A program made the position numbers and the translations under genes. The notes under the pieces are model-generated. The model was not told the origin of the DNA, ran no database searches, and saw only the letters and a program-made list of their open reading frames with translations. Positions 1 to 64,000 of a DNA stretch of 64,000 nt are shown here, one piece after another; the first letter of the stretch is position 1, and each line of letters begins with the position of its first letter. The stretch comes from Pseudarthrobacter sp. Fe7 (lineage in GTDB: Bacteria > Actinomycetota > Actinomycetes > Actinomycetales > Micrococcaceae): contig CP099977.1 of the NCBI GenBank assembly GCA_024372495.1, forward strand, positions 1,240,001 to 1,304,000, given 5' to 3'.

Positions 1-1
1 A

Positions 2-565
2 TGGTTTGCCGCCAAGGCGGCCGAGGTGGGGCCGGGCAAGACGGTGGCGGTGGTGGGCGACGGCGCCGTGGGACTTCTGGGCGTCCTGGCGGCACAGCAG
101 ATGGGCGCCGAACGTATCATCGCCATGTCCCGGCACGCCGACCGGCAGGCACTGGCGCGCGAGTTTGGCGCCACCGACATCGTCGAGGAACGCGGCGAGG
201 CCGGTGTGCAGAAGATCAGGGAACTCACCGGCGGCCTGGGCGCGCACTCAGTCATCGAAGCCGTCGGTACGCAGGAATCGATGCTTCAGGCCATCCACGC
301 CACCCGTGCCGGGGGCCACGTCGGCTTCGTGGGCGTATCCCACGACGTGGCGCTTCCGGGCCGGGACCTGTTCTACTCACACGTCCACCTGCACGGCGGT
401 CCGGCCCCGGTCCGGCAGTACCTGCCCGAGCTGATCGACCTGATCCTCCGGGGTGACATCAACCCAGAGAAGGTGTTCGATCTCGAACTGCCGCTCGAAC
501 AGGCTGCGGAGGCGTACAGGGCCATGGACGAACGGCGCGCCATCAAGGTACTCCTCCGTCCGTGA
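2..565 (+). CDS. Zinc-dependent alcohol dehydrogenase (MDR family), 3' part
   Basis: The reading frame is open from the window edge, so the N-terminal catalytic zinc domain is outside. What is visible is the Rossmann nucleotide-binding domain, with GDGAVGLLGV as the dinucleotide-binding loop, then the C-terminal lobe ending in AIKVLLRP. About 187 residues are present of the roughly 345 usual for the family. It would oxidise or reduce an alcohol/aldehyde with NAD(P); the substrate cannot be read from this part. A second MDR dehydrogenase follows in the same direction 143 bases downstream. Confidence 0.85.
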   Translation, partial: WFAAKAAEVGPGKTVAVVGDGAVGLLGVLAAQQMGAERIIAMSRHADRQALAREFGATDIVEERGEAGVQKIRELTGGLGAHSVIEAVGTQESMLQAIHATRAGGHVGFVGVSHDVALPGRDLFYSHVHLHGGPAPVRQYLPELIDLILRGDINPEKVFDLELPLEQAAEAYRAMDERRAIKVLLRP

Positions 566-708
566 CAACCCGCTGCCGATGACGTCCGCAAGGGTAGGAC
601 TCATAAGACCAGTTACAACAGGGCCACCTTGGCTGTGCCCATACACAGGGTTTCACCAGGCAAGCCCTTGTAGCATTCAGTTATCCCCCAACAGATCACA
701 GGAGAACC

Positions 709-1749
709 ATGACTACCGTCAAGGCTTATGCATCCCCGTCCGCCACGGAGGACCTGGTGGCAACCACTATCGAGCGCCGCGAAGTGGGTCCCCATGACGT
801 CCTGATCGACATCAAGTTCGCCGGCATCTGCCACTCGGACATCCACACCGTCCGCGGCGACTGGGGCCCGCAGCAGTATCCCCTGGTGCCCGGCCACGAA
901 ATCGCCGGCATCGTTACGGAGGTGGGCGCAGAGGTGACCAAGCACAAGATTGGCGACCGCGTTGGTGTTGGCTGCATGGTCAACTCCTGCAAGGAGTGCG
1001 TCAACTGCCAGAAGGGCGAGGAACAGTACTGCCTCAAGGGCAACGTTGGCACGTACGGCGCCGTGGACCGTGACGGCACCATCACCCAGGGCGGCTACTC
1101 CACCCATGTTGTGGTGACCGAGGACTTCGTCGTCACCATCCCCGAGGGCATCGAGCTCGACGTCGCCGCGCCGCTGCTGTGCGCCGGCATCACCACGTTC
1201 TCCCCGCTGCGGCACTGGGGTGCCGGTCCCGGCAAGAAGGTCGCGGTCGTCGGCCTCGGCGGCCTGGGCCACATGGCCGTCAAGCTCGCGCACGCCATGG
1301 GCGCCGACGTGACGGTCCTGTCGCAGTCGCTGAAGAAGCAGGAAGACGGGCTGCGACTCGGCGCTGACCACTACTTCGCCACCAGTGACGAGAACACCTT
1401 CTCCGAGCTTGCGGGCAGCTTCGACCTGATCATCAACACGGTCAGCGCCTCGATCGACATCAGCTCCTACCTTGGCCTGCTCAAGCTTGACGGCGCCATG
1501 GTGAACGTCGGTGCCCCCGCCGAGCCGCTCCCGGTCAACGCCTTCGCATTGATCGGCGGACGCCGTTCCTTCGCCGGTTCCATGATCGGCGGCATCCGCG
1601 AGACCCAGGAGATGCTCGACTTCTGCGCCGAGCACGGCCTGGGCGCCGAGATTGAAGTCATCCCGGCCGAGAAGATCAATGATGCCTACGAGCGCGTCCT
1701 CGCTTCGGACGTCCGGTACCGCTTCGTGATAGACACCGCCACCCTCTAA
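709..1749 (+). CDS. NAD(P)-dependent alcohol dehydrogenase, cinnamyl-type MDR
   Basis: A complete 346-residue medium-chain dehydrogenase. Catalytic zinc ligands are in GICHSD and PGHE, and the structural zinc loop is [15 protein letters not shown] with the C-x2-C-x2-C-x7-C spacing. The nucleotide-binding loop is GLGGLGH. This arrangement is typical of the cinnamyl alcohol/aldehyde reductase (YahK/AdhC) group, which reduces a broad range of aldehydes with NADPH. The ATG is preceded by AGGAGAACC. The frame is undamaged, although GAGCTC occurs inside it (near 1150). The natural substrate is unknown. Confidence 0.92.
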
Positions 1750-1765
1750 AGCACGCGCCGATTCT

Positions 1766-2801
1766 TTACGGCTGAAGGCTCCGCAGTATCGATTCTGCGG
1801 GGCCTTCCGCCGTGTACCGGTAGTTGATGCCGGCCCACAGGTTCAGCCAGTCCGGTTCACCTGCCGCCGCTGCCGCGGCCCGCAGGGGAGTGGTGAGGTG
1901 GTGGATTTCCGGGTAGCCATAGGGGGCGTCGGCGTCGTGGCGGCGCATGAATTCGTTGTACAGGCCACGGGCATTGCGTCCGGAAAAGGCGCGGGTGACG
2001 GACGTGGTGGTGAACCTGTCCGACGACGCCAATGCGGCCCGGTGGGCCGCCTTGGTTCCTGCCTCGTCAGCGCGGAGGAACGCGGTGCCGGCCTGTACCG
2101 CCACGGCACCCACGGCGAGCGAAGCCCGGGTGTGCTCCGAGGTGGCGATGCCGCCCGCTGCGATGAGGGGCACCTCAAGATCGGACAGCTCGCCCAGGAT
2201 CCCGTGCAGGGGGACCAGGGGAGGGGAGCGTCCGCCTTGAATATTCCACGGTGGCCGCCGGCTTCCGGGCCCTGGACGCACAGTGCGTCGGCACCTGCCG
2301 CAAGGGCCCGCAGCGCTTCGTCACGGTCCGTGACGGTGGCGATCACATACACGCCCCGCTGCTGGAGTTCCTCCACCACGCTGGATTCGGGGAAATCGAA
2401 AGTGAACGAGACAACGGCGGGTGCGAGCCCAGCACTGCTTCGAGCTTTTGGTCCCAGCCGTCATCGTCATGCCGTGGCTCGCCAAGGCTGACGCCGAAAC
2501 GTTCAGCGTCCGGGGCCAACGATTCGGCGTACTGCTGCAGGGTTTCGGGGCTGATGGCGGAGGCCTGGGGGACGAACAGGTTGACCCCGAAAGGCCGGTC
2601 CGTCCGGGACCTGACCGCTTCTATCTCGGCGCGCATTGCCGCCGCGGTCTTGTAACCCGCCGCAACGAAGCCCAGCCCGCCGCCCTGGCTGACGGCCGCT
2701 GCCAACTGCGGGGTGGAGGGGCCACCGGCCATCGGGGCTTGGATGACGGGCAGCGCCAGCGACTCGAGACGGAACCTGGTGCCCTTGTGCTGCGTAGCCA
2801 T
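1766..2801 (-). CDS. Nitronate monooxygenase (2-nitropropane dioxygenase family), frameshifted
   Basis: Three consecutive frames together give one protein of about 345 residues. The N-terminal part has LPVIQAPMAGG and GLGFVAAGY; the middle has VVSFTFDFPE and GADALCVQGPEAGGHRG, the FMN-phosphate region with the catalytic-type His; the last part has VPLIAAGGIAT and GRNARGLYNEF. These are hallmarks of class I nitronate monooxygenases, FMN enzymes that oxidise alkyl nitronates. One base seems missing near 2424-2430, where GAGCTC appears as GGCTC, and one near 2218-2231 in a G-rich run. The two losses look like sequence errors rather than decay. No operon partner. Confidence 0.8.
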
Positions 2802-2887
2802 GTGCCCTTCCCGTCGTTTGCATGTCCCTGACGAATGCTACGCCGGTCTGCAACCCTGTTCGATGTGGCAGGGCACAGGCGCCGAGG

Positions 2888-3346
2888 TCAGCGTGAGCTG
2901 GCTTCGACCAGGAGCTTGAGGTTCTCCAGCGTCTGCTGGCGTGCCCGTTCCTGCATCCGCTCGATAATCAGTTCATCGGCGAACTTTCCGATGGCACTTC
3001 CGGGGACGTTGTAGTCGAACTCGGCGGTTACCAGGGTGGTGCCGTTTCCGCCGGGCTCGTAGTCCCAGGTCTGCCATCCTTTGAGCGGGCCGTCGAACTC
3101 CAGGCGCAGGCGCTGGCCGCCGTTCGGTGCCTGCTCCCTGCCGGTCACGCGCGTGGTGACGTGGAATGGAACGCCGGCCATAAGGTACTTGTGCTCCACC
3201 ACGGTTCCCACACCGCCGTCGCCCTCAATTTTCTCCGCCTCGCCCAGGTTGACCCACCACGACGCCCAGTGTCCGGGGTCCGACGCCACTTCGACCACCC
3301 GCTCCACCGGCGCGTTGATCGGCATGCTCACCTTGATATGGCCCAT
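2888..3346 (-). CDS. SRPBCC family protein (polyketide cyclase/dehydrase-like)
   Basis: An intact 152-residue protein with the START/Bet v1-like pattern: an N-terminal beta strand with INAPVERVVEVASDPGHW, a WDYEPGG strand, VTAEFDYNVPGSAIGKFAD and a long C-terminal helix. Proteins of this fold bind hydrophobic ligands in a cavity; no specific ligand can be read. A strong ribosome site (GAGGAGA on the minus strand) precedes the ATG. It stands alone, with a gene-poor stretch upstream. Confidence 0.8.
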   Translation of the reverse strand: MGHIKVSMPINAPVERVVEVASDPGHWASWWVNLGEAEKIEGDGGVGTVVEHKYLMAGVPFHVTTRVTGREQAPNGGQRLRLEFDGPLKGWQTWDYEPGGNGTTLVTAEFDYNVPGSAIGKFADELIIERMQERARQQTLENLKLLVEASSR

Positions 3347-3739
3347 GGACTTCTCCTCGTGCTCGCACCGGATTGTAGGTATGGGCAGACGCTATCCAAA
3401 CCGCTCCGGATCAAACAGGGGCCAAAGCCCCGAATGGGACATCGCGGGGGCCAGATGGCTGGAAGAAAGCTCGTGGGTGGGCGTGGCAGCGGCCTTCGCT
3501 TGCTGGACCGTTGTGGGGGTTTGGGCTGCGTGGTCATTCCGTCGCTCCTCTTTCGTTCTGGAACAGGGTTCCAGGGCGCCTCGTGCGCCCTCACAAGTAA
3601 GGACGCAGCGGGGGAGGAAAACCTCACGCAGGAAATTACGTGATCATCGTCACAGCTGTCTCAAGGCAGCAAAAAGGGCGCGGACCGCGGCGGGTGGGCC
3701 CCGTCGTCGTCCGCGCCCTTTCGTGGATCTACATATCGT
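3347..3739. other. Gene-poor interval with a terminator
   Basis: About 390 bases without a convincing gene. Short open frames exist but lack ribosome sites and protein-like composition. The only clear structure is the stem-loop at 3673-3721. Confidence 0.5.
3673..3721 (-). terminator. Intrinsic terminator of the small gene at 3740-3934
   Basis: Perfect 13-base arms, AAAGGGCGCGGAC and GTCCGCGCCCTTT, around a 23-base loop. Read on the minus strand the stem ends in CCCTTTTT, so it fits factor-independent termination of the leftward gene. Confidence 0.85.
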
Positions 3740-3934
3740 CTAGAGGGCCAGTGCCGGCTCGCCCCCACGCACACTCAGGGTGAAGGTGTTGGGACCGCTG
3801 CAGGTAACGGCGATGCCGCCACTGGTGGTGTTGTGGCGGGAGGAGAGATCGGAGACCGCGGAATCAAGGGTCTCGTGCAGTGAGGCCCGGTCCCAGATTT
3901 TCAGGGTCACGGATTCGGCAGTGGTAAACGTCAT
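3740..3934 (-). CDS. Small hypothetical protein (64 aa)
   Basis: A 64-residue frame with a purine-rich ribosome site (AGAGGAAAG) ahead of its ATG and a good terminator directly after it. The protein is soluble, with a central helix (LHETLDSAVSDLSSRH) and a C-terminal strand pair. No signal peptide, membrane segment or cysteine pair. The family is not recognised; the gene call rests on start site, terminator and codon use. Confidence 0.6.
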   Translation of the reverse strand: MTFTTAESVTLKIWDRASLHETLDSAVSDLSSRHNTTSGGIAVTCSGPNTFTLSVRGGEPALAL

Positions 3935-4166
3935 TGTTCAGTACTTTCCTCTGTCAAGCCGGCTTGGTGGCGTCCGGCAATGGCCTGTCCGCGCTCGGAG
4001 GGCCGGTGGCCTGTGCTCACCGGCGAGCCTCGTTGCGTCACCAGGATGTCAAGGGCGGATGGTTCCGGCCCTGCCTATCCATAGTGCCTGTGCGGAATGA
4101 ACCGGCTCAACCACATGGCGCATTTGTTGCGAGTGATTCTCATCACGTGTGAGCGGCGACACTGCC

Positions 4167-4931
4167 CTATTCGTCGAAGTGCGTGGTGATTCCCTGCTCG
4201 CCGGAGATGGCGGTGATGACCATTGCGGCCACCTCGCGGAGCTTGACGTTCCTGGCGCTCGACGTCCGCGTCAGGATGTTGAAAGCCGTATCCCTGTCGC
4301 AGCGGCTCTGGGCCATGATGGCCCCGATGGCCATGTCGATCACGGTGCGGGACTGCATGGCGGCGGATAGGTCGTTCCTTGCTTCCCTGAGTTGGGAGAT
4401 CCGCAGGATCAGCCGCAGGGAGCTTGCCGCCTGCCGCGCGAAGGCCTCAGCTGTGGCGACGTCCTCGTTTGAGAATCCATTGCTGCAGCCTGAATAGAGG
4501 TTGAGCACCGCGTCGGCGTCCCCCGAGAGGTCAAGCGGAACGGCGAGGATCGAGGAGACTCCGTGCTCTACCGCTGTTCGGACATAGGGGCCCCAGCGGG
4601 TCTCTGCGGTGAGATCCGGCACCAGCAGGGTGGTCTTTTGGCGAAGCGCCGTTAGGCAGGGGCCTTGGCCGAATCCGTTCTGCAGTTCATCCAGGGCCGT
4701 GGCCGCAGCGTCGCTCGCGGCGACGGCCTGGGGCTTCCTGTTCCGGATGACGGTGACGCCACTGTGGATCGAGTTGCCGGGCTTGGACAGCCGTGAGGCT
4801 GCCACGATGGTAAGTTCCACGAGGAAGGCCATGATGTCCGGGCTTTCGAGGACCAGGCGCTGAAGCGATATGTCTGTCTCTGCCGCGGCCAGCCCGTCGG
4901 GCTCGTGGGGAGGACCTTCGTTGGCGGTCAT
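4167..4931 (-). CDS. GAF-ANTAR transcription antitermination regulator (1 of 3)
   Basis: A 254-residue protein. Residues about 30-170 form a GAF sensory domain (VTVIRNRKPQAVAASD, GPCLTALRQ, ILAVPLDL). Residues about 190-245 form an ANTAR domain (MQSRTVIDMAIGAIMAQSRC, then the NILTRTSSARNVKLREVA segment). ANTAR proteins bind paired hairpins in RNA and stop termination; the GAF domain is the likely signal input. Its ATG overlaps the stop of the upstream 83-residue gene by four bases (ATGA), so the two are translationally coupled. No paired hairpins were identified nearby. Confidence 0.88.
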   Translation of the reverse strand: MTANEGPPHEPDGLAAAETDISLQRLVLESPDIMAFLVELTIVAASRLSKPGNSIHSGVTVIRNRKPQAVAASDAAATALDELQNGFGQGPCLTALRQKTTLLVPDLTAETRWGPYVRTAVEHGVSSILAVPLDLSGDADAVLNLYSGCSNGFSNEDVATAEAFARQAASSLRLILRISQLREARNDLSAAMQSRTVIDMAIGAIMAQSRCDRDTAFNILTRTSSARNVKLREVAAMVITAISGEQGITTHFDE

Positions 4932-5179
4932 TCGTCCTCAGCTGCGGTTAGTTCCGTCATGGCCGTGGCAATCAGGCCTACCTGGGTGGCCGGAAGGTAC
5001 AGGGCTTCGTTGAGGTAGGCGTCCAGGGACATCTCGTCCGCATCGCCGCCAAGGCCGTAGTAATACGTCCACAGCTTGATCAGCGGAACCTCGGCGTCAC
5101 GGAAACGCTGGGCGGTTTCGCGCCGTTGTTCGTCGGCTTCAAACAGCTGATCGGGGCCGCCGGTCCAATCGGCGTTCAC
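4928..5179 (-). CDS. Hypothetical protein (83 aa) coupled to the GAF-ANTAR gene
   Basis: An acidic 83-residue protein with a GTG start, mostly helical by appearance (ADEQRRETAQRFRDAEVP, then LIKLWTYYYGLGGDADEM). It ends inside the start of the GAF-ANTAR gene, which points to co-expression and perhaps a partner role. The family is not recognised and no catalytic motif is visible. Confidence 0.65.
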   Translation of the reverse strand: MNADWTGGPDQLFEADEQRRETAQRFRDAEVPLIKLWTYYYGLGGDADEMSLDAYLNEALYLPATQVGLIATAMTELTAAEDE

Positions 5180-5537
5180 CGCCGGGCTCGGCTCGGCGGG
5201 GCGGGCAGGATGGTGTCCCGGGCCAGGGCTGAAATACTGGAGTGCCTGGCGGAGTTACGCGGCTGATGGCCTGGGTATGCATCGTAAATTGTCGGTGGGC
5301 AGTTGCTGGCCACGAGGCCTCGATCCCTGGTTGTGCCAGGCATACCGTGCCCGGCTGGTGGCTGCCGCTCTTGACGCGGGCAGTCCGTATATTCAACCCC
5401 TGGATCCTGTCGCCATCCTGAAATCTCCTACCTTTGACACTACGCTCCTGCGGGCGTTTGCGGTATAGGGGCTTTTGGGCTTGGGTGGCAGCCAGCCGGT
5501 GCAACTCGCTGACTCAGGCAGCTGGCGTGACCGTAAG
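5180..5537. other. Intergenic region between divergent ANTAR genes
   Basis: About 360 bases between two divergent transcription units, both ending in ANTAR genes. No terminator, repeat or promoter could be fixed with confidence. It must hold the leader regions of both units. Confidence 0.4.
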
Positions 5538-6282
5538 ATGAAACCCATGCTGAATCCTGCCGACAACGAGACCGTCCAGCACCTCCAGGAAGTCCTGGTG
5601 GGTGCTGAAAATGCCGTCGAATTCCTGTCCGGGCTCTCCGGGATGGCGGCAGCGGCAGTATCAGAAGTTGCCGACGACGCGATTGAGTGCGCGGTAACCC
5701 TGAAGCTCCGGAGGCGTCCCGCCACGGCAGCGGGAAGCAGCGCGCGCGCCCTTGAGCTGGACCAACTCGAGCAGGCCATGGGCGATGGTCCCTGTATCCG
5801 TGCCCTGCGGGAGATGGCGCCTGTGCTCATTGACGACGTCGCACGGGATCCCCGGTGGCACAGATACAACCAGGAACTGGCACGGCGGGGCGTGCAGAGC
5901 ACCCTGGGCGTGCCACTGGAAATCAGCGGCGATGCCAGTGCTGCACTGAACTTCTTTGCCACCAGAACGGGCGTGTTCACCGCTGACGTCTATGACAAGG
6001 CGTTGGGCTTCGCCGCCGCCGCCCACAACACGCTGCACCTTTCGGTCCGCATCCACACCGCGCAGAACCGGGCCGATGACCTCGAAGCAGGCTCTTGAGA
6101 GCCGAACCGCCATCAACCTGGCCTGCGGCGTGATCATGGCGCAAAACCGGTGCTCCCAAGAGGAAGCGATGGGAATCCTCACCAGGGTCTCCAGCAACCG
6201 GAACCGTAAGCTACGGGATGTGGCCAAGGAACTGATCGAGCAGTTGTCCGGCAGCGGCGTCCAGACGCACTTCGACTCCTAG
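5538..6282 (+). CDS. GAF-ANTAR transcription antitermination regulator (2 of 3), +1 frameshift
   Basis: Reassembled length 247 residues. GAF domain about 20-165 (LDQLEQAMGDGPCIRALRE, GVQSTLGVPLEISGDASAAL); ANTAR domain about 185-240 (ESRTAINLACGVIMAQNRC, RNRKLRDVAKELI). The frame breaks near 6091 where GCAGCTC reads GCAGGCTC; removing one G gives DLEAALESRTAINL, the usual GAF-ANTAR junction. The start was taken as ATG 5538. Same architecture as the genes at 4167-4931 and 23306-24050. Confidence 0.85.
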
Positions 6283-6327
6283 CAGGCACCTCCGCGGCGG
6301 TTGGTCCGGGTGGCGGACCTGTCCGGG

Positions 6328-7058
6328 TCAGTCCGCTGCCCGGACGGCTACGACCGCTTCGCCGTTCGCTCCGCGGATGTCCCAGCAGTGGCCGCTGCCG
6401 ATGACCCTGTAGTCCCTGGCGCCTACTGATTCCAACACCATGGCCGTGTTCTCATCGATGGCCACGGCCCAATCCACCTGGCCTGCTGCCACGGCGCCCG
6501 CCGCGCGGCTTAACGTCCCGGCATGGGCGGCGTGGACATCCACCGCGAACGGGACCCGCCCCGGGCCCTGGCGCGGGTGTCCACTCCATCCAGGCCTTCC
6601 GAGCACTCCTCCCGGCACCCCTCCACCCCGTTGATCCGGTATCCGCCGACCAGCGCCCGGCGGGGCGCCCCCATGGCTCCTGCGGAAAACCCCAGATATG
6701 GCGTGCCTTCAGCCACCGTCCGACAAATGGCAGCACGTGCCGGGTGCAGGCCCTCCCAATATGCCGGCGTCAGACCGCCGCCCACCACCACGCCTTCCAC
6801 ATCGCTGAAGGCGGCGGGGTCTGCCGGGCAGCCTGCCGCCCGCGTGACGGTCACGATCCCGCATCCAGTCATGGCCCGGAGGGGCCCTGCGCAGGCGTCC
6901 ACAAGCTCGTGCGGGTTTCCTGCGCCATGGTGCACGGCCACCGCGATACGGGGAGTCCCGCCATGCGTGGCACGATGCCGGACCTCGTCCGCGAACCGGT
7001 CAAAGACCTCCGGGAAAGCCAGCGGGTCCGGGCCTGCTCAGGCAAGGAAGATGCTCAT
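6328..7058 (-). CDS. Peptidase S51-like (cyanophycinase/dipeptidase E fold) protein, disrupted
   Basis: Pieces of one protein: DVEGVVVGGGLTPAYWEGL, then TPYLGFSAGAMGAPRRAL, where Ser sits in the nucleophile-elbow position, then FAVDVHAAHAGTLSRA and WAVAIDENTAM in another frame. This order matches the peptidase-S51/class-I glutamine-amidotransferase-like fold. Two problems: an in-frame TGA at codon 7 (7038-7040) if the ATG at 7058 is used, and a one-base loss around 6555-6575 in a C/G-rich run. It may be a decaying gene or an error-damaged one. Downstream reading frame is open to the stop at 6328. Confidence 0.6.
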
Positions 7059-7142
7059 GACCTTCAAGATACCCGCTGGCATCTCCGGCCAGCAGGGAGG
7101 GCAGGAAAGTAACCATTGACCTTGGCCCGCAGCGGGGCTAAC

Positions 7143-7162
7143 CTACAACCAAATGGTTGTAG
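7143..7162. promoter_or_regulatory. ArsR operator overlapping the start codon
   Basis: Inverted repeat CTACAACC-AAAT-GGTTGTAG, perfect 8-base arms, with the ArsR start codon inside it (ATG at 7153). A TTGACC hexamer at 7118-7123 lies about 30 bases before the ATG, so the message is probably leaderless. Binding of the ArsR protein here would block its own operon. Confidence 0.7.
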
Positions 7163-7485
7163 ATCAGCTCCATGAGACCGAACTGGACCGCCTCTTCCAG
7201 GCGTTCGCCGATTCCACCCGTCGCGACATCGTCCGCCGGGTGACCGTTGGTGAGTTTTCAGTCTCTGGCCTGGCGGCGCTTTACGCCATGAGCTTCGCCG
7301 CCGTCCAGAAGCACGTGGCGGTGTTGGAGCGTGCCTCCCTGGTTACCAAGGAGAAGCGCGGAAGGGAGCAGATTGTGCGGGCCAATCATGAAGGACTGCA
7401 GAACGCCCGCCGGCTGCTCGACGAATATGAACACATGTGGTGCCAACGCGTCGACCGGATGGCCGACATTCTCGCTGAAGGTTAG
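7153..7485 (+). CDS. ArsR-family transcriptional regulator
   Basis: A 110-residue winged-helix repressor: LFQAFADSTRRDIVRRVTVGEFSVSGLA is followed by the recognition helix region YAMSFAAVQKHVAVLERASLV. No metal-binding cysteines are seen, so it belongs to the group of ArsR-like regulators paired with AHSA1/SRPBCC proteins rather than to metal sensors. The partner gene follows after 12 bases. A palindromic operator covers its start codon. Confidence 0.88.
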   Translation: MVVDQLHETELDRLFQAFADSTRRDIVRRVTVGEFSVSGLAALYAMSFAAVQKHVAVLERASLVTKEKRGREQIVRANHEGLQNARRLLDEYEHMWCQRVDRMADILAEG

Positions 7486-7497
7486 GAAGGCATTGCC

Positions 7498-7995
7498 ATG
7501 ACAGTCATCAGTACGGAGAAGAACCCTGAGGCCCTGAGCCTTACCCTCGTTGCCGAGTTCGACGCCGGCGCGGAACGCGTCTGGCAGCTCTTCGAGGACC
7601 CGCGGCAGCTGGAGCGCTGGTGGGGGCCGCCCACCTATCCGGCCACCTTCTACAAGCACGAGTTCGTGCCGGGCGGCCAGGCCAGCTACTACATGACGGG
7701 ACCGGACGGTGATAAGTCCCACGGCTGGTGGGAGTTCACCAGCATCAATGCTCCGCGCCAGCTTGAGTTCGACGACGGTTTTGCCGACAGTGACGGCAAC
7801 CCAACCGGGGAGTATGGCATCAGCCACGCCACGGTTACCCTGGAAACAGTGGGGGAGCGGACCCGCATGACCATCCTGTCGATCTTCGAATCCGAGGAAC
7901 AACTCGAGCAGCTGGTGCAGATGGGCATGGAAGAAGGCATGAAGCAGGCGGTCGGCCAGATCGACAGCATCCTCGCCGAGCACGCCAGCGCCTGA
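7498..7995 (+). CDS. SRPBCC/AHSA1-domain protein
   Basis: 165 residues with the AHSA1 pattern: an N-terminal strand, AGAERVWQLFEDPRQLERWWGPP, FVPGGQASYYMTGPDG, GWWEFTSI and a C-terminal helix with EEGMKQAVGQIDSIL. It forms a two-gene operon with the ArsR gene and is followed by a strong terminator. Such proteins bind small hydrophobic ligands; the ligand is unknown. Intact AGCT sites (for example near 7606 and 7908) are present in this undamaged gene. Confidence 0.88.
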   Translation: MTVISTEKNPEALSLTLVAEFDAGAERVWQLFEDPRQLERWWGPPTYPATFYKHEFVPGGQASYYMTGPDGDKSHGWWEFTSINAPRQLEFDDGFADSDGNPTGEYGISHATVTLETVGERTRMTILSIFESEEQLEQLVQMGMEEGMKQAVGQIDSILAEHASA

Positions 7996-8037
7996 TTTCA
8001 TCGCACTGCCACCCACCGGCGCTACGGCGCCAGGTGA

Positions 8038-8071
8038 GCGGACGACGGCGGGACGTCCCGCCGTCGTCCGC
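8038..8071. terminator. Long perfect stem after the ArsR-AHSA1 operon
   Basis: Arms GCGGACGACGGCGGGA and TCCCGCCGTCGTCCGC with a CG centre, effectively a continuous palindrome. No T-tract follows, so it is a terminator by position. A related GACGACGGCGG stem occurs at 42885-42930. Confidence 0.75.
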
Positions 8072-8147
8072 CCGCCTGGGCGTTGAACGTGCCAGCCGCC
8101 CGCTGAATACTGGAAGCTGGGGGCTTCGCGAGGGAAAGCGGGTGGCA

Positions 8148-8741
8148 ATGAGTGGCGGCGCAGGGGATTTTCGAAAGCGCCTGGAGCGGGCGTCAGAGGT
8201 CCGTTCATACCGCGGTGCCGGCATCAGCGCCGAGGAGGAAGCGGCGCTGGATGCGATCGATGCCCAGGAACGGGAGAAGCGCAGGAAGGTCAGCGACGCT
8301 GCCCGTGCCGAATACCTGGTCCGCGACGCCATGGCCCACGGCAAGTTCGACAACCTCAAGTACGCGGGCAAGCCGATTCCAGGCCTGGGCGACTCCTATG
8401 ATCCGGACTGGTGGGTCAAGGGCCTGATCCAGCGGGAGAACATCAGCGGCCTTGGCCCGGCGGCCATCCTGCTCCGCGGCGAGGATGCCGAACTTGATGC
8501 CAAGCTGGACGCCCATTACACGGAGCAGCAGGTCCGGGACATCCTGCAGGACTTCAACCGGCGGGTGATCGATGCCCGCCGGCAGTTGCAGGGCGGCCCG
8601 CCTGTGATCACCAAGACCCGCGACGTGGAGGAGGAAGTGGAGCGCTGGCGCAGCCGCCGCGCCGTGCGGGCGGCCGAGGAACCTGCGGAGCCGGAGCCGG
8701 AACGTTCCTGGTGGAAGCGGCTGTGGAAGGGCGCGGGCTAA
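8148..8741 (+). CDS. DUF1992 (DnaJ homologue subfamily C member 28-like) protein
   Basis: 197 residues. The conserved DUF1992 core is visible: AMAHGKFDNLKYAGKPIPGLG followed by WWVKGLIQRENISGLGP and an arginine-rich C-terminal tail. The fold is helical and the function is unknown; despite the family name there is no J-domain. A GGGAAAG ribosome site supports the ATG at 8148; an earlier in-frame start at 8034 lies within the preceding terminator and is unlikely. Confidence 0.85.
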   Translation: MSGGAGDFRKRLERASEVRSYRGAGISAEEEAALDAIDAQEREKRRKVSDAARAEYLVRDAMAHGKFDNLKYAGKPIPGLGDSYDPDWWVKGLIQRENISGLGPAAILLRGEDAELDAKLDAHYTEQQVRDILQDFNRRVIDARRQLQGGPPVITKTRDVEEEVERWRSRRAVRAAEEPAEPEPERSWWKRLWKGAG

Positions 8742-8816
8742 GAAGCTACCGCCGTCGTGCTTTCACTGTGCGGCGCGGCCGCGGGGAGAAATGGGCCGGG
8801 GGGCGGCGGACCCGAT

Positions 8817-10987
8817 TTAGGGCTTCGGGTTCGGGTTGGGCCCAATCATCGACGCGGGCGGCGGTGCGAATGGGGCTGCGGGATAGAGCGGCGCCACCTT
8901 GAGCATGTAGTTGGCCCATTGCGGCCCGGCAATCATGTACCCGTCAAGGCTGGGGTAGAAGGTGCCGTTGATGGTCACGTTCTGGCCTGCCCGCTTTTGG
9001 CCTTCCAGTGCATCGCCGAAGAAGGACGCCGTCACCATGCCGGTGGTGTAGCCCACCACCCAGGTGGACCCGTTGTTGTTCGAGGTGCCGGTCTTCGCGG
9101 CGGTAGGAAGCTTGTCCTGCACCTTGGGGTTGATCCAGACGCCGGAACCCTTCTTCAGGACGTCCTGCAGTACCGAGTTGACGCCGCGGGCCACATCGGG
9201 TTTGACGGCGTCGTGGCAGTCGGCTGCCTGGGCGGGCAGCTTTGCCCCGGCCGCATCCGTAACGTCAACCAGGGCGATGGGTGCGCAGTAGCGCCCGTCC
9301 GTGGCGAAGGTGGCAAAGGCGTTGGCCAGGGTAAGGGGGCCACGCCGGTGCCGCCCAGCAGGTTGCCCAGGCTGGTGCATGTTGACGGGGCTGCTGTCCA
9401 GGCCGCTGTGCAGGCCTACGGAGTCCACCATCTTCTGGATACCGCAGAAATCGAGCTGGATGCCGAAGCGAAGGTGGCGGTGTTGATCGAGTTGTACAGG
9501 CCGTAATTGACCGGCATGGGGCGGTAGAAGCCGTCTTCCGCGTTCTGCAGGTCATCGGTGGCGCCGAGGGCAGGGTTCGCCTGCGCCGTGCTGTAGGCTC
9601 CCAGCACCTTCCCGCAGCTGTCCTTCCAGGGGAATCCCAGCGGATACACGCGCCGCGAGGCGTCCACCTGTGCGGTGAGCGATTTGCCCTCGTTCAGCCA
9701 CTCCGCGAACGTGAAGGGCTTCATGGTGGACCCGGGCTGGAAGCCCCCGGCACCGTTCAGGTCGTTGCCCTGGGCGTCCTTGGCGTCAACGTTGAAGTTC
9801 AGGTTGGTATCGAATTTGCCGGGTTGCGGGAGGAACACTGTGTTTTGCGCCATGGCCAGGATCTTCCCGCTGCCGGGCTGAATGGTCAGCAGGGATGCTG
9901 CCCACCGGTCCGGATTGGCGCCGGCAGTTCCGTCCACCTGGGCCTGGGCGGCTGCCTGGAGCCTGCTGTCCAGGGTGGTTGTGATGGTAAGGCCGCCGCG
10001 GTACAGGCGCCGCTCGCGCTCGGGTTCGGTGGGGCCGTAAGCGGGGTTGTTCAGGATCAGGTGGGAGATGTAGTCGCAGAAGTAGGGCGCCATCGCCGCA
10101 TTGGCGCAGCCCTGCTGTTGTGGCGTGATCTTCAGCTGGATGGGCGTGGCCACCGCCTCGTCGTGCTGGGCCTGGGTGATCTTGTGCAGGCGCAGCATCT
10201 CCGACAGGACCTGGTTCCGGCGCGCAATCGATTTGTCCGGGTTCGTCGCCGGGTTGTACAGGGTTGGGCTGTTGACCAGGCCCGCCAGGAGGGCTGCCTG
10301 GGGAAGGGTGAGGTCCTTCGCGCTGATGCTGAAGAAGTAGCGTGCTGCGGCTTCAATCCCGTAGGCGTTGCTGCTGAAAAAGACAATATTGAGGTATCCC
10401 TCAAGGATCTGGTCCTTGGTGTACTTCTTCTCCAAGGAGATGGCGAGCTTCATCTCGCGCAGCTTGTCGCCGAAGTTCTTCTGCCCGTTCAGGACCACCG
10501 CGTCCGGCCTGTCCTGGGAGAGTTGCGCCTCGTTCAGGATGCTGGTGACGTACTGCTGCGTGATGGTGGATGCACCCTGCTCGCCGCCCTTGGTCAGGTT
10601 GGACACCACCGCCCGCAGTATCCCCTGCGGGTCTACCCCGGCATGCTCGTAGAACCGGCTGTCCTCGATGGCCACGATGCCGTCCTTGATAAAGGGTGAC
10701 ATCTGGTCCAGCGGTACCTTTACGCGGTTCTCTGCGTAAAAGGTGGCGATCAGCTGCCCGTCGGAGGTCAGGACTTTTGTTGCCTGCGACGGTGGCTGCA
10801 CCGTGAGCTCCGCGGGCAGGTTTTCAAAGAAGCCGATGGAGGAGCTGACTCCCATGCCCGCGGCTGCCACCGCGGGCACCACCAGGCTGGCTGCCAGCAC
10901 GCCGCACATGACACTCGCTGCAAGGAACCCCAGGATCCTTCCCAGGGCTGCACCAAAGCCGCGCCTGCGCTTCCGCTTCTTTGCCAT
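8817..10987 (-). CDS. Class A penicillin-binding protein (GT51 plus transpeptidase), frameshifted
   Basis: Reassembled length about 723 residues. A basic cytoplasmic start (MAKKRKRRR) is followed by one membrane helix, then the GT51 glycosyltransferase with VAIEDSRFYEHAGVD and the QGASTITQQY region, then the transpeptidase with GSTMKPF (SxxK), YNSIN (SxN) and KTGTS. It polymerises and crosslinks peptidoglycan outside the membrane. Three lesions interrupt the transpeptidase half: a loss beside an AGCT near 9457, CAGCTG read as CAGGCTG near 9371 (restores MHQLGNLLGGTG) and a G-run loss at 9335-9339. Divergent from the PadR gene. The C-terminus is proline-rich. Confidence 0.85.
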
Positions 10988-11080
10988 TCCGCTACCCCCG
11001 CGCTCGAAGGTGGGACCAGAATACGCTCCCTGGGAGGGTTAAGCAGATGGGAAAGGTCAGGATTTGGTCACGTCAAAGCA

Positions 11081-11119
11081 TTGACCGGCGATAGTTACCG
11101 ACATATCGTTAACTATCGC
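11081..11119 (+). promoter_or_regulatory. PadR promoter with overlapping operator
   Basis: A TTGACC -35 box (11081-11086), a 17-base spacer and TATCGT (11104-11109) make a good promoter for the PadR gene. An inverted repeat GCGATAGTTA-N12-TAACTATCGC (11088-11097 and 11110-11119) covers the spacer and -10 box, so a dimer bound there would block RNA polymerase. Autorepression is inferred. Confidence 0.7.
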
Positions 11120-11161
11120 TGAATGATCAGCGAGTACTTCATTTGAAAGGAAAATGCCACC

Positions 11162-11788
11162 ATGAAAGGCATATTCGACGAGAAACAACCGGGACCTGAA
11201 TTCGCCAGGGGCCGCTTTGAGCGGGGAAGGGGCCGGCGTGGCCCGCACGGGCACCGGGGACCAGGCTTCGGACCCGGATTCGGTCCCGGTTTTGGTCAAG
11301 GGTTCGGACCTGGTTTTGGACCCGGTTTTGGTCCTGGGTTCGGGCGGGGCGGCCGGAGGGCCAGCCGGGGCGACGTCCGCGCAGCCATCCTCTCGCTACT
11401 GGCAGAGGCCCCGTCCAATGGTTACGGACTGATCAAGACCATCGCCGCGAAGACCGGCGGAATTTGGCGGCCCAGCCCCGGATCCATTTACCCCACCCTC
11501 CAGCAGTTGGTGGATGAGGGCCTGATCGAGGCCCTCAGTGAAGGACGCGGGACCGAGTTTTCCCTTACGGACGCAGGCAAGGCATATGTGGCGGAACACG
11601 CGGAGGAGATGGAGAACGCCTGGAACGCTGAACCGGACAGTGCGGACAGGGACTTCCACCAGAGCATCGGCAAGCTTATGGGTGCCATCCATCAGTTCCG
11701 TACCGGGGTGACAGAGGAACAGCGCGGTGCGGCCATCGAAAAGATGGACGAAACGCGCCGCGCGCTCTATAAGATCCTTGCCGACTAG
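11162..11788 (+). CDS. PadR-family transcriptional regulator with Gly-Phe repeat N-terminus
   Basis: 208 residues. Residues about 75-150 are the PadR winged helix (RGDVRAAILSLLAEAPSNGYG, then SPGSIYPTLQQLVDEGLIE), and residues 150-208 the dimerising C-terminal helices. Before this lies an Arg/Gly-rich stretch and about seven GFGP/GFGQ units. PadR proteins repress neighbouring genes, often efflux or stress functions; here no transporter is adjacent and the divergent gene is a penicillin-binding protein. The operator-like repeat over its promoter suggests autoregulation. Confidence 0.88.
   Translation: MKGIFDEKQPGPEFARGRFERGRGRRGPHGHRGPGFGPGFGPGFGQGFGPGFGPGFGPGFGRGGRRASRGDVRAAILSLLAEAPSNGYGLIKTIAAKTGGIWRPSPGSIYPTLQQLVDEGLIEALSEGRGTEFSLTDAGKAYVAEHAEEMENAWNAEPDSADRDFHQSIGKLMGAIHQFRTGVTEEQRGAAIEKMDETRRALYKILAD
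11265..11347 (+). repeat. 12-base coding repeats encoding GFGP units
   Basis: Seven imperfect 12-base units inside the PadR gene (GGA/GGT TTC/TTT GGA/GGT CCC/CCT type), encoding Gly-Phe-Gly-Pro with one GFGQ. Synonymous third positions vary, which argues for selection on the protein repeat and against fresh replication slippage. Confidence 0.85.
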
Positions 11789-11797
11789 GACAGGAAG

Positions 11798-13117
11798 TTA
11801 CGCGAAGGAGTCTTCCTTGGCGTGCCTTTCGGCGGGAGTCGCCGCGGTGGGAATGTGGGCCGCGGCGATGCGCAGGGGATTGAAGCCTGCTCCGATCTCG
11901 CCGAATGCGTAGGCGGTCTCAGCGTGCTCGGACAGGTCCACCCCGGCGGTTTCCGCCTCGTGGCTGACGCGGAAGCCCACCGTCTTGTTGATGATCCGGG
12001 CAATGACCGCCGTCCCGATGCCGGACAACAGCAGGGTGATGACCACGGCGGCTGTCTGGGCAATGAGCTGCTGGGCGCCGCCGCCGTAGAAGAGGCCGCC
12101 GCCCTGGCCGTTCACCGGGAGGGCGATGAAGCCCAGGGACAGGGTGCCGATGAGGCCCGCACCCATGTGGACGCCCACCACATCCAGGGAGTCATCCAGG
12201 CCAAAGCGGTACTTGAGGTCCACGAACACGCAGCATGCGGCTCCCGCCACCAGGCCAAGGCCAATTGACGCAAGCGGGCTGATGTTGGCACAGGAAGGGG
12301 TGATCGCCACCAGGCCGGCAACAACGCCGGAGGCGGCACCCAGGGAGGTGGGGTGCCCGTGGCGGACCTTCTCCGTGACCAGCCAGCTCAGCATTGCCGC
12401 GGCAGGGGCCACCAGTGTGTTGATCCAGATGAGGCCGGCCTGTTCAACACTGGTTGCGGCCCCGCCGTTGAAGCCAAACCAGCCGAACCACAGGATCGCC
12501 GCACCGAGCATGATGAAGGGCAGGTTGTGGGGGCGGTGGTTGGGGTCCTTCGCGAAGCCGTGGCGCTGGCCAACGATAACGGCCAGCACCAGGGCTGCTG
12601 TTCCCGAACTGATTTCCACCACGGCACCGCCTGCGAAGTCGATGACCTGGCCGAAGATGTCTGTGACGGCGCCCCCTGCGCTCATCAGGCCGCCGCCCCA
12701 GATCATGTAGGCGAGGGGGCAGTAGATTACGGTGATCCACACGGGCACGAACAGGGCCCAGGCCCCGAACTTGGCTCGGTCGGCGATGGCGCCACTGATC
12801 AGGGCCACGGTGATGATGGCGAACGTTGCGCTGTACCCGGCCTTGAGCAGGTCCGGTGAACCCATCAGGTTCTGCAGGCCGAAGCTCGTGAAGGGATTGC
12901 CAAACAGGCCCAGGACGCCGTTGCCCGTGGTCATCGAGTAACCCCAGAGGACCCAGACCACGCCAACAATTCCTGCCGAGATAAAGCTCATCATGATCAT
13001 GTTGAGGGCAGCCTTGGCGCGGGTCATGCCGCCGTAGAACAGGCCGAGCCCGGGGGTCATCAGCAGGACCATTGCGGCCGAGATCATCAGCCAGACGTGT
13101 TGGGCAGTGATTTCCAC
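11798..13117 (-). CDS. amt: Ammonium transporter
   Basis: About 439 residues with eleven hydrophobic segments, typical of Amt/MEP channels. Signature stretches include FYGGMTRAKAALN, LVLAVIVGQRHGF and the FGWFGFNGGA motif, plus the DSLDVVGVHMGAGLIGTL region carrying a pore histidine. It carries ammonium across the membrane. A GTG at 13117 was chosen because it follows an AAGGGA ribosome site and fits family N-termini; the frame is open further upstream. No glnK or glnD follows, unlike many actinobacterial amt operons. Confidence 0.9.
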   Translation of the reverse strand: MEITAQHVWLMISAAMVLLMTPGLGLFYGGMTRAKAALNMIMMSFISAGIVGVVWVLWGYSMTTGNGVLGLFGNPFTSFGLQNLMGSPDLLKAGYSATFAIITVALISGAIADRAKFGAWALFVPVWITVIYCPLAYMIWGGGLMSAGGAVTDIFGQVIDFAGGAVVEISSGTAALVLAVIVGQRHGFAKDPNHRPHNLPFIMLGAAILWFGWFGFNGGAATSVEQAGLIWINTLVAPAAAMLSWLVTEKVRHGHPTSLGAASGVVAGLVAITPSCANISPLASIGLGLVAGAACCVFVDLKYRFGLDDSLDVVGVHMGAGLIGTLSLGFIALPVNGQGGGLFYGGGAQQLIAQTAAVVITLLLSGIGTAVIARIINKTVGFRVSHEAETAGVDLSEHAETAYAFGEIGAGFNPLRIAAAHIPTAATPAERHAKEDSFA

Positions 13118-13440
13118 CGGTGGGTCCCTTCGCAACGTGATCGTGGCGCAGGGCCCTTCTGGCCCCGTGCTATTTCCCCCGGGATCCATTTTTGGCGTCG
13201 TGTGTTTCAGCCAATGCCGCCTAAAGTTGCGGCCACGTTACACAATTCGCTCCTGCGTGAAGTTCACGTATCGTCTATGTTTCGGGCATGTAAACGGCGC
13301 CTCTTCCGGCCTGGGGCGCAACGCGTACGCGCTCCGCAAATTCCCCGTCATTACAGGCCAGAACGCGCCGCCGTAGGTGAGGGCCGCCGTCGTGCGCTCT
13401 CTGTTGCCTGTTTCGAAGCTATGAACGGCACCTCACCCGC
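13118..13440. other. Intergenic region upstream of amt
   Basis: About 320 bases between the convergent-facing nitrilase-type gene end and the amt start. No open frame with a ribosome site and no stem-loop was recognised. It should carry the amt promoter on the minus strand; a nitrogen-regulator (GlnR/AmtR) site could not be assigned by eye. Confidence 0.4.
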
Positions 13441-14235
13441 TCAGAACCTGCGGGCGTTGGCCAGCACCGGCAAAGTGGCCCGTACGTCGTCCACGGTGGA
13501 GGGATCGATGTCGACGACGGCGAGTTCAGGCTTGCCGCCGAGGGCCACCACCTCCTTGCCCAGCGGGCTGACCACCGCGCTGTGGCCGATTCCCGTGGGC
13601 GCCGAGCCTGCGGGACCGGCACCAACGGTTTCGGGGTCGCCCTGACCGCAGGCAACGACGAAAGTGGTGCTGTCCAGCGCCCGGGCACGCACCAGCAGGT
13701 CCCACTGCTCGGCCTTCCCTTCGCCGGCGCCCCACGACGCGCACACGATATTCACTTGGGCACCTGCGTTGGCGTTGGCAGTGAACAGGCCCGGAAAACG
13801 GACGTCGTAGCAGGTGGCCAGGCCGAACACGGTCCCGTCCAGCTCGAACGTTACCGGCGCCTCCCCCGCGTCCACTGTCCTGGACTCCGTGAAGCCAAAG
13901 GCGTCAAAAAGGTGGACCTTGTCGTAGGACGCCTCAACACCGGGCCCGGTGACCAGCAGCGTGTTGCGGACCCGGCCGTCTTTCCCCGGAGTGAACATCC
14001 CGGCCACCACGGTGATCTGGAGTTCATGGGCAATCCTGCGGACTTCGCCGGCCCACGGACCATCAACGGGCTCGGCAATGTCCTTCAGGGGATGGCCAAA
14101 GGCGCGCATGGTTGCCTCGGGGAAGACCACCAGCTGCGCGCCGGCGTTCCTGGCCTGGGCAGCATAGTCCCAAATGAGTTCCAGGTTGGCGGCGGTGTCG
14201 GCGCTGCTGATGATCTGCGCTACTGCGATACGCAT
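13441..14235 (-). CDS. Carbon-nitrogen hydrolase (nitrilase-fold amidase)
   Basis: 264 residues. The catalytic triad of the nitrilase superfamily is visible: Glu in VVFPEATM, Lys in SYDKVHLFDAFG, and Cys in GLATCYDVRFPG. Close relatives are omega-amidases and deaminated-glutathione amidases (Nit2/YafV group), which hydrolyse alpha-ketoglutaramate-like amides. The substrate is not fixed by the sequence. The frame is intact and single-standing. Confidence 0.88.
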   Translation of the reverse strand: MRIAVAQIISSADTAANLELIWDYAAQARNAGAQLVVFPEATMRAFGHPLKDIAEPVDGPWAGEVRRIAHELQITVVAGMFTPGKDGRVRNTLLVTGPGVEASYDKVHLFDAFGFTESRTVDAGEAPVTFELDGTVFGLATCYDVRFPGLFTANANAGAQVNIVCASWGAGEGKAEQWDLLVRARALDSTTFVVACGQGDPETVGAGPAGSAPTGIGHSAVVSPLGKEVVALGGKPELAVVDIDPSTVDDVRATLPVLANARRF

Positions 14236-14320
14236 GGAAGAGCCTCGCTCTGTTCGGTGACGGGAACAGGTGCCCGGGCCAGGCCGGCCCGGGCACCAAG
14301 GACGGTGCCGTGTGGCGGGG

Positions 14321-14557
14321 CTACTGCCGGTAGCCCTCAACCTCGCTGACGGGGCGGGCCTCGGCGTCGTTCGGGTTGTCGCCTGAATCCTTCTTGGCCC
14401 GCCGCTGGCGCAGCAGGTCCCAGCACTGGTCGAGGCTTTCCTCCACGTACTTCAGCCTTGCCTGGTCCGGCGCCTGCCCATCGCCGGAACCCTCGCGCAG
14501 CGAGTGCTCCTCCTCCACCAGGGCCTGGATGTGCGTCAAAATATCCTGATCATTCAT
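14321..14557 (-). CDS. DUF2630 family protein (78 aa)
   Basis: A 78-residue helical protein opening with MNDQDILTHIQALVEEEHSLRE, matching the DUF2630 pattern, with a later ESLDQCWDLLRQRRA helix. Function unknown. Downstream of the divergent membrane-protein gene by 86 bases and followed leftward by the nitrilase-fold gene. Confidence 0.78.
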   Translation of the reverse strand: MNDQDILTHIQALVEEEHSLREGSGDGQAPDQARLKYVEESLDQCWDLLRQRRAKKDSGDNPNDAEARPVSEVEGYRQ

Positions 14558-14643
14558 GGCTTCCCCTCACTGACGGTCCGGTCTCCTTCAGCGTACGTAT
14601 CAGGCGCTGAAGGAGCCAGCCCCTGAGCTGTACCATCAACTTC

Positions 14644-15042
14644 ATGCCCACTGCGCTCGATATGGCAGGTCCCATCCTGGAAGTGCTCACCTGGTTGTGC
14701 CTGCCTGTCGGGCTGGGACTGCTCTTCTACACCGGATTTCTCCGGCGCTTCGTCCACCCCTGGGACGTGGCGGAGGCCGTGGTGTATTCGGATTCCACCG
14801 GGGTGGGGTTCCGTTGGTTCGACCGAAAGCATCAGGTGCACAACGCGCCGATGTCCCCTTACGACATCAAGGACATGGCGGCGGGAGACACCCTGCCCAT
14901 CTACTACCACCCCAAGCGCCCCACACAGTGGCAGACCACCGAGCCGGAGCAAGCCGGCAGGACGGCGTCGGTGCTGGGCCGTTGCCTGACGGCGATCGGC
15001 ACGGTGGCACTGCTGGCCGGCTTCGTGCTGCCGATGTTCTAG
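14644..15042 (+). CDS. Small membrane protein of unknown function
   Basis: 132 residues with two hydrophobic helices, near residues 8-30 and 110-130, flanking a soluble domain (WDVAEAVVYSDSTGVGF, PIYYHPKRPTQWQTTEPE) resembling DUF3592-type extracytoplasmic loops. It converges on the DUF202 pair, sharing bases at the stop codons (15039-15042). No catalytic motif. Confidence 0.7.
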   Translation: MPTALDMAGPILEVLTWLCLPVGLGLLFYTGFLRRFVHPWDVAEAVVYSDSTGVGFRWFDRKHQVHNAPMSPYDIKDMAAGDTLPIYYHPKRPTQWQTTEPEQAGRTASVLGRCLTAIGTVALLAGFVLPMF

Positions 15043-15371
15043 CTGACCAGGACCACCGCGATGCCCAGGCCCCCAAGTGCGACACCCGCGAATGCGGTCC
15101 ACAGCACGGCAGGCAGGTCGGCTTCGATGCTTTCGCCCGCCAGGCCGTGGGACCTTGCCTGGTAGCGGCGGCGCTGGGTGAGGTAAATGGCGAGGGCGGC
15201 GCTACCGGAGACCATCGGCAGCATCAGGATGGGTGGCCCGTAGGTGGGGAGCCAGCGCAGGAAGAAGGCGCTCGCGGTCACCAAAGCCAGCATGGTCCGG
15301 CCCCATGCGAGGGCCGTTCGCTCCGGTTGCAGGCCGGGATCGCCGTGGGGGCTGGGTGCGTGGGATGCCAC
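15039..15371 (-). CDS. DUF202 membrane protein (second of pair)
   Basis: 110 residues from a GTG start. The DUF202 signature LQPERTALAWGRTMLALV is followed by three membrane helices. It lies four bases after the stop of the first DUF202 gene, forming a tight two-gene unit. Function unknown; the family is common in actinobacterial envelopes. Because of a frameshift upstream the two genes appear fused in the raw sequence, but the corrected frame separates them. Confidence 0.75.
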   Translation of the reverse strand: MASHAPSPHGDPGLQPERTALAWGRTMLALVTASAFFLRWLPTYGPPILMLPMVSGSAALAIYLTQRRRYQARSHGLAGESIEADLPAVLWTAFAGVALGGLGIAVVLVS

Positions 15372-15375
15372 AGAG

Positions 15376-15779
15376 TCAGCGCCAGAGGACGAAGACCAGT
15401 ACGACGGCGGCAGCCAGTGCACCTGCCCCGGCCAACAGGGGCACGAAGAGCGGCAGCGGCAGGGGGCTTTGTTGCGCATGCTCCGTTCCACCCGAAGCCA
15501 CCGCATGGCGGCGCCCCCACTGAGCATCATGCCGAGCAGCAGCAGCAGGACGGCCAGGCCTTTACGGACCGGCTCGATGAAGAGTCCGGAGGTGAACGCC
15601 TCGATGGCGATGCCTCCCGCCAGGAGCGCAAGGGACGTCCGGATCCAGGCCAGGAAGGTGCGCTCGTTGGCAAGCGTAAAGCGCGGGTCCGGTTCTTCCC
15701 CGCCGGGCAGCAGCCGTTCGGCCATTCTGCCGCGCGACGGCTGGACCGTTGGCTTGGGCGGCTGCTCGCTGTTGATCAC
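15376..15779 (-). CDS. DUF202 membrane protein, YidH-like (first of pair), frameshifted
   Basis: Corrected length 134 residues. DPRFTLANERTFLAWIRTSLALLAGG is the DUF202 signature, followed by helices ending in ALAAAVVLVFVLWR. One C seems missing in the run at 15462-15466; with six bases instead of five the last helix is hydrophobic and stops at TGA 15376. Without the correction the frame runs on into the next gene with an arginine/serine-rich, non-membrane stretch. Confidence 0.75.
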
Positions 15780-15819
15780 CGGGCCAGTTTAGCCGTGGCC
15801 GGTTCGGGCTTCCGCGCTG

Positions 15820-16002
15820 TCAGCCGAGGGTTCGTCTGCAGAGGGCCAGCGAGCTTGTGCTGAGGCCCGCGAACATCGTGCCGGGACGGACAGACAGGAC
15901 CTGCCAGCCCGCCTTGGACAGTTTCTTCAGCTCCTTGGCCTGCTGCCGTGGACGATTGTCCACCGGGACGGTGATGTACTCGTATTCCGGATGGCTGTCC
16001 AT
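15820..16002 (-). CDS. DUF4177-like small protein (60 aa)
   Basis: 60 residues: YEYITVPVDN, a lysine-rich helix and GWQVLSVRPG. The tyrosine-rich first strand followed by a helix and a G-W-x-V-x-S-V strand is the DUF4177 pattern. Function unknown. AAGGGAG lies upstream of the ATG. Confidence 0.6.
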   Translation of the reverse strand: MDSHPEYEYITVPVDNRPRQQAKELKKLSKAGWQVLSVRPGTMFAGLSTSSLALCRRTLG

Positions 16003-16263
16003 GCCGGGAACTCCCTTCAGTGCTGCGCTTTGGGTTTGGGTTGGGCTGCATTGCCGGCTGCCCAGGTCCTGCCCCGGGGCAGCGGGGCGCGCCGTGCGCC
16101 GGTGCCGGCGGCCCGGCCCCGGTGCGGGTTCTCCCGTTGCCCTTGTTCTCTGGCATACCCCTTCTGATCGTGACGGCCAGGCGTTTGACTTCGCGCCCGG
16201 TAGCCGGATCTTACGAAGGGAAGAGGACCGGCGAACGAGTAGCGGGTACCCGACCTGGCCCGC

Positions 16264-16760
16264 TCAACCACTGCCACAGCCCGGAAAGCGCAAGTAGCGG
16301 CCCACGTCCTTGAGGTCCACCGAGAACTTGGGGTATCCCTCCCGGGCCAGGCCCAGCACGGCGTTGGGTCCAACGGTGATGCCGCCATTAATGGTGGTAG
16401 TAAGGTGCACGCCCAGGAAAGCGAGTGTCGGGTCCGGCACGGGGTAGGTCAGGTGGCTGACATAGTCCGATTTGGTGTCCGGCAGCTCAAAATACTCCCC
16501 GCGGAAAGGGATGATCTGGACGTCGATGTCCATTCCGGCGATTTCCGCCAGCTTCCGTGCCACTTCCGGGTAGTCCACTATGCCGGTGCTGGGAATGAAC
16601 AGCGCGCCAAGGCCGCGGACGTTGGGTTCCCGCCGGTTGAGTTCCGCACGGTCCACGCGCTCGCAGTCCAGCCCGTGGACGACTGCGCGTTCCTCCAGGA
16701 GGACAAGCCGTTCCAGCTCCACCGCCGACGTGGCCACCAGCAGCTTGCCCGGCTCGGCGT
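16264..16760 (-). pseudogene. L-2-hydroxyglutarate oxidase (LhgO) remnant
   Basis: Recognisable LhgO fragments: YAEPGKLLVATSAVELERL, RREPNVRGLGALFIPSTGIVDYPEVARKLAEI, then QIIPFRGEYFELPDT, YPVPDPTLAFLGVH and GPNAVLGLAREGY. The FAD-binding N-terminus is absent, about 80 residues are missing between RKLAEI and AGMDID, and the C-terminus stops at RFPG. About 160 of some 400 residues remain. The missing blocks make this true gene decay rather than a base-calling effect. Confidence 0.8.
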
Positions 16761-16812
16761 ACCTGTGGCTAGATTTTAGCCACGGCCCGCTGTTTTCCGC
16801 TCCGTTTGGGAG

Positions 16813-17172
16813 TTATCCGCCGCTCCGCGGTGCAAACATGATCACGGCGACGCCCAGAAGGCAGACCAGGGATCCGGCGATGTCCCACCGGTCCGGACGG
16901 AAACCGTCAAAAGCCATGCCCCAGGCCAGGGAGCCGGCCACGAACACTCCGCCATAGGCCGCCAGGATCCTGCCAAAGTGGGCGTCCGGCTGGAGCGTGG
17001 CTACGAAGCCATAGGCGCCCAGGGCGATCACGCCCAGACCGGCCCACCACCAGTCCCTGCCCTCGCGGACGGCCTGCCACACGAGCCAGGCGCCACCGAT
17101 TTCGGCTGCAGCGGCCAGCACGAACAGCACAATGGTCTTGAAAAGATTGACAGTTTCGCCCGGAATACCCAC
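16813..17172 (-). CDS. YnfA/UPF0060 family small membrane protein
   Basis: 119 residues with four membrane helices and the very characteristic segments [32 protein letters not shown] and [13 protein letters not shown]. The family resembles small multidrug transporters in size and topology. A GTG start at 17172 was kept; it is divergent from the LLM oxidoreductase gene 54 bases away. Confidence 0.9.
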
Positions 17173-17226
17173 GCAGCCATCATCCCAGCCGGGAATGCAG
17201 CTGTTGGCAGGACAGTTGGGGGAGGT

Positions 17227-18252
17227 ATGGAACGTATCGGATTCCTTTCATTCGGCCACTGGGGCCCGGGCCAGGGTTCCCGCACCAGGACAGCGGCGGA
17301 CGCCCTGCTCCAGGGCATCGAACTTGCGGTTGCCGCTGAAGAGCTGGGAGTGGACGGCGCGTTCTTGCGGGTCCACCACTTCGCCCGGCAGCAGGCATCG
17401 CCCTTCCCCCTCCTGTCAGCCATCGCCGCCCGCACCAGCCGCATCGAAATCGGCACCGCCGTGATCGACATGCGCTACGAAAACCCGCTCTACATGGCGG
17501 AGGAGGCCGCAGCTGCCGACCTGATCAGCGGCGGCAGGCTGCAGTTGGGCATCAGCCGCGGTTCACCCGAACCGGCGCGGCACGGTGCTTCCGCCTTCGG
17601 CTATGTGCCCGGGGAGGGGAGACGGATGCCGACATGGCCCGCCGGCATACCGACCACTTCCGCAAAGCCATCACCGGCGCGGGCATGGCCCAGGCCGATC
17701 CCCGCTACGCTGGCGGCGTCACTGGACTCCTCCCCATCCAGCCCCAGTCCCCGGGCCTGGCGGAACGGATCTGGTGGGGCGCAGGGACCCGGAAGTCCGC
17801 CATCTGGGCCGCGGAATCAGGGATGAACCTGATGAGTTCAACCCTGCTGACAGAGGACACGGGCGTTCCTTTCCACGAACTCCAGGCGGAACAGATCCAG
17901 CTTTTCCAGGATGCGTGGAAGGCAACGGGCCACGCGCATCAGCCACGGGTTTCGGTCAGCCGCAGCGTCCTTCCCATCGTGGATGAGGAGGACAATTACT
18001 ACTTCGCGGGGAGCGCCCTACGCGACAGCCGCGACCAGGTGGGCGTCATCGACGGCCTGACTGCCCGGTTCGGCAAGAGCTACGTGGGCGCACCGGACCT
18101 CCTCGCGGAGCAGCTTGCAGCCGATACGGCTGTGCAGGCGGCCGACACCCTGCTGTTGACCGTTCCCAACCAGCCTGGGCGTGGACTTCAACGCCAAGCT
18201 CCTGGGCAATATTGTCCAGTTCGTGGCCCCGGCCCTGGGATGGAGCCGATAG
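17227..18252 (+). CDS. LLM-class flavin-dependent oxidoreductase, frameshifted
   Basis: Corrected length 341 residues. Family marks: [61 protein letters not shown] and the later [19 protein letters not shown]. These bacterial luciferase-like TIM barrels use reduced F420 or FMN. One G is missing in a G-rich run at 17611-17620, and near 18174 CAGCTGG reads CAGCCTGG; removing a C restores [14 protein letters not shown] and the proper stop. Substrate unknown. Confidence 0.82.
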
Positions 18253-18395
18253 GGCGCTGGGAACTTTTTGCGATACCGAACCGTTACTCTTAAAGTGCGG
18301 TGTGGGGGCTTCGCGCCCCAACTACACTGTGACTGCTGAACGGTCATATGACGGAGAGAGAGAAATATGGCTCGCGCCGCCCTAGGCTTTGACGC

Positions 18396-19494
18396 ATGAT
18401 CCGGCTACGACAGCTGGCCCAAGCGGCTTCGGTACTCACCACCCCTCTAACGCCAGAGGATGTCCTCTCGCTGTTCAACCCTGTCTACTCAGCACGGCAG
18501 CTCCGGGGCGTTGTCACCAAGGTGGTCCAGGAGACCGCCCAGTCGGCAACCATCTTCTTCCGTCCCGGCCGCGGCTGGAAGGCGCACCTTGCCGGGCAGT
18601 GGGCCCGCATCGGCGTCGAACTCGACGGTGTCCGCCACTGGCGCTCCTACTCACTCAGTGCCCCCGCCGGCAAGGACCCGGCCATCACCGTCACGGACGT
18701 CGGTGCCGTCTCCGGCACCCTGGTGCGGACCACCAAGCCCGGCGACGTCCTGTTTTTGGCCCCGCCGCAGGGTGATTTCGTGCTGCCGGAGCATCCCCGC
18801 CCCCTTCTCATGGTCACCGCGGGCAGCGGCATCACTCCGGTTATGTCCATGATCCGTACCCTTGTGCCCCGGCGCCCGGATGCCGACGTCGTCCTGGTCC
18901 ACTCGGCCCGCACCCCCGGCGACAGCCTGTTCCGTGAAGAACTGGCGGAGGCTCGCCGACCAGTTCCCCAACTTCCGGCTGGCGCACTGGTACACCGGCG
19001 AGCAGGGCCGGATGGATTTCTCCAGCACCCAAGAACTGGACGAGATCTGCCCCGACTGGAAGGAACGGGCAGCTTACGCGTGCGGCCCGGACAGCTTCCT
19101 GGATGACGCCGAGGCGCTGTGGAAGCGGGCAGCCCTGACCACGCGCGCACCCGGGACCGACCTCGCGGTGGCCGGAGATGCCGGCAACCTGATGATCGAA
19201 CGCTTCAACACCACCTTCAACGCCGGGGTGGGGCACGACGGCGGCCTGGTCACCTTCGAAGCCTCGGACCGGGAAGTGGAGGCCGACGGCGACACCCCCA
19301 TCCTTGACATCGGCGAGGACGCCGGGGTGCTGATGCCCAGCGGCTGCCGCATGGGTATCTGCCACAGCTGCCTTACCCCGCTGCTGGCAGGACAGGTCCG
19401 CGACCTCCGTACCGGTGAAATCCACGGCGAACCGGGCCAACTGATCCAAACGTGTGTTTCGGCAGCCGCCGGACCCGTCAACCTCGAACTCTGA
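18396..19494 (+). CDS. Ferredoxin reductase with C-terminal [2Fe-2S] domain, +1 frameshift
   Basis: Corrected length 365 residues. Order: FAD-binding barrel (HWRSYSLSAP as the RxYS motif), NAD(P)-binding domain (MVTAGSGITPVMSMI, AYACGPDSFLDD), then a plant-type ferredoxin (SGCRMGICHSCL, last Cys in QTCVSA). GAGCTC near 18951 reads GAGGCTC; removing a G gives EELAELADQFPNFRL. It ends 13 bases before a desaturase, so it most likely feeds electrons to that enzyme, as Rv3230c does for DesA3 in mycobacteria. Confidence 0.88.
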
Positions 19495-19507
19495 GGAGCA
19501 GCACCAT

Positions 19508-20693
19508 ATGACTGTCATCTCACCCACAAAGACCACAGCCGCCGCAGGCGCCAACGCCGGCACCTCCAGGACGCGCCCCGGAAAGCTTGCCGAATCGGGC
19601 AGCCCCAGCGTCCGTCCGCCGGCTGCCGCCCACCTCACCGACGAACAGGTGGCGGAGCCTGGGCCGTGAGCTCGACGCCATCCGGGACGAGATCCTGGGC
19701 AAGCGCGGCGCGGAAGACGCCGCCTACATCCGGCGGATGATCAAGATCCAGCGCGGCCTGGAACTGTCCGGCCGCGCAGCGCTCCTGGTCAGCAAGAACA
19801 AAGCTGCCTGGGTCACCGGCACCACGCTGCTGAGCCTGGCCAAGATCCTGGAGAACATGGAACTGGGCCACAACATCCTGCATGGCCAGTGGGACTGGAT
19901 GCGGGACCCGGACATCCACTCCACCACCTGGGAATGGGACTTCGTGACGCCGTCGCGGTCCTGGCAGCACACCCACAACGACCTGCACCACCGCTGGACC
20001 AACGTGGTGGGCAAGGACAACGACGTCGGATACAACCTCCTCCGCATGGATGAGCAGCAGCCGTGGAAGCCGATCAACCTGGCCAACCCCTTGTTCAACG
20101 CAATCCTGGCGCCGGTCTTCGAGTGGGGCATTGCCATCTACGATCTGGAACTGACCGAGTACAAGGAAGGCACCAAGTCCAAGGAAGCTTTGAACAAGGA
20201 CCTCAAGGCCCTGGGCAAGAAGGTCATCACCCAGTTCACCAAGGACTATGCGGCAACCCCTGCGCTGGCCATGCTGACCGGCTCAGCCAAGCAGGCCCTC
20301 TTCGGCACCATTGCAGCCAACGCCATCCGCAACGTGTGGGCCCACGCGGTGATCTTCTGCGGCCATTTCCCGGAAGGCACCGACACCTTCACCGAGGAGA
20401 TGGTGGACGGCGAGACCCGCGGCGACTGGTACGTGCGCCAGATGATCGGTTCGGCCAACATCTCGGGCTCCAAGTTCATGCACCTTATGACCGGCAACCT
20501 CTCCCACCAGATTGAGCACCACCTCTTCCCGGACCTGCCCTCCAATCGGTACGCCGAGGTGGCACCCAGGGTCCGCGAGATCTGCCAGCGCTACGGCCTG
20601 AAGTACACCACCGGGCCGCTGCTGAAGCAGGTCGGTTCGTCGTGGGCCAAGGTCTTCAAGCTGGCGCTGCCTGGCAAGGCTGCCCGGGCCTAA
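19508..20693 (+). CDS. Membrane fatty-acyl desaturase (DesA3-like), +1 frameshift
   Basis: Corrected length 394 residues. Three histidine boxes of membrane di-iron desaturases are visible: GHNILHGQ, HTHNDLHHRW and HQIEHHLFPD. Hydrophobic segments between them are modest, as in this actinobacterial group. It would insert a double bond into acyl chains of phospholipid or acyl-CoA. The break near 19658 (GAGCTGG read as GAGCCTGG) lies in the N-terminal region; correction gives EQVAELGRELDAIRDEIL. Operon with the ferredoxin reductase; GAGGAG precedes the ATG. A long terminator follows. Confidence 0.87.
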
Positions 20694-20700
20694 CGGCTTA

Positions 20701-20750
20701 AACGCAGAAGTGACCCGGTGGGCCCTGCCCGGCCGGGTCACTTCTGCGTT
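20701..20750. terminator. Bidirectional terminator between desaturase and cation-efflux genes
   Basis: Perfect 18-base arms (AACGCAGAAGTGACCCGG and its complement at 20733-20750) around a 14-base loop, starting right after the desaturase stop and ending ten bases before the stop of the opposing gene. Confidence 0.9.
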
Positions 20751-20759
20751 GGGGCGCCC

Positions 20760-21814
<1,055 letters not shown>

Positions 21815-21818
<4 letters not shown>

Positions 21819-22198
21819 GAGGCACTCCTTTGCACTGTGTGGCTGCTCACATGGTGATGGGCAGGCTCTCCCCCAAGGGCGTGCTCGGCCTGGAAGATGG
21901 CGTCGGCCACCAGTTGCCGGGCGTGCTCGTTCTCCAGCCGGTACAGCACCCGCGTTCCGTCCTGCCGCGTGGACACCATCCGTGCCAGGCGCATCTTGGC
22001 CAGGTGCTGGGATACGGCGGCGGGGGACTTGCCCACCACGTCTGCCAAGGCTCCAACTGCCATTTCCCCGTCACGGAGCGCCAGGATGATCCGCACCCTG
22101 GTGGCGTCCGCCAGCATGGCGAAGACCTCCACAGCCAGGCTCCACGTACTGGCTGTCCGTGCCAAGGAGCAAGCATTCTTATCTGCATTCATGCGCAT
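21815..22198 (-). CDS. ArsR/SmtB-family metal-responsive regulator
   Basis: 127 residues. Helix-turn-helix: MLADATRVRIILALRDGEMAVGALADVVGKSPAAVSQHLAKMRLARMV. The C-terminal end carries AEHALGGEPAHHHVSSH, histidines suited to a C-terminal zinc site as in SmtB/CzrA; the N-terminal Cys could add to it. It is coupled (ATGA) to the cation-efflux gene. The start region has a palindrome ATGCGCAT (22191-22198) covering both possible ATGs, a possible operator. Confidence 0.85.
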
Positions 22199-22210
22199 AT
22201 AGTGTCATAG

Positions 22211-22764
<554 letters not shown>

Positions 22765-22772
22765 GAAAAACA

Positions 22773-22808
22773 CGCGTCCGACGGCGGCCCGGACCGTCGT
22801 CGGACGCG
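22773..22808. terminator. Bidirectional stem-loop terminator
   Basis: Arms CGCGTCCGACG (22773-22783) and CGTCGGACGCG (22798-22808). It lies between the rightward hydrolase remnant and the leftward response regulator and can serve both. Confidence 0.75.
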
Positions 22809-22824
22809 CGGGAAAACCGGGGGT

Positions 22825-23238
22825 TCAGCAAAGGGACGTGTCCGTTCTTGGCGGCGCAGGCTCCGCAGGAACAGCCGCCGGACACAACTGCACGGCAAGG
22901 TCAGTGAGTTCCTTCGGATGGAAGGGCTTGGTGAGGTACCCGGCGGCCCCGGACGCCATCCCGGCGAGTACGTCGTCCTCCTCCGAACGGGCCGTCAGGA
23001 ACAGCAGGGGTGCGGTGCTGAGGGCCCGGATGGCGCGGGCCACCACGTGTCCGTCCATATCGGGAAGGCCAAGGTCCAGGGTCACCAGGGCGATGGCAGG
23101 ATCCGCAGCGGCGGCGATGCCCTCCGCGCCCGTGCCCACTGCCCTGACCACAAAACCTGCGCGGGACAGGACCACTGAGATCAGTCCCCGGATATCGTCG
23201 TTATCCTCCACGACAAGGCATACGCGCTGCTGTTCCAT
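22825..23238 (-). CDS. Single-domain response regulator receiver protein
   Basis: 137 residues: only a CheY-like receiver. Acid pocket VVEDNDD, phosphoacceptor Asp in LVTLDLGLPDMDG, Thr in LFLTARS and Lys in YLTKPFHP. No output domain. ATG 23238 chosen. No histidine kinase is adjacent; the neighbour is a GAF-ANTAR gene on the same strand 68 bases upstream, suggesting a shared signalling role. Confidence 0.88.
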   Translation of the reverse strand: MEQQRVCLVVEDNDDIRGLISVVLSRAGFVVRAVGTGAEGIAAAADPAIALVTLDLGLPDMDGHVVARAIRALSTAPLLFLTARSEEDDVLAGMASGAAGYLTKPFHPKELTDLAVQLCPAAVPAEPAPPRTDTSLC

Positions 23239-23305
23239 CAAGCCCCCCGGCGAAAAGTTGGCACAAGTCTACCGGGGGCAGGAAGCGCTGGCGGGGAACG
23301 CCGCC

Positions 23306-24050
23306 CTAGCCGTCGTAATGTGTGCGCGCGGGGCCCTGGCCCAGGGACTTGACCACCGCGGCAGCCACATCATGCAGCTTGGAGTTGCGCGTGCTTGACG
23401 CCGCCCTCAAAATGTCGAAGGCGTCCTGCTGGCTGCAGCGGTTCTGGGCCATGATGATGCCCACCGCCATATCGATCACCGTGCGGGACTCCAGCGTGGC
23501 ACGGAGGTTCGCGGCCGTCTCGCTGTAGTGCGCAAACCGAACCGCTAGCCGCAGTGCCAGCGATGTCTGGCTGACGAAATCCTCGGCGAACTTCAGCATG
23601 CGGCCCTCAAAGCGGCGCGCACGGCGGGAGTACAGCAACAGGGTTGCCTTGGTTTCCCCCTCAAGCCGGAACGGAAGCGCAGCAACCGAGCGCACCCCCT
23701 GGGCAATCACCGAGCCTGGAGTATTCGGGCCAGCGGCCGTCCTCGGTAATATCCGGAACGTGGACAATCTCCTGGGCTGTGGAAGCAGTTTGGCCGGGGG
23801 TTTCGGCGAACCGGTGTTCGAGCCGTCCAATGGCCTTGGCTTCCGGACTGCTGCTGGCTACCGTGGCGGTCTTGCGCTGCCGGAGCAAGGTGATGGCGCA
23901 CAGCATCTCGTCGCCGGGCTCGGAAAGGTTGCGGGCGGACACCTGCGCCAGTTCGTTGAGGAACTCCTCAACGTCGGAGCTGTCAAGGACCAGTTCATGC
24001 AGGTGCTCGGTAATAGATGTATCGGTTTTTGCTGTTGACTCGCTGGCCAC
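23306..24050 (-). CDS. GAF-ANTAR transcription antitermination regulator (3 of 3), +1 frameshift
   Basis: Corrected length 247 residues from a GTG at 24050. GAF part: MLCAITLLRQRKTATVASSS, EIVHVPDITEDGRWPEY and SVAALPFRLEGETKATLLLY; ANTAR part: ESRTVIDMAVGIIMAQNRC, RNSKLHDVAAAVVKSL. The break near 23714 is AGCTCGG read as AGGCTCGG on the coding strand; removing one base gives PEYSSSVIAQGVRSVAALPF. Third copy of this architecture in the window. Confidence 0.83.
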
Positions 24051-24375
24051 GGTTTCTTGGTGCCATTCGCTCAGGTCAAAACGAGCCGGCAACTCACACA
24101 AACGCCCCGCAACTGTGCAGGGAGCCGGTGATGGTCGCTGGATCGACGAACTTTCCAACGGCCCGCTGCTAAACCGATATCCAAAGTATATACATTCCGC
24201 GCAGGGCCCAGCCCATATCCGCCCGGGCGCTGCCGCCGTTTGCTGGCGCCGGGCAGGGGCAACCGGCACAATGAAGCGGGAGCCGGTGCTGCCTCCGCCG
24301 GCCCGTCGACAGTGGGTCCCCGCTACCGGGCAGGGTGGCAACCCGCCGGCCGCCACGCCGGGGAAGGACAGGAAC
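24051..24375. other. Intergenic region between divergent ANTAR and adenylate kinase genes
   Basis: About 325 bases. It contains an AT-richer patch (TATCCAAAGTATATACATT near 24178) that could be promoter DNA, but no clear -35/-10 pair, repeat or gene was seen. Confidence 0.4.
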
Positions 24376-24969
24376 ATGATTAGGCTTCTCATCATCGGCC
24401 CACCGGGCTCCGGCAAGGGAACGCAGGCCGAACACCTGGCACGCCACTTCCGTGTCCCCGCCGTTTCCACCGGCGACATCTTCCGGAGCAACGTCAGCCG
24501 TAAGACAGACCTCGGGAACCAGGCCGCGGAGTACCTGGACGGCGGCCATTTCGTCCCCGACCACCTCACCAACGCCCTGGTGAAGGACCGCCTCACGGAG
24601 GGCGATGCCAGCCATGGTTTCCTGCTGGACGGCTACCCACGTACCGCGCCGCAGGCAACGGCACTGGACAACATGCTCGCTGCCCAGGGCCATGCGCTGG
24701 ACGCCGTCATCGAACTGCAGGCCCCGGATGCGGAACTGGAGGACCGAATGCAGCGGCGTGCCCGGGAACAGGGGCGCACCGATGACACCATCGACGTCTT
24801 CCGGCGCCGGCTGGACCTCTACCATCAGCAGACGCACGAAGTAGTCTCGGTGTACGCGGGCCGGGGCATTCTGGTATCCGTCAACGGCAGCGGCGATCCC
24901 GGCGGGATCACCGCACTGGCGATCGCCGCCGTCGAACAGTTCCTCAACGCCCCGCGGCCCCCGTCCTGA
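24376..24969 (+). CDS. adk: Adenylate kinase
   Basis: 197 residues. P-loop GPPGSGKGTQAEHLA, VSTGDIFRSNVS, LLDGYPRTAPQATAL and the catalytic Arg-rich DTIDVFRRRLDLY. The lid is short, without zinc cysteines, as in actinobacterial short-lid enzymes. It interconverts ATP and AMP with ADP. Away from ribosomal-protein genes, where the housekeeping adk normally sits, so this may be a second copy; GGACAGGAAC precedes the ATG. Confidence 0.88.
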   Translation: MIRLLIIGPPGSGKGTQAEHLARHFRVPAVSTGDIFRSNVSRKTDLGNQAAEYLDGGHFVPDHLTNALVKDRLTEGDASHGFLLDGYPRTAPQATALDNMLAAQGHALDAVIELQAPDAELEDRMQRRAREQGRTDDTIDVFRRRLDLYHQQTHEVVSVYAGRGILVSVNGSGDPGGITALAIAAVEQFLNAPRPPS

Positions 24970-25014
24970 CCGAAACACCGCACGGTGAACGCACTCCAAC
25001 AGAAGGAAACACTG

Positions 25015-25893
25015 ATGAGAATTGCCGTTACAGGCGGAAGCGGAAAACTGGGGCGGCACGTCGTGCGCCGGCTCACCGACGACGGCCACCAGGTCCTCAC
25101 CCTGGACCGCGCGGGTGCCCGCAGCCCCGAACTGCTGGTGGTGGACCTGCGCAACTACGGCCAGGTGGTGGACGCGCTGCTGGGCGTCGATGACCGCCAT
25201 GACGGGTTCGACGCCGTGGTGCACCTGGGTGCCATTCCCGCCCCGGGCATCCTTCCGGACGCAGCAACGTTCGAAAACAACATGCTCTCCACCTACAACG
25301 TGTTCCAGGCCGCGCGCCGCGCGGGCATCAAGAAGGTGGTGTACGCCTCCAGCGAGACCGTCCTGGGGCTGCCGTTCGACATCGACCCGCCCTACATTCC
25401 GGTGGATGAGGAATACCCGCCGCGGCCGGAGAGCACCTACTCGCTGGTGAAGACGCTGGAGGAGCAGATGGCCGTGGAGATGACGCGGTGGGACCCGGAC
25501 CTGAGCATCACGGGCCTGCGCTTCTCCAACGTGATGGACGAGGCCGACTACGCAAAGTTCCCCTCTTTCGACGGGGATGCGACGCTCCGGAAATGGAACC
25601 TGTGGGGCTACATTGACGGCCGGGACGGGGCACAGGCCGTGGCCCGGGCGTTGGAAAACGCCAAGCCGGGCTTCGAAGCCTTCATTATTGCCAATGCCGA
25701 CACGGTCATGAGCCGGTCAAGCGCCAGCCTGGCGGCGGAGGTCTTCCCCGGCGTCAAGGTCACCAAGGAACTGGGCGAGCGCGAAACGATGCTGTCCATC
25801 GACAAGGCACGGCGCCTGCTGGGTTACGAGCCCGAGCACAGCTGGCGGAACCACGCACCGGTCGCCTCCAGCGCTGGAGAAAGCAAGGAGTAG
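25015..25893 (+). CDS. NAD-dependent epimerase/dehydratase (extended SDR)
   Basis: 292 residues. Rossmann loop VTGGSGKLGRHVVRRL, active-site Tyr/Lys in STYSLVKTLEE, and Ser in VVYASSETVLGLPF. Family members act on nucleotide sugars or, in a close group, on uronic acids (uronate dehydrogenase-like). Intact; 45 bases after adk with AGAAGGAAAC as ribosome site. Confidence 0.85.
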   Translation: MRIAVTGGSGKLGRHVVRRLTDDGHQVLTLDRAGARSPELLVVDLRNYGQVVDALLGVDDRHDGFDAVVHLGAIPAPGILPDAATFENNMLSTYNVFQAARRAGIKKVVYASSETVLGLPFDIDPPYIPVDEEYPPRPESTYSLVKTLEEQMAVEMTRWDPDLSITGLRFSNVMDEADYAKFPSFDGDATLRKWNLWGYIDGRDGAQAVARALENAKPGFEAFIIANADTVMSRSSASLAAEVFPGVKVTKELGERETMLSIDKARRLLGYEPEHSWRNHAPVASSAGESKE

Positions 25894-25980
25894 TCCCCGC
25901 CCGCTCCGCAGCAATCCTGGACCTGGCCGGGAATCCGGGCGGAGAGGCCGCCCGGGCGGGACCCCGGACAGTGTGATGGA

Positions 25981-26873
25981 GTGAATGGCCGTTCAGCGGG
26001 GATAATCTTCAGCCTAGGTATTTTCACACTGCACGCAGATACGGCGTGCATTCAACAGGGCGCAGGGACGGGCAGCACATTGGCACATGAATCAGCAGGT
26101 TCCGCAGTCACGGAAAAATCCGGCAGGTGGCACACCTTCCATGAGAAGTTCGTGGTGGAGGAGCGCTACGTCGACCCTGCCGACCGGCGCCGCCTCTACC
26201 GGGCATCGGCCATCCTGGCCGTGGTGGGGCTGGCACTCTTCATTGCCACGCTGATCAGCGTGCTGCAGGCCGACGGCCTTTCTGCCGCCGACCACCCGGT
26301 GCACGACTGGCTCATGACGACGCGCTCAGGAGCGGCGACCGCCATCATGATCTTCCTGGCCATATTCTTCGGCCCCATCGCCCTGCCCATCATCGTGCTG
26401 GTGGTGATATTGGTCTGGGGATTCGCAGCAAAACACGCCTGGCGCCCCATCCTCCTGGCGTCCGCGATGCTGGCCGGGGTGATCATCTCGCAGATCATCC
26501 TGCACATCGTCCAGCGCTCGCGGCCCCCGTGGACCAGATGCTGTTCGGTGCGGACCAGACCTTTTCGTTCCCGTCCGGGCACGTCCTGGGAGCCTGCGAC
26601 TTCCTGCTGGTGGGTGCCTACCTGATCTTCTCCCGGCGGCGGAACCCGCGTGCTGCTGTCTTCGGTTTCATTGGGGCCGGGATCGGGATCGTCCTGGCCA
26701 TCACCAGCCGCCTCTACCTGGGCTACCACTGGCCCACGGACACCCTTGCATCGTTCTCCCTGTCGCTGCTCATCCTGGGCGGCGTCATCGCCCTGGACAC
26801 CTGGCGGACGGCCAGGATTCCGGGCGAGCCGGTCACGGGCGAGCTGTCCAAGGAAGAATCCGCACGGGAGTAG
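25981..26873 (+). CDS. PAP2-family membrane phosphatase, frameshifted
   Basis: Corrected length up to 297 residues from GTG 25981 (a TTG near 26080 is an alternative, shorter start). Several membrane helices; the three phosphatase motifs are QRSRPPVDQ, SFPSGH and SRLYLGYHWPTD. It dephosphorylates lipid phosphates such as undecaprenyl pyrophosphate or phosphatidic acid outside the membrane. One C is lost in the run at 26524-26528, between the first and second motifs. Confidence 0.83.
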
Positions 26874-26906
26874 AACTTCCCCGGACACGGCTGAGTAGCA
26901 ACTGAA

Positions 26907-27225
26907 TCACTGCTGCCGGGACCTGGCGCGCCTCAACGCCCGGTGGAGTTCCACGTTTGCCGCCTCGAGTTCCAGGACCTTGGCAACCCCTGCCAGGTTC
27001 AGCCCCTCCTCAAGGAGCCTGGCCGATCCGCAGCAGCACGGCAATGTCATCGTCACTGTATTGGCGCGTGCCGCCCGCCGTCCGCAGGGGCGTGAGCAGC
27101 CCCCTGGTCTCGTAGAACCGGATGTTCTGCTGCCCGGTCCCCGTCAGCTCCGCGGCGACCGAAATGGCGTACAGGGCCCTTGGGCCGGGCGGACGTGCAC
27201 CACGTCCCGCAGCTGGTTCTGACAT
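26907..27225 (-). CDS. MerR-family heat-shock regulator (HspR-like), +1 frameshift
   Basis: Corrected length 105 residues. MerR helix-turn-helix ALYAISVAAELTGTGQQNIRFYETRGLL, wing GGTRQYSDDDIAVLLRI, then QLLEEGLNLAGVAKVLELE, close to HspR. CAGCTCC near 27018 reads CAGGCTCC (plus strand GGAGCCTGG), ending the raw frame early. GGGAG precedes the chosen ATG at 27225. It is divergent from hsp20 and likely represses it and itself. Confidence 0.82.
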
Positions 27226-27287
27226 TTCCACTCCCAAAATCGCTCCGGCCTGTGTCTTGCCTCAGTTTCCCACGAGTGCTATAAAAA

Positions 27288-27328
27288 ATCTATATCCACC
27301 ACCATAGATCGATGCGGTGGATATAGAT
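27288..27328. promoter_or_regulatory. 13-base inverted repeat between hspR and hsp20
   Basis: ATCTATATCCACC (27288-27300) and GGTGGATATAGAT (27316-27328) are perfect arms around a 15-base spacer. It differs from the published HspR box (CTTGAGT-N7-ACTCAAG) but lies centrally in the divergent promoter region, so it is the natural candidate operator of this MerR protein. Confidence 0.75.
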
Positions 27329-27367
27329 GAGCGCAGATCCAACACTTGGAAGCTGAAGGAGTGGGAA

Positions 27368-27797
27368 ATGATGCTAATGCGTACCGACCCGTTCCGTGAG
27401 CTGGACCGGCTCACGCAGCAGGTCTTTGGCACCGCCGCGCGTCCGGCTGCCATGCCGATGGACGCCTGGCAGGAGGACGGTGAGTTCGTGGTGGCGTTCG
27501 ACCTTCCCGGCGTGAAGGTTGACTCGCTGGACCTGAACATCGAACGGAATGTGCTGACCGTGAGGGCCGAGCGCCAGGACCCCACGCAGCCGAATGTGGA
27601 GCCTCGTGGCGTCCGAGCGTCCCCGCGGCGTGTTCAGCCGCCAGTTGATCCTTGGCGACACCCTGGACACCGGGAAGATCAAGGCCAGCTACGACCAGGG
27701 CGTCCTGACACTGCGGATCCCGGTGGCCGAACAAGCCAAGCCGCGCAAGATCGAGATCCACACCCAGCAGGACGCGATGCAGCAGATCGGCACGTAG
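27368..27797 (+). CDS. Small heat-shock protein (Hsp20/alpha-crystallin), +1 frameshift
   Basis: Corrected length 142 residues. Alpha-crystallin domain: [51 protein letters not shown] and [20 protein letters not shown]. It is an ATP-independent holdase chaperone. GAGCTCG near 27601 reads GAGCCTCG; removing one C gives [18 protein letters not shown] precedes the ATG. Confidence 0.88.
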
Positions 27798-27863
27798 GGC
27801 CGGGCTTACGAGCCTGTGCCCCCGCGGGTCACGGCGGGGGCACAGGCGGAACAGGAGGCTGGA

Positions 27864-28241
27864 ATGGCTGATGTCCCCAATTACTACACCGTCCTGGGGG
27901 TAGGCCGGGACGCCACCCCGCAACAGATCTCCCATGCGTACCGGGCACTCATGCGCAGCCACCACCCTGACATGGACGGCCGGCAGGCGGGCGGGGACAA
28001 CCAGGCCGCGGCAAACCAACCCGCAAGGTCGGGCGCTCCCACCCAGGGCGACGAACTCCTGCGGATCATGCAGGCGTTCGACGTCCTGCGCGATCCCGGG
28101 CGCCGCGCCGACTACGACAGGCGGTTGGCGGCAGCGGCACCCATCATCATCCCGGTCCGGAGAACCCGCAGCACCGGCGCACCATCCGGGCCTGCCATCC
28201 GCGTCACCCCGGTGCAGTGGGAAAGCGGGCCCTGGGCCTGA
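27864..28241 (+). CDS. Small J-domain protein
   Basis: 125 residues. Residues 1-90 are a J-domain, [30 protein letters not shown] with the HPD triad, widened by a Gln/Ala-rich loop before [25 protein letters not shown]. No zinc-finger or substrate domain. In place behind hsp20 it may link the holdase to DnaK. Confidence 0.85.
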
Positions 28242-28307
28242 CCCGGGCTTGAAGCCGGGCCCATCCATCAAGGCAGTGCCATTCATCCAAGGAGGCGGAA
28301 AAGCTGC

Positions 28308-28685
28308 ATGAGCGACTGGCGGCGCTACGATTCACATCTCATCCCTGCGTTCCACGAACGCTTTGAGCAGCGCTGGGGTCCGGGAACGGCACCCTTCCTG
28401 GACCCCGAGGCCCACGAGCAGCCGCTGCCGCGCGCGCAATGGATCAATCCGGCCACCGGCGCTGCCCTTGCGGTGGTCCCGGTATGGACGGCCGACGAGA
28501 GGCAGCAGCGTTCCTTTGGAGTGTTCTACCTGCCACCGGCGGGGGACATCTGGGTCCTGCGGCCCGGCTTCACCGGATACCTTGAACCGTCCGACGGCGA
28601 CTCGGAGCACCTGGTGACCCTGCGTAATGACGCCTTCCGCAAGGCAGTGGCGCACGCCAAGGAGTTCCTTTTCGGTTCACAGTAA
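28308..28685 (+). CDS. Hypothetical protein (125 aa)
   Basis: A soluble 125-residue protein: FHERFEQRWGPGTAPFLDPE, then PATGAALAVVPVWTADERQQRSFGVFYLPPAGD and a C-terminal helix. AAGGAGG precedes the ATG. Probably the last gene of the heat-shock unit. The family is not recognised. Confidence 0.7.
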   Translation: MSDWRRYDSHLIPAFHERFEQRWGPGTAPFLDPEAHEQPLPRAQWINPATGAALAVVPVWTADERQQRSFGVFYLPPAGDIWVLRPGFTGYLEPSDGDSEHLVTLRNDAFRKAVAHAKEFLFGSQ

Positions 28686-28783
28686 CCGCCGGCGCCGGGC
28701 GCGGAGTTGGTGCTCGTCAGCTGGTCGGCGCTGTGTCATTCTGGGACGTACCCAAACCACCGTGACCAAAAGGCTGGACCCCA

Positions 28784-30382
28784 ATGCACATCACCGCCAA
28801 GGACCTCGCAGCACTCATCCCCCCGGGGTTTACGCTTGGCGTCGCAACCGCAGCATTCCAGATCGAAGGGGCACTGGATGAGGACGGCCGCGGACCCTCG
28901 GGCTGGGACAGGTTTGCAGCCAAGGCGGGTGCCATCGTGGAGGACCACAGCCCGGTGGTGGCCACGGACCATTACCACCGGATGCCGCAGGATGTGGCGC
29001 TTCTGAAGCAGTTGGGCGTCGATTCCTACCGGTTCTCCTTTTCCTGGCCGCGGGTCCAGCCCGGGGGAGGGGGCCAGGAAACCGCGCAGGACTGGCGTTC
29101 TACGACCGGCTCCTGGATGAGCTCCTGGCCAACGGAATCTCACCCATGGCCACCATCTACCACTGGGACACACCCCTGGAACTGGATGAGGCAGGCGGCT
29201 GGATGAACCGGGACACCGCCTACCGGCTGGGGGAGTACGCGGCCATCGTGGCGGAAGCCTTCGGGGACAGGGTGGCGCGCTGGGTCACCATCAACGAGCC
29301 GGCGACCGTGAGCGCCAACGGCTACGCGTTTGGGCTGCACTCGCCGGGCAAGGAGCCTGGCCCTGGGTGCATTCCCCACCGTCCATCACCAGCTGCTTGG
29401 CCATGGACTCGCCGTCCAGGCCCTGCGCGCCGCCCGGGTGCCGGGTGAGATCGGGATGACCAACGTGTACTCACCCATGGTGCCCAACTCGATCAACCCC
29501 CTGGACAAGATCAGCGCCGGGCTCATGGACCTGGGCCAGAACCGGCTCTACGCAGACCCCGTCCTCACCGGCAAATACCCGGACCTGATCCGCGCAGCAA
29601 AGTTCTTCAGCTCCTTCGAGCATCCCGAAGAGGACATGGGGATCATCTCCCAGCCCCTGGATTTCTACGGGCTCAACTACTACATGCCCACCAAGGTGGC
29701 GGCTGGGCCCGGCGGCGGGACCGTACCGTCAAGCATGGCGGAGGCCATGGGCAGCGACCTCAGCGCAACGGGCAGCGGCGCAACGCCCTTTCACGTCGAG
29801 ACCTGGCCGGAAGCGGACATCACCGCCTACGGCTGGCCGGTCAAGCCGGAATATATGGCGGTGGCCCTCAAGGAAATGGCGGACCGGTACCCCAACCTGC
29901 CTCCCGTGATTATCACTGAGGGCGGAGCGAGCTTCGAGGACATCATTGTCCGGGACAAGTCCACCAACACCCGCTTCATTCCGGACGAGCGCCGGCTGAA
30001 GTACCTTTCCGACCACCTCGAAACCGCGCTGCGCGCCACGGCGCCCGGTGGCGTCGCGGAGTCCATGGACCTGCGCGGCTATTACGTGTGGTCGTTCCTG
30101 GACAACTTCGAGTGGTCCGCCGGCTACAAGCAGCCGTTCGGTCTGCTGCACGTGGACTTCGAAACGCTGGAACGCACGCCCAAGGCCTCCTACTTCTGGT
30201 TCCAGGAGCTCATCGAGGAACGCGACCTGGCCGCCGTTGCCGCCGCCACCATCGCGCAGGCCGTGGTTCCGGACATCCTGGGCATTGAAGAGCTGGTGGG
30301 CAGCGAAAACCTGTCCGGAGGTGAAGCGCTGTTGGGCGATCGAGCGCCCGACGACGGCGCACCCCTGGGTGCCGGCGCGTAG
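28784..30382 (+). CDS. GH1 beta-glucosidase, frameshifted
   Basis: Corrected length 532 residues, longer than the usual 450-490 because of an alanine-rich C-terminal extension. Marks: FTLGVATAAFQIEGA, YHWDTPLELDEAGGW, the acid/base Glu in VTINEP, the nucleophile Glu in IITEGGAS and WSFLDNFEWSAGY. It hydrolyses beta-glucosides. A G is lost in a G-rich run at 29063-29073, and near 29355 GAGCTGG reads GAGCCTGG; correction gives GKELALGAFPTVHHQLLGHG. Confidence 0.85.
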
Positions 30383-30409
30383 GGCCTGAAGAGCCTGGCT
30401 CCGGCGCGG

Positions 30410-31523
30410 TCAGCCCCGGAGCAGGTCCAGCATGGCGAGCCTGCTTGGCGATGCCGGCGCCGTCGGGCGAGTAGATCCACGGCACCCTCGATGAGGTGTG
30501 GTCGCCGTCCTCCGAGTGGCCGCCGGCGAACACCGATTCGCTGACTGACAGCTGCCGGATGGCGATCGCCGCCACTTTGTCCGCGTTTCCCGTGGCGAAC
30601 GCCGAGTAGATGGCTTCATCGTGCTGCCCGTTGTCGCCGATCAGGAGCCATCGCATTTCCGGGAATTCCTGGGCCAGCCGCTCCAGGTTCCGCCGCTTGT
30701 GTTCCTGGCCGCTGCGGAACCAGCGGTCCTGGGTCAGGCCCCAGTCCGTCAAAAGCAGCGCGCCCTTGGGGTACATGTTGCGGGTCAGGAAGCGCCCCAG
30801 CGTCGGGGCGGCGTTCCAGGGGCCGGTGGAGAGGTAGATGACGGGGGCGTCGGGATGTTCAATGGTCAAGCGGTCCAGCAGCACTGCCATTCCCGGCGTG
30901 GCCATGCGCGCTCGCTCGCTGAGCACGAAGGTGTTCCACAGCGCGAGGAACGGCCGGGGCAGCGCGGTCACCATGACGGTGTCGTCGATGTCCGAGACGA
31001 TTCCGAACTTCACCTCCGGTGCGATCACCTGGATCAGCGCCTCTGCCGGTTCGGTTCCCTCAGCGCGCAGGACCGCCGTGTGCCAGCCGGACGACAGCTG
31101 CACATCCACCTCGGTGTCGATCAGGCCGCCCCGGTCCGCCGTGACGTTGGTGACGACATCCCCGATGGTGATTTCGACGTCGGTAAACTGCAGCGGCACC
31201 CCGGTGAAGGCGCGCCAGCCCCGGATGTTCTGGTTGCCGTTTTTCGCTTCGTGCTCCGCCCGGCTTCCCGGCAGCGGCTTTTGCGTCAGCAGCACCCGGC
31301 CCAGCACACGGACCCGGGTGGTTGAACCATAGCCCTGGTATGCGATGGTCTGCGGCACGAAATCCCAACGCTTCGCCAACCGGATCCGCAGGCTGTTGAC
31401 CGCGTCCGAGACCCGGTGGGCCAGTCGGAATGCCTGGTTCCCCGAGAGCGCGTACTGGGCCAGCACTGCCGGCGTGGGCTTGCGTGCTGTCTTCCGGGCC
31501 GGGTGCTGGGGAGCCGTGTCCAT
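30410..31523 (-). CDS. App1-like phosphatidate phosphatase (DUF2183), +1 frameshift
   Basis: Corrected length 370 residues. A beta-rich N-terminal domain (RVRVLGRVLLTQ) is followed by the HAD-like catalytic part: VSDIDDTVMVTAL as the DxDxT motif, IYLSTGPWN and LLIGDNGQHDEAIY. The family dephosphorylates phosphatidic acid in yeast App1; bacterial substrates are less clear. Near 30440 CAGCTCG reads CAGGCTCG on the coding strand; correction gives KQLAMLDLLRG and a stop at 30410. Confidence 0.82.
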
Positions 31524-31554
31524 GCCACCACTCTGCCACAGGGTGGGGCGTGGA

Positions 31555-32293
31555 TCAGCCGGCGCCGAGGATCCCGCGCAGTGTTTCGGCGTTGCGCACG
31601 GCGTTCCCGCCCCCGTCGTTGTTGAAGTAGGCGTAGATGTCCAGGCCACCGCTGGCCCATTCGCGGATCCGGTCAGCCCACCAGTTCATGTCCGCGTCCG
31701 AGTATGAGCCGCCATACAAATGCCCGGGGTCGGGACCATGCAGCCGGATATAGGTAAATGGCGCGGTGGTGCGCAGAATGCAGGGCAGGTGGGCGCCGCT
31801 CATGATGCAGTAGGCCGCCTGGTGCCGCTCCAGCAGGGCGAATACCTCGAGGCAGTCCCAGCCTGGGGTGCCTGAACTCCACGGCCACCCTGATCCAGGA
31901 TGGAAGGGCGGCCAGGAAGTAGTCCAGCCTCGCGTCGTCACGTTCCAACTGCGGGGGCAGCTGGACCAGGAGCACGGCACGTTTGTCCCCCAACTCGTGC
32001 CAGCACCGGGCAATCCGCTCAATCCACACTTCCGGCGAATAGAGCTTGCGTGCGTGGGTCAGCCCGCGCGGTGCCTTGACGGACATGCTGAACCCGGGCG
32101 GCAGGCGCCTGTTCCACCCCGCGAAGGTGGTATCCCTTGGCCACCGGTAGAAGCTGGCGTTCAGTTCAACCGTGCTGAACCTGGAGACGTAGCACTGGAG
32201 GCGGTCCCGCACGGGCAGCCCGGGCGGGTACAGGACGTTCTCCCAGTGGTCGTAGCTCCAGCCGGAGGTGCCGATGTGGATAGCCATTTTCAT
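31555..32293 (-). CDS. DUF72 family protein, +1 frameshift
   Basis: Corrected length 245 residues. The family signature IHIGTSGWSYDHWENVLYP, the TVELNASFYRWP strand, then FSMSVKAPRGLTHARKL and a terminal YAYFNNDGGGNAVRNAETL. DUF72 forms a TIM barrel of unknown activity. Near 31861 CCCAGCTGGG reads with one extra base; correction gives EFRHPSWDCLEVFALLER, the usual family motif. Confidence 0.85.
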
Positions 32294-32348
32294 CAGGCTA
32301 CACCCGCGTTCCCCTTCCACTCCGGGCTCTCTGTGGCAGGGTTAGGTC

Positions 32349-34158
32349 ATGGCGCGAATTGAAGATTATGCGGTGGTGGGCGACCTCCAGACCGGAGCCC
32401 TGATCAACAAGGAAGGCTCGATCGATTGGCTTTGCCTGCCAAGGTTCGATTCCCCTGCCTGCTTCAATGCGCTGCTGGACACCCCGGACTCGGGACGCTG
32501 GCTGCTGGCACCCGAGGGCGGCGGAGCCTGCACCCGCCGAAGCTACCGTGACGGCAGCCTGGTGCTGGACACGGAGTGGGAGACACCGGACGGAACCGTG
32601 CGGGTCACCGACTTCATGCCGCCCAGGGATTCCGTCGCAGACATTGTCCGCATCGTGGAGGGCGTCAGCGGCACCGTCAAGATGCACGGCGAGCCTGGTC
32701 CTGAGGTTCGATTACGGCCACATCGTGCCGTGGGTGCGCAAGGACAAGCGCGGACTGCACGCCATTGCCGGCCCGGACGCCGTCTACCTGGTCACACCCG
32801 CGCCCCTGCACGGCGAGAACATGCACACCGTCAGCGACTTCACCGTGAGCGCCGGGGAAAAGGTGCCGTTCGTGCTCACTTGGGCGCCAAGCCACGTGGG
32901 ACGGCCGGTCAGCGTCGACGCCGAGGATGTCCTTGAGAGCACCTACTCGTTCTGGCGGGGCTGGTCCTCGCAATGCACAGTCAAGGGCAAATACCAGGAC
33001 GCTGTGGTCCGCTCCCTGGTGACGCTGAAGGCGCTGACCTACGCCCCCACGGGGGAATCGTCGCCGCCATCACAACCTCCCTTCCGGAGCAGCCGGGCGG
33101 CCAGCGGAACTGGGATTACCGCTACTGCTGGCTGCGGGACGCCGCCATGACCCTGCAAGCGCTACTGGCTGCCGGCTACACGGCCGAGGCAGCCGCCTGG
33201 CGGGACTGGCTCCTGCGGGCTGTCGCCGGCGACCCCGCAGACCTGCAGATCATGTATGGGATCCACGGCGAGCGGCGGCTGCCGGAGATGGAGCTCCCTT
33301 GGCTGAAAGGCTATGAGAATTCGGTCCCTGTACGGATCGGAAATGCTGCGGCCGAACAGTTCCAGGCTCGATGTGTGGGGGGAAGTGCTGGACTGCCTGG
33401 CGCTGACCAGGAATTCGTTGCTGAAGCACACGGACGAAGCCTGGGACGTGCAGATCGCACTGATGGAGCACCTGGAGACCATCTGGGACCAGCCTGACAA
33501 CGGGCTCTGGGAAATGCGCGGGCCCCGCCGGCACTTCACCCACTCCAAGGTCATGGCGTGGGTGGCTGCGGACCGGATGGTCAAGGGCGTGCGCGAGTCC
33601 GGCCTGCCCGGCCCGGCGGAGCGGTGGGAGGCACTGCGGGACCAGATCCGCGCGGACATCATGGCCAATGGCTTCGACGTGCAGCGCAACACGTTTGTCC
33701 AGTCCTACGGCCGGCCGGAGCTGGATGCGAGTCTTCTTCTGATTCCGCGTGTGGGATTCCTGCCTCCCGATGACCCGAAAGTAGTGGGGACCATCGAAGC
33801 AATTCAGCGGGAGCTGACCCAGGACGGATTCGTGCTGCGTTACCGTCCGGACCAGAGCGACGACGGCCTGCCGGGCGACGAGGGCGTCTTCCTGGCCTGC
33901 TCGTTCTGGTTGGTGGAGGCGCTCCTGGGGGCGGGCCGCCACGAGGAATCGCGTGAACTTTTTGAGCGGCTGTTGGAGCTGCGCAACGACGTGGGGCTCC
34001 TGAGTGAGGAATGGGCGGTGAAAGCCGGCCGGCAGCTTGGCAATACGCCACAGGCATTCAGCCACTTTGCGCTTGTGACCAGCGCCCTGGAGCTCCATCA
34101 GGATACGGTTCGGCGCAGTGACATCCCCATTCCGCCTGAGAGTGCGGATTGGCGCTGA
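32349..34158 (+). CDS. GH15 glycoside hydrolase (glucoamylase/trehalase-like), three frameshifts
   Basis: Corrected length 602 residues. N-terminal beta domain: IEDYAVVGDLQTGALINKEG, DWLCLPRFDSPACFNALLD, VRVTDFMPPRD. Catalytic (alpha/alpha)6 barrel: NWDYRYCWLRDAAMTL, LDVWGEVLDCLAL, LWEMRGPRRHFTHSKVMAWVAADR. In actinobacteria this subgroup includes trehalases. Lesions: GAGCTGG read as GAGCCTGG near 32694, G-run loss at 33051-33055, CAGCTCG read as CAGGCTCG near 33365; correction restores ELVLRFDYG, PTGGIVAAITTSLPE and EQFQLDVWGE. Confidence 0.87.
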
Positions 34159-34271
34159 GCGGCGCGGACTGGGGTTTGTACTTCTCCTTCGCAGGATAGA
34201 TAAGTATACTTACTAACAAGTCATGGAGTGCTCCCAAGCACAATGCCGTGAATGACGGAGGAGTGATAGTT

Positions 34272-34562
34272 ATGGCCGGATTTTTTGAGCTCGTAGATGC
34301 CCCTGACGGTGGTTACCGGATCAGGATGATGGACGGAAGCGGGAACCTGATGGCCATCTCGGTAACCTTCCCCACCAAGCGGGCCGCTGTGGCGGGCGTC
34401 GCCATGGCCCGGGAAATCGCCGGTACGGGCCTGATCCGGGACAAGAGCCTGGATGGCGCAGGATCTGTCATCCGCGAACGCGTACGGCCCGTCAGCTCTC
34501 CCAAGGAGGAGGCGGCCAGGCTGAAGAAAGCGCCTGATGCCCGACGGGCGGCTGTGGGCTGA
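34272..34562 (+). CDS. YegP/DUF1508-like small protein
   Basis: 96 residues: FFELVDAPDGGYRIRMMDGSGNLMAISVTFPTKRAAVAG is one DUF1508 repeat, a beta-beta-alpha unit. GGAGGAGTGATAGTT precedes ATG 34272. The stop shares bases with a downstream ATG at 34562 (TGATG), suggesting translational coupling with the HAD gene. Function unknown. AAGTATACTT upstream is a short palindrome of unknown meaning. Confidence 0.75.
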   Translation: MAGFFELVDAPDGGYRIRMMDGSGNLMAISVTFPTKRAAVAGVAMAREIAGTGLIRDKSLDGAGSVIRERVRPVSSPKEEAARLKKAPDARRAAVG

Positions 34563-35274
34563 TGGCCGAACCCACGACACCCCCTGGCGGTCCCCGCCGG
34601 GGGTCCTGTTTGACGTTGACGGAACGCTGATCGATTCGTCGTACATCCACACCGTCGCGTGGTGGCGTGCGTTCCGCCAGTACGGCCATGACGTACCCAT
34701 GGCGGACATCCACCAACTCGTGGGCATGGGCGGCGCCCGGCTGGTGGAGAACCTCCTGCCGGCTGGCCGCGACCTGGCCGAGGATGAAGACATTATGGCC
34801 AGCCATGGTGCGCTGTATGCGTCGCAATGGCCATCCCTCCGCGCCCTTGCTGGCGCCAAGGAACTGCTGGGCCAGTGCCACGCCGGAGGCCTGGCCGTGG
34901 CCCTGGCGTCCTCCGCGCGGCAGCGGGACCTGCAGGTCATGCGCTCCGTCCTGGACGCCGACGCCTTCATCGATGCCGCCACCAGTGCCAATGATGCGGC
35001 GGAGAGCAAGCCTGCACCGGACATCCTGGAGGCAGCGCTGGAGGCCGTCGGTGTCGAGGCCGCGAACGCCGTCTATGTCGGTGACGCGGTATGGGACATG
35101 AAGGCAGCGGGCGCGCTGGGCATCCCCGCCATCGGGCTCACCTGCGGTGGCATCCACGCAGCCAAACTCCGCGATGCGGGCGCGGTGGAGGTCTATGACG
35201 GCCCACGCCACCTGCTGCAGAGCCTGGGCTCCAGCGCCATCGGCAGGCTCTTGACGCCCCAGCCGTATTCCTAG
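34537..35274 (+). CDS. HAD-superfamily phosphatase (beta-phosphoglucomutase-like)
   Basis: 245 residues as read. Motif I is VLFDVDGTLID, motif II ALASSARQRD, motif III Lys in ESKPAPDI, motif IV VYVGDAVWDMKAA. The cap helices fit sugar-phosphate phosphatases. The frame as read starts at 34537 inside the previous gene. A better start may be ATG 34562, which is out of frame now but joins if one G is missing in the G5 run near 34600. Confidence 0.85.
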   Translation: MPDGRLWADGRTHDTPWRSPPGVLFDVDGTLIDSSYIHTVAWWRAFRQYGHDVPMADIHQLVGMGGARLVENLLPAGRDLAEDEDIMASHGALYASQWPSLRALAGAKELLGQCHAGGLAVALASSARQRDLQVMRSVLDADAFIDAATSANDAAESKPAPDILEAALEAVGVEAANAVYVGDAVWDMKAAGALGIPAIGLTCGGIHAAKLRDAGAVEVYDGPRHLLQSLGSSAIGRLLTPQPYS

Positions 35275-35431
35275 GTCGCAGCGGCTGCCCGCCCGGCAGT
35301 CGACGCCGGCCACAAGCTTTTGATCAGCATGCTTACTTTTTTCGCTCAAAACAGATAGCGTCGAAGAAAGGGTGCCCACGGGCGCCCTGCCCCGGGGTCC
35401 CCCTGGGGCAAAGCAGAGCGAAAGGGAGACT

Positions 35432-36613
35432 GTGAAAGCACTGACGTGGCAAGGAAAACGGTCGGTAAGCGTGGAAGAAGTACCCGATCCCGTCATCCAG
35501 GAACCGACCGATGCGGTTGTCCGGATCACCTCCACAGCGATCTGCGGCTCGGACCTGCACCTCTACGAGGTCCTGGGCCCGTACATGCACAAGGGCGACA
35601 TCGTTGGCCACGAGCCGATGGGCGTGGTGGAAGAAGTGGGCAGCGGCGTCACCAACCTCCGCAAGGGCGACCGCGTCGTGATTCCGTTCAACATCTCCTG
35701 CGGCCACTGCTTCATGTGCCGCCAGGGCCTGCAGTCGCAGTGTGAAACCACGCAGGTGAAAGAGAAGGGCTCCGGCGCAGCCCTGTTCGGCTTCTCGGAA
35801 CTGTATGGGTCGGTCCCCGGCGGCCAGGCCGAATACCTTCGCGTTCCGCACGCCGACTATGGCCCCATCAAGGTGGGCAGCGAACTTCCCGATGAACGCT
35901 ACCTGTTCCTCTCCGACATCCTTCCCACCGCCTGGCAGGGGTGGAGTACGCCAATGTTGAACCCGGAGGTGTCCTCACGGTTTTCGGACTCGGGCCGGTG
36001 GGCCAGTTCGCTTCGCGGATCGGAGCCCACCGCGGCTACCGGGTCATTGGCGTCGATCCCGTGCCGGAACGGCGCGAGATGGCCGCCCGGCATGGAGTCG
36101 AAACGCTCGATTACACCAAAGGCGTCGCCGACGAACTGCGGGAAATGACCGAGGGGAGGGGCCCGAACGGAATAGTTGACGCCGTCGGAATGGAAGCGCA
36201 CGGTTCACCGGTGGCAGGGTTTGCGCACCAGGCGCTGGGGCTCCTGCCGGACAAGCTGGCGCAAAAGGCGATGGAGACTGCGGGCGTGGACCGGCTCGCA
36301 GTGCTGCATACCGCCATCGATGCGGTACGCCGTGGCGGCACCCTGTCCCTGAGCGGCGTGTACGGCGGCACGGCCAGTCCCATGCCGCTGCTCACCATGT
36401 TCGACAAGCAGGCTCCAGGTGCGCATGGGCCAGTGCAACGTGCGGAACTGGACGGACGCCATCCTTCCCCTGGTGGAGGACGACGCCGACCCGCTGGGCG
36501 TGATGGACCTGGTCACCCACCGTTCGGGCCTGGACGGTGCGCCCGCCCTGTACGAGAAGTTCCAGAAGAAGGAAGACGGCTGCATCAAGGTGGTCCTGAA
36601 CCCCGGCGCCTGA
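35432..36613 (+). CDS. Zinc-dependent alcohol dehydrogenase (formaldehyde-dehydrogenase-like MDR), frameshifted
   Basis: Corrected length 393 residues from a GTG. Catalytic zinc: ICGSDLHLYE and VGHEPMGVVEE; structural zinc loop CGHCFMCRQGLQSQC; Rossmann loop FGLGPVGQF. The long insert before LAVLHTAIDAVRRGGT matches glutathione-independent formaldehyde/threonine-type dehydrogenases. Lesions: one G lost at 35938-35941 (restores WQGVEYANV) and CAGCTCC read as CAGGCTCC near 36411 (restores DKQLQVRMGQCNVRN). AAAGGGAG precedes the start. Confidence 0.85.
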
Positions 36614-36635
36614 ACCTGGCCAAAAACAGAAAACA

Positions 36636-36676
36636 GCAGGGGCCGTTATGGAAATTCCAAAACGGCCCCCGCTGCT
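36636..36676. terminator. Terminator between convergent dehydrogenase and allE genes
   Basis: GCAGGGGCCGTT pairs with AACGGCCCCCGCTGC, with one two-base bulge, around a 13-base A/T-rich loop. It sits 23 bases after the dehydrogenase stop and 18 bases from the opposing stop. Confidence 0.8.
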
Positions 36677-36693
36677 GCCCGAAGGCGACGCTC

Positions 36694-37506
36694 CTAGGTC
36701 AGCTTCACCTGGCGGTTCATGTCCTTGTACAGGAGGTAGCGGAACTCGCCGGGACCGCCGGCGTAGCAGGCCTGCGGGCAGAAGGCACGCAGCCACATGA
36801 AGTCGCCTGCTTCCACCTCCACCCAGTCATTGTTGAGCAGGTACATGGCCTTGCCCTCCAGGACGTACAGGCCGTGCTCCATGACGTGGGTCTCCGGGAA
36901 GGGAATGACGCCGCCGGGCTGGAACGTGACGATGTTGACCTGCATGTCGTGTGCCAGGTCGCTGGAGTCGGTAAACCGGGTGGTCTTCCAGGCGTCATTG
37001 GTGTCCGGCATGGACGTCGGCTCAACGTCCTTCTCGTTGGTGACGAAGGACTTGGCCTCGTAGCCTTCCAGCCGTTCATAGGCCTTGCGGATCCAGTGGA
37101 AGGATACGACGTCATCCGAGACGTTCTCCAGCCCCCATTGTGCTCCGGCGGCCAGGTAGGCGTACCCGCCTTCCTCCAGCTGGTGGAGTTCACCGTCCAG
37201 GGTGAGGTTGACCTGCCCGCGGGTCACGAAGACGACGCCTTCGACGCCGGCTTCGAACTCTGCCTTCGGTGCCCCGCCGCCCGGGCCGATCTCTACGATC
37301 AGCTGGGAGAACGTGGTGGCGAAGCCCGAGATGGGGCGGGCGATGATCCATGAGCGGGTGTTGGCGAAGCCGGGCAGGTTGGACGTGACGATGTCCGTCA
37401 TGACGCCCTTGGGGATCACGGTGTAGGCCTCAGTAACGATGGCCCGCTCAGTGGTCAGGTGGGTCTGCGGGGGCAGCCCGCCGGTGGGGGAGTAGTACTT
37501 ACCCAT
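36694..37506 (-). CDS. allE: (S)-ureidoglycine aminohydrolase
   Basis: 270 residues, a bicupin. First cupin: GFATTFSQLIVEIGPGGGAP, FVTRGQVNLTLDGELHQLEEGGYAYLAAG. Second cupin: VNIVTFQPGGVIPFPETHVMEHGLYVLEGKAMYLLN, with the Glu/His/Gln-type manganese ligands. The enzyme releases ammonia from ureidoglycine to give ureidoglycolate in allantoin breakdown. It begins five bases before the stop of the upstream aldolase-like gene, a tight operon (aceB, DUF6986, allE). A TCC-rich complement gives a strong ribosome site. Confidence 0.9.
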   Translation of the reverse strand: MGKYYSPTGGLPPQTHLTTERAIVTEAYTVIPKGVMTDIVTSNLPGFANTRSWIIARPISGFATTFSQLIVEIGPGGGAPKAEFEAGVEGVVFVTRGQVNLTLDGELHQLEEGGYAYLAAGAQWGLENVSDDVVSFHWIRKAYERLEGYEAKSFVTNEKDVEPTSMPDTNDAWKTTRFTDSSDLAHDMQVNIVTFQPGGVIPFPETHVMEHGLYVLEGKAMYLLNNDWVEVEAGDFMWLRAFCPQACYAGGPGEFRYLLYKDMNRQVKLT

Positions 37507-38795
37507 GGAGGAGATCCTTTGCTGAAGTGGTGGAGGTGGCCAGCCGCGGGTGCGCCAGTGCGGTGAGCTGCGGGATTCCGACGCCGGCAAGCGCCTGGAC
37601 CTCCTCGGCACCAACGGCGCCGCACTGGACGCCGCGGAGCACGAAGGCGGCCAGGGCACGGGCGGTGGCGGGCTCGTCCATGACTCCGCCTTCGGTGTGT
37701 TCGACGTAGTTGCGGAGGCGGACGGCGGCGGCCGGAAGGCCTTCGCGGTAGAAGGCATAGGTGGCGGCAAATCGGCTGGGCAGCTGGGCCGGGTGCAGGT
37801 CCCAGCCCTGGTAATAGCCGCGCTCCAGCGACCTGCGGACCAGCCGGCCGTGCAGCTGCCAGGCGTTCTCCACGTTGTCGCCCACCGGAATGATGTTGGT
37901 GGACCCGTCGGAGAGCCGGATGCCGGTCCCTGCCACGGCGAGCCTGCATGACTTCCTTGGCGAAATCGGCCACCGGGTGCTCCATTGACTGGTACTCGGC
38001 CGAGACCTGCAGCGACGCCGAGTAGTCGTAGGTGCCATAGTGCAGCCCGCTGATCCGCCCGGGCACGGCGTGCGGCAGCTGCGCCACCGGCGACGTGCCG
38101 TCCGGGCCCAGGATCAGCTGCGGGGTTTCCACCTGGACCTCGAACCGGAGCCGTCCGGCGGGCAGCGAATGGACGTCCTCCAGCCGGGACACGGCGAAGT
38201 CCATGGCCCGGACCTGGGCTACCGTGCTGACCTTGGGCAGGGTCAGGACCAGCCCTTCCGGCAGCTCGCCGGCCGCGGCCAGGCCCGAGACGAACAGGTC
38301 CAGCGTGCGCAGGCCGCGGGCCCGGGTGGGCGCCTCGAAGCATTTGAAACGGATGCCGATAAACGGGGGAGCGGACGCGGCCGCGACTGCCAGTGCCACC
38401 GCGGAAGCCGCAGCAACGGCGGCGGCGTCCTCGGCGTCGTCGCCCCTGTCCCCGAAGCCGTCCTCGAAATCCAGCCGGAGGTCCTCGATGGGCTCGCCGG
38501 CGAGCTTGGCCTCGACCCGGGAGGCAACGGCGGCGGCGAGGCCGGCTTCTTGCCCCAGGAGCCGGCCCAGCTTTTCGAAACCGCCGTGGGCCTCCGCCGT
38601 TGCGGCCGCCTGGGCGCCCCAGTCGGCGGCGAACGACGGCGTGAAACGGTCGGCGGGCACGTACACCGTGTGCACGGGCTGGCGGGACCCGTCGTCGCCC
38701 GGGTAGTTCTGCTCCAGCAGCCGGTCCGTGGCGGCAAGCTGCCTGTCGATGGCGGCAAGGTCTCCCGCGGAGAGCGAGGGTTTGGGTGTTGCCAT
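37499..38795 (-). CDS. DUF6986 / HpcH-HpaI aldolase-like protein, +1 frameshift
   Basis: Corrected length 431 residues. RLDFEDGFGDRGDDAEDAA and PPFIGIRFKCFEAPTRARGLRTLDLF are the TIM-barrel metal-binding parts of the citrate-lyase-like family; RFEVQVETPQLILGPDG and LHYGTYDYSASL follow. Near 37942 CAGCTCG reads CAGGCTCG on the coding strand; correction gives KEVMQLAVAGTGIRLSDGST. Starts one base after the aceB stop and overlaps allE. Product unknown; its place suggests a C-C bond step joined to glyoxylate or ureidoglycolate metabolism. Confidence 0.82.
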
Positions 38796-38796
38796 C

Positions 38797-40396
<1,600 letters not shown>

Positions 40397-40432
40397 TTCT
40401 GGTCCTTTCCTTGGGCTGGGAAGTCGGGCGGG

Positions 40433-41878
<1,446 letters not shown>

Positions 41879-41928
41879 TGAATGTCCTCCTGTTTAGGCC
41901 TTGTCCGGCATCTGTTCTAATCCGAATA

Positions 41929-41942
41929 TTTTCGTATTATGG
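41929..41942 (-). promoter_or_regulatory. CCATAATACGAAAA element upstream of malic enzyme
   Basis: On the minus strand the 14 bases CCATAATACGAAAA occur 51 bases before the malic enzyme start. The identical 14-mer is found at 45811-45824 and a close copy in the aceE promoter. Probable operator, regulator inferred to be the IclR protein next door. Confidence 0.6.
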
Positions 41943-42041
41943 ATATTATTATCTACTTTATGGAAACACAACCCCTCCATATGCGACTGGGGGGAGAGCG
42001 TCGCGGTGGGAACCGGCGTGCTGTATGTTGGGTGTTCTAAG

Positions 42042-42071
42042 CAACTCTTTTCACGATGCGGATAAGAGTTG
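42042..42071. promoter_or_regulatory. Inverted repeat upstream of the iclR-type gene
   Basis: CAACTCTT (42042-42049) and AAGAGTTG (42064-42071), perfect arms around a 14-base spacer, 30 bases before the IclR ATG. It may be an autoregulatory operator or a 5'-leader hairpin. Confidence 0.5.
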
Positions 42072-42100
42072 TCGGATTCCGAGCCACAGGAGACAACGGA

Positions 42101-42856
42101 ATGGCAGAAAAAGCCCCTGGCGGAGTGCAGTCGGTAGAGCGCGTCTTTGAACTGCTGGAGCTCATCACCGATGCCGGCGGCGACGTCACCCTCAGCGAGC
42201 TGTCGTCCTCCACCGACCTGCCGCTGCCCACCATCCACCGCCTGCTGCGCACCCTGGTATCGCTTGGCTATATCCGGCAGCTGCCCAACCGCCGCTATGC
42301 CCTGGGCCCCCGGCTCATCCGGCTGGGTGAGGGTGCCAACAAGCAGCTTGGCGCCCTTGCCCAGCCGCAGCTGAAGATCCTGGTGGACCGGCTGGGGAGA
42401 CCTCCAATATGGCGGTGCTGGACTCCGACATGGTGATCTACGTGGCCCAGGTGCCCTCGCTGCACTCCATGCGCATGTTCACCGAGGTGGGCCGCCGCGC
42501 CCACACCCATGCCACCGGCGTGGGCAAGGCCATCCTGGCCCAGGCTCGACGACGACACCGTCCGCGGCATCGTGGCCCGCGCGGGCATGCCCACCCCCAC
42601 CGCCAAGAGCATCGGCGACGTGGAGGAGCTCCTGGCTGACCTCAAGCTCATCCGCGAGCGGGGCTACTCCATCGACGAGGAAGAGCAGGAACTCGGCGTC
42701 CGCTGCTTCGCCATGGCGGTGCCCAACGCCCCCACGCCCAGTGCGATTTCCGTCTCCGGCCCGGTATCCCGGGTGGATGAAGACTTCGCTGACAAGGCCG
42801 TGCCCATCCTCCGCGAGGCCGCCGAGGCCATCTCCCGCGAGCTGAACCGCACCTGA
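42101..42856 (+). CDS. IclR-family transcriptional regulator (AllR-like), frameshifted
   Basis: Corrected length 251 residues. Winged helix: GGVQSVERVFELLELITDAGGDVTLSELSSSTDLPLPTIHRLLRTL. Effector domain: SLHSMRMFTEVGRRAHTHATGVGKAILAQL and GYSIDEEEQELGVRCFA, close to AllR, whose effectors are glyoxylate and allantoin. Lesions: a G lost at 42394-42397 and CAGCTCG read as CAGGCTCG near 42544. Divergent from malic enzyme, convergent with the purine permease: well placed to run the purine/glyoxylate island. Confidence 0.85.
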
Positions 42857-42884
42857 GGCACTTGGACGGTGCGGCGGTGCCACC

Positions 42885-42930
42885 ACGACGACGGCGGCCC
42901 CTCCTTTTCGGAGTGGGCCGCCGTCGTCGT
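42885..42930. terminator. Terminator between iclR and the NCS2 permease
   Basis: Perfect 16-base arms, ACGACGACGGCGGCCC and GGGCCGCCGTCGTCGT, with an inner CTCC/GGAG helix. Shared by two convergent genes. The GACGACGGCGG stem resembles that at 8038-8071. Confidence 0.9.
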
Positions 42931-42942
42931 TTGCGTCGAAGG

Positions 42943-44448
42943 TCAGTGCTCTGCTGCCTTGCCGGCTGACTCGATCGGGACTTCCTTGCCGTCGCAGTCG
43001 ATGAGCTTGCCGCCTTCGAAGCGGTCGCCCTCGGCCAGGCAGTGGAGGTCTTCCGCGCGCACCAGGCGCTCGGTGCCTGCCACGAATACTGACTGGTTGT
43101 CCGAATTGCCGGCCCGGAGGTGGTTGAACAGCAGGTTCAGCAGGATGGCCATGACGGCGGCCGAGCTGATGCCCGAGTGGAAGATGGTCCCGAACCAGGA
43201 CGGGAATTGGTCGTAGAACGTGGGCGCAGCGATGGGGATCATCCCGAACCCGATCGAGGCAGCCACCACGATCAGGTTCATGTTGTTCTTGTAGTCCACC
43301 TTGGACAGGGTCCGGATGCCGCTGGCCGCCACTGTCCCGAACAGTACGACGCCGGCGCCGCCCAGGACGGGAGTGGGCACCGCTGCCACCACGCGGCCCA
43401 GGACGGGCAGCAGGCCAAGGACCACCAGGATCACGCCGCCGGCGCTGACCACGAACCGGCTCTTGACGCCGGTGATGGCCACCAGCCCTACGTTTTGCGC
43501 GAACGCGCTCTGGGTGAAGGAGTTGAAAAGCGGGGAGATGGCGCTGGAGAGCATGTCCGCGCGCAGGCCGTTGCCGATCCGCTTGGAGTCCACCTTGGTG
43601 CCCACGATCTCGCCCACCGCGATGATGTCCGCGGAGGTCTCGGTAAGGGTGACCAGGATGACGATCAGCATGGAGATGATGGCGGCCGGCTCAAACGTGG
43701 GCGGTCCGAAAGCGAAGGGGGTGGGAAAGGCGACGATCTCGCCCTGACCCACCTTGGAGAAATCAGCCATCCCGAAGACGACGGCGATCAGCGTTCCCAG
43801 GACCATGGCCAGCAGGATGGACAGCCGGGAAATGGCGGCACTGCCCACCTTGCTCAGGAGCAGGACGATCCCCATGGTGGCGGCCGCCAGGCCGATGTTG
43901 GCCACGCTGCCGTAGTTGGGCGCCTTGTTGTTCCCGCCCATGGCCCAGTTGGCGGCCACCGGCATCAGCGTCAGGCCGATGGTGGTGATCACGGTTCCGG
44001 TGACCACCGGCGGGAAGAACCGGATGATCCTGGAGAACAGCGGTGTGATCAGTAAGCCGATCAGGGACGCTGCAATCACTGATCCGAAGACGGACTGGAT
44101 TCCGCCGCCGCCGTGGACGATGGCCACCATGGTGGAGACGCCGGCGAAGGACACGCCCTGGACCAGCGGCAGCTGGGAGCCGAAGAAGGGGATGCCGACG
44201 GTCTGCAGGATGGTGGCCAGCCCGCCGACGAAAAGGCACGCTGCGATGAGCAGGCCGATGTCCTGGGAATTCATCCCCGCGGCGGCGCCGATGATCAGGG
44301 GAGGGGCGATGATGCCGCCGTACATGGTCAGGACGTGCTGGAAACCGTAGGCAAACATGCTTCCGACGGGGAGCCGCTGGTCTTCCGGGCGGGCCGGCCG
44401 TGCGCCTCTTTGGGCGCCTGCAGGGGCCGGTTTCTTCTTGATGTTCAT
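42943..44448 (-). CDS. NCS2-family xanthine/uracil (urate-type) permease
   Basis: 501 residues with about fourteen membrane segments. Family motifs: SMFAYGFQHVLTMYGG, the QNVGLVAITGV loop and the Glu-containing VGEIVGTKVD. It imports purines such as xanthine or urate with cations. The gene directly follows urate oxidase on the same strand, separated by a terminator. A seven-codon leader peptide ends within its start codon. Confidence 0.88.
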   Translation of the reverse strand: MNIKKKPAPAGAQRGARPARPEDQRLPVGSMFAYGFQHVLTMYGGIIAPPLIIGAAAGMNSQDIGLLIAACLFVGGLATILQTVGIPFFGSQLPLVQGVSFAGVSTMVAIVHGGGGIQSVFGSVIAASLIGLLITPLFSRIIRFFPPVVTGTVITTIGLTLMPVAANWAMGGNNKAPNYGSVANIGLAAATMGIVLLLSKVGSAAISRLSILLAMVLGTLIAVVFGMADFSKVGQGEIVAFPTPFAFGPPTFEPAAIISMLIVILVTLTETSADIIAVGEIVGTKVDSKRIGNGLRADMLSSAISPLFNSFTQSAFAQNVGLVAITGVKSRFVVSAGGVILVVLGLLPVLGRVVAAVPTPVLGGAGVVLFGTVAASGIRTLSKVDYKNNMNLIVVAASIGFGMIPIAAPTFYDQFPSWFGTIFHSGISSAAVMAILLNLLFNHLRAGNSDNQSVFVAGTERLVRAEDLHCLAEGDRFEGGKLIDCDGKEVPIESAGKAAEH

Positions 44449-44507
44449 GGCAGACTTTCTTGGTTCATGGCAGACGTCATCGTCTGGCTAACTTGTGTCT
44501 GGCTAAC
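44443..44507 (-). promoter_or_regulatory. Leader peptide and direct repeats ahead of the NCS2 permease
   Basis: On the minus strand GTCTGCCATGAAC occurs twice with a 20-base period (44463-44475, 44443-44455). The first copy opens a tiny ORF, MNQESLP, whose TGA overlaps the permease ATG (ATGA). Further upstream GTTAGCCAGAC occurs twice (44497-44507, 44482-44492) with a 15-base period. Translational coupling and regulator binding are inferred. Confidence 0.6.
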
Positions 44508-44530
44508 AGGTGAAGCTGTGGGTGGGTAAG

Positions 44531-44561
44531 ACGGGCCCAACCAATCGGAGGTTGGGCCCGT
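44531..44561. terminator. Terminator after urate oxidase
   Basis: Perfect 12-base arms, ACGGGCCCAACC and GGTTGGGCCCGT, around AATCGGA. Ends 19 bases from the urate oxidase stop. Placed between urate oxidase and the permease it would reduce read-through. Confidence 0.9.
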
Positions 44562-44580
44562 CGGGGCGGGAATCAGGGAG

Positions 44581-45489
44581 TTAGCAGAAGCCGGCGATGC
44601 CGGACCAGGCTGCCGGTGCCGCGGTGGCGTCCTCGCGCTGGACGGTGGCCTCGATCAGTCCGTAGGGACGGTCGGCTGCGAAGAAGACCTCGTTGGGGTT
44701 GTCGAGGCCGAATGGCGAGAGGTCCACCAGGAAGTGGTGCTTGTTGGGCATGGAGAACTTGATCTCGTCGATTTCGCTGTGCGCCTCGAGCACCTTGGCG
44801 CCCATGTCGAACAGCGTCTGCTGCAGGGCATGGGAGTATTTCTCGGTGAAGCCTTCGAGCAGGAGGCCCTTGACGTCGTCGTAGCTCTTGTTGAAATCCA
44901 GCGCGCTGAAATCGGTGCCGGTCTTGAAGCGCCAGCGGGCTGAAACGTCGGTGGCCAGGATGCGGTCGGTGGTCTCGGGAAGGGTGGTGTAGCGGTCCCG
45001 GGGGTAGCCGACAAAGCCTGACTGGGTGGACTTGAGGACGGTCAGGTCCTTCAGTCCGGAGATCAGGTGGCTGGTGGCCCCGTCCCGGACCAGGACGGCG
45101 GTCCGGACTTCCTGGCCGTTGCGGACGAACGAGTGGTCATGTTCGCTGCCGTGGGCCTGGATGCGGTTCCAGGCATAGGATTCGGCTTCCCAGCGGCCGC
45201 CGTTGACCCAGTCGAAACTGGAGGTGAAGTGCTCCCCGAGGCGCAGGAGGAACTCCTCCGGTGAGCCGATGCCCTCGCGGGCGAAGGCGTAGATGGTGTT
45301 CTTTTGGGTGTCCGTGGCTACGACGTGGGCGTTGTCGCCCTCGAGGTGGGCCGCGGCAAAGTCGCCGCGCAATTGCGAGGTGACGTTCAGGTCCTCGATC
45401 TCGTGGCGGTTGGTGTCGCGGGTGATCTTGACGACTCGAACTTCTGCCTTGCCGTACTGGTTCTCGCCGAGGATGATCTTGCTGCTCAT
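44581..45489 (-). CDS. Urate oxidase (factor-independent)
   Basis: 302 residues, full length. Uricase signatures: GENQYGKAEVRVVKITRD, HVVATDTQKNTIYAFAREG, YAWNRIQAHGSEHDHSF and PNKHHFLVDLSPFGLDNPNEVF. Tandem T-fold domains form a cofactor-free tunnel that oxidises urate to 5-hydroxyisourate. Hydroxyisourate hydrolase and OHCU decarboxylase genes are not next to it. A 16-base palindrome lies just upstream. Confidence 0.93.
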   Translation of the reverse strand: MSSKIILGENQYGKAEVRVVKITRDTNRHEIEDLNVTSQLRGDFAAAHLEGDNAHVVATDTQKNTIYAFAREGIGSPEEFLLRLGEHFTSSFDWVNGGRWEAESYAWNRIQAHGSEHDHSFVRNGQEVRTAVLVRDGATSHLISGLKDLTVLKSTQSGFVGYPRDRYTTLPETTDRILATDVSARWRFKTGTDFSALDFNKSYDDVKGLLLEGFTEKYSHALQQTLFDMGAKVLEAHSEIDEIKFSMPNKHHFLVDLSPFGLDNPNEVFFAADRPYGLIEATVQREDATAAPAAWSGIAGFC

Positions 45490-45513
45490 GGTCTTTTCCC
45501 AACTTCCGGTAAG

Positions 45514-45529
45514 TGGAACCTAGGTTCCA
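45514..45529. promoter_or_regulatory. 16-base perfect palindrome upstream of urate oxidase
   Basis: TGGAACCTAGGTTCCA lies 25-40 bases before the urate oxidase ATG, overlapping the likely promoter or start of transcription. A dimeric repressor site; the regulator is unknown, the IclR protein at 42101 being one candidate. Confidence 0.75.
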
Positions 45530-45810
45530 TCACTGAAATTAAGCGCGCGTTTCATGCGCGTTTCCGATGGAGCCGACCCAACAAAAAGAGCCGGCATCCG
45601 TTGATGCCAGCTCATTACGACCCTGCCTGCTGCTCCCAGGTTACGTGACGTGCGCCACGAGTTGGATTACAGCGTACCCCTCGTAAGCGGTGGTGTACAT
45701 CACAGATCCAAATTTCAATTTGTGACCGGGTGGTGCGCAAGAACGGCGGACAGCGCTATTGACCCCTCGACTGAGCGGGCCTAGTCTTTTCATATAGCAG
45801 AATTTGCTTT

Positions 45811-45824
45811 CCATAATACGAAAA
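45811..45824 (+). promoter_or_regulatory. CCATAATACGAAAA element upstream of the small ORF
   Basis: Exact copy of the malic enzyme upstream element, in the same orientation relative to the gene that follows. Read with flanks it is TTTC-N8-GAAA. It is directly followed by the ribosome site GAGGAGG. Confidence 0.6.
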
Positions 45825-45839
45825 CTCGAGGAGGTCTCG

Positions 45840-46040
45840 ATGTACCAGCAGGACACCCCTTCCGTACCCGCAGCGCCGGCCGCAGGAGCCGGCACGCAGG
45901 AGTTCTACCTCCCGCTCGGCGGTGGAATCGACCCTGACCTTTATGTCCCGGAGGACCGCCTTCATCCCACCGGCCGCATCTCGCGCTGGATCCATTCACT
46001 GCGTACCCCGGCGGTGAAAGCGGGTAAAAGCCGTCCCTAA
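45840..46040 (+). CDS. Small hypothetical protein (66 aa)
   Basis: 66 residues with a strong GAGGAGG ribosome site and an upstream element shared with malic enzyme. A Pro/Ala-rich start is followed by EFYLPLGGGIDPDLYVPEDRLHPTGR and a basic tail. No membrane helix. The family is not recognised. It could be the stump of a longer gene, since the motif-rich start ends abruptly. Confidence 0.55.
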   Translation: MYQQDTPSVPAAPAAGAGTQEFYLPLGGGIDPDLYVPEDRLHPTGRISRWIHSLRTPAVKAGKSRP

Positions 46041-46169
46041 AGCTGAGTAGCCGCTACTCGGGACTTGGGGCGGCAATTCTCCTAGCCTTGCACGATAGAC
46101 AGCCAACCCTGGGCTTGGAGGCTTCGTCCATGGTCTGGCCATCGGCGCTTCGTGCCGGGAAGGACTGCC

Positions 46170-47177
46170 ATGCAACGAGCCAGAGCACGTTTCCTGCAGT
46201 TCCTATGCTGCGTCCTGGTGGTTGCAGGGCTCTCGGCCAGCGCCATCCGGCTGCAGGGCGCACCCCCTGAAGCTGCTCCGTCCGGCCAGGAGGCGTCGTT
46301 GTCCGCTACGGCCCCGGCACTGGCCCCTGGTCCGGCGCTTTCGGATTCCACCGGTGGCACAGGAACGGAACAACCGGCGGATCCGGCCGGGACTGATGCA
46401 TCCGCTGCCCAGCCGCCGGCACCGGCGGAATCAAGCAAGCCCGCCGAGGCTCCGGCGGATGGTCCGGTAAGCGAGTCCTCGGTGAAGGGCACGCCCGTGG
46501 TGGCCAGCAAGGAAGCCGGCCCCCTGGGTCCTCCCGGGCCGTGGCAGCTGGTGCTGGACGAGGAGTTCGACACCCTCAATACCGCGCTCTGGACTCCCTA
46601 CTGGTTCCGTGACTGCAACCCCGGATCAACGAAAAACGGGGTTAAGACCTGTTCAAGCAACGTCAAGGTGGAGAACGGGAACGCTGTACTCCAGCTGTCC
46701 GACTCGGAATCCGGCGCACTGCTTTCCACTAACCCCAAAGACGGCGTCAAGGGCCATGTGGGCTTCGAGTACACCACCGGCTATGTGGAGGCGAGAATCT
46801 ACTTTCCGGGAACCTGCTCGGGCGGTATCCACAACTGGCCGGCCTGGTGGACCACCGGCCAGAAATTCCCCGCGACGGGTGAGATCGATATTGCAGAACC
46901 CCTCGCGGGAACCATGACCACTGTCTATCATTCCCCTGGCGGAGATCCCGCCAAATGGTTCATTGGGTGCTGGGGCGGCGGCTACCACACCTACGGAGTT
47001 CACCGGAAGGCCGGTGTGAACGACGTCTACTTTGATGGCAAACTGGAGTTTTCCTACCCCACAACCGACGGCAACGCTCCGCACTACTTGATCCTCAATG
47101 TCGGGCTGAATCCCGATCAGAGGACGTTCGGTGCCGCCGGTGCCATCAAGGTGGACTGGGTTCGCGCCTGGCAATGA
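46170..47177 (+). CDS. Secreted GH16 beta-glucanase-type hydrolase
   Basis: 335 residues. A signal peptide (MQRARARFLQFLCCVLVVAG) and a long Pro/Ala/Ser linker (to about residue 115) lead to the GH16 jelly roll: PGPWQLVLDEEFDTLNTALW, WPAWWTTGQ and the catalytic GEIDIAEPL (ExDxxE). It would cut beta-1,3/1,4-glucans outside the cell. Between the urate oxidase region and LigD polymerase; no operon partner. Confidence 0.88.
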   Translation: MQRARARFLQFLCCVLVVAGLSASAIRLQGAPPEAAPSGQEASLSATAPALAPGPALSDSTGGTGTEQPADPAGTDASAAQPPAPAESSKPAEAPADGPVSESSVKGTPVVASKEAGPLGPPGPWQLVLDEEFDTLNTALWTPYWFRDCNPGSTKNGVKTCSSNVKVENGNAVLQLSDSESGALLSTNPKDGVKGHVGFEYTTGYVEARIYFPGTCSGGIHNWPAWWTTGQKFPATGEIDIAEPLAGTMTTVYHSPGGDPAKWFIGCWGGGYHTYGVHRKAGVNDVYFDGKLEFSYPTTDGNAPHYLILNVGLNPDQRTFGAAGAIKVDWVRAWQ

Positions 47178-47216
47178 CCGGCGGAACGCCTGATCCGTAT
47201 GCCGTATCGGCAATCC

Positions 47217-48463
47217 TCAGGAGCCGGCCCGGCCCGGCCACTGCTTGCCGGCCCAGGGGTCGTAGTCCGCGATGAGCTCCTCCTGCGGCGGCCGTTCGGC
47301 CTCGGGGACGTGCTGCAGGTTCACCCGCACCCGGTACCAGAGCGAGCCTGGAGCCGCGCATTCCGTCCACCAGGACGTCGGCGGGCTGCAGGGCTTTGAC
47401 GACGGCGGCGTGCCCGGACTTCCATTCCTCCAGCGCAGCGAGTGCCTCGGGCCTGGTCCTGGTCCGTGCCACTTCGATGAGCGGCATCAGCGACTGCCGG
47501 CGGCCTGAACCGTTGCCGCTGCGTGGGGCTTTCTCTGCCGGCCCCAGGTCCTTCGCCAGGGCCAGCAACCCGTCCAGCCGGCCTGCCGCCCCGTCAATGC
47601 CCGCATGGGGGTCGCCGATCTCCGCGTAGCGCTTGAGCATCGTGGGAACAGTGAACTGCTCCGGCCGGGCAGTGCGCATCTCCTCCCATCTGACCGGCGC
47701 GGAAACGCGGGCGTCCGGAAGCGGCCGGACCGAGTAGGCGGAAGCCACGGTGCGGTCCTTGGCGTTCTGGTTGAAGTCGACGAAGACGCTCTCGCCGCGT
47801 TCCTCCTTCCACCAGCGCGCGGTGGCAAGTCCCGGGGCCCGGTTCTCCACCTCGCGGGCCAGGGTTTCGGCGGCGAGCCGGACGTCCTTGTAGGACCACT
47901 CGGGGGCGATGCGGACCAGGATATGCAGCCCCCGGGAGCCGCTCGTCTTGGGCCATCCCACCAGCCCGGTGTCCTCCAATACTTCCTGTGCCACGTACGC
48001 CACGTCCACGATCTGCGACCAGTCCACGCCAGGCATGGGGTCCAGGTCCACGCGCAGGCTCGTCCGGGTGCTCCAGGTCCTCGGCGCGGACCGGGTGCGG
48101 GTTCAGGTCCAGGCAGCCGAGGTTTACCACCCAGGCAAGGCCTGCGGCGTTCCGGATGACGGCTTCCTCGGCCGATGTTCCCGACGCGTAGTGCAGCGTG
48201 GTGGTGTCGATGAACGGCGGATGGTTCTCCGGTACGCGTTTTTGGAAGAAGGGCTCGGCATCGATGCCTTTCGGAAACCGCTTGAGCACCATGGGCCGGC
48301 CTCCCGCGCCCCGCAGTGCACCATCCGCCACTGCGAGGTAGTACCGCACCAGGTCAAGCTTGGTCAGCCCCTGCTCCGGGAACACCACCTTGTCCGGGCT
48401 GGAGATCTGGACTTCGATTCCATCGATGTCGAGAACCTGGGGCGGCGTCTTTGACGGAGTCAT
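47217..48463 (-). CDS. LigD-type polymerase/primase domain protein (NHEJ), two +1 frameshifts
   Basis: Corrected length 414 residues. IQISSPDKVVFPEQGLTKLDLVRYY and RFPKGIDAEPFFQKRVPE start the domain; DELRVDLDPMPGVDW gives the two catalytic Asp (DLD), and SGSRGLHILVRI is the SxRGxH-type motif. It adds and fills nucleotides at DNA ends during Ku-dependent joining. GAGCTGC reads GAGCCTGC near 48058 and AGCTCG reads AGGCTCG near 47349 (coding strand). No ligase or Ku gene is adjacent. Confidence 0.85.
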
Positions 48464-48502
48464 GCCGACACGGTAGCAGCGGCCCGCAGCGCTGTCAGCC
48501 GT

Positions 48503-49879
48503 TCACCGGCACCCGTTGACCAGGCGCCGAGCCGCGGCGGAATGTTCCGCGATGAGCGCCGCGATGTCCAGCCCCGGGATGCGGCCGTCCACCACCCGCC
48601 ATTGTCCGCCCACCATGACCCGGTCTGCCCGGTCCGCCGCGCACAGCAGCAGGGCGGCGATGGGGTCGTGGCTGCCGGAAAAGCGGAGGTCGTCCAGCGT
48701 GAACAGGGCGAGGTCCGCCTGCACTCCTGGTGCCGCCTGGCCCAGTCCCTTCCGGCCCAGTACCGCCGCCGATCCCCGCGTGGCCCAGCCCAACGCCCGC
48801 TCCACCGGCACGTCGGCCCCGTAGTGCAGCCGCTGGAGATACAGTGCTTGCCGCGCTTCCAGGATCATGTTGGAGGCATCGTTCGACGCCGAACCGTCCA
48901 CGCCCAGCCCAACGGGGACGCCGGCGTCCTCCAGTTCAAGGACCCGTGCCGTTCCCGAGGCGAGGCGCATGTTGGAGGTGGGGCAATGTGCGACGGCGGT
49001 TCCGGCCACGCCGAGGCGGCTGATCTCGGCATCGCTGAAGTGGATGCCGTGCCCCAGCCAGGTGCGGTCGGTCAGCCAGCCCACGCTGTCCAGGTAATCG
49101 ACGGTGCGCAGGCCGAAGTGCTCCCGGCAGAAGTCCTCCTCGTCCAGCGTTTCGGCCAGGTGGGTGTGGAGCCTGACGTCCAGCCGCTCAGCCAGTGCCG
49201 CGCTTTCGGCCATGATTTCCTTGGTTACCGAGAACGGCGAGCATGGCGCCAGGGCGATCTGGATCACCGCGTCGTCCCCACGCTCGTGGTACCGGCGCAC
49301 CAGGCGTTCGCTGTCCGAGAGCACCACCTCCGGATCCTGGACTGTGGACTGTGGCGGCAGGCCGCCGTCGTCCGTTCCCAAGGTCATGGAACCGCGGGTG
49401 AGCGTGGCGCGCATGCCCAGCCGGCGCACCGCGTCCACCTCTATGTCGATGGCGTCCTCGAGGCCGGCCGGGAAGAGGTAGTGGTGGTCGGCTGCGGTAG
49501 TGCACCCGGAGAGGAGCAGTTCGGCCAGGGCCACCGTTGCTGCCAGTTCCAGGTCCTTGGGCGTGAGCCGGGCCCACACGGGATACAAGTTCTGAAGCCA
49601 GGGGAACAGCGGGGCGTTGGCCACGGGAGCCCAGGCCCGGGTGAGGGTTTGGTAGAAGTGGTGGTGCGTGTTGACCAGCCCGGGGAGCAGGACGTGGCTG
49701 CCGGCGTCGAAGACTTCCCCGCAGGGTGCGGATGGCTGCTGGCTCGCGGCCAGGACCTCGGCGATGACACCGCCGCTGACCACCAGGCCGCCTGCGGCGT
49801 CCAGCGAATTGGCTGTGAAAGCGGCCAGTGGATTCCGGATCCACAAACGGGACGCGGGTGCAGGGGATGGGATGGTCAT
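48503..49879 (-). CDS. Amidohydrolase, 8-oxoguanine deaminase type
   Basis: 458 residues, intact. Metal sites: NTHHHFYQTLTRAW (HxH), RLHTHLAETLDEE, LGHGIHFSD and Asp in GLGVDGSASNDAS. The HHHFYQTLTR sequence is characteristic of 8-oxoguanine deaminases in the ATZ/TRZ group, which turn 8-oxoguanine into urate. In a purine island this substrate is plausible. Divergent from guanine deaminase. Confidence 0.87.
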   Translation of the reverse strand: MTIPSPAPASRLWIRNPLAAFTANSLDAAGGLVVSGGVIAEVLAASQQPSAPCGEVFDAGSHVLLPGLVNTHHHFYQTLTRAWAPVANAPLFPWLQNLYPVWARLTPKDLELAATVALAELLLSGCTTAADHHYLFPAGLEDAIDIEVDAVRRLGMRATLTRGSMTLGTDDGGLPPQSTVQDPEVVLSDSERLVRRYHERGDDAVIQIALAPCSPFSVTKEIMAESAALAERLDVRLHTHLAETLDEEDFCREHFGLRTVDYLDSVGWLTDRTWLGHGIHFSDAEISRLGVAGTAVAHCPTSNMRLASGTARVLELEDAGVPVGLGVDGSASNDASNMILEARQALYLQRLHYGADVPVERALGWATRGSAAVLGRKGLGQAAPGVQADLALFTLDDLRFSGSHDPIAALLLCAADRADRVMVGGQWRVVDGRIPGLDIAALIAEHSAAARRLVNGCR

Positions 49880-50282
49880 GGGCTGTCCTGTCTGAGCGCA
49901 GATGCGGTTGATTCCAGCTCAGTGCGGCCCTGTCTGCTGATCCAGGTGCCCGGCTGCCAACTCCTGTGCTGCAGGCAAGGCGGATTCGGACCAGCGTAGG
50001 GAGCAGGGATAGCTTCCGTCAACGCGCGTGGAATGTGACCGGGACGGTGAAGAGCGCGAAACGTGGATTTCACATAGCGAAATAAATTTTCCAGAAAACT
50101 ATGGCGTGGCCCACAAAGCGGTGCTAATGTCGATTCTGCCAAAGGCGGGCACCCGAACCCGGGAAGCTATCTACCAGGCGCAACTTAACCTTCACAGCAC
50201 ATGCTGAAGCCTGGTAACCGTTCGCACCTGGTTCTACTGGTCCTGCGCGGCAACAGGCTTCCCGGCAAAAGGAAGTCGCATC
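49880..50282. other. Divergent promoter region of purine deaminase genes
   Basis: About 400 bases between two divergent deaminase genes. An AT-rich patch (50066-50100) holds TTTC-N7-GAAA and a nearby TTTTCCAGAAAA half-palindrome. No gene recognised. Confidence 0.55.
50068..50082. promoter_or_regulatory. TTTC-N7-GAAA repeat upstream of guanine deaminase
   Basis: TTTCACATAGCGAAA at 50068-50082, followed by TTTTCCAGAAAA. It shares the TTTC/GAAA half-sites with the elements upstream of malic enzyme, the small ORF and aceE, though the spacer is shorter. Confidence 0.45.
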
Positions 50283-50777
50283 ATGAGTACCACCGTCACG
50301 GCCGAACAGTTCTTGGCCCGCTCCATCCGGCTGGCAACGGCCAATGTCCTCAACAGCGGAGGCCCGTTCGGCGCCATGATCGTCACAGCGGACGGCAAAA
50401 CGTTCGACGGCGTCAACCGCGTCACCGCGGACAACGATCCCACCGCCCATGCCGAAGTCACCGCCATCCGCACCGCCTGCCGCGAGCCTGGGGACCTTCG
50501 ACCTCAGCGGCGCCACCCTCTACACCAGCTGCGAGCCGTGCCCCATGTGCCTGGCCTCCGCGCTCTGGGCACGGGTCAGCCGCGTTATCTATGCGGCAGA
50601 CCGCCACGACGCAGCGTCCGTCGGATTCGATGACGCCGTGTTCTACGAATACTTTGACAACCAGGACAGGGATTCCCTGATGCCGGTGTCCAAGCTGGAG
50701 TTGGGCGATCCCCAGGCGCCGGCCCCCTGGAGCCGTTCAACACCTGGAACACGCTCGAATCCAGGATCGACTACTAG
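50283..50777 (+). CDS. guaD: Guanine deaminase (cytidine-deaminase fold), frameshifted
   Basis: Corrected length 164 residues. GGPFGAMIV, DPTAHAEVTAIR and SCEPCPMCLASALWAR carry the zinc His-Glu and two Cys; the C-terminal FNTWNTLESRIDY fits GuaD. It deaminates guanine to xanthine. GAGCTGG reads GAGCCTGG near 50486 (correction gives CRELGTFDLSG) and a C is lost at 50723-50727. Followed after 14 bases by a purine permease, so uptake and first step share an operon. Confidence 0.88.
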
Positions 50778-50791
50778 GCCCGGCGGCTTCG

Positions 50792-52333
50792 ATGACCATC
50801 CTGGACCATTCCCACGAGGAGCATTCGGCTCCAACCACCAGTACCTCCCGGCGGGCGCCGCGCACTGCGGCCCAGGCAACCGGAGCACCCTTGCCGCAGG
50901 CACCGGAATCCTTCCTGGACCGCTTCTTCCACATCACCCGGCGCGGCTCCACCCTGGCCCGCGAATTCCGCGGCGGGCTGGTCACCTTCTTCACCATGGC
51001 GTACATCGTCATCCTGAACCCCCTCATCCTGGGCGGGTTCAGCGCGGACAACGCCCCCACCGATGTTGCCGGCGGCTGGCTCTCCGCAGCCCAGGTTGGC
51101 GCCGTTACCGGCCTCACCGCCGGGGTCATGACAATCCTCTTCGGCCTCATCGCAAACCTGCCCTTCGGCCTCGCCGCGGGCCTGGGCATCAACTCCTTCC
51201 TGGCCGTCTCGGTGATCCACGAGGTCACCTGGCCCGAGGCCATGGGCCTGGTGGTGATTAACGGCATCCTGATCGTGCTGTTCGGCGTCACCGGCGCCCG
51301 GACGGCCATCTTCCGGGCGGTGCCCAAGGAGCTGAAGGCCGCCATAACTGTGGGCATCGGCCTGTTTATCGCCTTCATCGGCTTCGTTGACTCCGGCTTC
51401 GTCCGGCCCACCACGGGCGGCCCGCCAGTCCAGTTGGGCGACGGCGGCTCCATCACCTCCCTGCCCACCCTCGTCTTCGTCGTCGGGCTCCTCAGCATGG
51501 GCATCCTTGTGGCGCGCAAGGTCCAGGGCGGCCTGCTCATCGGCATCGTTGGCACTACCGTGCTGGCCGCCGTCGTGGAAGCCGCCCTGAAGCTTGGGGC
51601 CGCCAGCGCCATCAACCCCGGCGGCTGGCACCTGAACACACCGGTCCTGTCCGGCCAGTTGGTCTCGGCACCTGACCTGGGCCTGGTGGGCCACTTCGAC
51701 CTCTTCGGTTCGTTCGGCAGGATCGGCGGGCTCGCCGCCACCATGCTGGTGTTCACGCTGGTGTTCACCAACTTCTTCGACGCCATGGGCACCATGACTG
51801 GCCTGGCCAAGAGCGCCGGCGTCGCCCACAAGGACGGCACGTTCCCGAGGCTGAAATCCGCCTTCATCGTGGAAGGCTTCGGCGCCGTGGCAGGCGGCGC
51901 AACCTCGGGATCCTCCAACACCGTCTACATCGACTCTGCCGCAGGCATCGGGGAAGGTGCGCGCACGGGCCTGGCCTCCGTGGTCACCGGCGTGCTGTTC
52001 CTCGGCTCGATGTTCCTTACCCCGCTCACCAGCGTGGTGCCGCTGGAGGTCGCGGCCGCAGCACTGGTGGTGGTGGGCGCCATGATGATGGCCCAGATCC
52101 GCGAGATCAAGTTCACCAAGTTCACCGTGGCCCTGCCGGCGTTCCTCACCATCGTGACCATGCCACTGAGCTACTCGATCGCCAACGGCATCGGCGTGGG
52201 CTTCGTGAGCTGGGCCGTGATTGGTGCGGCGTCCGGCAAGGCGAAGAAGATCCACCCGTTGATGTGGGTGGTGAGCATTGGGTTCCTGGTGTACTTCGCG
52301 CGCGGACCGATCAACCACCTGCTGGGCGGCTGA
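50792..52333 (+). CDS. AzgA-like guanine/hypoxanthine permease (NCS2)
   Basis: 513 residues with about twelve membrane helices. Family segments: GLVTFFTMAYIVILNPLIL, LPFGLAAGLGINSFLA, FTNFFDAMGTMTGLA and GATSGSSNTVYIDSAAGIGEGARTG. AzgA proteins import guanine, hypoxanthine and adenine with protons. Intact, although it contains AGCT sites. Ends at a strong terminator. Confidence 0.92.
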   Translation: MTILDHSHEEHSAPTTSTSRRAPRTAAQATGAPLPQAPESFLDRFFHITRRGSTLAREFRGGLVTFFTMAYIVILNPLILGGFSADNAPTDVAGGWLSAAQVGAVTGLTAGVMTILFGLIANLPFGLAAGLGINSFLAVSVIHEVTWPEAMGLVVINGILIVLFGVTGARTAIFRAVPKELKAAITVGIGLFIAFIGFVDSGFVRPTTGGPPVQLGDGGSITSLPTLVFVVGLLSMGILVARKVQGGLLIGIVGTTVLAAVVEAALKLGAASAINPGGWHLNTPVLSGQLVSAPDLGLVGHFDLFGSFGRIGGLAATMLVFTLVFTNFFDAMGTMTGLAKSAGVAHKDGTFPRLKSAFIVEGFGAVAGGATSGSSNTVYIDSAAGIGEGARTGLASVVTGVLFLGSMFLTPLTSVVPLEVAAAALVVVGAMMMAQIREIKFTKFTVALPAFLTIVTMPLSYSIANGIGVGFVSWAVIGAASGKAKKIHPLMWVVSIGFLVYFARGPINHLLGG

Positions 52334-52350
52334 GCATCGCCCCTACCGTA

Positions 52351-52385
52351 TGCGGGGCCGGGCCAACCCTTGGCCCGGCCCCGCA
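52351..52385. terminator. Terminator after the purine permease
   Basis: Perfect 16-base arms (TGCGGGGCCGGGCCAA and its complement) around CCC. It closes the guaD-permease unit; xdhC starts 48 bases later. Confidence 0.85.
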
Positions 52386-52433
52386 CAGGACCGACAATGG
52401 ACACCACCGCCGCGCGGAAGAAGGAGTGCCGCC

Positions 52434-53670
52434 ATGCTTGACCTGATCCCTTCGCTCGGCTCGTGGCTGCCAAGGCCAGCAGGCCAGGAGTTTGCAGGCC
52501 AACAGTTCGCCGTTGCCACCATTGTGGCTGCTTCCGGTTCCGTGCCGCGGCCGGTGGGCACGTCCATGCTGGTCACCGGGTCCGGCCAGGTGCTGGGCAG
52601 CCTTTCCGGCGGCTGCGTGGAGGGCGCCGTGGTGGCGCTCGCCCAGGAGGCAATGGACGACGGCGCCACCCGCCACAGGACTTTCGGCTTCAGTTCCGCC
52701 GACGCCTTTGCCGCCGGGCTCACCTGCGGGGGAGAGCTGGAGATCCATATCCAGCCGGTGCCCGCGGCCACGTCCGAATCAGGGCATCCCCTGCGCGCCG
52801 CTCTGCTGCGTCTCGCGGGACTCCGCCCGGGCCAACCCGTGGCGCTGGTACGGCTGCTGGGCGGGCAAGGAGGCGCTGCCGTCGTAGTCTCCGACCCGGC
52901 TGCCTTCCGCCTGTCCGCCCACCCGGAGCGGCAGCGCTGCTGGACGGGGAACCGGCGCTGCAGGTGGAATCCCTGGTGCGCCACGGCAGCGCCGGGCTGG
53001 TCCGACTGGCGGGGCACGGGAAATGCGCTCCTGACCGGACCGGAGAACAGCCTTCGGGTGGGCCCGCCATCCTGGTGGAGTCCCGGCTGGCCCCGCCGCG
53101 CATGCTGGTTTTCGGCGCCAACGACTTTGGTGCCGCCCTGGTACCGGCCGCCAAGCTGCTGGGCTACCACGTGACCCTGGTGGACGCGCGCCCGGCCTTC
53201 GCGTCACAGCCCCGGTTCGCCGCTGCCGACCAGGTGGTCACTGAATGGCCGCACCGTTACCTGGCAACGGAAGCGGCGGCGGGACGGACGGACAGCCGCA
53301 CCGTGGCCGCCGTCCTCACCCATGACCCCAAGTTCGACATCCCCCTGCTGGAAACCGCGCTGGCCCTGGACCTGGCCTACCTGGGTGCCATGGGCTCCCG
53401 CCGGAGCCACCTCCAACGCGTTGACGAGGCTCCTTGCCGCGGGCGTCCCGCCGGAACGGATCGCCCAGCTGCACTCGCCCATTGGCCTGGATCTCGGCGC
53501 TGTGACCCCCGGCGAGGTGGCGGTGTCCATCACCGCCGAACTGATTGCCGCCCGGAGCCTGCGCGGCCAGCTGCCTGCCACTGCGGGAAACTTCCGGCAC
53601 CATCCATCAACACCCCGCGCCGGAACCGGCGCCCACAAACTTTGCCAGGCAGGAGATCGCATGGACATGA
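52434..53670 (+). CDS. XdhC-type molybdenum insertion/sulfuration factor, frameshifted
   Basis: Corrected length about 411 residues. N-terminal XdhC part: VATIVAASGSVPRPVGTSMLVTGSGQVLGSLSGGCVEGAVV; Rossmann part: PPRMLVFGANDFGAALVPAAKLLGYHVTLVDARPAFA and VLTHDPKFDIPLLETAL, AYLGAMGSRRSHLQRVDELLAAG. It prepares the Mo cofactor for xanthine dehydrogenase. Lesions: a loss around 52915-52930, GAGCTCC read as GAGGCTCC near 53429, and a probable extra A near 53587. The corrected stop overlaps the next gene (ATGA at 53667). Confidence 0.8.
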
Positions 53671-54593
53671 ACACCATCAAGGCGGTGGTCAGCACCACCG
53701 ACCCCGCACAATGGCGCGAAGGGGATGCCTGGCTTGCCGGCGGCACAGTCCTCTTCTCCTACGGCAGCTACGCCTTCGGTCCACGGCCACTTGAGCGGCT
53801 GCTTGACCTTGGGCCGGCCGGATGGGAGCCCATCACCGTCACCGGCCACGGCATTGACTTGGCCGCTACCTGCACCATCGCCGGGCTGTACAGCCTTCCC
53901 GGTGGGCCGGAGGTATCGGGCCGCAACTGGCCCGGGCTGCACTTGGTCCGGGCGTGCTGCGATTCCTTCGTGGCCTCGTTCAAGGTGTGGAACATGTCCA
54001 CCGTGGGCGGGAACCTCTGCACTTCGCTGCCCGCCGGTCCCGTCATCTCGCTGTGCGCGGGACTGGACGGTGTGGCCACCCTCCTCGCGCCCGGCGGCGG
54101 CAGCCGCACGGTCCCGGTGGCAGACTTCATCACCGGGGACGCGGCGAACTGCCTGGCACCTGGCGAACTGCTCCGCAGCATCCACCTCCCGGCGTCGGCC
54201 CTTTCCTCAAGGGTGGCGTTCCGCCGCCTCTCGCTGAGCAACCTGGGGCGGTCCGGGGTGCTGCTGGTTGGAAGGCTCGACGCCGGTACCGCCCTGGTGC
54301 TGACCGTCACCGCCGCCACCAAGCGGCCGGTGCAGTTGCGCTTCGACCGGCTGCCGGACGCTGACCTGCTGGCCGCCGCCCTGGATGATGCCATCCCGGC
54401 GGAGCTCTACCACGACGACATCCACGGGCTCCCGGCCTGGCGACGCGACATGACTTACCGGCTGGCCGAGGAAATCCGTGCGGAACTGGCAGCGCCCGAA
54501 GGAACGCCGGGACTGGCAGTGTCCGGCGACTTCTGGCCTCCCCGGGCCGAGGGGCCGGCTACCGGGCACACCACACTTGCGAAAGGGGCCTGA
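53661..54593 (+). CDS. Xanthine dehydrogenase-type FAD-binding subunit
   Basis: 310 residues. FAD-binding parts: [49 protein letters not shown] and [10 protein letters not shown]. This is the medium (FAD) subunit of molybdenum hydroxylases, passing electrons from FeS clusters to NAD. Start ATG 53661 follows AGGAG; ATG 53667 is an alternative that gives ATGA coupling to xdhC. Two bases precede the next gene. Confidence 0.87.
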
Positions 54594-54595
54594 GC

Positions 54596-57435
54596 ATGGC
54601 CATCAACATCAATGGCGCAGCGGCCGAAACGGACCCCCGCCCGGGCCAGTGCCTCCGGACCTTCCTCCGGGAACAGGGAAACCTCGGCGTGAAGAAGGGC
54701 TGCGACGGCGGCGACTGTGGTGCCTGCACCGTGCACGTCGACGGGACACCGGTCCACAGCTGCATCTACCCTGCGGTCCGGGCGGAGGGGCATTCCGTCA
54801 CCACCATTGAGGGGCTGGCTGCCGCTGCTGACGGCGGAGACGGCAAGCTGCATCCGGTGCAGGAGCAATTCCTGGAGCGCCAGGGGTTCCAGTGCGGCTT
54901 CTGCACCGCCGGCATGCTGATGACGGCGGCAACGTTCAGTGATGCGCAGAAGGAGAACCTGCCCCGCAGCCTCAAAGGCAACCTCTGCCGGTGCACCGGC
55001 TACCGCGCCATCGCGGATGCAATCTGCGGGGATGCCGGCCATCCCGATCCCCACGGTCCGGGCTCCGGCATCGCGGGGGAGGGCCAGCCGGACCCTGAGC
55101 CGGGCCAGCCTGGGTGACGACGTGCCCGCGCCCGCCAGCCGCGCAGTGGTTACCGGAGCCTGCCCGCTACACGCTGGACGTTCCTGCAGGGCAGGCTCCA
55201 GGGGCTCCTCCACCTGAAAATCCTTCGCTCGCCGCACGCCCATGCCCGGGTGGTGTCCATCGATGCTGATGCTGCCCTTGAAGTTCCGGGCGTGGTTGCG
55301 GTCTTCACCCACAAAGACGCGCCGGAGCAGCTGTTCTCCACGGCCCAGCATGAGCTCTTCACGGATGACCCGGACGATACCCGGGTACTCGATGACGTGG
55401 TCCGTTTCATCGGGCAGCGCGTGGCCGCCGTAGTGGCGGAATCCGTGGCCGCCGCGGAAGCAGGCGTCCGTGCGCTGCAGGTGGATTATGAGGAGCTTCC
55501 CGCCGTGTCGTCGCCCCAGGACGCCTTGCTTCCGGGTGCGCCGCAGGTCCACGGGGACAAGGACGCAGCCACTGCCCGCATCTCCCGGCCGGGCCGGAAT
55601 GTGGTGGCGGAGCCTGCACTCGGAGTTGGGAAACGTGGCCGGTGGCTTCGCCGAAGCCGACTTCATCCACGAACACACGTACCAAACCCAGCGGGTGCAG
55701 CACGTGGCGCTGGAAACCCACGCGGCCATCGCGTCCGTTGACCCCGACGGACGGCTGCGGGTCCGCACCTCCAGCCAGGTCCCGTTCCTGGTCCGCCGGA
55801 CGCTGTGCCGGGTGTTTGGGCTGGAAGAGGACAAGGTACATGTGGTGGCCGGCAGGGTTGGCGGTGGCTTCGGCGGCAAGCAGGAAGTCCTCACCGAGGA
55901 CCTCGTGGCGCTCGCCGCCCTGAAACTCAAGCGGCCCGTCCAGCTGGAACTGACCCGCACCGAACAGTTCACCGCCACCACTACGCGGCACCCGTTCACC
56001 ATCAAGCTGAAGGCCGGGGCCAGCAAGGACGGCCGGCTCACGGCCCTGGAGCTGGACGTGGTGACCAACACCGGTGCGTACGGAAACCACGGTCCCGGCG
56101 TCATGTTCCACGGCTGCGGCGAGTCACTGGCGGTGTACAACTGTGCCAACAAGAAGGTGGACGCCCACTCGGTGTACACCAACACCGTCCCGGCAGGGGC
56201 GTTCCGTGGTTATGGACTCAGCCAGATGATCTTCGCCATCGAGTCCGCCATGGATGAGCTGGCCGCCGGGATCGGGATGGACCCACTCGAGTTCCGCCGC
56301 CGGAACATGGTCCGCGAAGGGGACCACATGCTGTCCACCCAGCCGGACCCGGAAGAGGACGTCCACTACGGCAGCTACGGCCTGGACCAGTGCCTTGACC
56401 TGGTCCGGGACGCCCTTGACCGCGGCAAGGCACGCTACCGGGATGCAGGCCTGGCCGATCTTGGCCCCGACTGGATGGTGGGCGAAGGAACGGCGCTGTC
56501 CATGATTGACACTGTCCCGCCGCGCGGCCACTTCGCCCATTCCCGCCTGCGGCTCCTGCCGGACGGAACATACCAGGCCGACGTCGGGACAGCCGAGTTC
56601 GGCAATGGCACCACCACGGTGCACGCCCAGGCTGGCCGCCACGGCGCTGTCCACGGAGGCATCGCGGGTGGCGGTGCGGCAGTCGGACACAGACCTGGTG
56701 GAGCACGATACCGGCGCGTTCGGCTCGGCCGGCACCGTGGTGGCCGGCAAGGCCACCTTGGCCGCCGCCGAGGAACTGGCGGTACGGATCCGGGCGTTCG
56801 CCGCCGGTATCCGGCAGACCCAGGCGTCCGCCTGCGTCCTGGACGGGGACGCCGTGGTGATTGACGGAACCCCCGTGGCAATGGCGGAACTGGCCCAGGC
56901 GGCCGCGGATGCCGGCGTCGAACTCGCTGCCGAAGGGCGCTGGGGCGGTACCCCACGCTCGGTCGCGTTCAACGCGCATGGCTTCCGCGTGGCCGTGAAC
57001 CGCGGCACCGGCGAGCTGAGGATCCTGCAAAGCGTGCAGGCCGCCGACGCCGGCGTGGTGGTCAACCCGCGCCAGTGCCGCGGACAGATCGAGGGCGGAA
57101 TCGCCCAGGCCCTTGGCGCCACGCTGTACGAGGAAGTGGTGGTGGACGACGCCGGAAAGGTCACCACGGACATCCTGCGGCAGTACCACATCCCTACTTT
57201 CGCGGACGTGCCGCGCAGCGAGGTGTACTTCGCTGACACCAACGACAAGCTGGGGCCCCTGGGCGCCAAGTCAATGAGTGAGAGCCCGTTCAATCCGGTG
57301 GCGCCGGCGCTTGCCAACGCCATCCGGAATGCCACAGGAGTGCGGTTCGCGTCGCTGCCCATCGCCCGGGACCGGATCTACCTGGGCCTAAAGGAAGCGG
57401 GGCTGGTGCCTGGGTTGGAGCACGTACCCGCCTAG
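54596..57435 (+). CDS. Fused [2Fe-2S]/molybdopterin subunit of xanthine dehydrogenase-type enzyme, five +1 frameshifts
   Basis: Corrected length 944 residues. Residues 1-160: first cluster in [16 protein letters not shown], second in CGFCTAG and CRCTGYR. From about 190: Mo domains with [41 protein letters not shown] and [16 protein letters not shown], the last with the catalytic-type Glu. It hydroxylates hypoxanthine/xanthine to urate. Insertions near 55109, 55159, 55194, 55612 and 56630 are each AGCT read with an extra base; removing all five leaves one continuous frame. Domain fusion is rarer than separate subunits. Confidence 0.85.
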
Positions 57436-57522
57436 GCCAACGCCGGGGTCACATCCATCCCCCGAAGCACCCAAAGCGGGGCGGATCCGACGTCAGCTTG
57501 CATCGTTGCATATAGTCGGGGG

Positions 57523-58505
57523 ATGGAACAGCGGATTTTAGGCAAGACCGGACGGAACGTCTCCATTGTGGGGCTCGGTACCTGGCAGGCTCGGCGCGGA
57601 CTGGGGCAACGTGGACCCGGCGCAGGCGCAGGCCATCCTCGCAGCCTCCGTGGAGGCAGGCGTTACCCTCTTCGACACCGCCGATGTATACGGCGACGGG
57701 AAGAGCGAGCAGGCCATCGGGAAGTTCCGGGCGGAGAACCCGGGTTCCGGCGTCACGGTTGCCACCAAGATGGGCCGCCGGATGGAACAGCGGCCGGAGA
57801 ACTACACCCTTGCCAACTTCCGCCAGTGGGTTGACCGGTCCCGGAAGAACCTGGGCACGGACACCCTGGACCTGGTCCAGCTGCACTGCCCGCCCACCCC
57901 GGTGTACAGCAGCAACGAGGTCTACGACGCGCTGGATACCCTGGTTTCCGAAGGCGCCATCCGCAACTACGGCGTCTCCGTGGAGCGTACGGACGAGGCC
58001 CTCGAAGCCATCCGCCACGAGGGAACCGCTTCGGTCCAGATCATCCTGAACGCCTTCCGGCTCAAGCCCCTGGACGAAGTCCTGCCGGCCGCCAAAGCCG
58101 CGGGGGTAGGCATTATTGCCCGTGTCCCGTTGGCATCGGGCCTGCTGTCCGGCAAGTATTCCAAGGACACCACGTTCGCCGAGAACGACCACCGGAACTA
58201 CAACCGCAAGGGCGAGGCCTTCGACGTCGGGGAGACCTTCTCCGGCGTCGACTTCGAGCCTGGGCCTCAAGGCGGTCAAGGAGTTCGAGCAGCTGGTGCC
58301 GAAGGGCGCCACCACTGCGCAGGCGGCCATCGCATGGATTGCCGCGCAGGACGGCGTCACCACCGTCATCCCCGGAGCCCGCAACGTAGAGCAGGCCCAG
58401 GCCAACGCTGCCGCGGCTGCGGTCAGCGTCGGCAAGGAGTTCGACGACGGTGTCCGCTGGATCTACGACCACTACTTCCGCGAGGCCATCCACCCCCGCT
58501 GGTAG
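57523..58505 (+). CDS. Aldo/keto reductase, two +1 frameshifts
   Basis: Corrected length 326 residues. ILGKTGRNVSIVGLGTWQLGADWGNVD, LFDTADVYGDGKSEQAIGKF with catalytic Asp and Tyr, TVATKMGRR with Lys, and DLVQLHCPPTPVY with His. NADPH-dependent carbonyl reductase; substrate unknown. CAGCTCG reads CAGGCTCG near 57589 and GAGCTGG reads GAGCCTGG near 58260. Confidence 0.88.
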
Positions 58506-58525
58506 CGGCGGGACCCACGTTGGCT

Positions 58526-59182
58526 GTGGCGGAGCCTGCTTCCGGCATCACGGCGTTCGTTGAGCGGCTTGCGGCTGTGGAGTTGGGTCCTGCGTGCACC
58601 AACTTTTTCGACTACTCAGTCCCGGAGAATGCGCTTCGCCGCCAGAACCTGGAAATTTACCTGCAGGAGATGCTGGGCCAGCGGCCCAAGGTGTTGCTGG
58701 TGGGGGAGGCTCCGGGCTTCAGGGGCATGCGGATTACCGGAGTGCCCTTTACCAACCGGGTTATCCTCGGAGGCCCCGCCAACAGCTTTGGGATGTTCGG
58801 TCCAGGCAAGGGGTACGTGCTGCCGCCCGAAGCTGCAGGGGTGGCCGCGGAACCCACCGCAACGGTGCTGTGGCAGGTGCTGGAAGAGGTGGGGCTTCTT
58901 CCATTGCTGTGGAGTGCCTTCCCCTGGCATCCGCACCGCGTGGGGCAGCCGTTGTCCAACCGAACGCCCAAGCCCTCCGAGACCAAGCTCGGCACGCCCT
59001 TCTGGCAGGACCTTGCGGCTCTCTTTGACATTACGTCCATTGTGGCGGTGGGCAATGTGGCCCAGCACAGCCTGCAACGCAGCGGCCTCGACGTACCGAA
59101 GATCCGGCATCCCGCCCACGGAGGCAGATCCGGCTTCAAGAACGGGCTGGAGCAACTGTTGGAAGGCGGGATGCAGGCCTGA
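58526..59182 (+). CDS. Uracil-DNA glycosylase superfamily protein
   Basis: About 218 residues from a GTG (a TTG at 58520 is also possible). KVLLVGEAPGFRGMRITGVPFTN is the first UDG motif, LLWSAFPWHPHR the central motif, and IRHPAHGGRSGF the leucine-loop His motif. It would remove uracil or a related base from DNA. The frame is intact. Confidence 0.82.
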   Translation: MAEPASGITAFVERLAAVELGPACTNFFDYSVPENALRRQNLEIYLQEMLGQRPKVLLVGEAPGFRGMRITGVPFTNRVILGGPANSFGMFGPGKGYVLPPEAAGVAAEPTATVLWQVLEEVGLLPLLWSAFPWHPHRVGQPLSNRTPKPSETKLGTPFWQDLAALFDITSIVAVGNVAQHSLQRSGLDVPKIRHPAHGGRSGFKNGLEQLLEGGMQA

Positions 59183-59238
59183 GCTGAATTCTCATCGTCC
59201 GGTCTTGAATGTCGTATCCCGTTGTCATGATGGGTTTA

Positions 59239-59806
59239 TGGGGATAGCGGCGGTGGTGAAGGCGTTCGGGGATATCCGGGCGCCCAGGCTGTTGCCGCGC
59301 CGGGTGTGCCGGTGCAGGCGCGGGAGATGGCCGGCGGGACCTGGTGGCGGGCGGGTTCGTTCTACCGGGTGTTGGTGGATCCGCGGGACGGGGCGCCGCT
59401 GGAGATCGGGGGGCGGGTGACCGGTGCGGCGCGATGCGGGCGTGGCTGCGGATGCGGGATGGCAAGTGTCCGTTCCCGGGCTGCAGCAATAACTCGTTGG
59501 ACAACGATGCCGACCATATTTTGCCTGGGCCAGCGGCGGCACCACGGGGATCTCCAATTTGGGACAGCCCTGCCCGAAGCACCATAAACTCAGGCACACC
59601 ACTGGTTGGGCACCAACACCGGCCAGCAAGGACGAACCACCGGGCTGGACCTCACCCACCGGCCGGCACTATCCAAGCGAACATCAGGACTGGGAACCAA
59701 CCCGCTGGCCGGGGGGGGGGCTGGTAACGGGCAGCGTCGACATCGTTCGGCAGGCCGGGACCCCTTGGGAGGATGCCCTGGAGCAGTTCCTGCGCGTCCA
59801 CGCCTG
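59239..59806 (+). pseudogene. DUF222/HNH endonuclease-like remnant
   Basis: Fragments in several frames: VPVQAREMAGGTWWRAGSFYRVLVDPRDGAPLEIG, MRDGKCPFPGCSNNSLDNDADHI and GQPCPKHHKLRHTTGW, then PPGWTSPTGRHYPSEHQDWEP. The zinc/HNH core is recognisable, but about 300 N-terminal residues are absent and at least three frame breaks occur, including a run of eleven G at 59711-59721. This family is highly repeated in actinobacteria, and this copy looks dead. Confidence 0.8.
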
Positions 59807-59852
59807 ACCACCCTCGGGTGCTAGGGGAGGTCGGGTGCTGGTTGAGCCAGCA

Positions 59853-60497
59853 CTACTGGAGAAGTCCCGGCTGGTCGGGCGTATCCACGTCCTCGCCGGT
59901 GGACTGGTCGCTGCAGTCCACCTCGTCCACCAGGTCCGGATGACTCCGCAGGAAGCCGCGTGCCCCGGCGTCGCCCGTCACCGTTGCGCACACGGCCTCC
60001 CGCAGGGAGGCGTCGATGAGCAGGGGGTGCCCGCGGAGGAGCGCCGCTTCTTCGCCCGCGCCGGGACTGTCGCGACGGCGGTAAGCGGCTGCGGTGATCC
60101 GGCCCCGCTGGTGCCGGGCCAGCAGCCGCCTTACCGTTTCAGGTGTGAGGCCCGGCTGGTCTACGAGGGCGATCAGGAGGTGCTCTGCCGCATCCACGAC
60201 CTGGTTGCCGAGGAGGAAAGAACTGCCCATGCCTGACTCCCAGAGTGCGTTGGACACCACGCGGTATCCGTCCAAGTTGGCGGCTGCTGCAACGTCCGTG
60301 GCACCGGCGCCCAGGACAACCACAACCTCCCGGCAGCCGCCGTCGAGAAGTGTTGCGGCAACTGCTTCCACCAGCGGGCGCCCGCGGTAGGGCAGCATGG
60401 CTTTCGGGCCCAGACCCAGGCGGGTGCCCGCCCCGGCGGCGAGGACCACCCCTGTGGTCCTGTTGCCAGCCGAGCCGGTCCCGTTACTCTCACCCAT
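59853..60497 (-). CDS. Molybdenum cofactor nucleotidyltransferase (MobA/MocA-like)
   Basis: 214 residues. GVVLAAGAGTRLGLGPKAMLPYRGRPLVEAV is the nucleotide-binding signature, with LIALVDQPGLTPETVRRLL further on. Enzymes of this group attach CMP or GMP to molybdopterin; the MocA type supplies xanthine dehydrogenase-family enzymes. Its presence near XdhC and the Mo subunit supports that role. Intact. Confidence 0.85.
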   Translation of the reverse strand: MGESNGTGSAGNRTTGVVLAAGAGTRLGLGPKAMLPYRGRPLVEAVAATLLDGGCREVVVVLGAGATDVAAAANLDGYRVVSNALWESGMGSSFLLGNQVVDAAEHLLIALVDQPGLTPETVRRLLARHQRGRITAAAYRRRDSPGAGEEAALLRGHPLLIDASLREAVCATVTGDAGARGFLRSHPDLVDEVDCSDQSTGEDVDTPDQPGLLQ

Positions 60498-60575
60498 AGC
60501 TGCACCCTAGCCAATGCCAAAGCAGTCGGGGCAGCCCCATTGGGAAACTGACCCGACTGCTGCCGGCGGTGATTC

Positions 60576-63317
60576 TCAGGCTTCGCCGCCCGCGCCACCG
60601 GTGGTGCCGGCGTTCACATCCAGGAGTTTGTAGCGGTCCATGGCGTACGACGGCGCGCCCTCGTCCACTTCGCCCCTTGCCGCGAGCATCTGCAGCACTT
60701 TCACCACGATGGAGTGGGTGTCGTTCTTGAAGTAGCGGCGGGCTGCTGCGCGGGTGTCGGAGAAGCCGAAGCCGTCGGCGCCGAGGGTGGCGTATTCGTT
60801 GGGGATGAATTGTCGGATCTGGTCGGGGACGGCTTTCATGTAGTCGGAGACGGCGACGATGGGGCCGGTGGCGCCTTCGAGTTGTTGGGTGACGAAGGGG
60901 ACGCGGGCGGGTTGGCCGGGGTTGAGGAAGGCTTCTTCTTCGGCGGCGAGGCCGTCGCGGCGCAGTTCGTTCCAGGAGGTGACGGACCAGACGTCTGCGG
61001 AGACGTTCCAGTCGTCGGCGAGGATGCGCTGGGCTTCGATGGCCCAGGGCACGGAGACGCCGGAGGCGAGGATCTGGGTGCGGGGACCGTCGATCTTTGC
61101 CGGGGCGGCGAGGTAGATGCCCTTGATGACGCCTTCGACGTCGAGGTTTTCGGGTTCGGCGGGCTGGATGATGGGTTCGTTGTACACGGTGAGGTAGTAC
61201 ATGACGTTTTTGTCGGTTGAGTTTTCCCCGTACATCCGTTCCAGGCCGGAGCGGACGATGTGTCCGATTTCGTAGCCGTAGGCGGGGTCGTAGGTGAGGA
61301 CGGCGGGGTTGGTGGAGGCCAGGAGGGGGAGTGGCCGTCGGCGTGCTGGAGGCCTTCGCCGGTGAGGGTGGTCCGTCCTGCGGTGGCGCCGATGATGAAG
61401 CCGCGGGTCATTTGGTCGCCGGCGGCCCAGAAGGCGTCGCCGGTGCGCTGGAAGCCGAACATGGAGTAGAACACGTAGACCGGGACCAGGGGTACGCCGT
61501 GGGTGGCGTAGGAGGTGCCGGCGGCGGTGAAGGCTGCTACGGCGCCGGCTTCGTTGATGCCGGGGTGGATCAGTTGGCCGGCGGGGGATTCCTTGTAGGC
61601 CAGGACGAGGTCCCGGTCCACGGACAGGTAGTTCTGGCCCTTGGGGTTGTAGATCTTGGCGGTGGGGAAGAACGCGTCCATGCCGAATGTGCGGGCTTCG
61701 TCGGGGATGATTGGGGCGATGTGCTTGCCGAAGCTCTTGTCCCGCATCAGGTCCTTCAGGAGTCTGACGAACGCCATGGTGGTGGCGGCCTGTTGCTTGC
61801 CCGAGCCGCGCTTGGCTACCTCGTAGGACTTGGCCTCGGGCAGCACGATCTCGGCGTGGGTGTCGCGGCGTTCCGGGACGGCTCCGCCCAGGGCGGCGCG
61901 GCGTTCCATCATGTATTTGATTTCCGGGGCGTCGGTACCGGGGTGGTAGTACGGCGGTTGGTAGGAGTCTTTTTCCAGCTGCTCGTCGGTGACCGGGATC
62001 CGTAGGTGGTCGCGGAACTTCTTCAGGTCATCAAGGGTCAGCTTCTTCATTTGGTGGGTCGCGTTGCGGCCCTCGAAGTGTGGTCCGAGTCCGTAGCCTT
62101 TGACGGTGTGGGCGAGGATGACGGTGGGTTTGCCCTGGAATTCGGTGGCGGCTTTGTAGGCGGCGTAGACCTTGCGGTAGTCGTGGCCGCCGCGTTTGAG
62201 GTTCCAGATCTGGTCATCGGTGAGGTCCGCGACGAGGTCTTTGGTTTGTGGGGTTTTGCCGAAGAAGTGTTCGCGGACGAACCCGCCGGATTCGGCTTTG
62301 TAGGTCTGGTAGTCCCCGTCGACGGTTTCGTTCATGATTTTCACGAGCGAGCCGTCGGTGTCGCGGGTGAGCAGGTCATCCCATTCCCGGCCCCAGACGA
62401 CCTTGATCACGTTCCAGCCCGCGCCGCGGAAGAACGCTTCGAGTTCCTGCATGATCTTGCCGTTGCCCCGGACCGGGCCGTCGAGGCGCTGGAGGTTGCA
62501 GTTGATGACGAAGTTCAGGTTGTCCAGGTTCTCGTTCGCGGCGAGCCTGGAGCAGGCCGCGGGACTCGGGCTCGTCCATTTCGCCGTCGCCCAGGAACGC
62601 CCAGACCTGCTGGTCGGAGGTGTCTTTCAGGCCCCGGTTGTGCAGGTAGCGGTTGTTCTGGGCCTGGTAGATCGCGTTCATCGGGCCGATGCCCATGGAC
62701 ACGGTGGGGAATTCCCAGAAGTGCGGCATCAGGCGCGGGTGCGGGTAGGAGGACAGGGCGTGGCCTTCGCGGGACTTTTCCTGCCGGAACCCGTCAAGGT
62801 CTTCCTCGGACAGGCGTCCTTCCATGAAGGCCCGGGCGTACATGCCGGGGGAGGCGTGGCCCTGGAAGAAGACCTGGTCCCCGCCGCCGGGGTGGTCCTT
62901 GCCGCGGAAGAAGTGGTTGAAGCCGACCTCGTACAGGGTCGCGGCGCCGGCGTAGGTGGAGATGTGTCCGCCGACTCCGATATCGGGCCGCTGGGCCCGG
63001 TGCACCATGACCGCGGCGTTCCACCGCATGTAGGCCCGGTAGCGGCGTTCGAATTCCTCGTTGCCCGGGAACGCAGCTTCCTGGTCCACCGGGATGGTGT
63101 TCACGTAATCGGTGGTGGTCACCATCGGCACCCCGACGCTCTGCGCGCCCGCGCGCTGCAGCAGGCTCCGCATGATGTATTGGGCACGCTCGGTGCCCTG
63201 TTCCCTGATCAACGCATCCAGGGACTCAACCCACTCGGCAGTCTCTTCCGGATCACGATCAGGCAGCTGGTTAGTCAACCCGCTGAGGATATGGGAGGTA
63301 TCTTCTCCTGCAGCCAT
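60576..63317 (-). CDS. aceE: Pyruvate dehydrogenase E1 component, homodimeric, two frameshifts
   Basis: Corrected length 913 residues. [21 protein letters not shown], thiamine-binding [17 protein letters not shown] with downstream [32 protein letters not shown], and C-terminal [19 protein letters not shown]. It decarboxylates pyruvate with thiamine diphosphate. CAGCTCG reads CAGGCTCG near 62546 on the coding strand (correction: [15 protein letters not shown]), and one C is lost at 61325-61329. Both hit an essential-type gene, which argues for sequence error. Confidence 0.92.
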
Positions 63318-63627
63318 GGCAGCCTCTTTTCATCGTTGAATGCGACACGTGCATGTTTTCGTATTGTGAGAAAACATTATTGCTATACGAGATTAGAGAG
63401 CGCTGGGCGAGTGGTCAACGTGATGGGTGCCACGAGACCCGAATGCTGGGGCGTGGGCTTCGAAGAAACGGATTATGACCGGCTGGCGACTCTGCAGCCA
63501 CTTGACCCTCAGTGACCCGAGTCATACTCTTATTTCACTATTCAATATCTCATTTCCGCACTGTGGAATAACAGAAACGGCTCCAGTCGGCCTCACCACG
63601 CGGGATATCCATAGAATTGAGACCCTC
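63318..63627. other. Divergent promoter region of aceE and an NCS1 permease
   Basis: About 310 bases. It holds the palindrome at 63353-63377 close to the aceE start and AT-rich DNA (63530-63560) towards the permease. No gene seen. Confidence 0.55.
63353..63377. promoter_or_regulatory. ATGTTTTC-N9-GAAAACAT palindrome upstream of aceE
   Basis: Perfect 8-base arms at 63353-63360 and 63370-63377, 36-60 bases before the aceE ATG. On the minus strand it contains CACAATACGAAAA, one base different from the core of the malic enzyme element (CATAATACGAAAA), so the same regulator may act on both. Confidence 0.65.
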
Positions 63628-64000
63628 ATGCAGACCCCTCCCACGGCGGGCGTTGAAGCCGGGCAGGGCCAGACAATGCCGTCAGCCCCAACTCATCCGT
63701 CCGGCAGCGTTGAAGCCCTGTGCGAATCAGCCAGCGCGGCCTCAGGCAAAAGCATCAGCCCCTCGCTCTACAACTCGGATCTTGCCCCCACCAAGCGCGC
63801 TGGCCGCAGCTGGACCAGCTACAGTATCTTCACCCTCTGGGCGAACGACGTGCACAGCCTGGGCAACTACGCCTTCGCCATCGGCCTTTTCGCCTTGGGG
63901 CTGGGCGGATGGCAGATCCTCATGGCACTCGGCATCGGTGCAGCGCTGTTGTTCGGCCTCCTTACGCTGTCCGGTTTCATGGGCGTCAAGACCGGTGTTC
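63628..64000 (+). CDS. NCS1-family nucleobase/allantoin permease, 5' part
   Basis: 124 codons are present before the window ends. A hydrophilic N-tail is followed by YNSDLAPTKRAGRSWTSYSIFTLWANDVHSLGNYAFAIGLF, a strong NCS1 signature, and the first two membrane helices. NCS1 carriers import allantoin, hydantoins, cytosine or uracil. An allantoin role would suit this purine island but cannot be fixed from the visible part. Confidence 0.87.
   Translation, partial: MQTPPTAGVEAGQGQTMPSAPTHPSGSVEALCESASAASGKSISPSLYNSDLAPTKRAGRSWTSYSIFTLWANDVHSLGNYAFAIGLFALGLGGWQILMALGIGAALLFGLLTLSGFMGVKTGV

Follow-up and report, generated by a model that had tools for sequence, protein, structure and literature searches.

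In Streptomyces, RheA is a dedicated repressor encoded beside the Hsp20 gene hsp18. The locus described here likewise has a putative dedicated repressor gene next to an Hsp20 gene, but the RheA protein and its operator differ from those of the HspR-like system considered below. The HspR/HAIR circuit of actinobacteria (dnaK, clpB, acr2) consists of an HspR-type MerR repressor, chaperone genes and an inverted-repeat operator in the promoter, and the present locus appears to be built from the same elements. Excerpts of one report state that HspR of M. tuberculosis also controls the Hsp20 gene acr2, and that DnaK serves as the co-repressor of HspR (PMC8223512). Here, however, the palindrome is a different one, six orthologues of the regulator score below the cut-off for HspR, and the C-terminus is shorter in one of them (L003). 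Moreover, the regulator gene is divergent from hsp20 and not near dnaK, and a true HspR and HAIR-like boxes coexist with it in the same genome. The other heat-shock operator relevant to this comparison, CIRCE, has the consensus TTAGCACTC-N9-GAGTGCTAA, as given in an excerpt of PMC9004370.

In gamma-proteobacteria (CbpM-CbpA) and in Helicobacter pylori (CbpA-HspR), a J-domain protein has a small MerR-like partner; a kinship between CbpM and HspR has been proposed, and CbpA is reported to bind HspR in H. pylori (excerpts of PMC4063869). The same two kinds of protein are encoded together here, but CbpM inhibits its J-protein, whereas at this locus a DNA palindrome is conserved and contact with the J-protein is hypothetical. 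At the level of RNA, 5'-terminal stem-loops stabilise the ompA and papA mRNAs of E. coli (papers in the reference list of PMC3997798). In this case, too, the mRNA is predicted to open with a hairpin at its very 5' end, but the hairpin is nested with a probable operator, and its effect on decay is hypothetical. Among the matches listed from the HspR/Hsp20 literature (titles and the beginnings of abstracts, with few subscription journals), there was no description of this operator, repressor or hairpin.

The locus lies in a stretch of 64,000 nucleotides of the Pseudarthrobacter sp. Fe7 genome (contig CP099977.1, positions 1,240,001 to 1,304,000), hereafter the window, and its features are listed in Table 1. 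A preliminary description had drawn attention to a 13+13 inverted repeat in a divergent promoter and had taken it, as a whole, for an unusual operator. We suggest herein that the site probably combines two signals: a palindrome, A, which would serve as the operator of a dedicated HspR-type repressor, and a hairpin, B, which would be an element of the hsp20 mRNA and most likely a stabiliser. The HspR-like protein would sit on A, over the start site, and repress the hsp20-dnaJ-x125 genes and perhaps its own gene, and heat or damaged protein would release it. Once transcribed, the mRNA would begin with hairpin B, kept as a structure and not as a sequence, with the right half-site of A in its loop. 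B would then most likely protect the 5' end of the hsp20 mRNA from decay and so prolong the burst of synthesis, a leading guess that draws on the stem-loops of E. coli. In this scheme, where transcription starts, that the protein binds, that heat releases it, that the mRNA is stabilised and that merR is autoregulated are all inferred; comparison of sequences shows the conservation of A, the covariation of B and the scoring of the repressor apart from true HspR.

Table 1. Features of the merR-hsp20 region, in coordinates of the window
Feature	Position	Strand	Remarks
merR, HspR-like subfamily, divergent	27010..27237	-	open part of frame
-35 element TTGCCT	27257..27262	+	17 bp before -10; TTGC recurs in orthologues (by eye)
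Extended -10 element TGC-TATAAA	27277..27285	+	recurs in orthologues (by eye)
Palindrome A, ATCTAT-N10-ATAGAT, probable operator of HspR-like protein	27288..27309	+	over predicted start site
B, 5' arm	27292..27300	+	covariation; predicted 5' end of mRNA
B, 3' arm	27316..27324	+	covariation, fold prediction; loop holds right half-site of A
AGAT, extending the repeat to 13+13 in this genome	27325..27328	+	pairs with 27288-27291
Shine-Dalgarno sequence AAGGAG of hsp20	27356..27361	+	sequence
hsp20	27368..27797	+	Pfam HSP20 on both pieces; frame break near 27595
Short J-domain protein gene	27864..28241	+	Pfam DnaJ; HPD motif present
x125, conserved 125-residue protein	28308..28685	+	same cluster

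The repeat itself is real and lies where it had been placed. It is perfect, with arms at 27288-27300 and 27316-27328 and a spacer of 15 nt, and it occurs once in the 4.47-Mb assembly. It is beyond chance, as 8 perfect repeats with arms of at least 13 and spacers of 3-30 occur in the window, whereas 60 simulated first-order Markov sequences contain 0.07 on average. The neighbours also proved to be as claimed, namely a divergent MerR protein (matching Pfam MerR_1), an Hsp20 and a J-domain protein, with dnaK not adjoining the cluster but located elsewhere in the genome. The merR gene has a probable ATG at 27225, and the C-terminal part of its product lies in another frame further left. In this assembly a frame break interrupts each of the two genes, merR and hsp20. 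Because the orthologues are open, the assembly is 79% complete, and short frames also replace an HSP70-like gene at another place in the genome (216 and 263 aa, compared with 724-733 in two relatives), these breaks are more likely assembly indels than signs of dead genes.

When 197 genomes from the family were searched, 30 loci were returned, the window's own included, and phmmer found hsp20 in 28, x125 in 28 and the J gene in 22 of them. Among 80 named loci, mostly from Arthrobacter, Pseudarthrobacter and Paenarthrobacter, all four genes were present in 62; the J gene alone was missing from 9, x125 alone from 5 and hsp20 alone from 3, and one locus had merR and hsp20 only, although some of these absences may come from contig ends or the threshold. 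Wherever both were present (77/77), merR and hsp20 were divergent. The x125 gene stays beside merR even without hsp20 (L023). Its product is strongly conserved but matched nothing in Pfam or NCBIfam, and its AlphaFold model, a helix, four strands and a long helix of modest confidence (mean pLDDT 72.7), had no PDB match by Foldseek at E 0.001 or better.

When the spacers of orthologous loci were read side by side, a recurring promoter layout was seen: TTGC, about 17 bp, TG-N-TATAAA, and then A directly. Merging of identical 130-base stretches reduced 135 upstream regions to 113 distinct ones, 109 of which were anchored on A (L026, L029, L098 and L102 were not; 4 ORFs were without the start motif). 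The left half, ATCTAT, occurred in 94 of the 109 anchored regions, and the right half was ATAGAT in 61 and ACAGAT in 33, again 94 together. Judged from these alignments, A is conserved as a sequence. A slightly degenerate A was found near merR in 73 of the 80 named loci; of the remaining seven, four have a weaker site and three lie on shortened contigs, for which the fixed position is not valid. The exact pattern of -10 element, A and Shine-Dalgarno sequence was present in 59 of 395 family genomes, with zero matches to a reversed control in each genome listed. For the merR gene, a promoter on the minus strand was sought by eye, and nothing convincing was seen.

It had been claimed that the site is distinct from the known HspR box, and the promoter agrees with that claim. 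No HAIR-like site with up to 3 mismatches was listed in the hsp20 promoter, the nearest one listed being inside the J gene; the pattern used below for hsp20 genes of other genera found none there either, and a CIRCE/HrcA site was absent from the window promoter when read by eye. A recurrence of the repeat near other hsp20 genes had been proposed as a check, and for palindrome A it was borne out in part. A second hsp20 of this genome (C1:1466028), without such a merR adjoining, is preceded by A with one mismatch and also has a hairpin, the arms of which differ from those of the 13+13 repeat. On the other hand, a third and more distant hsp20 (L184) has no A upstream. A further one-mismatch A, at C1:1553045, falls within an ORF, and no chaperone was listed in its vicinity. 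With two mismatches allowed, A gave 9 and 6 matches on the two strands of this genome and the reversed control gave 5 and 2; most of the loose matches are therefore background. In L088 (Arthrobacter oryzae CC159), a second hsp20 within the same locus has its own A-like site.

The arms of B vary between species while their complementarity is kept. Over 109 sequences, which are related and hence not independent, an arm paired with its own partner at -11.9 kcal/mol and with swapped partners at -8.6 (sd 0.24), and 0 of 2000 permutations were as low; a stretch further downstream showed no such difference between own and swapped pairing. The effect persisted when only one sequence per distinct left core was retained (n = 53; -12.8 versus -8.6 swapped, 0/5000), as well as in a 26-member panel across six families (-11.7 versus -7.0 swapped, 0/10000). 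Thirteen members of the panel come from outside the window's family. Fourteen loci were anchored by hand, 13 from other families plus L214 of the window's family, and the other 12 members were chosen from the 109 for variety; three of these belong to the window's genus, two being from the window's own genome, another three share a different genus, and the poorly pairing L027 is not among them. The panel does not contain L204 and L220, which nearly duplicate L203 and L215, or L212 and L217, where no site was seen by eye; nor does it take in loci without hsp20 or further loci of the window's genus that were already included. One member, L206, was a clear failure, in that 24 of 25 swapped partners paired better though hsp20 is present. 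Among the 109 loci, pairing was weaker than -7 in three that have hsp20 (L129, L027 and L075).

Covariation was also scored in two alignments without gaps, one of 22 and one of 19 sequences, which together represent 41 of 104 sequences in the two commonest registers, the registers being chosen by best match. Six and four of the nine pairs, respectively, had changed on both sides, and in both sets the covariation score exceeded those of 500/500 shuffles and of every slid version. The number of both-side changes was unremarkable in itself (47 and 69 of 500 shuffles were as high), as were further pair types (461 and 78 of 500). Compensatory stem changes, as expected of a structured RNA, are seen in B, and are weaker outside the order. 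That the arms vary yet covary would be expected of an RNA hairpin, not of a recognition sequence for a protein. G-U accounted for 26 of the 54 mismatches inside helices (0.48), compared with 0.34 (sd 0.05) in swapped sets, and none of 300 was as high; this excess favours RNA of the hsp20 strand and is a modest indicator of it. Immediately beyond the ends of the helices, G-U rose no differently from A-C, with no strand preference. The first pair of B was most often at position 6 of A (44/106; range 4-9), in a duplex search that began at position 4 of A and made an earlier start impossible. At the window's spacing, position 6 is 8 nt past the -10 element, so B would begin at the predicted start of the mRNA. 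Rfam gave six matches, all below gathering scores and none overlapping the repeat.

Loci that have lost a gene suggest that the two signals follow different partners. L059 and L061 have lost hsp20 and, with it, the hairpin (pairing no better than -3.3), but retain A upstream of the J gene; in L023, from another genus, hsp20 is lost too, an A-like site precedes x125, and the arms pair at only -5.1. Pairing is thus weaker than -7 in all three loci that kept A after losing hsp20. In L089, hsp20 is broken and A and B are both kept (B at -10.2). On the basis of about two loss events, A seems to follow the repressor, and B seems to follow hsp20. Outside the order, where own pairing was -9.1 versus -7.6 swapped (16/5000 as low), B was weak or patchy and A persisted; 16 of 19 loci were anchored to an A-like site there, one of them probably wrongly, by chance, and 3 had no match. 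In L225 an A-like site was seen by eye outside its search region.

These observations bear on what the site could otherwise be. The original proposal, in which the HspR-like protein uses the entire 13+13 repeat as its DNA operator and recognises the arms as half-sites, is now unlikely. It is true that the repeat is perfect, that it is at the promoter, and that its right arm here ends in ATAGAT, a third copy resembling a half-site. However, only 27288-27309 is conserved as sequence; the outer arms differ among close relatives and in the second copy of this genome, and covary so that complementarity is kept. Moreover, the loop ranges from 6 to 27 nt across loci (duplex program), a variation that a dimer on fixed half-sites would hardly tolerate. 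A different doubt concerns the protein: A might be bound by another regulator, the HspR-like gene being a mere neighbour, as could be argued from the second hsp20 (L174), which has A and no such merR adjoining. We give this only a small chance, because A is found together with this merR in other families and even beyond the order, because comparable hsp20 genes without merR are also without A (12/12), and because A remains between merR and the leftover genes when hsp20 is lost.

The remaining alternatives place the function in RNA. Leaders of hsp20 genes are classic sites of RNA thermometers, and B sits in such a leader; nonetheless, a thermometer or other translation switch for hsp20 is improbable. 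The Shine-Dalgarno sequence is not within B, and its predicted accessibility is nearly flat, with an unpaired probability that averages 0.57 in 108 leaders at 25 C and reaches only 0.62 at 48 C, and that runs from 0.36 to 0.41 between 20 and 48 C in the window leader. A thermometer acting on the Shine-Dalgarno sequence was rejected, as fold prediction makes its accessibility hardly dependent on temperature. It is less credible still that A and B together form an H-type pseudoknot (AUCUAU with AUAGAU, plus B) and that there is no protein operator. The four segments do follow one another as in an H-type fold, but 37 of 109 regions have ACAGAT, ACAGGT or ACAGAA as the right half while the facing left base is A in 104, so that one pair of A is broken in about a third, mostly uncompensated. 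In addition, ATCT (27288-27291, the partner of AGAT at 27325-27328) probably lies upstream of the start site. The combination of an operator A and an mRNA hairpin B is accordingly the reading that we retain as probable.

The candidate repressor had been described as HspR-like, and this holds with one qualification. The best NCBIfam match of its orthologues is HspR, but six of them, cut at the conserved N-terminus, scored 86.1, 91.4, 95.2, 86.7, 103.1 and 93.6 bits against a cut-off of 105 bits (the equivalog NF047375), the window's own broken copy being outside the scored set. True HspR scored 121 in this genome and 141 in the relative G177; its gene is on the same strand as dnaK and about 2 kb downstream of it, whereas the HspR-like gene is divergent from hsp20. 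The dnaK promoter of this genome has two HAIR-like boxes, and a third box precedes a clpB-like gene (by eye). The HspR-like protein of L003 has about 44 C-terminal residues fewer than the true HspR of the same genome (G177) and stops soon after its helical part, and the tails vary among orthologues. This shorter C-terminus makes a partner other than DnaK plausible, for example the J-protein of the operon. Taken with the reported CbpA-HspR contact in H. pylori, the proposed kinship of CbpM and HspR and the role of DnaK as co-repressor, it makes that J-protein a plausible candidate partner of the repressor, by analogy.

In other genera, the HSP20 family (PF00011) was sought in 28 genomes, mostly selected as lacking a strong merR match, and 30 loci were read. 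Twelve of the genes were comparable, that is, they encode an Hsp20 close to the window's (E < 1e-20), are from other genera and are without such a merR adjoining. A was found at none of the 12, HAIR-like boxes at 9 and CIRCE-like sites at the other 3 (by eye). The comparison is in keeping with a switch, in either direction, between control by HspR/HrcA and control by a dedicated repressor, and the earlier suggestion of a specialised heat-shock branch fits it as well. If so, one chaperone gene would be under the general HspR/HAIR system in some genera and under its own repressor in others. At hsp20 promoters of L164, L165, L167, L173 and L189, also from other genera, a HAIR-like box is accompanied by a CIRCE-like repeat, the repeat being read by eye.

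Within the order, five other families have strong matches and the same arrangement. Across the class, a match at E 1e-28 or better was present in 41 of 197 genomes, of which 36 belong to other orders, and the matches nearest the threshold may be true HspR; hsp20 was present at 19 of 19 loci from outside the order. The retention of both signals in many relatives points to a little-noticed second heat-shock branch. A bolder version is more doubtful, though conceivable: a class-wide second HspR branch for hsp20, in which 40 bases hold a DNA site and a separately selected RNA hairpin acting on the mRNA, and the J-protein is the sensor. The locus offers a candidate operator and regulator for Hsp20, the control of which is unsettled in some actinobacteria. 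It would also be a case in which a DNA site and an RNA structure share bases and can be separated experimentally.

Two minor observations may be added. One genome of another family, G547, has three strong matches to the HspR-like profile and a weaker one. Between hsp20 and the J gene of the window, at 27812-27847, one of the other seven long repeats forms a 14+14 hairpin with a loop of 8 nt and no T run after it, and this hairpin may set the ratio of Hsp20 to J-protein.
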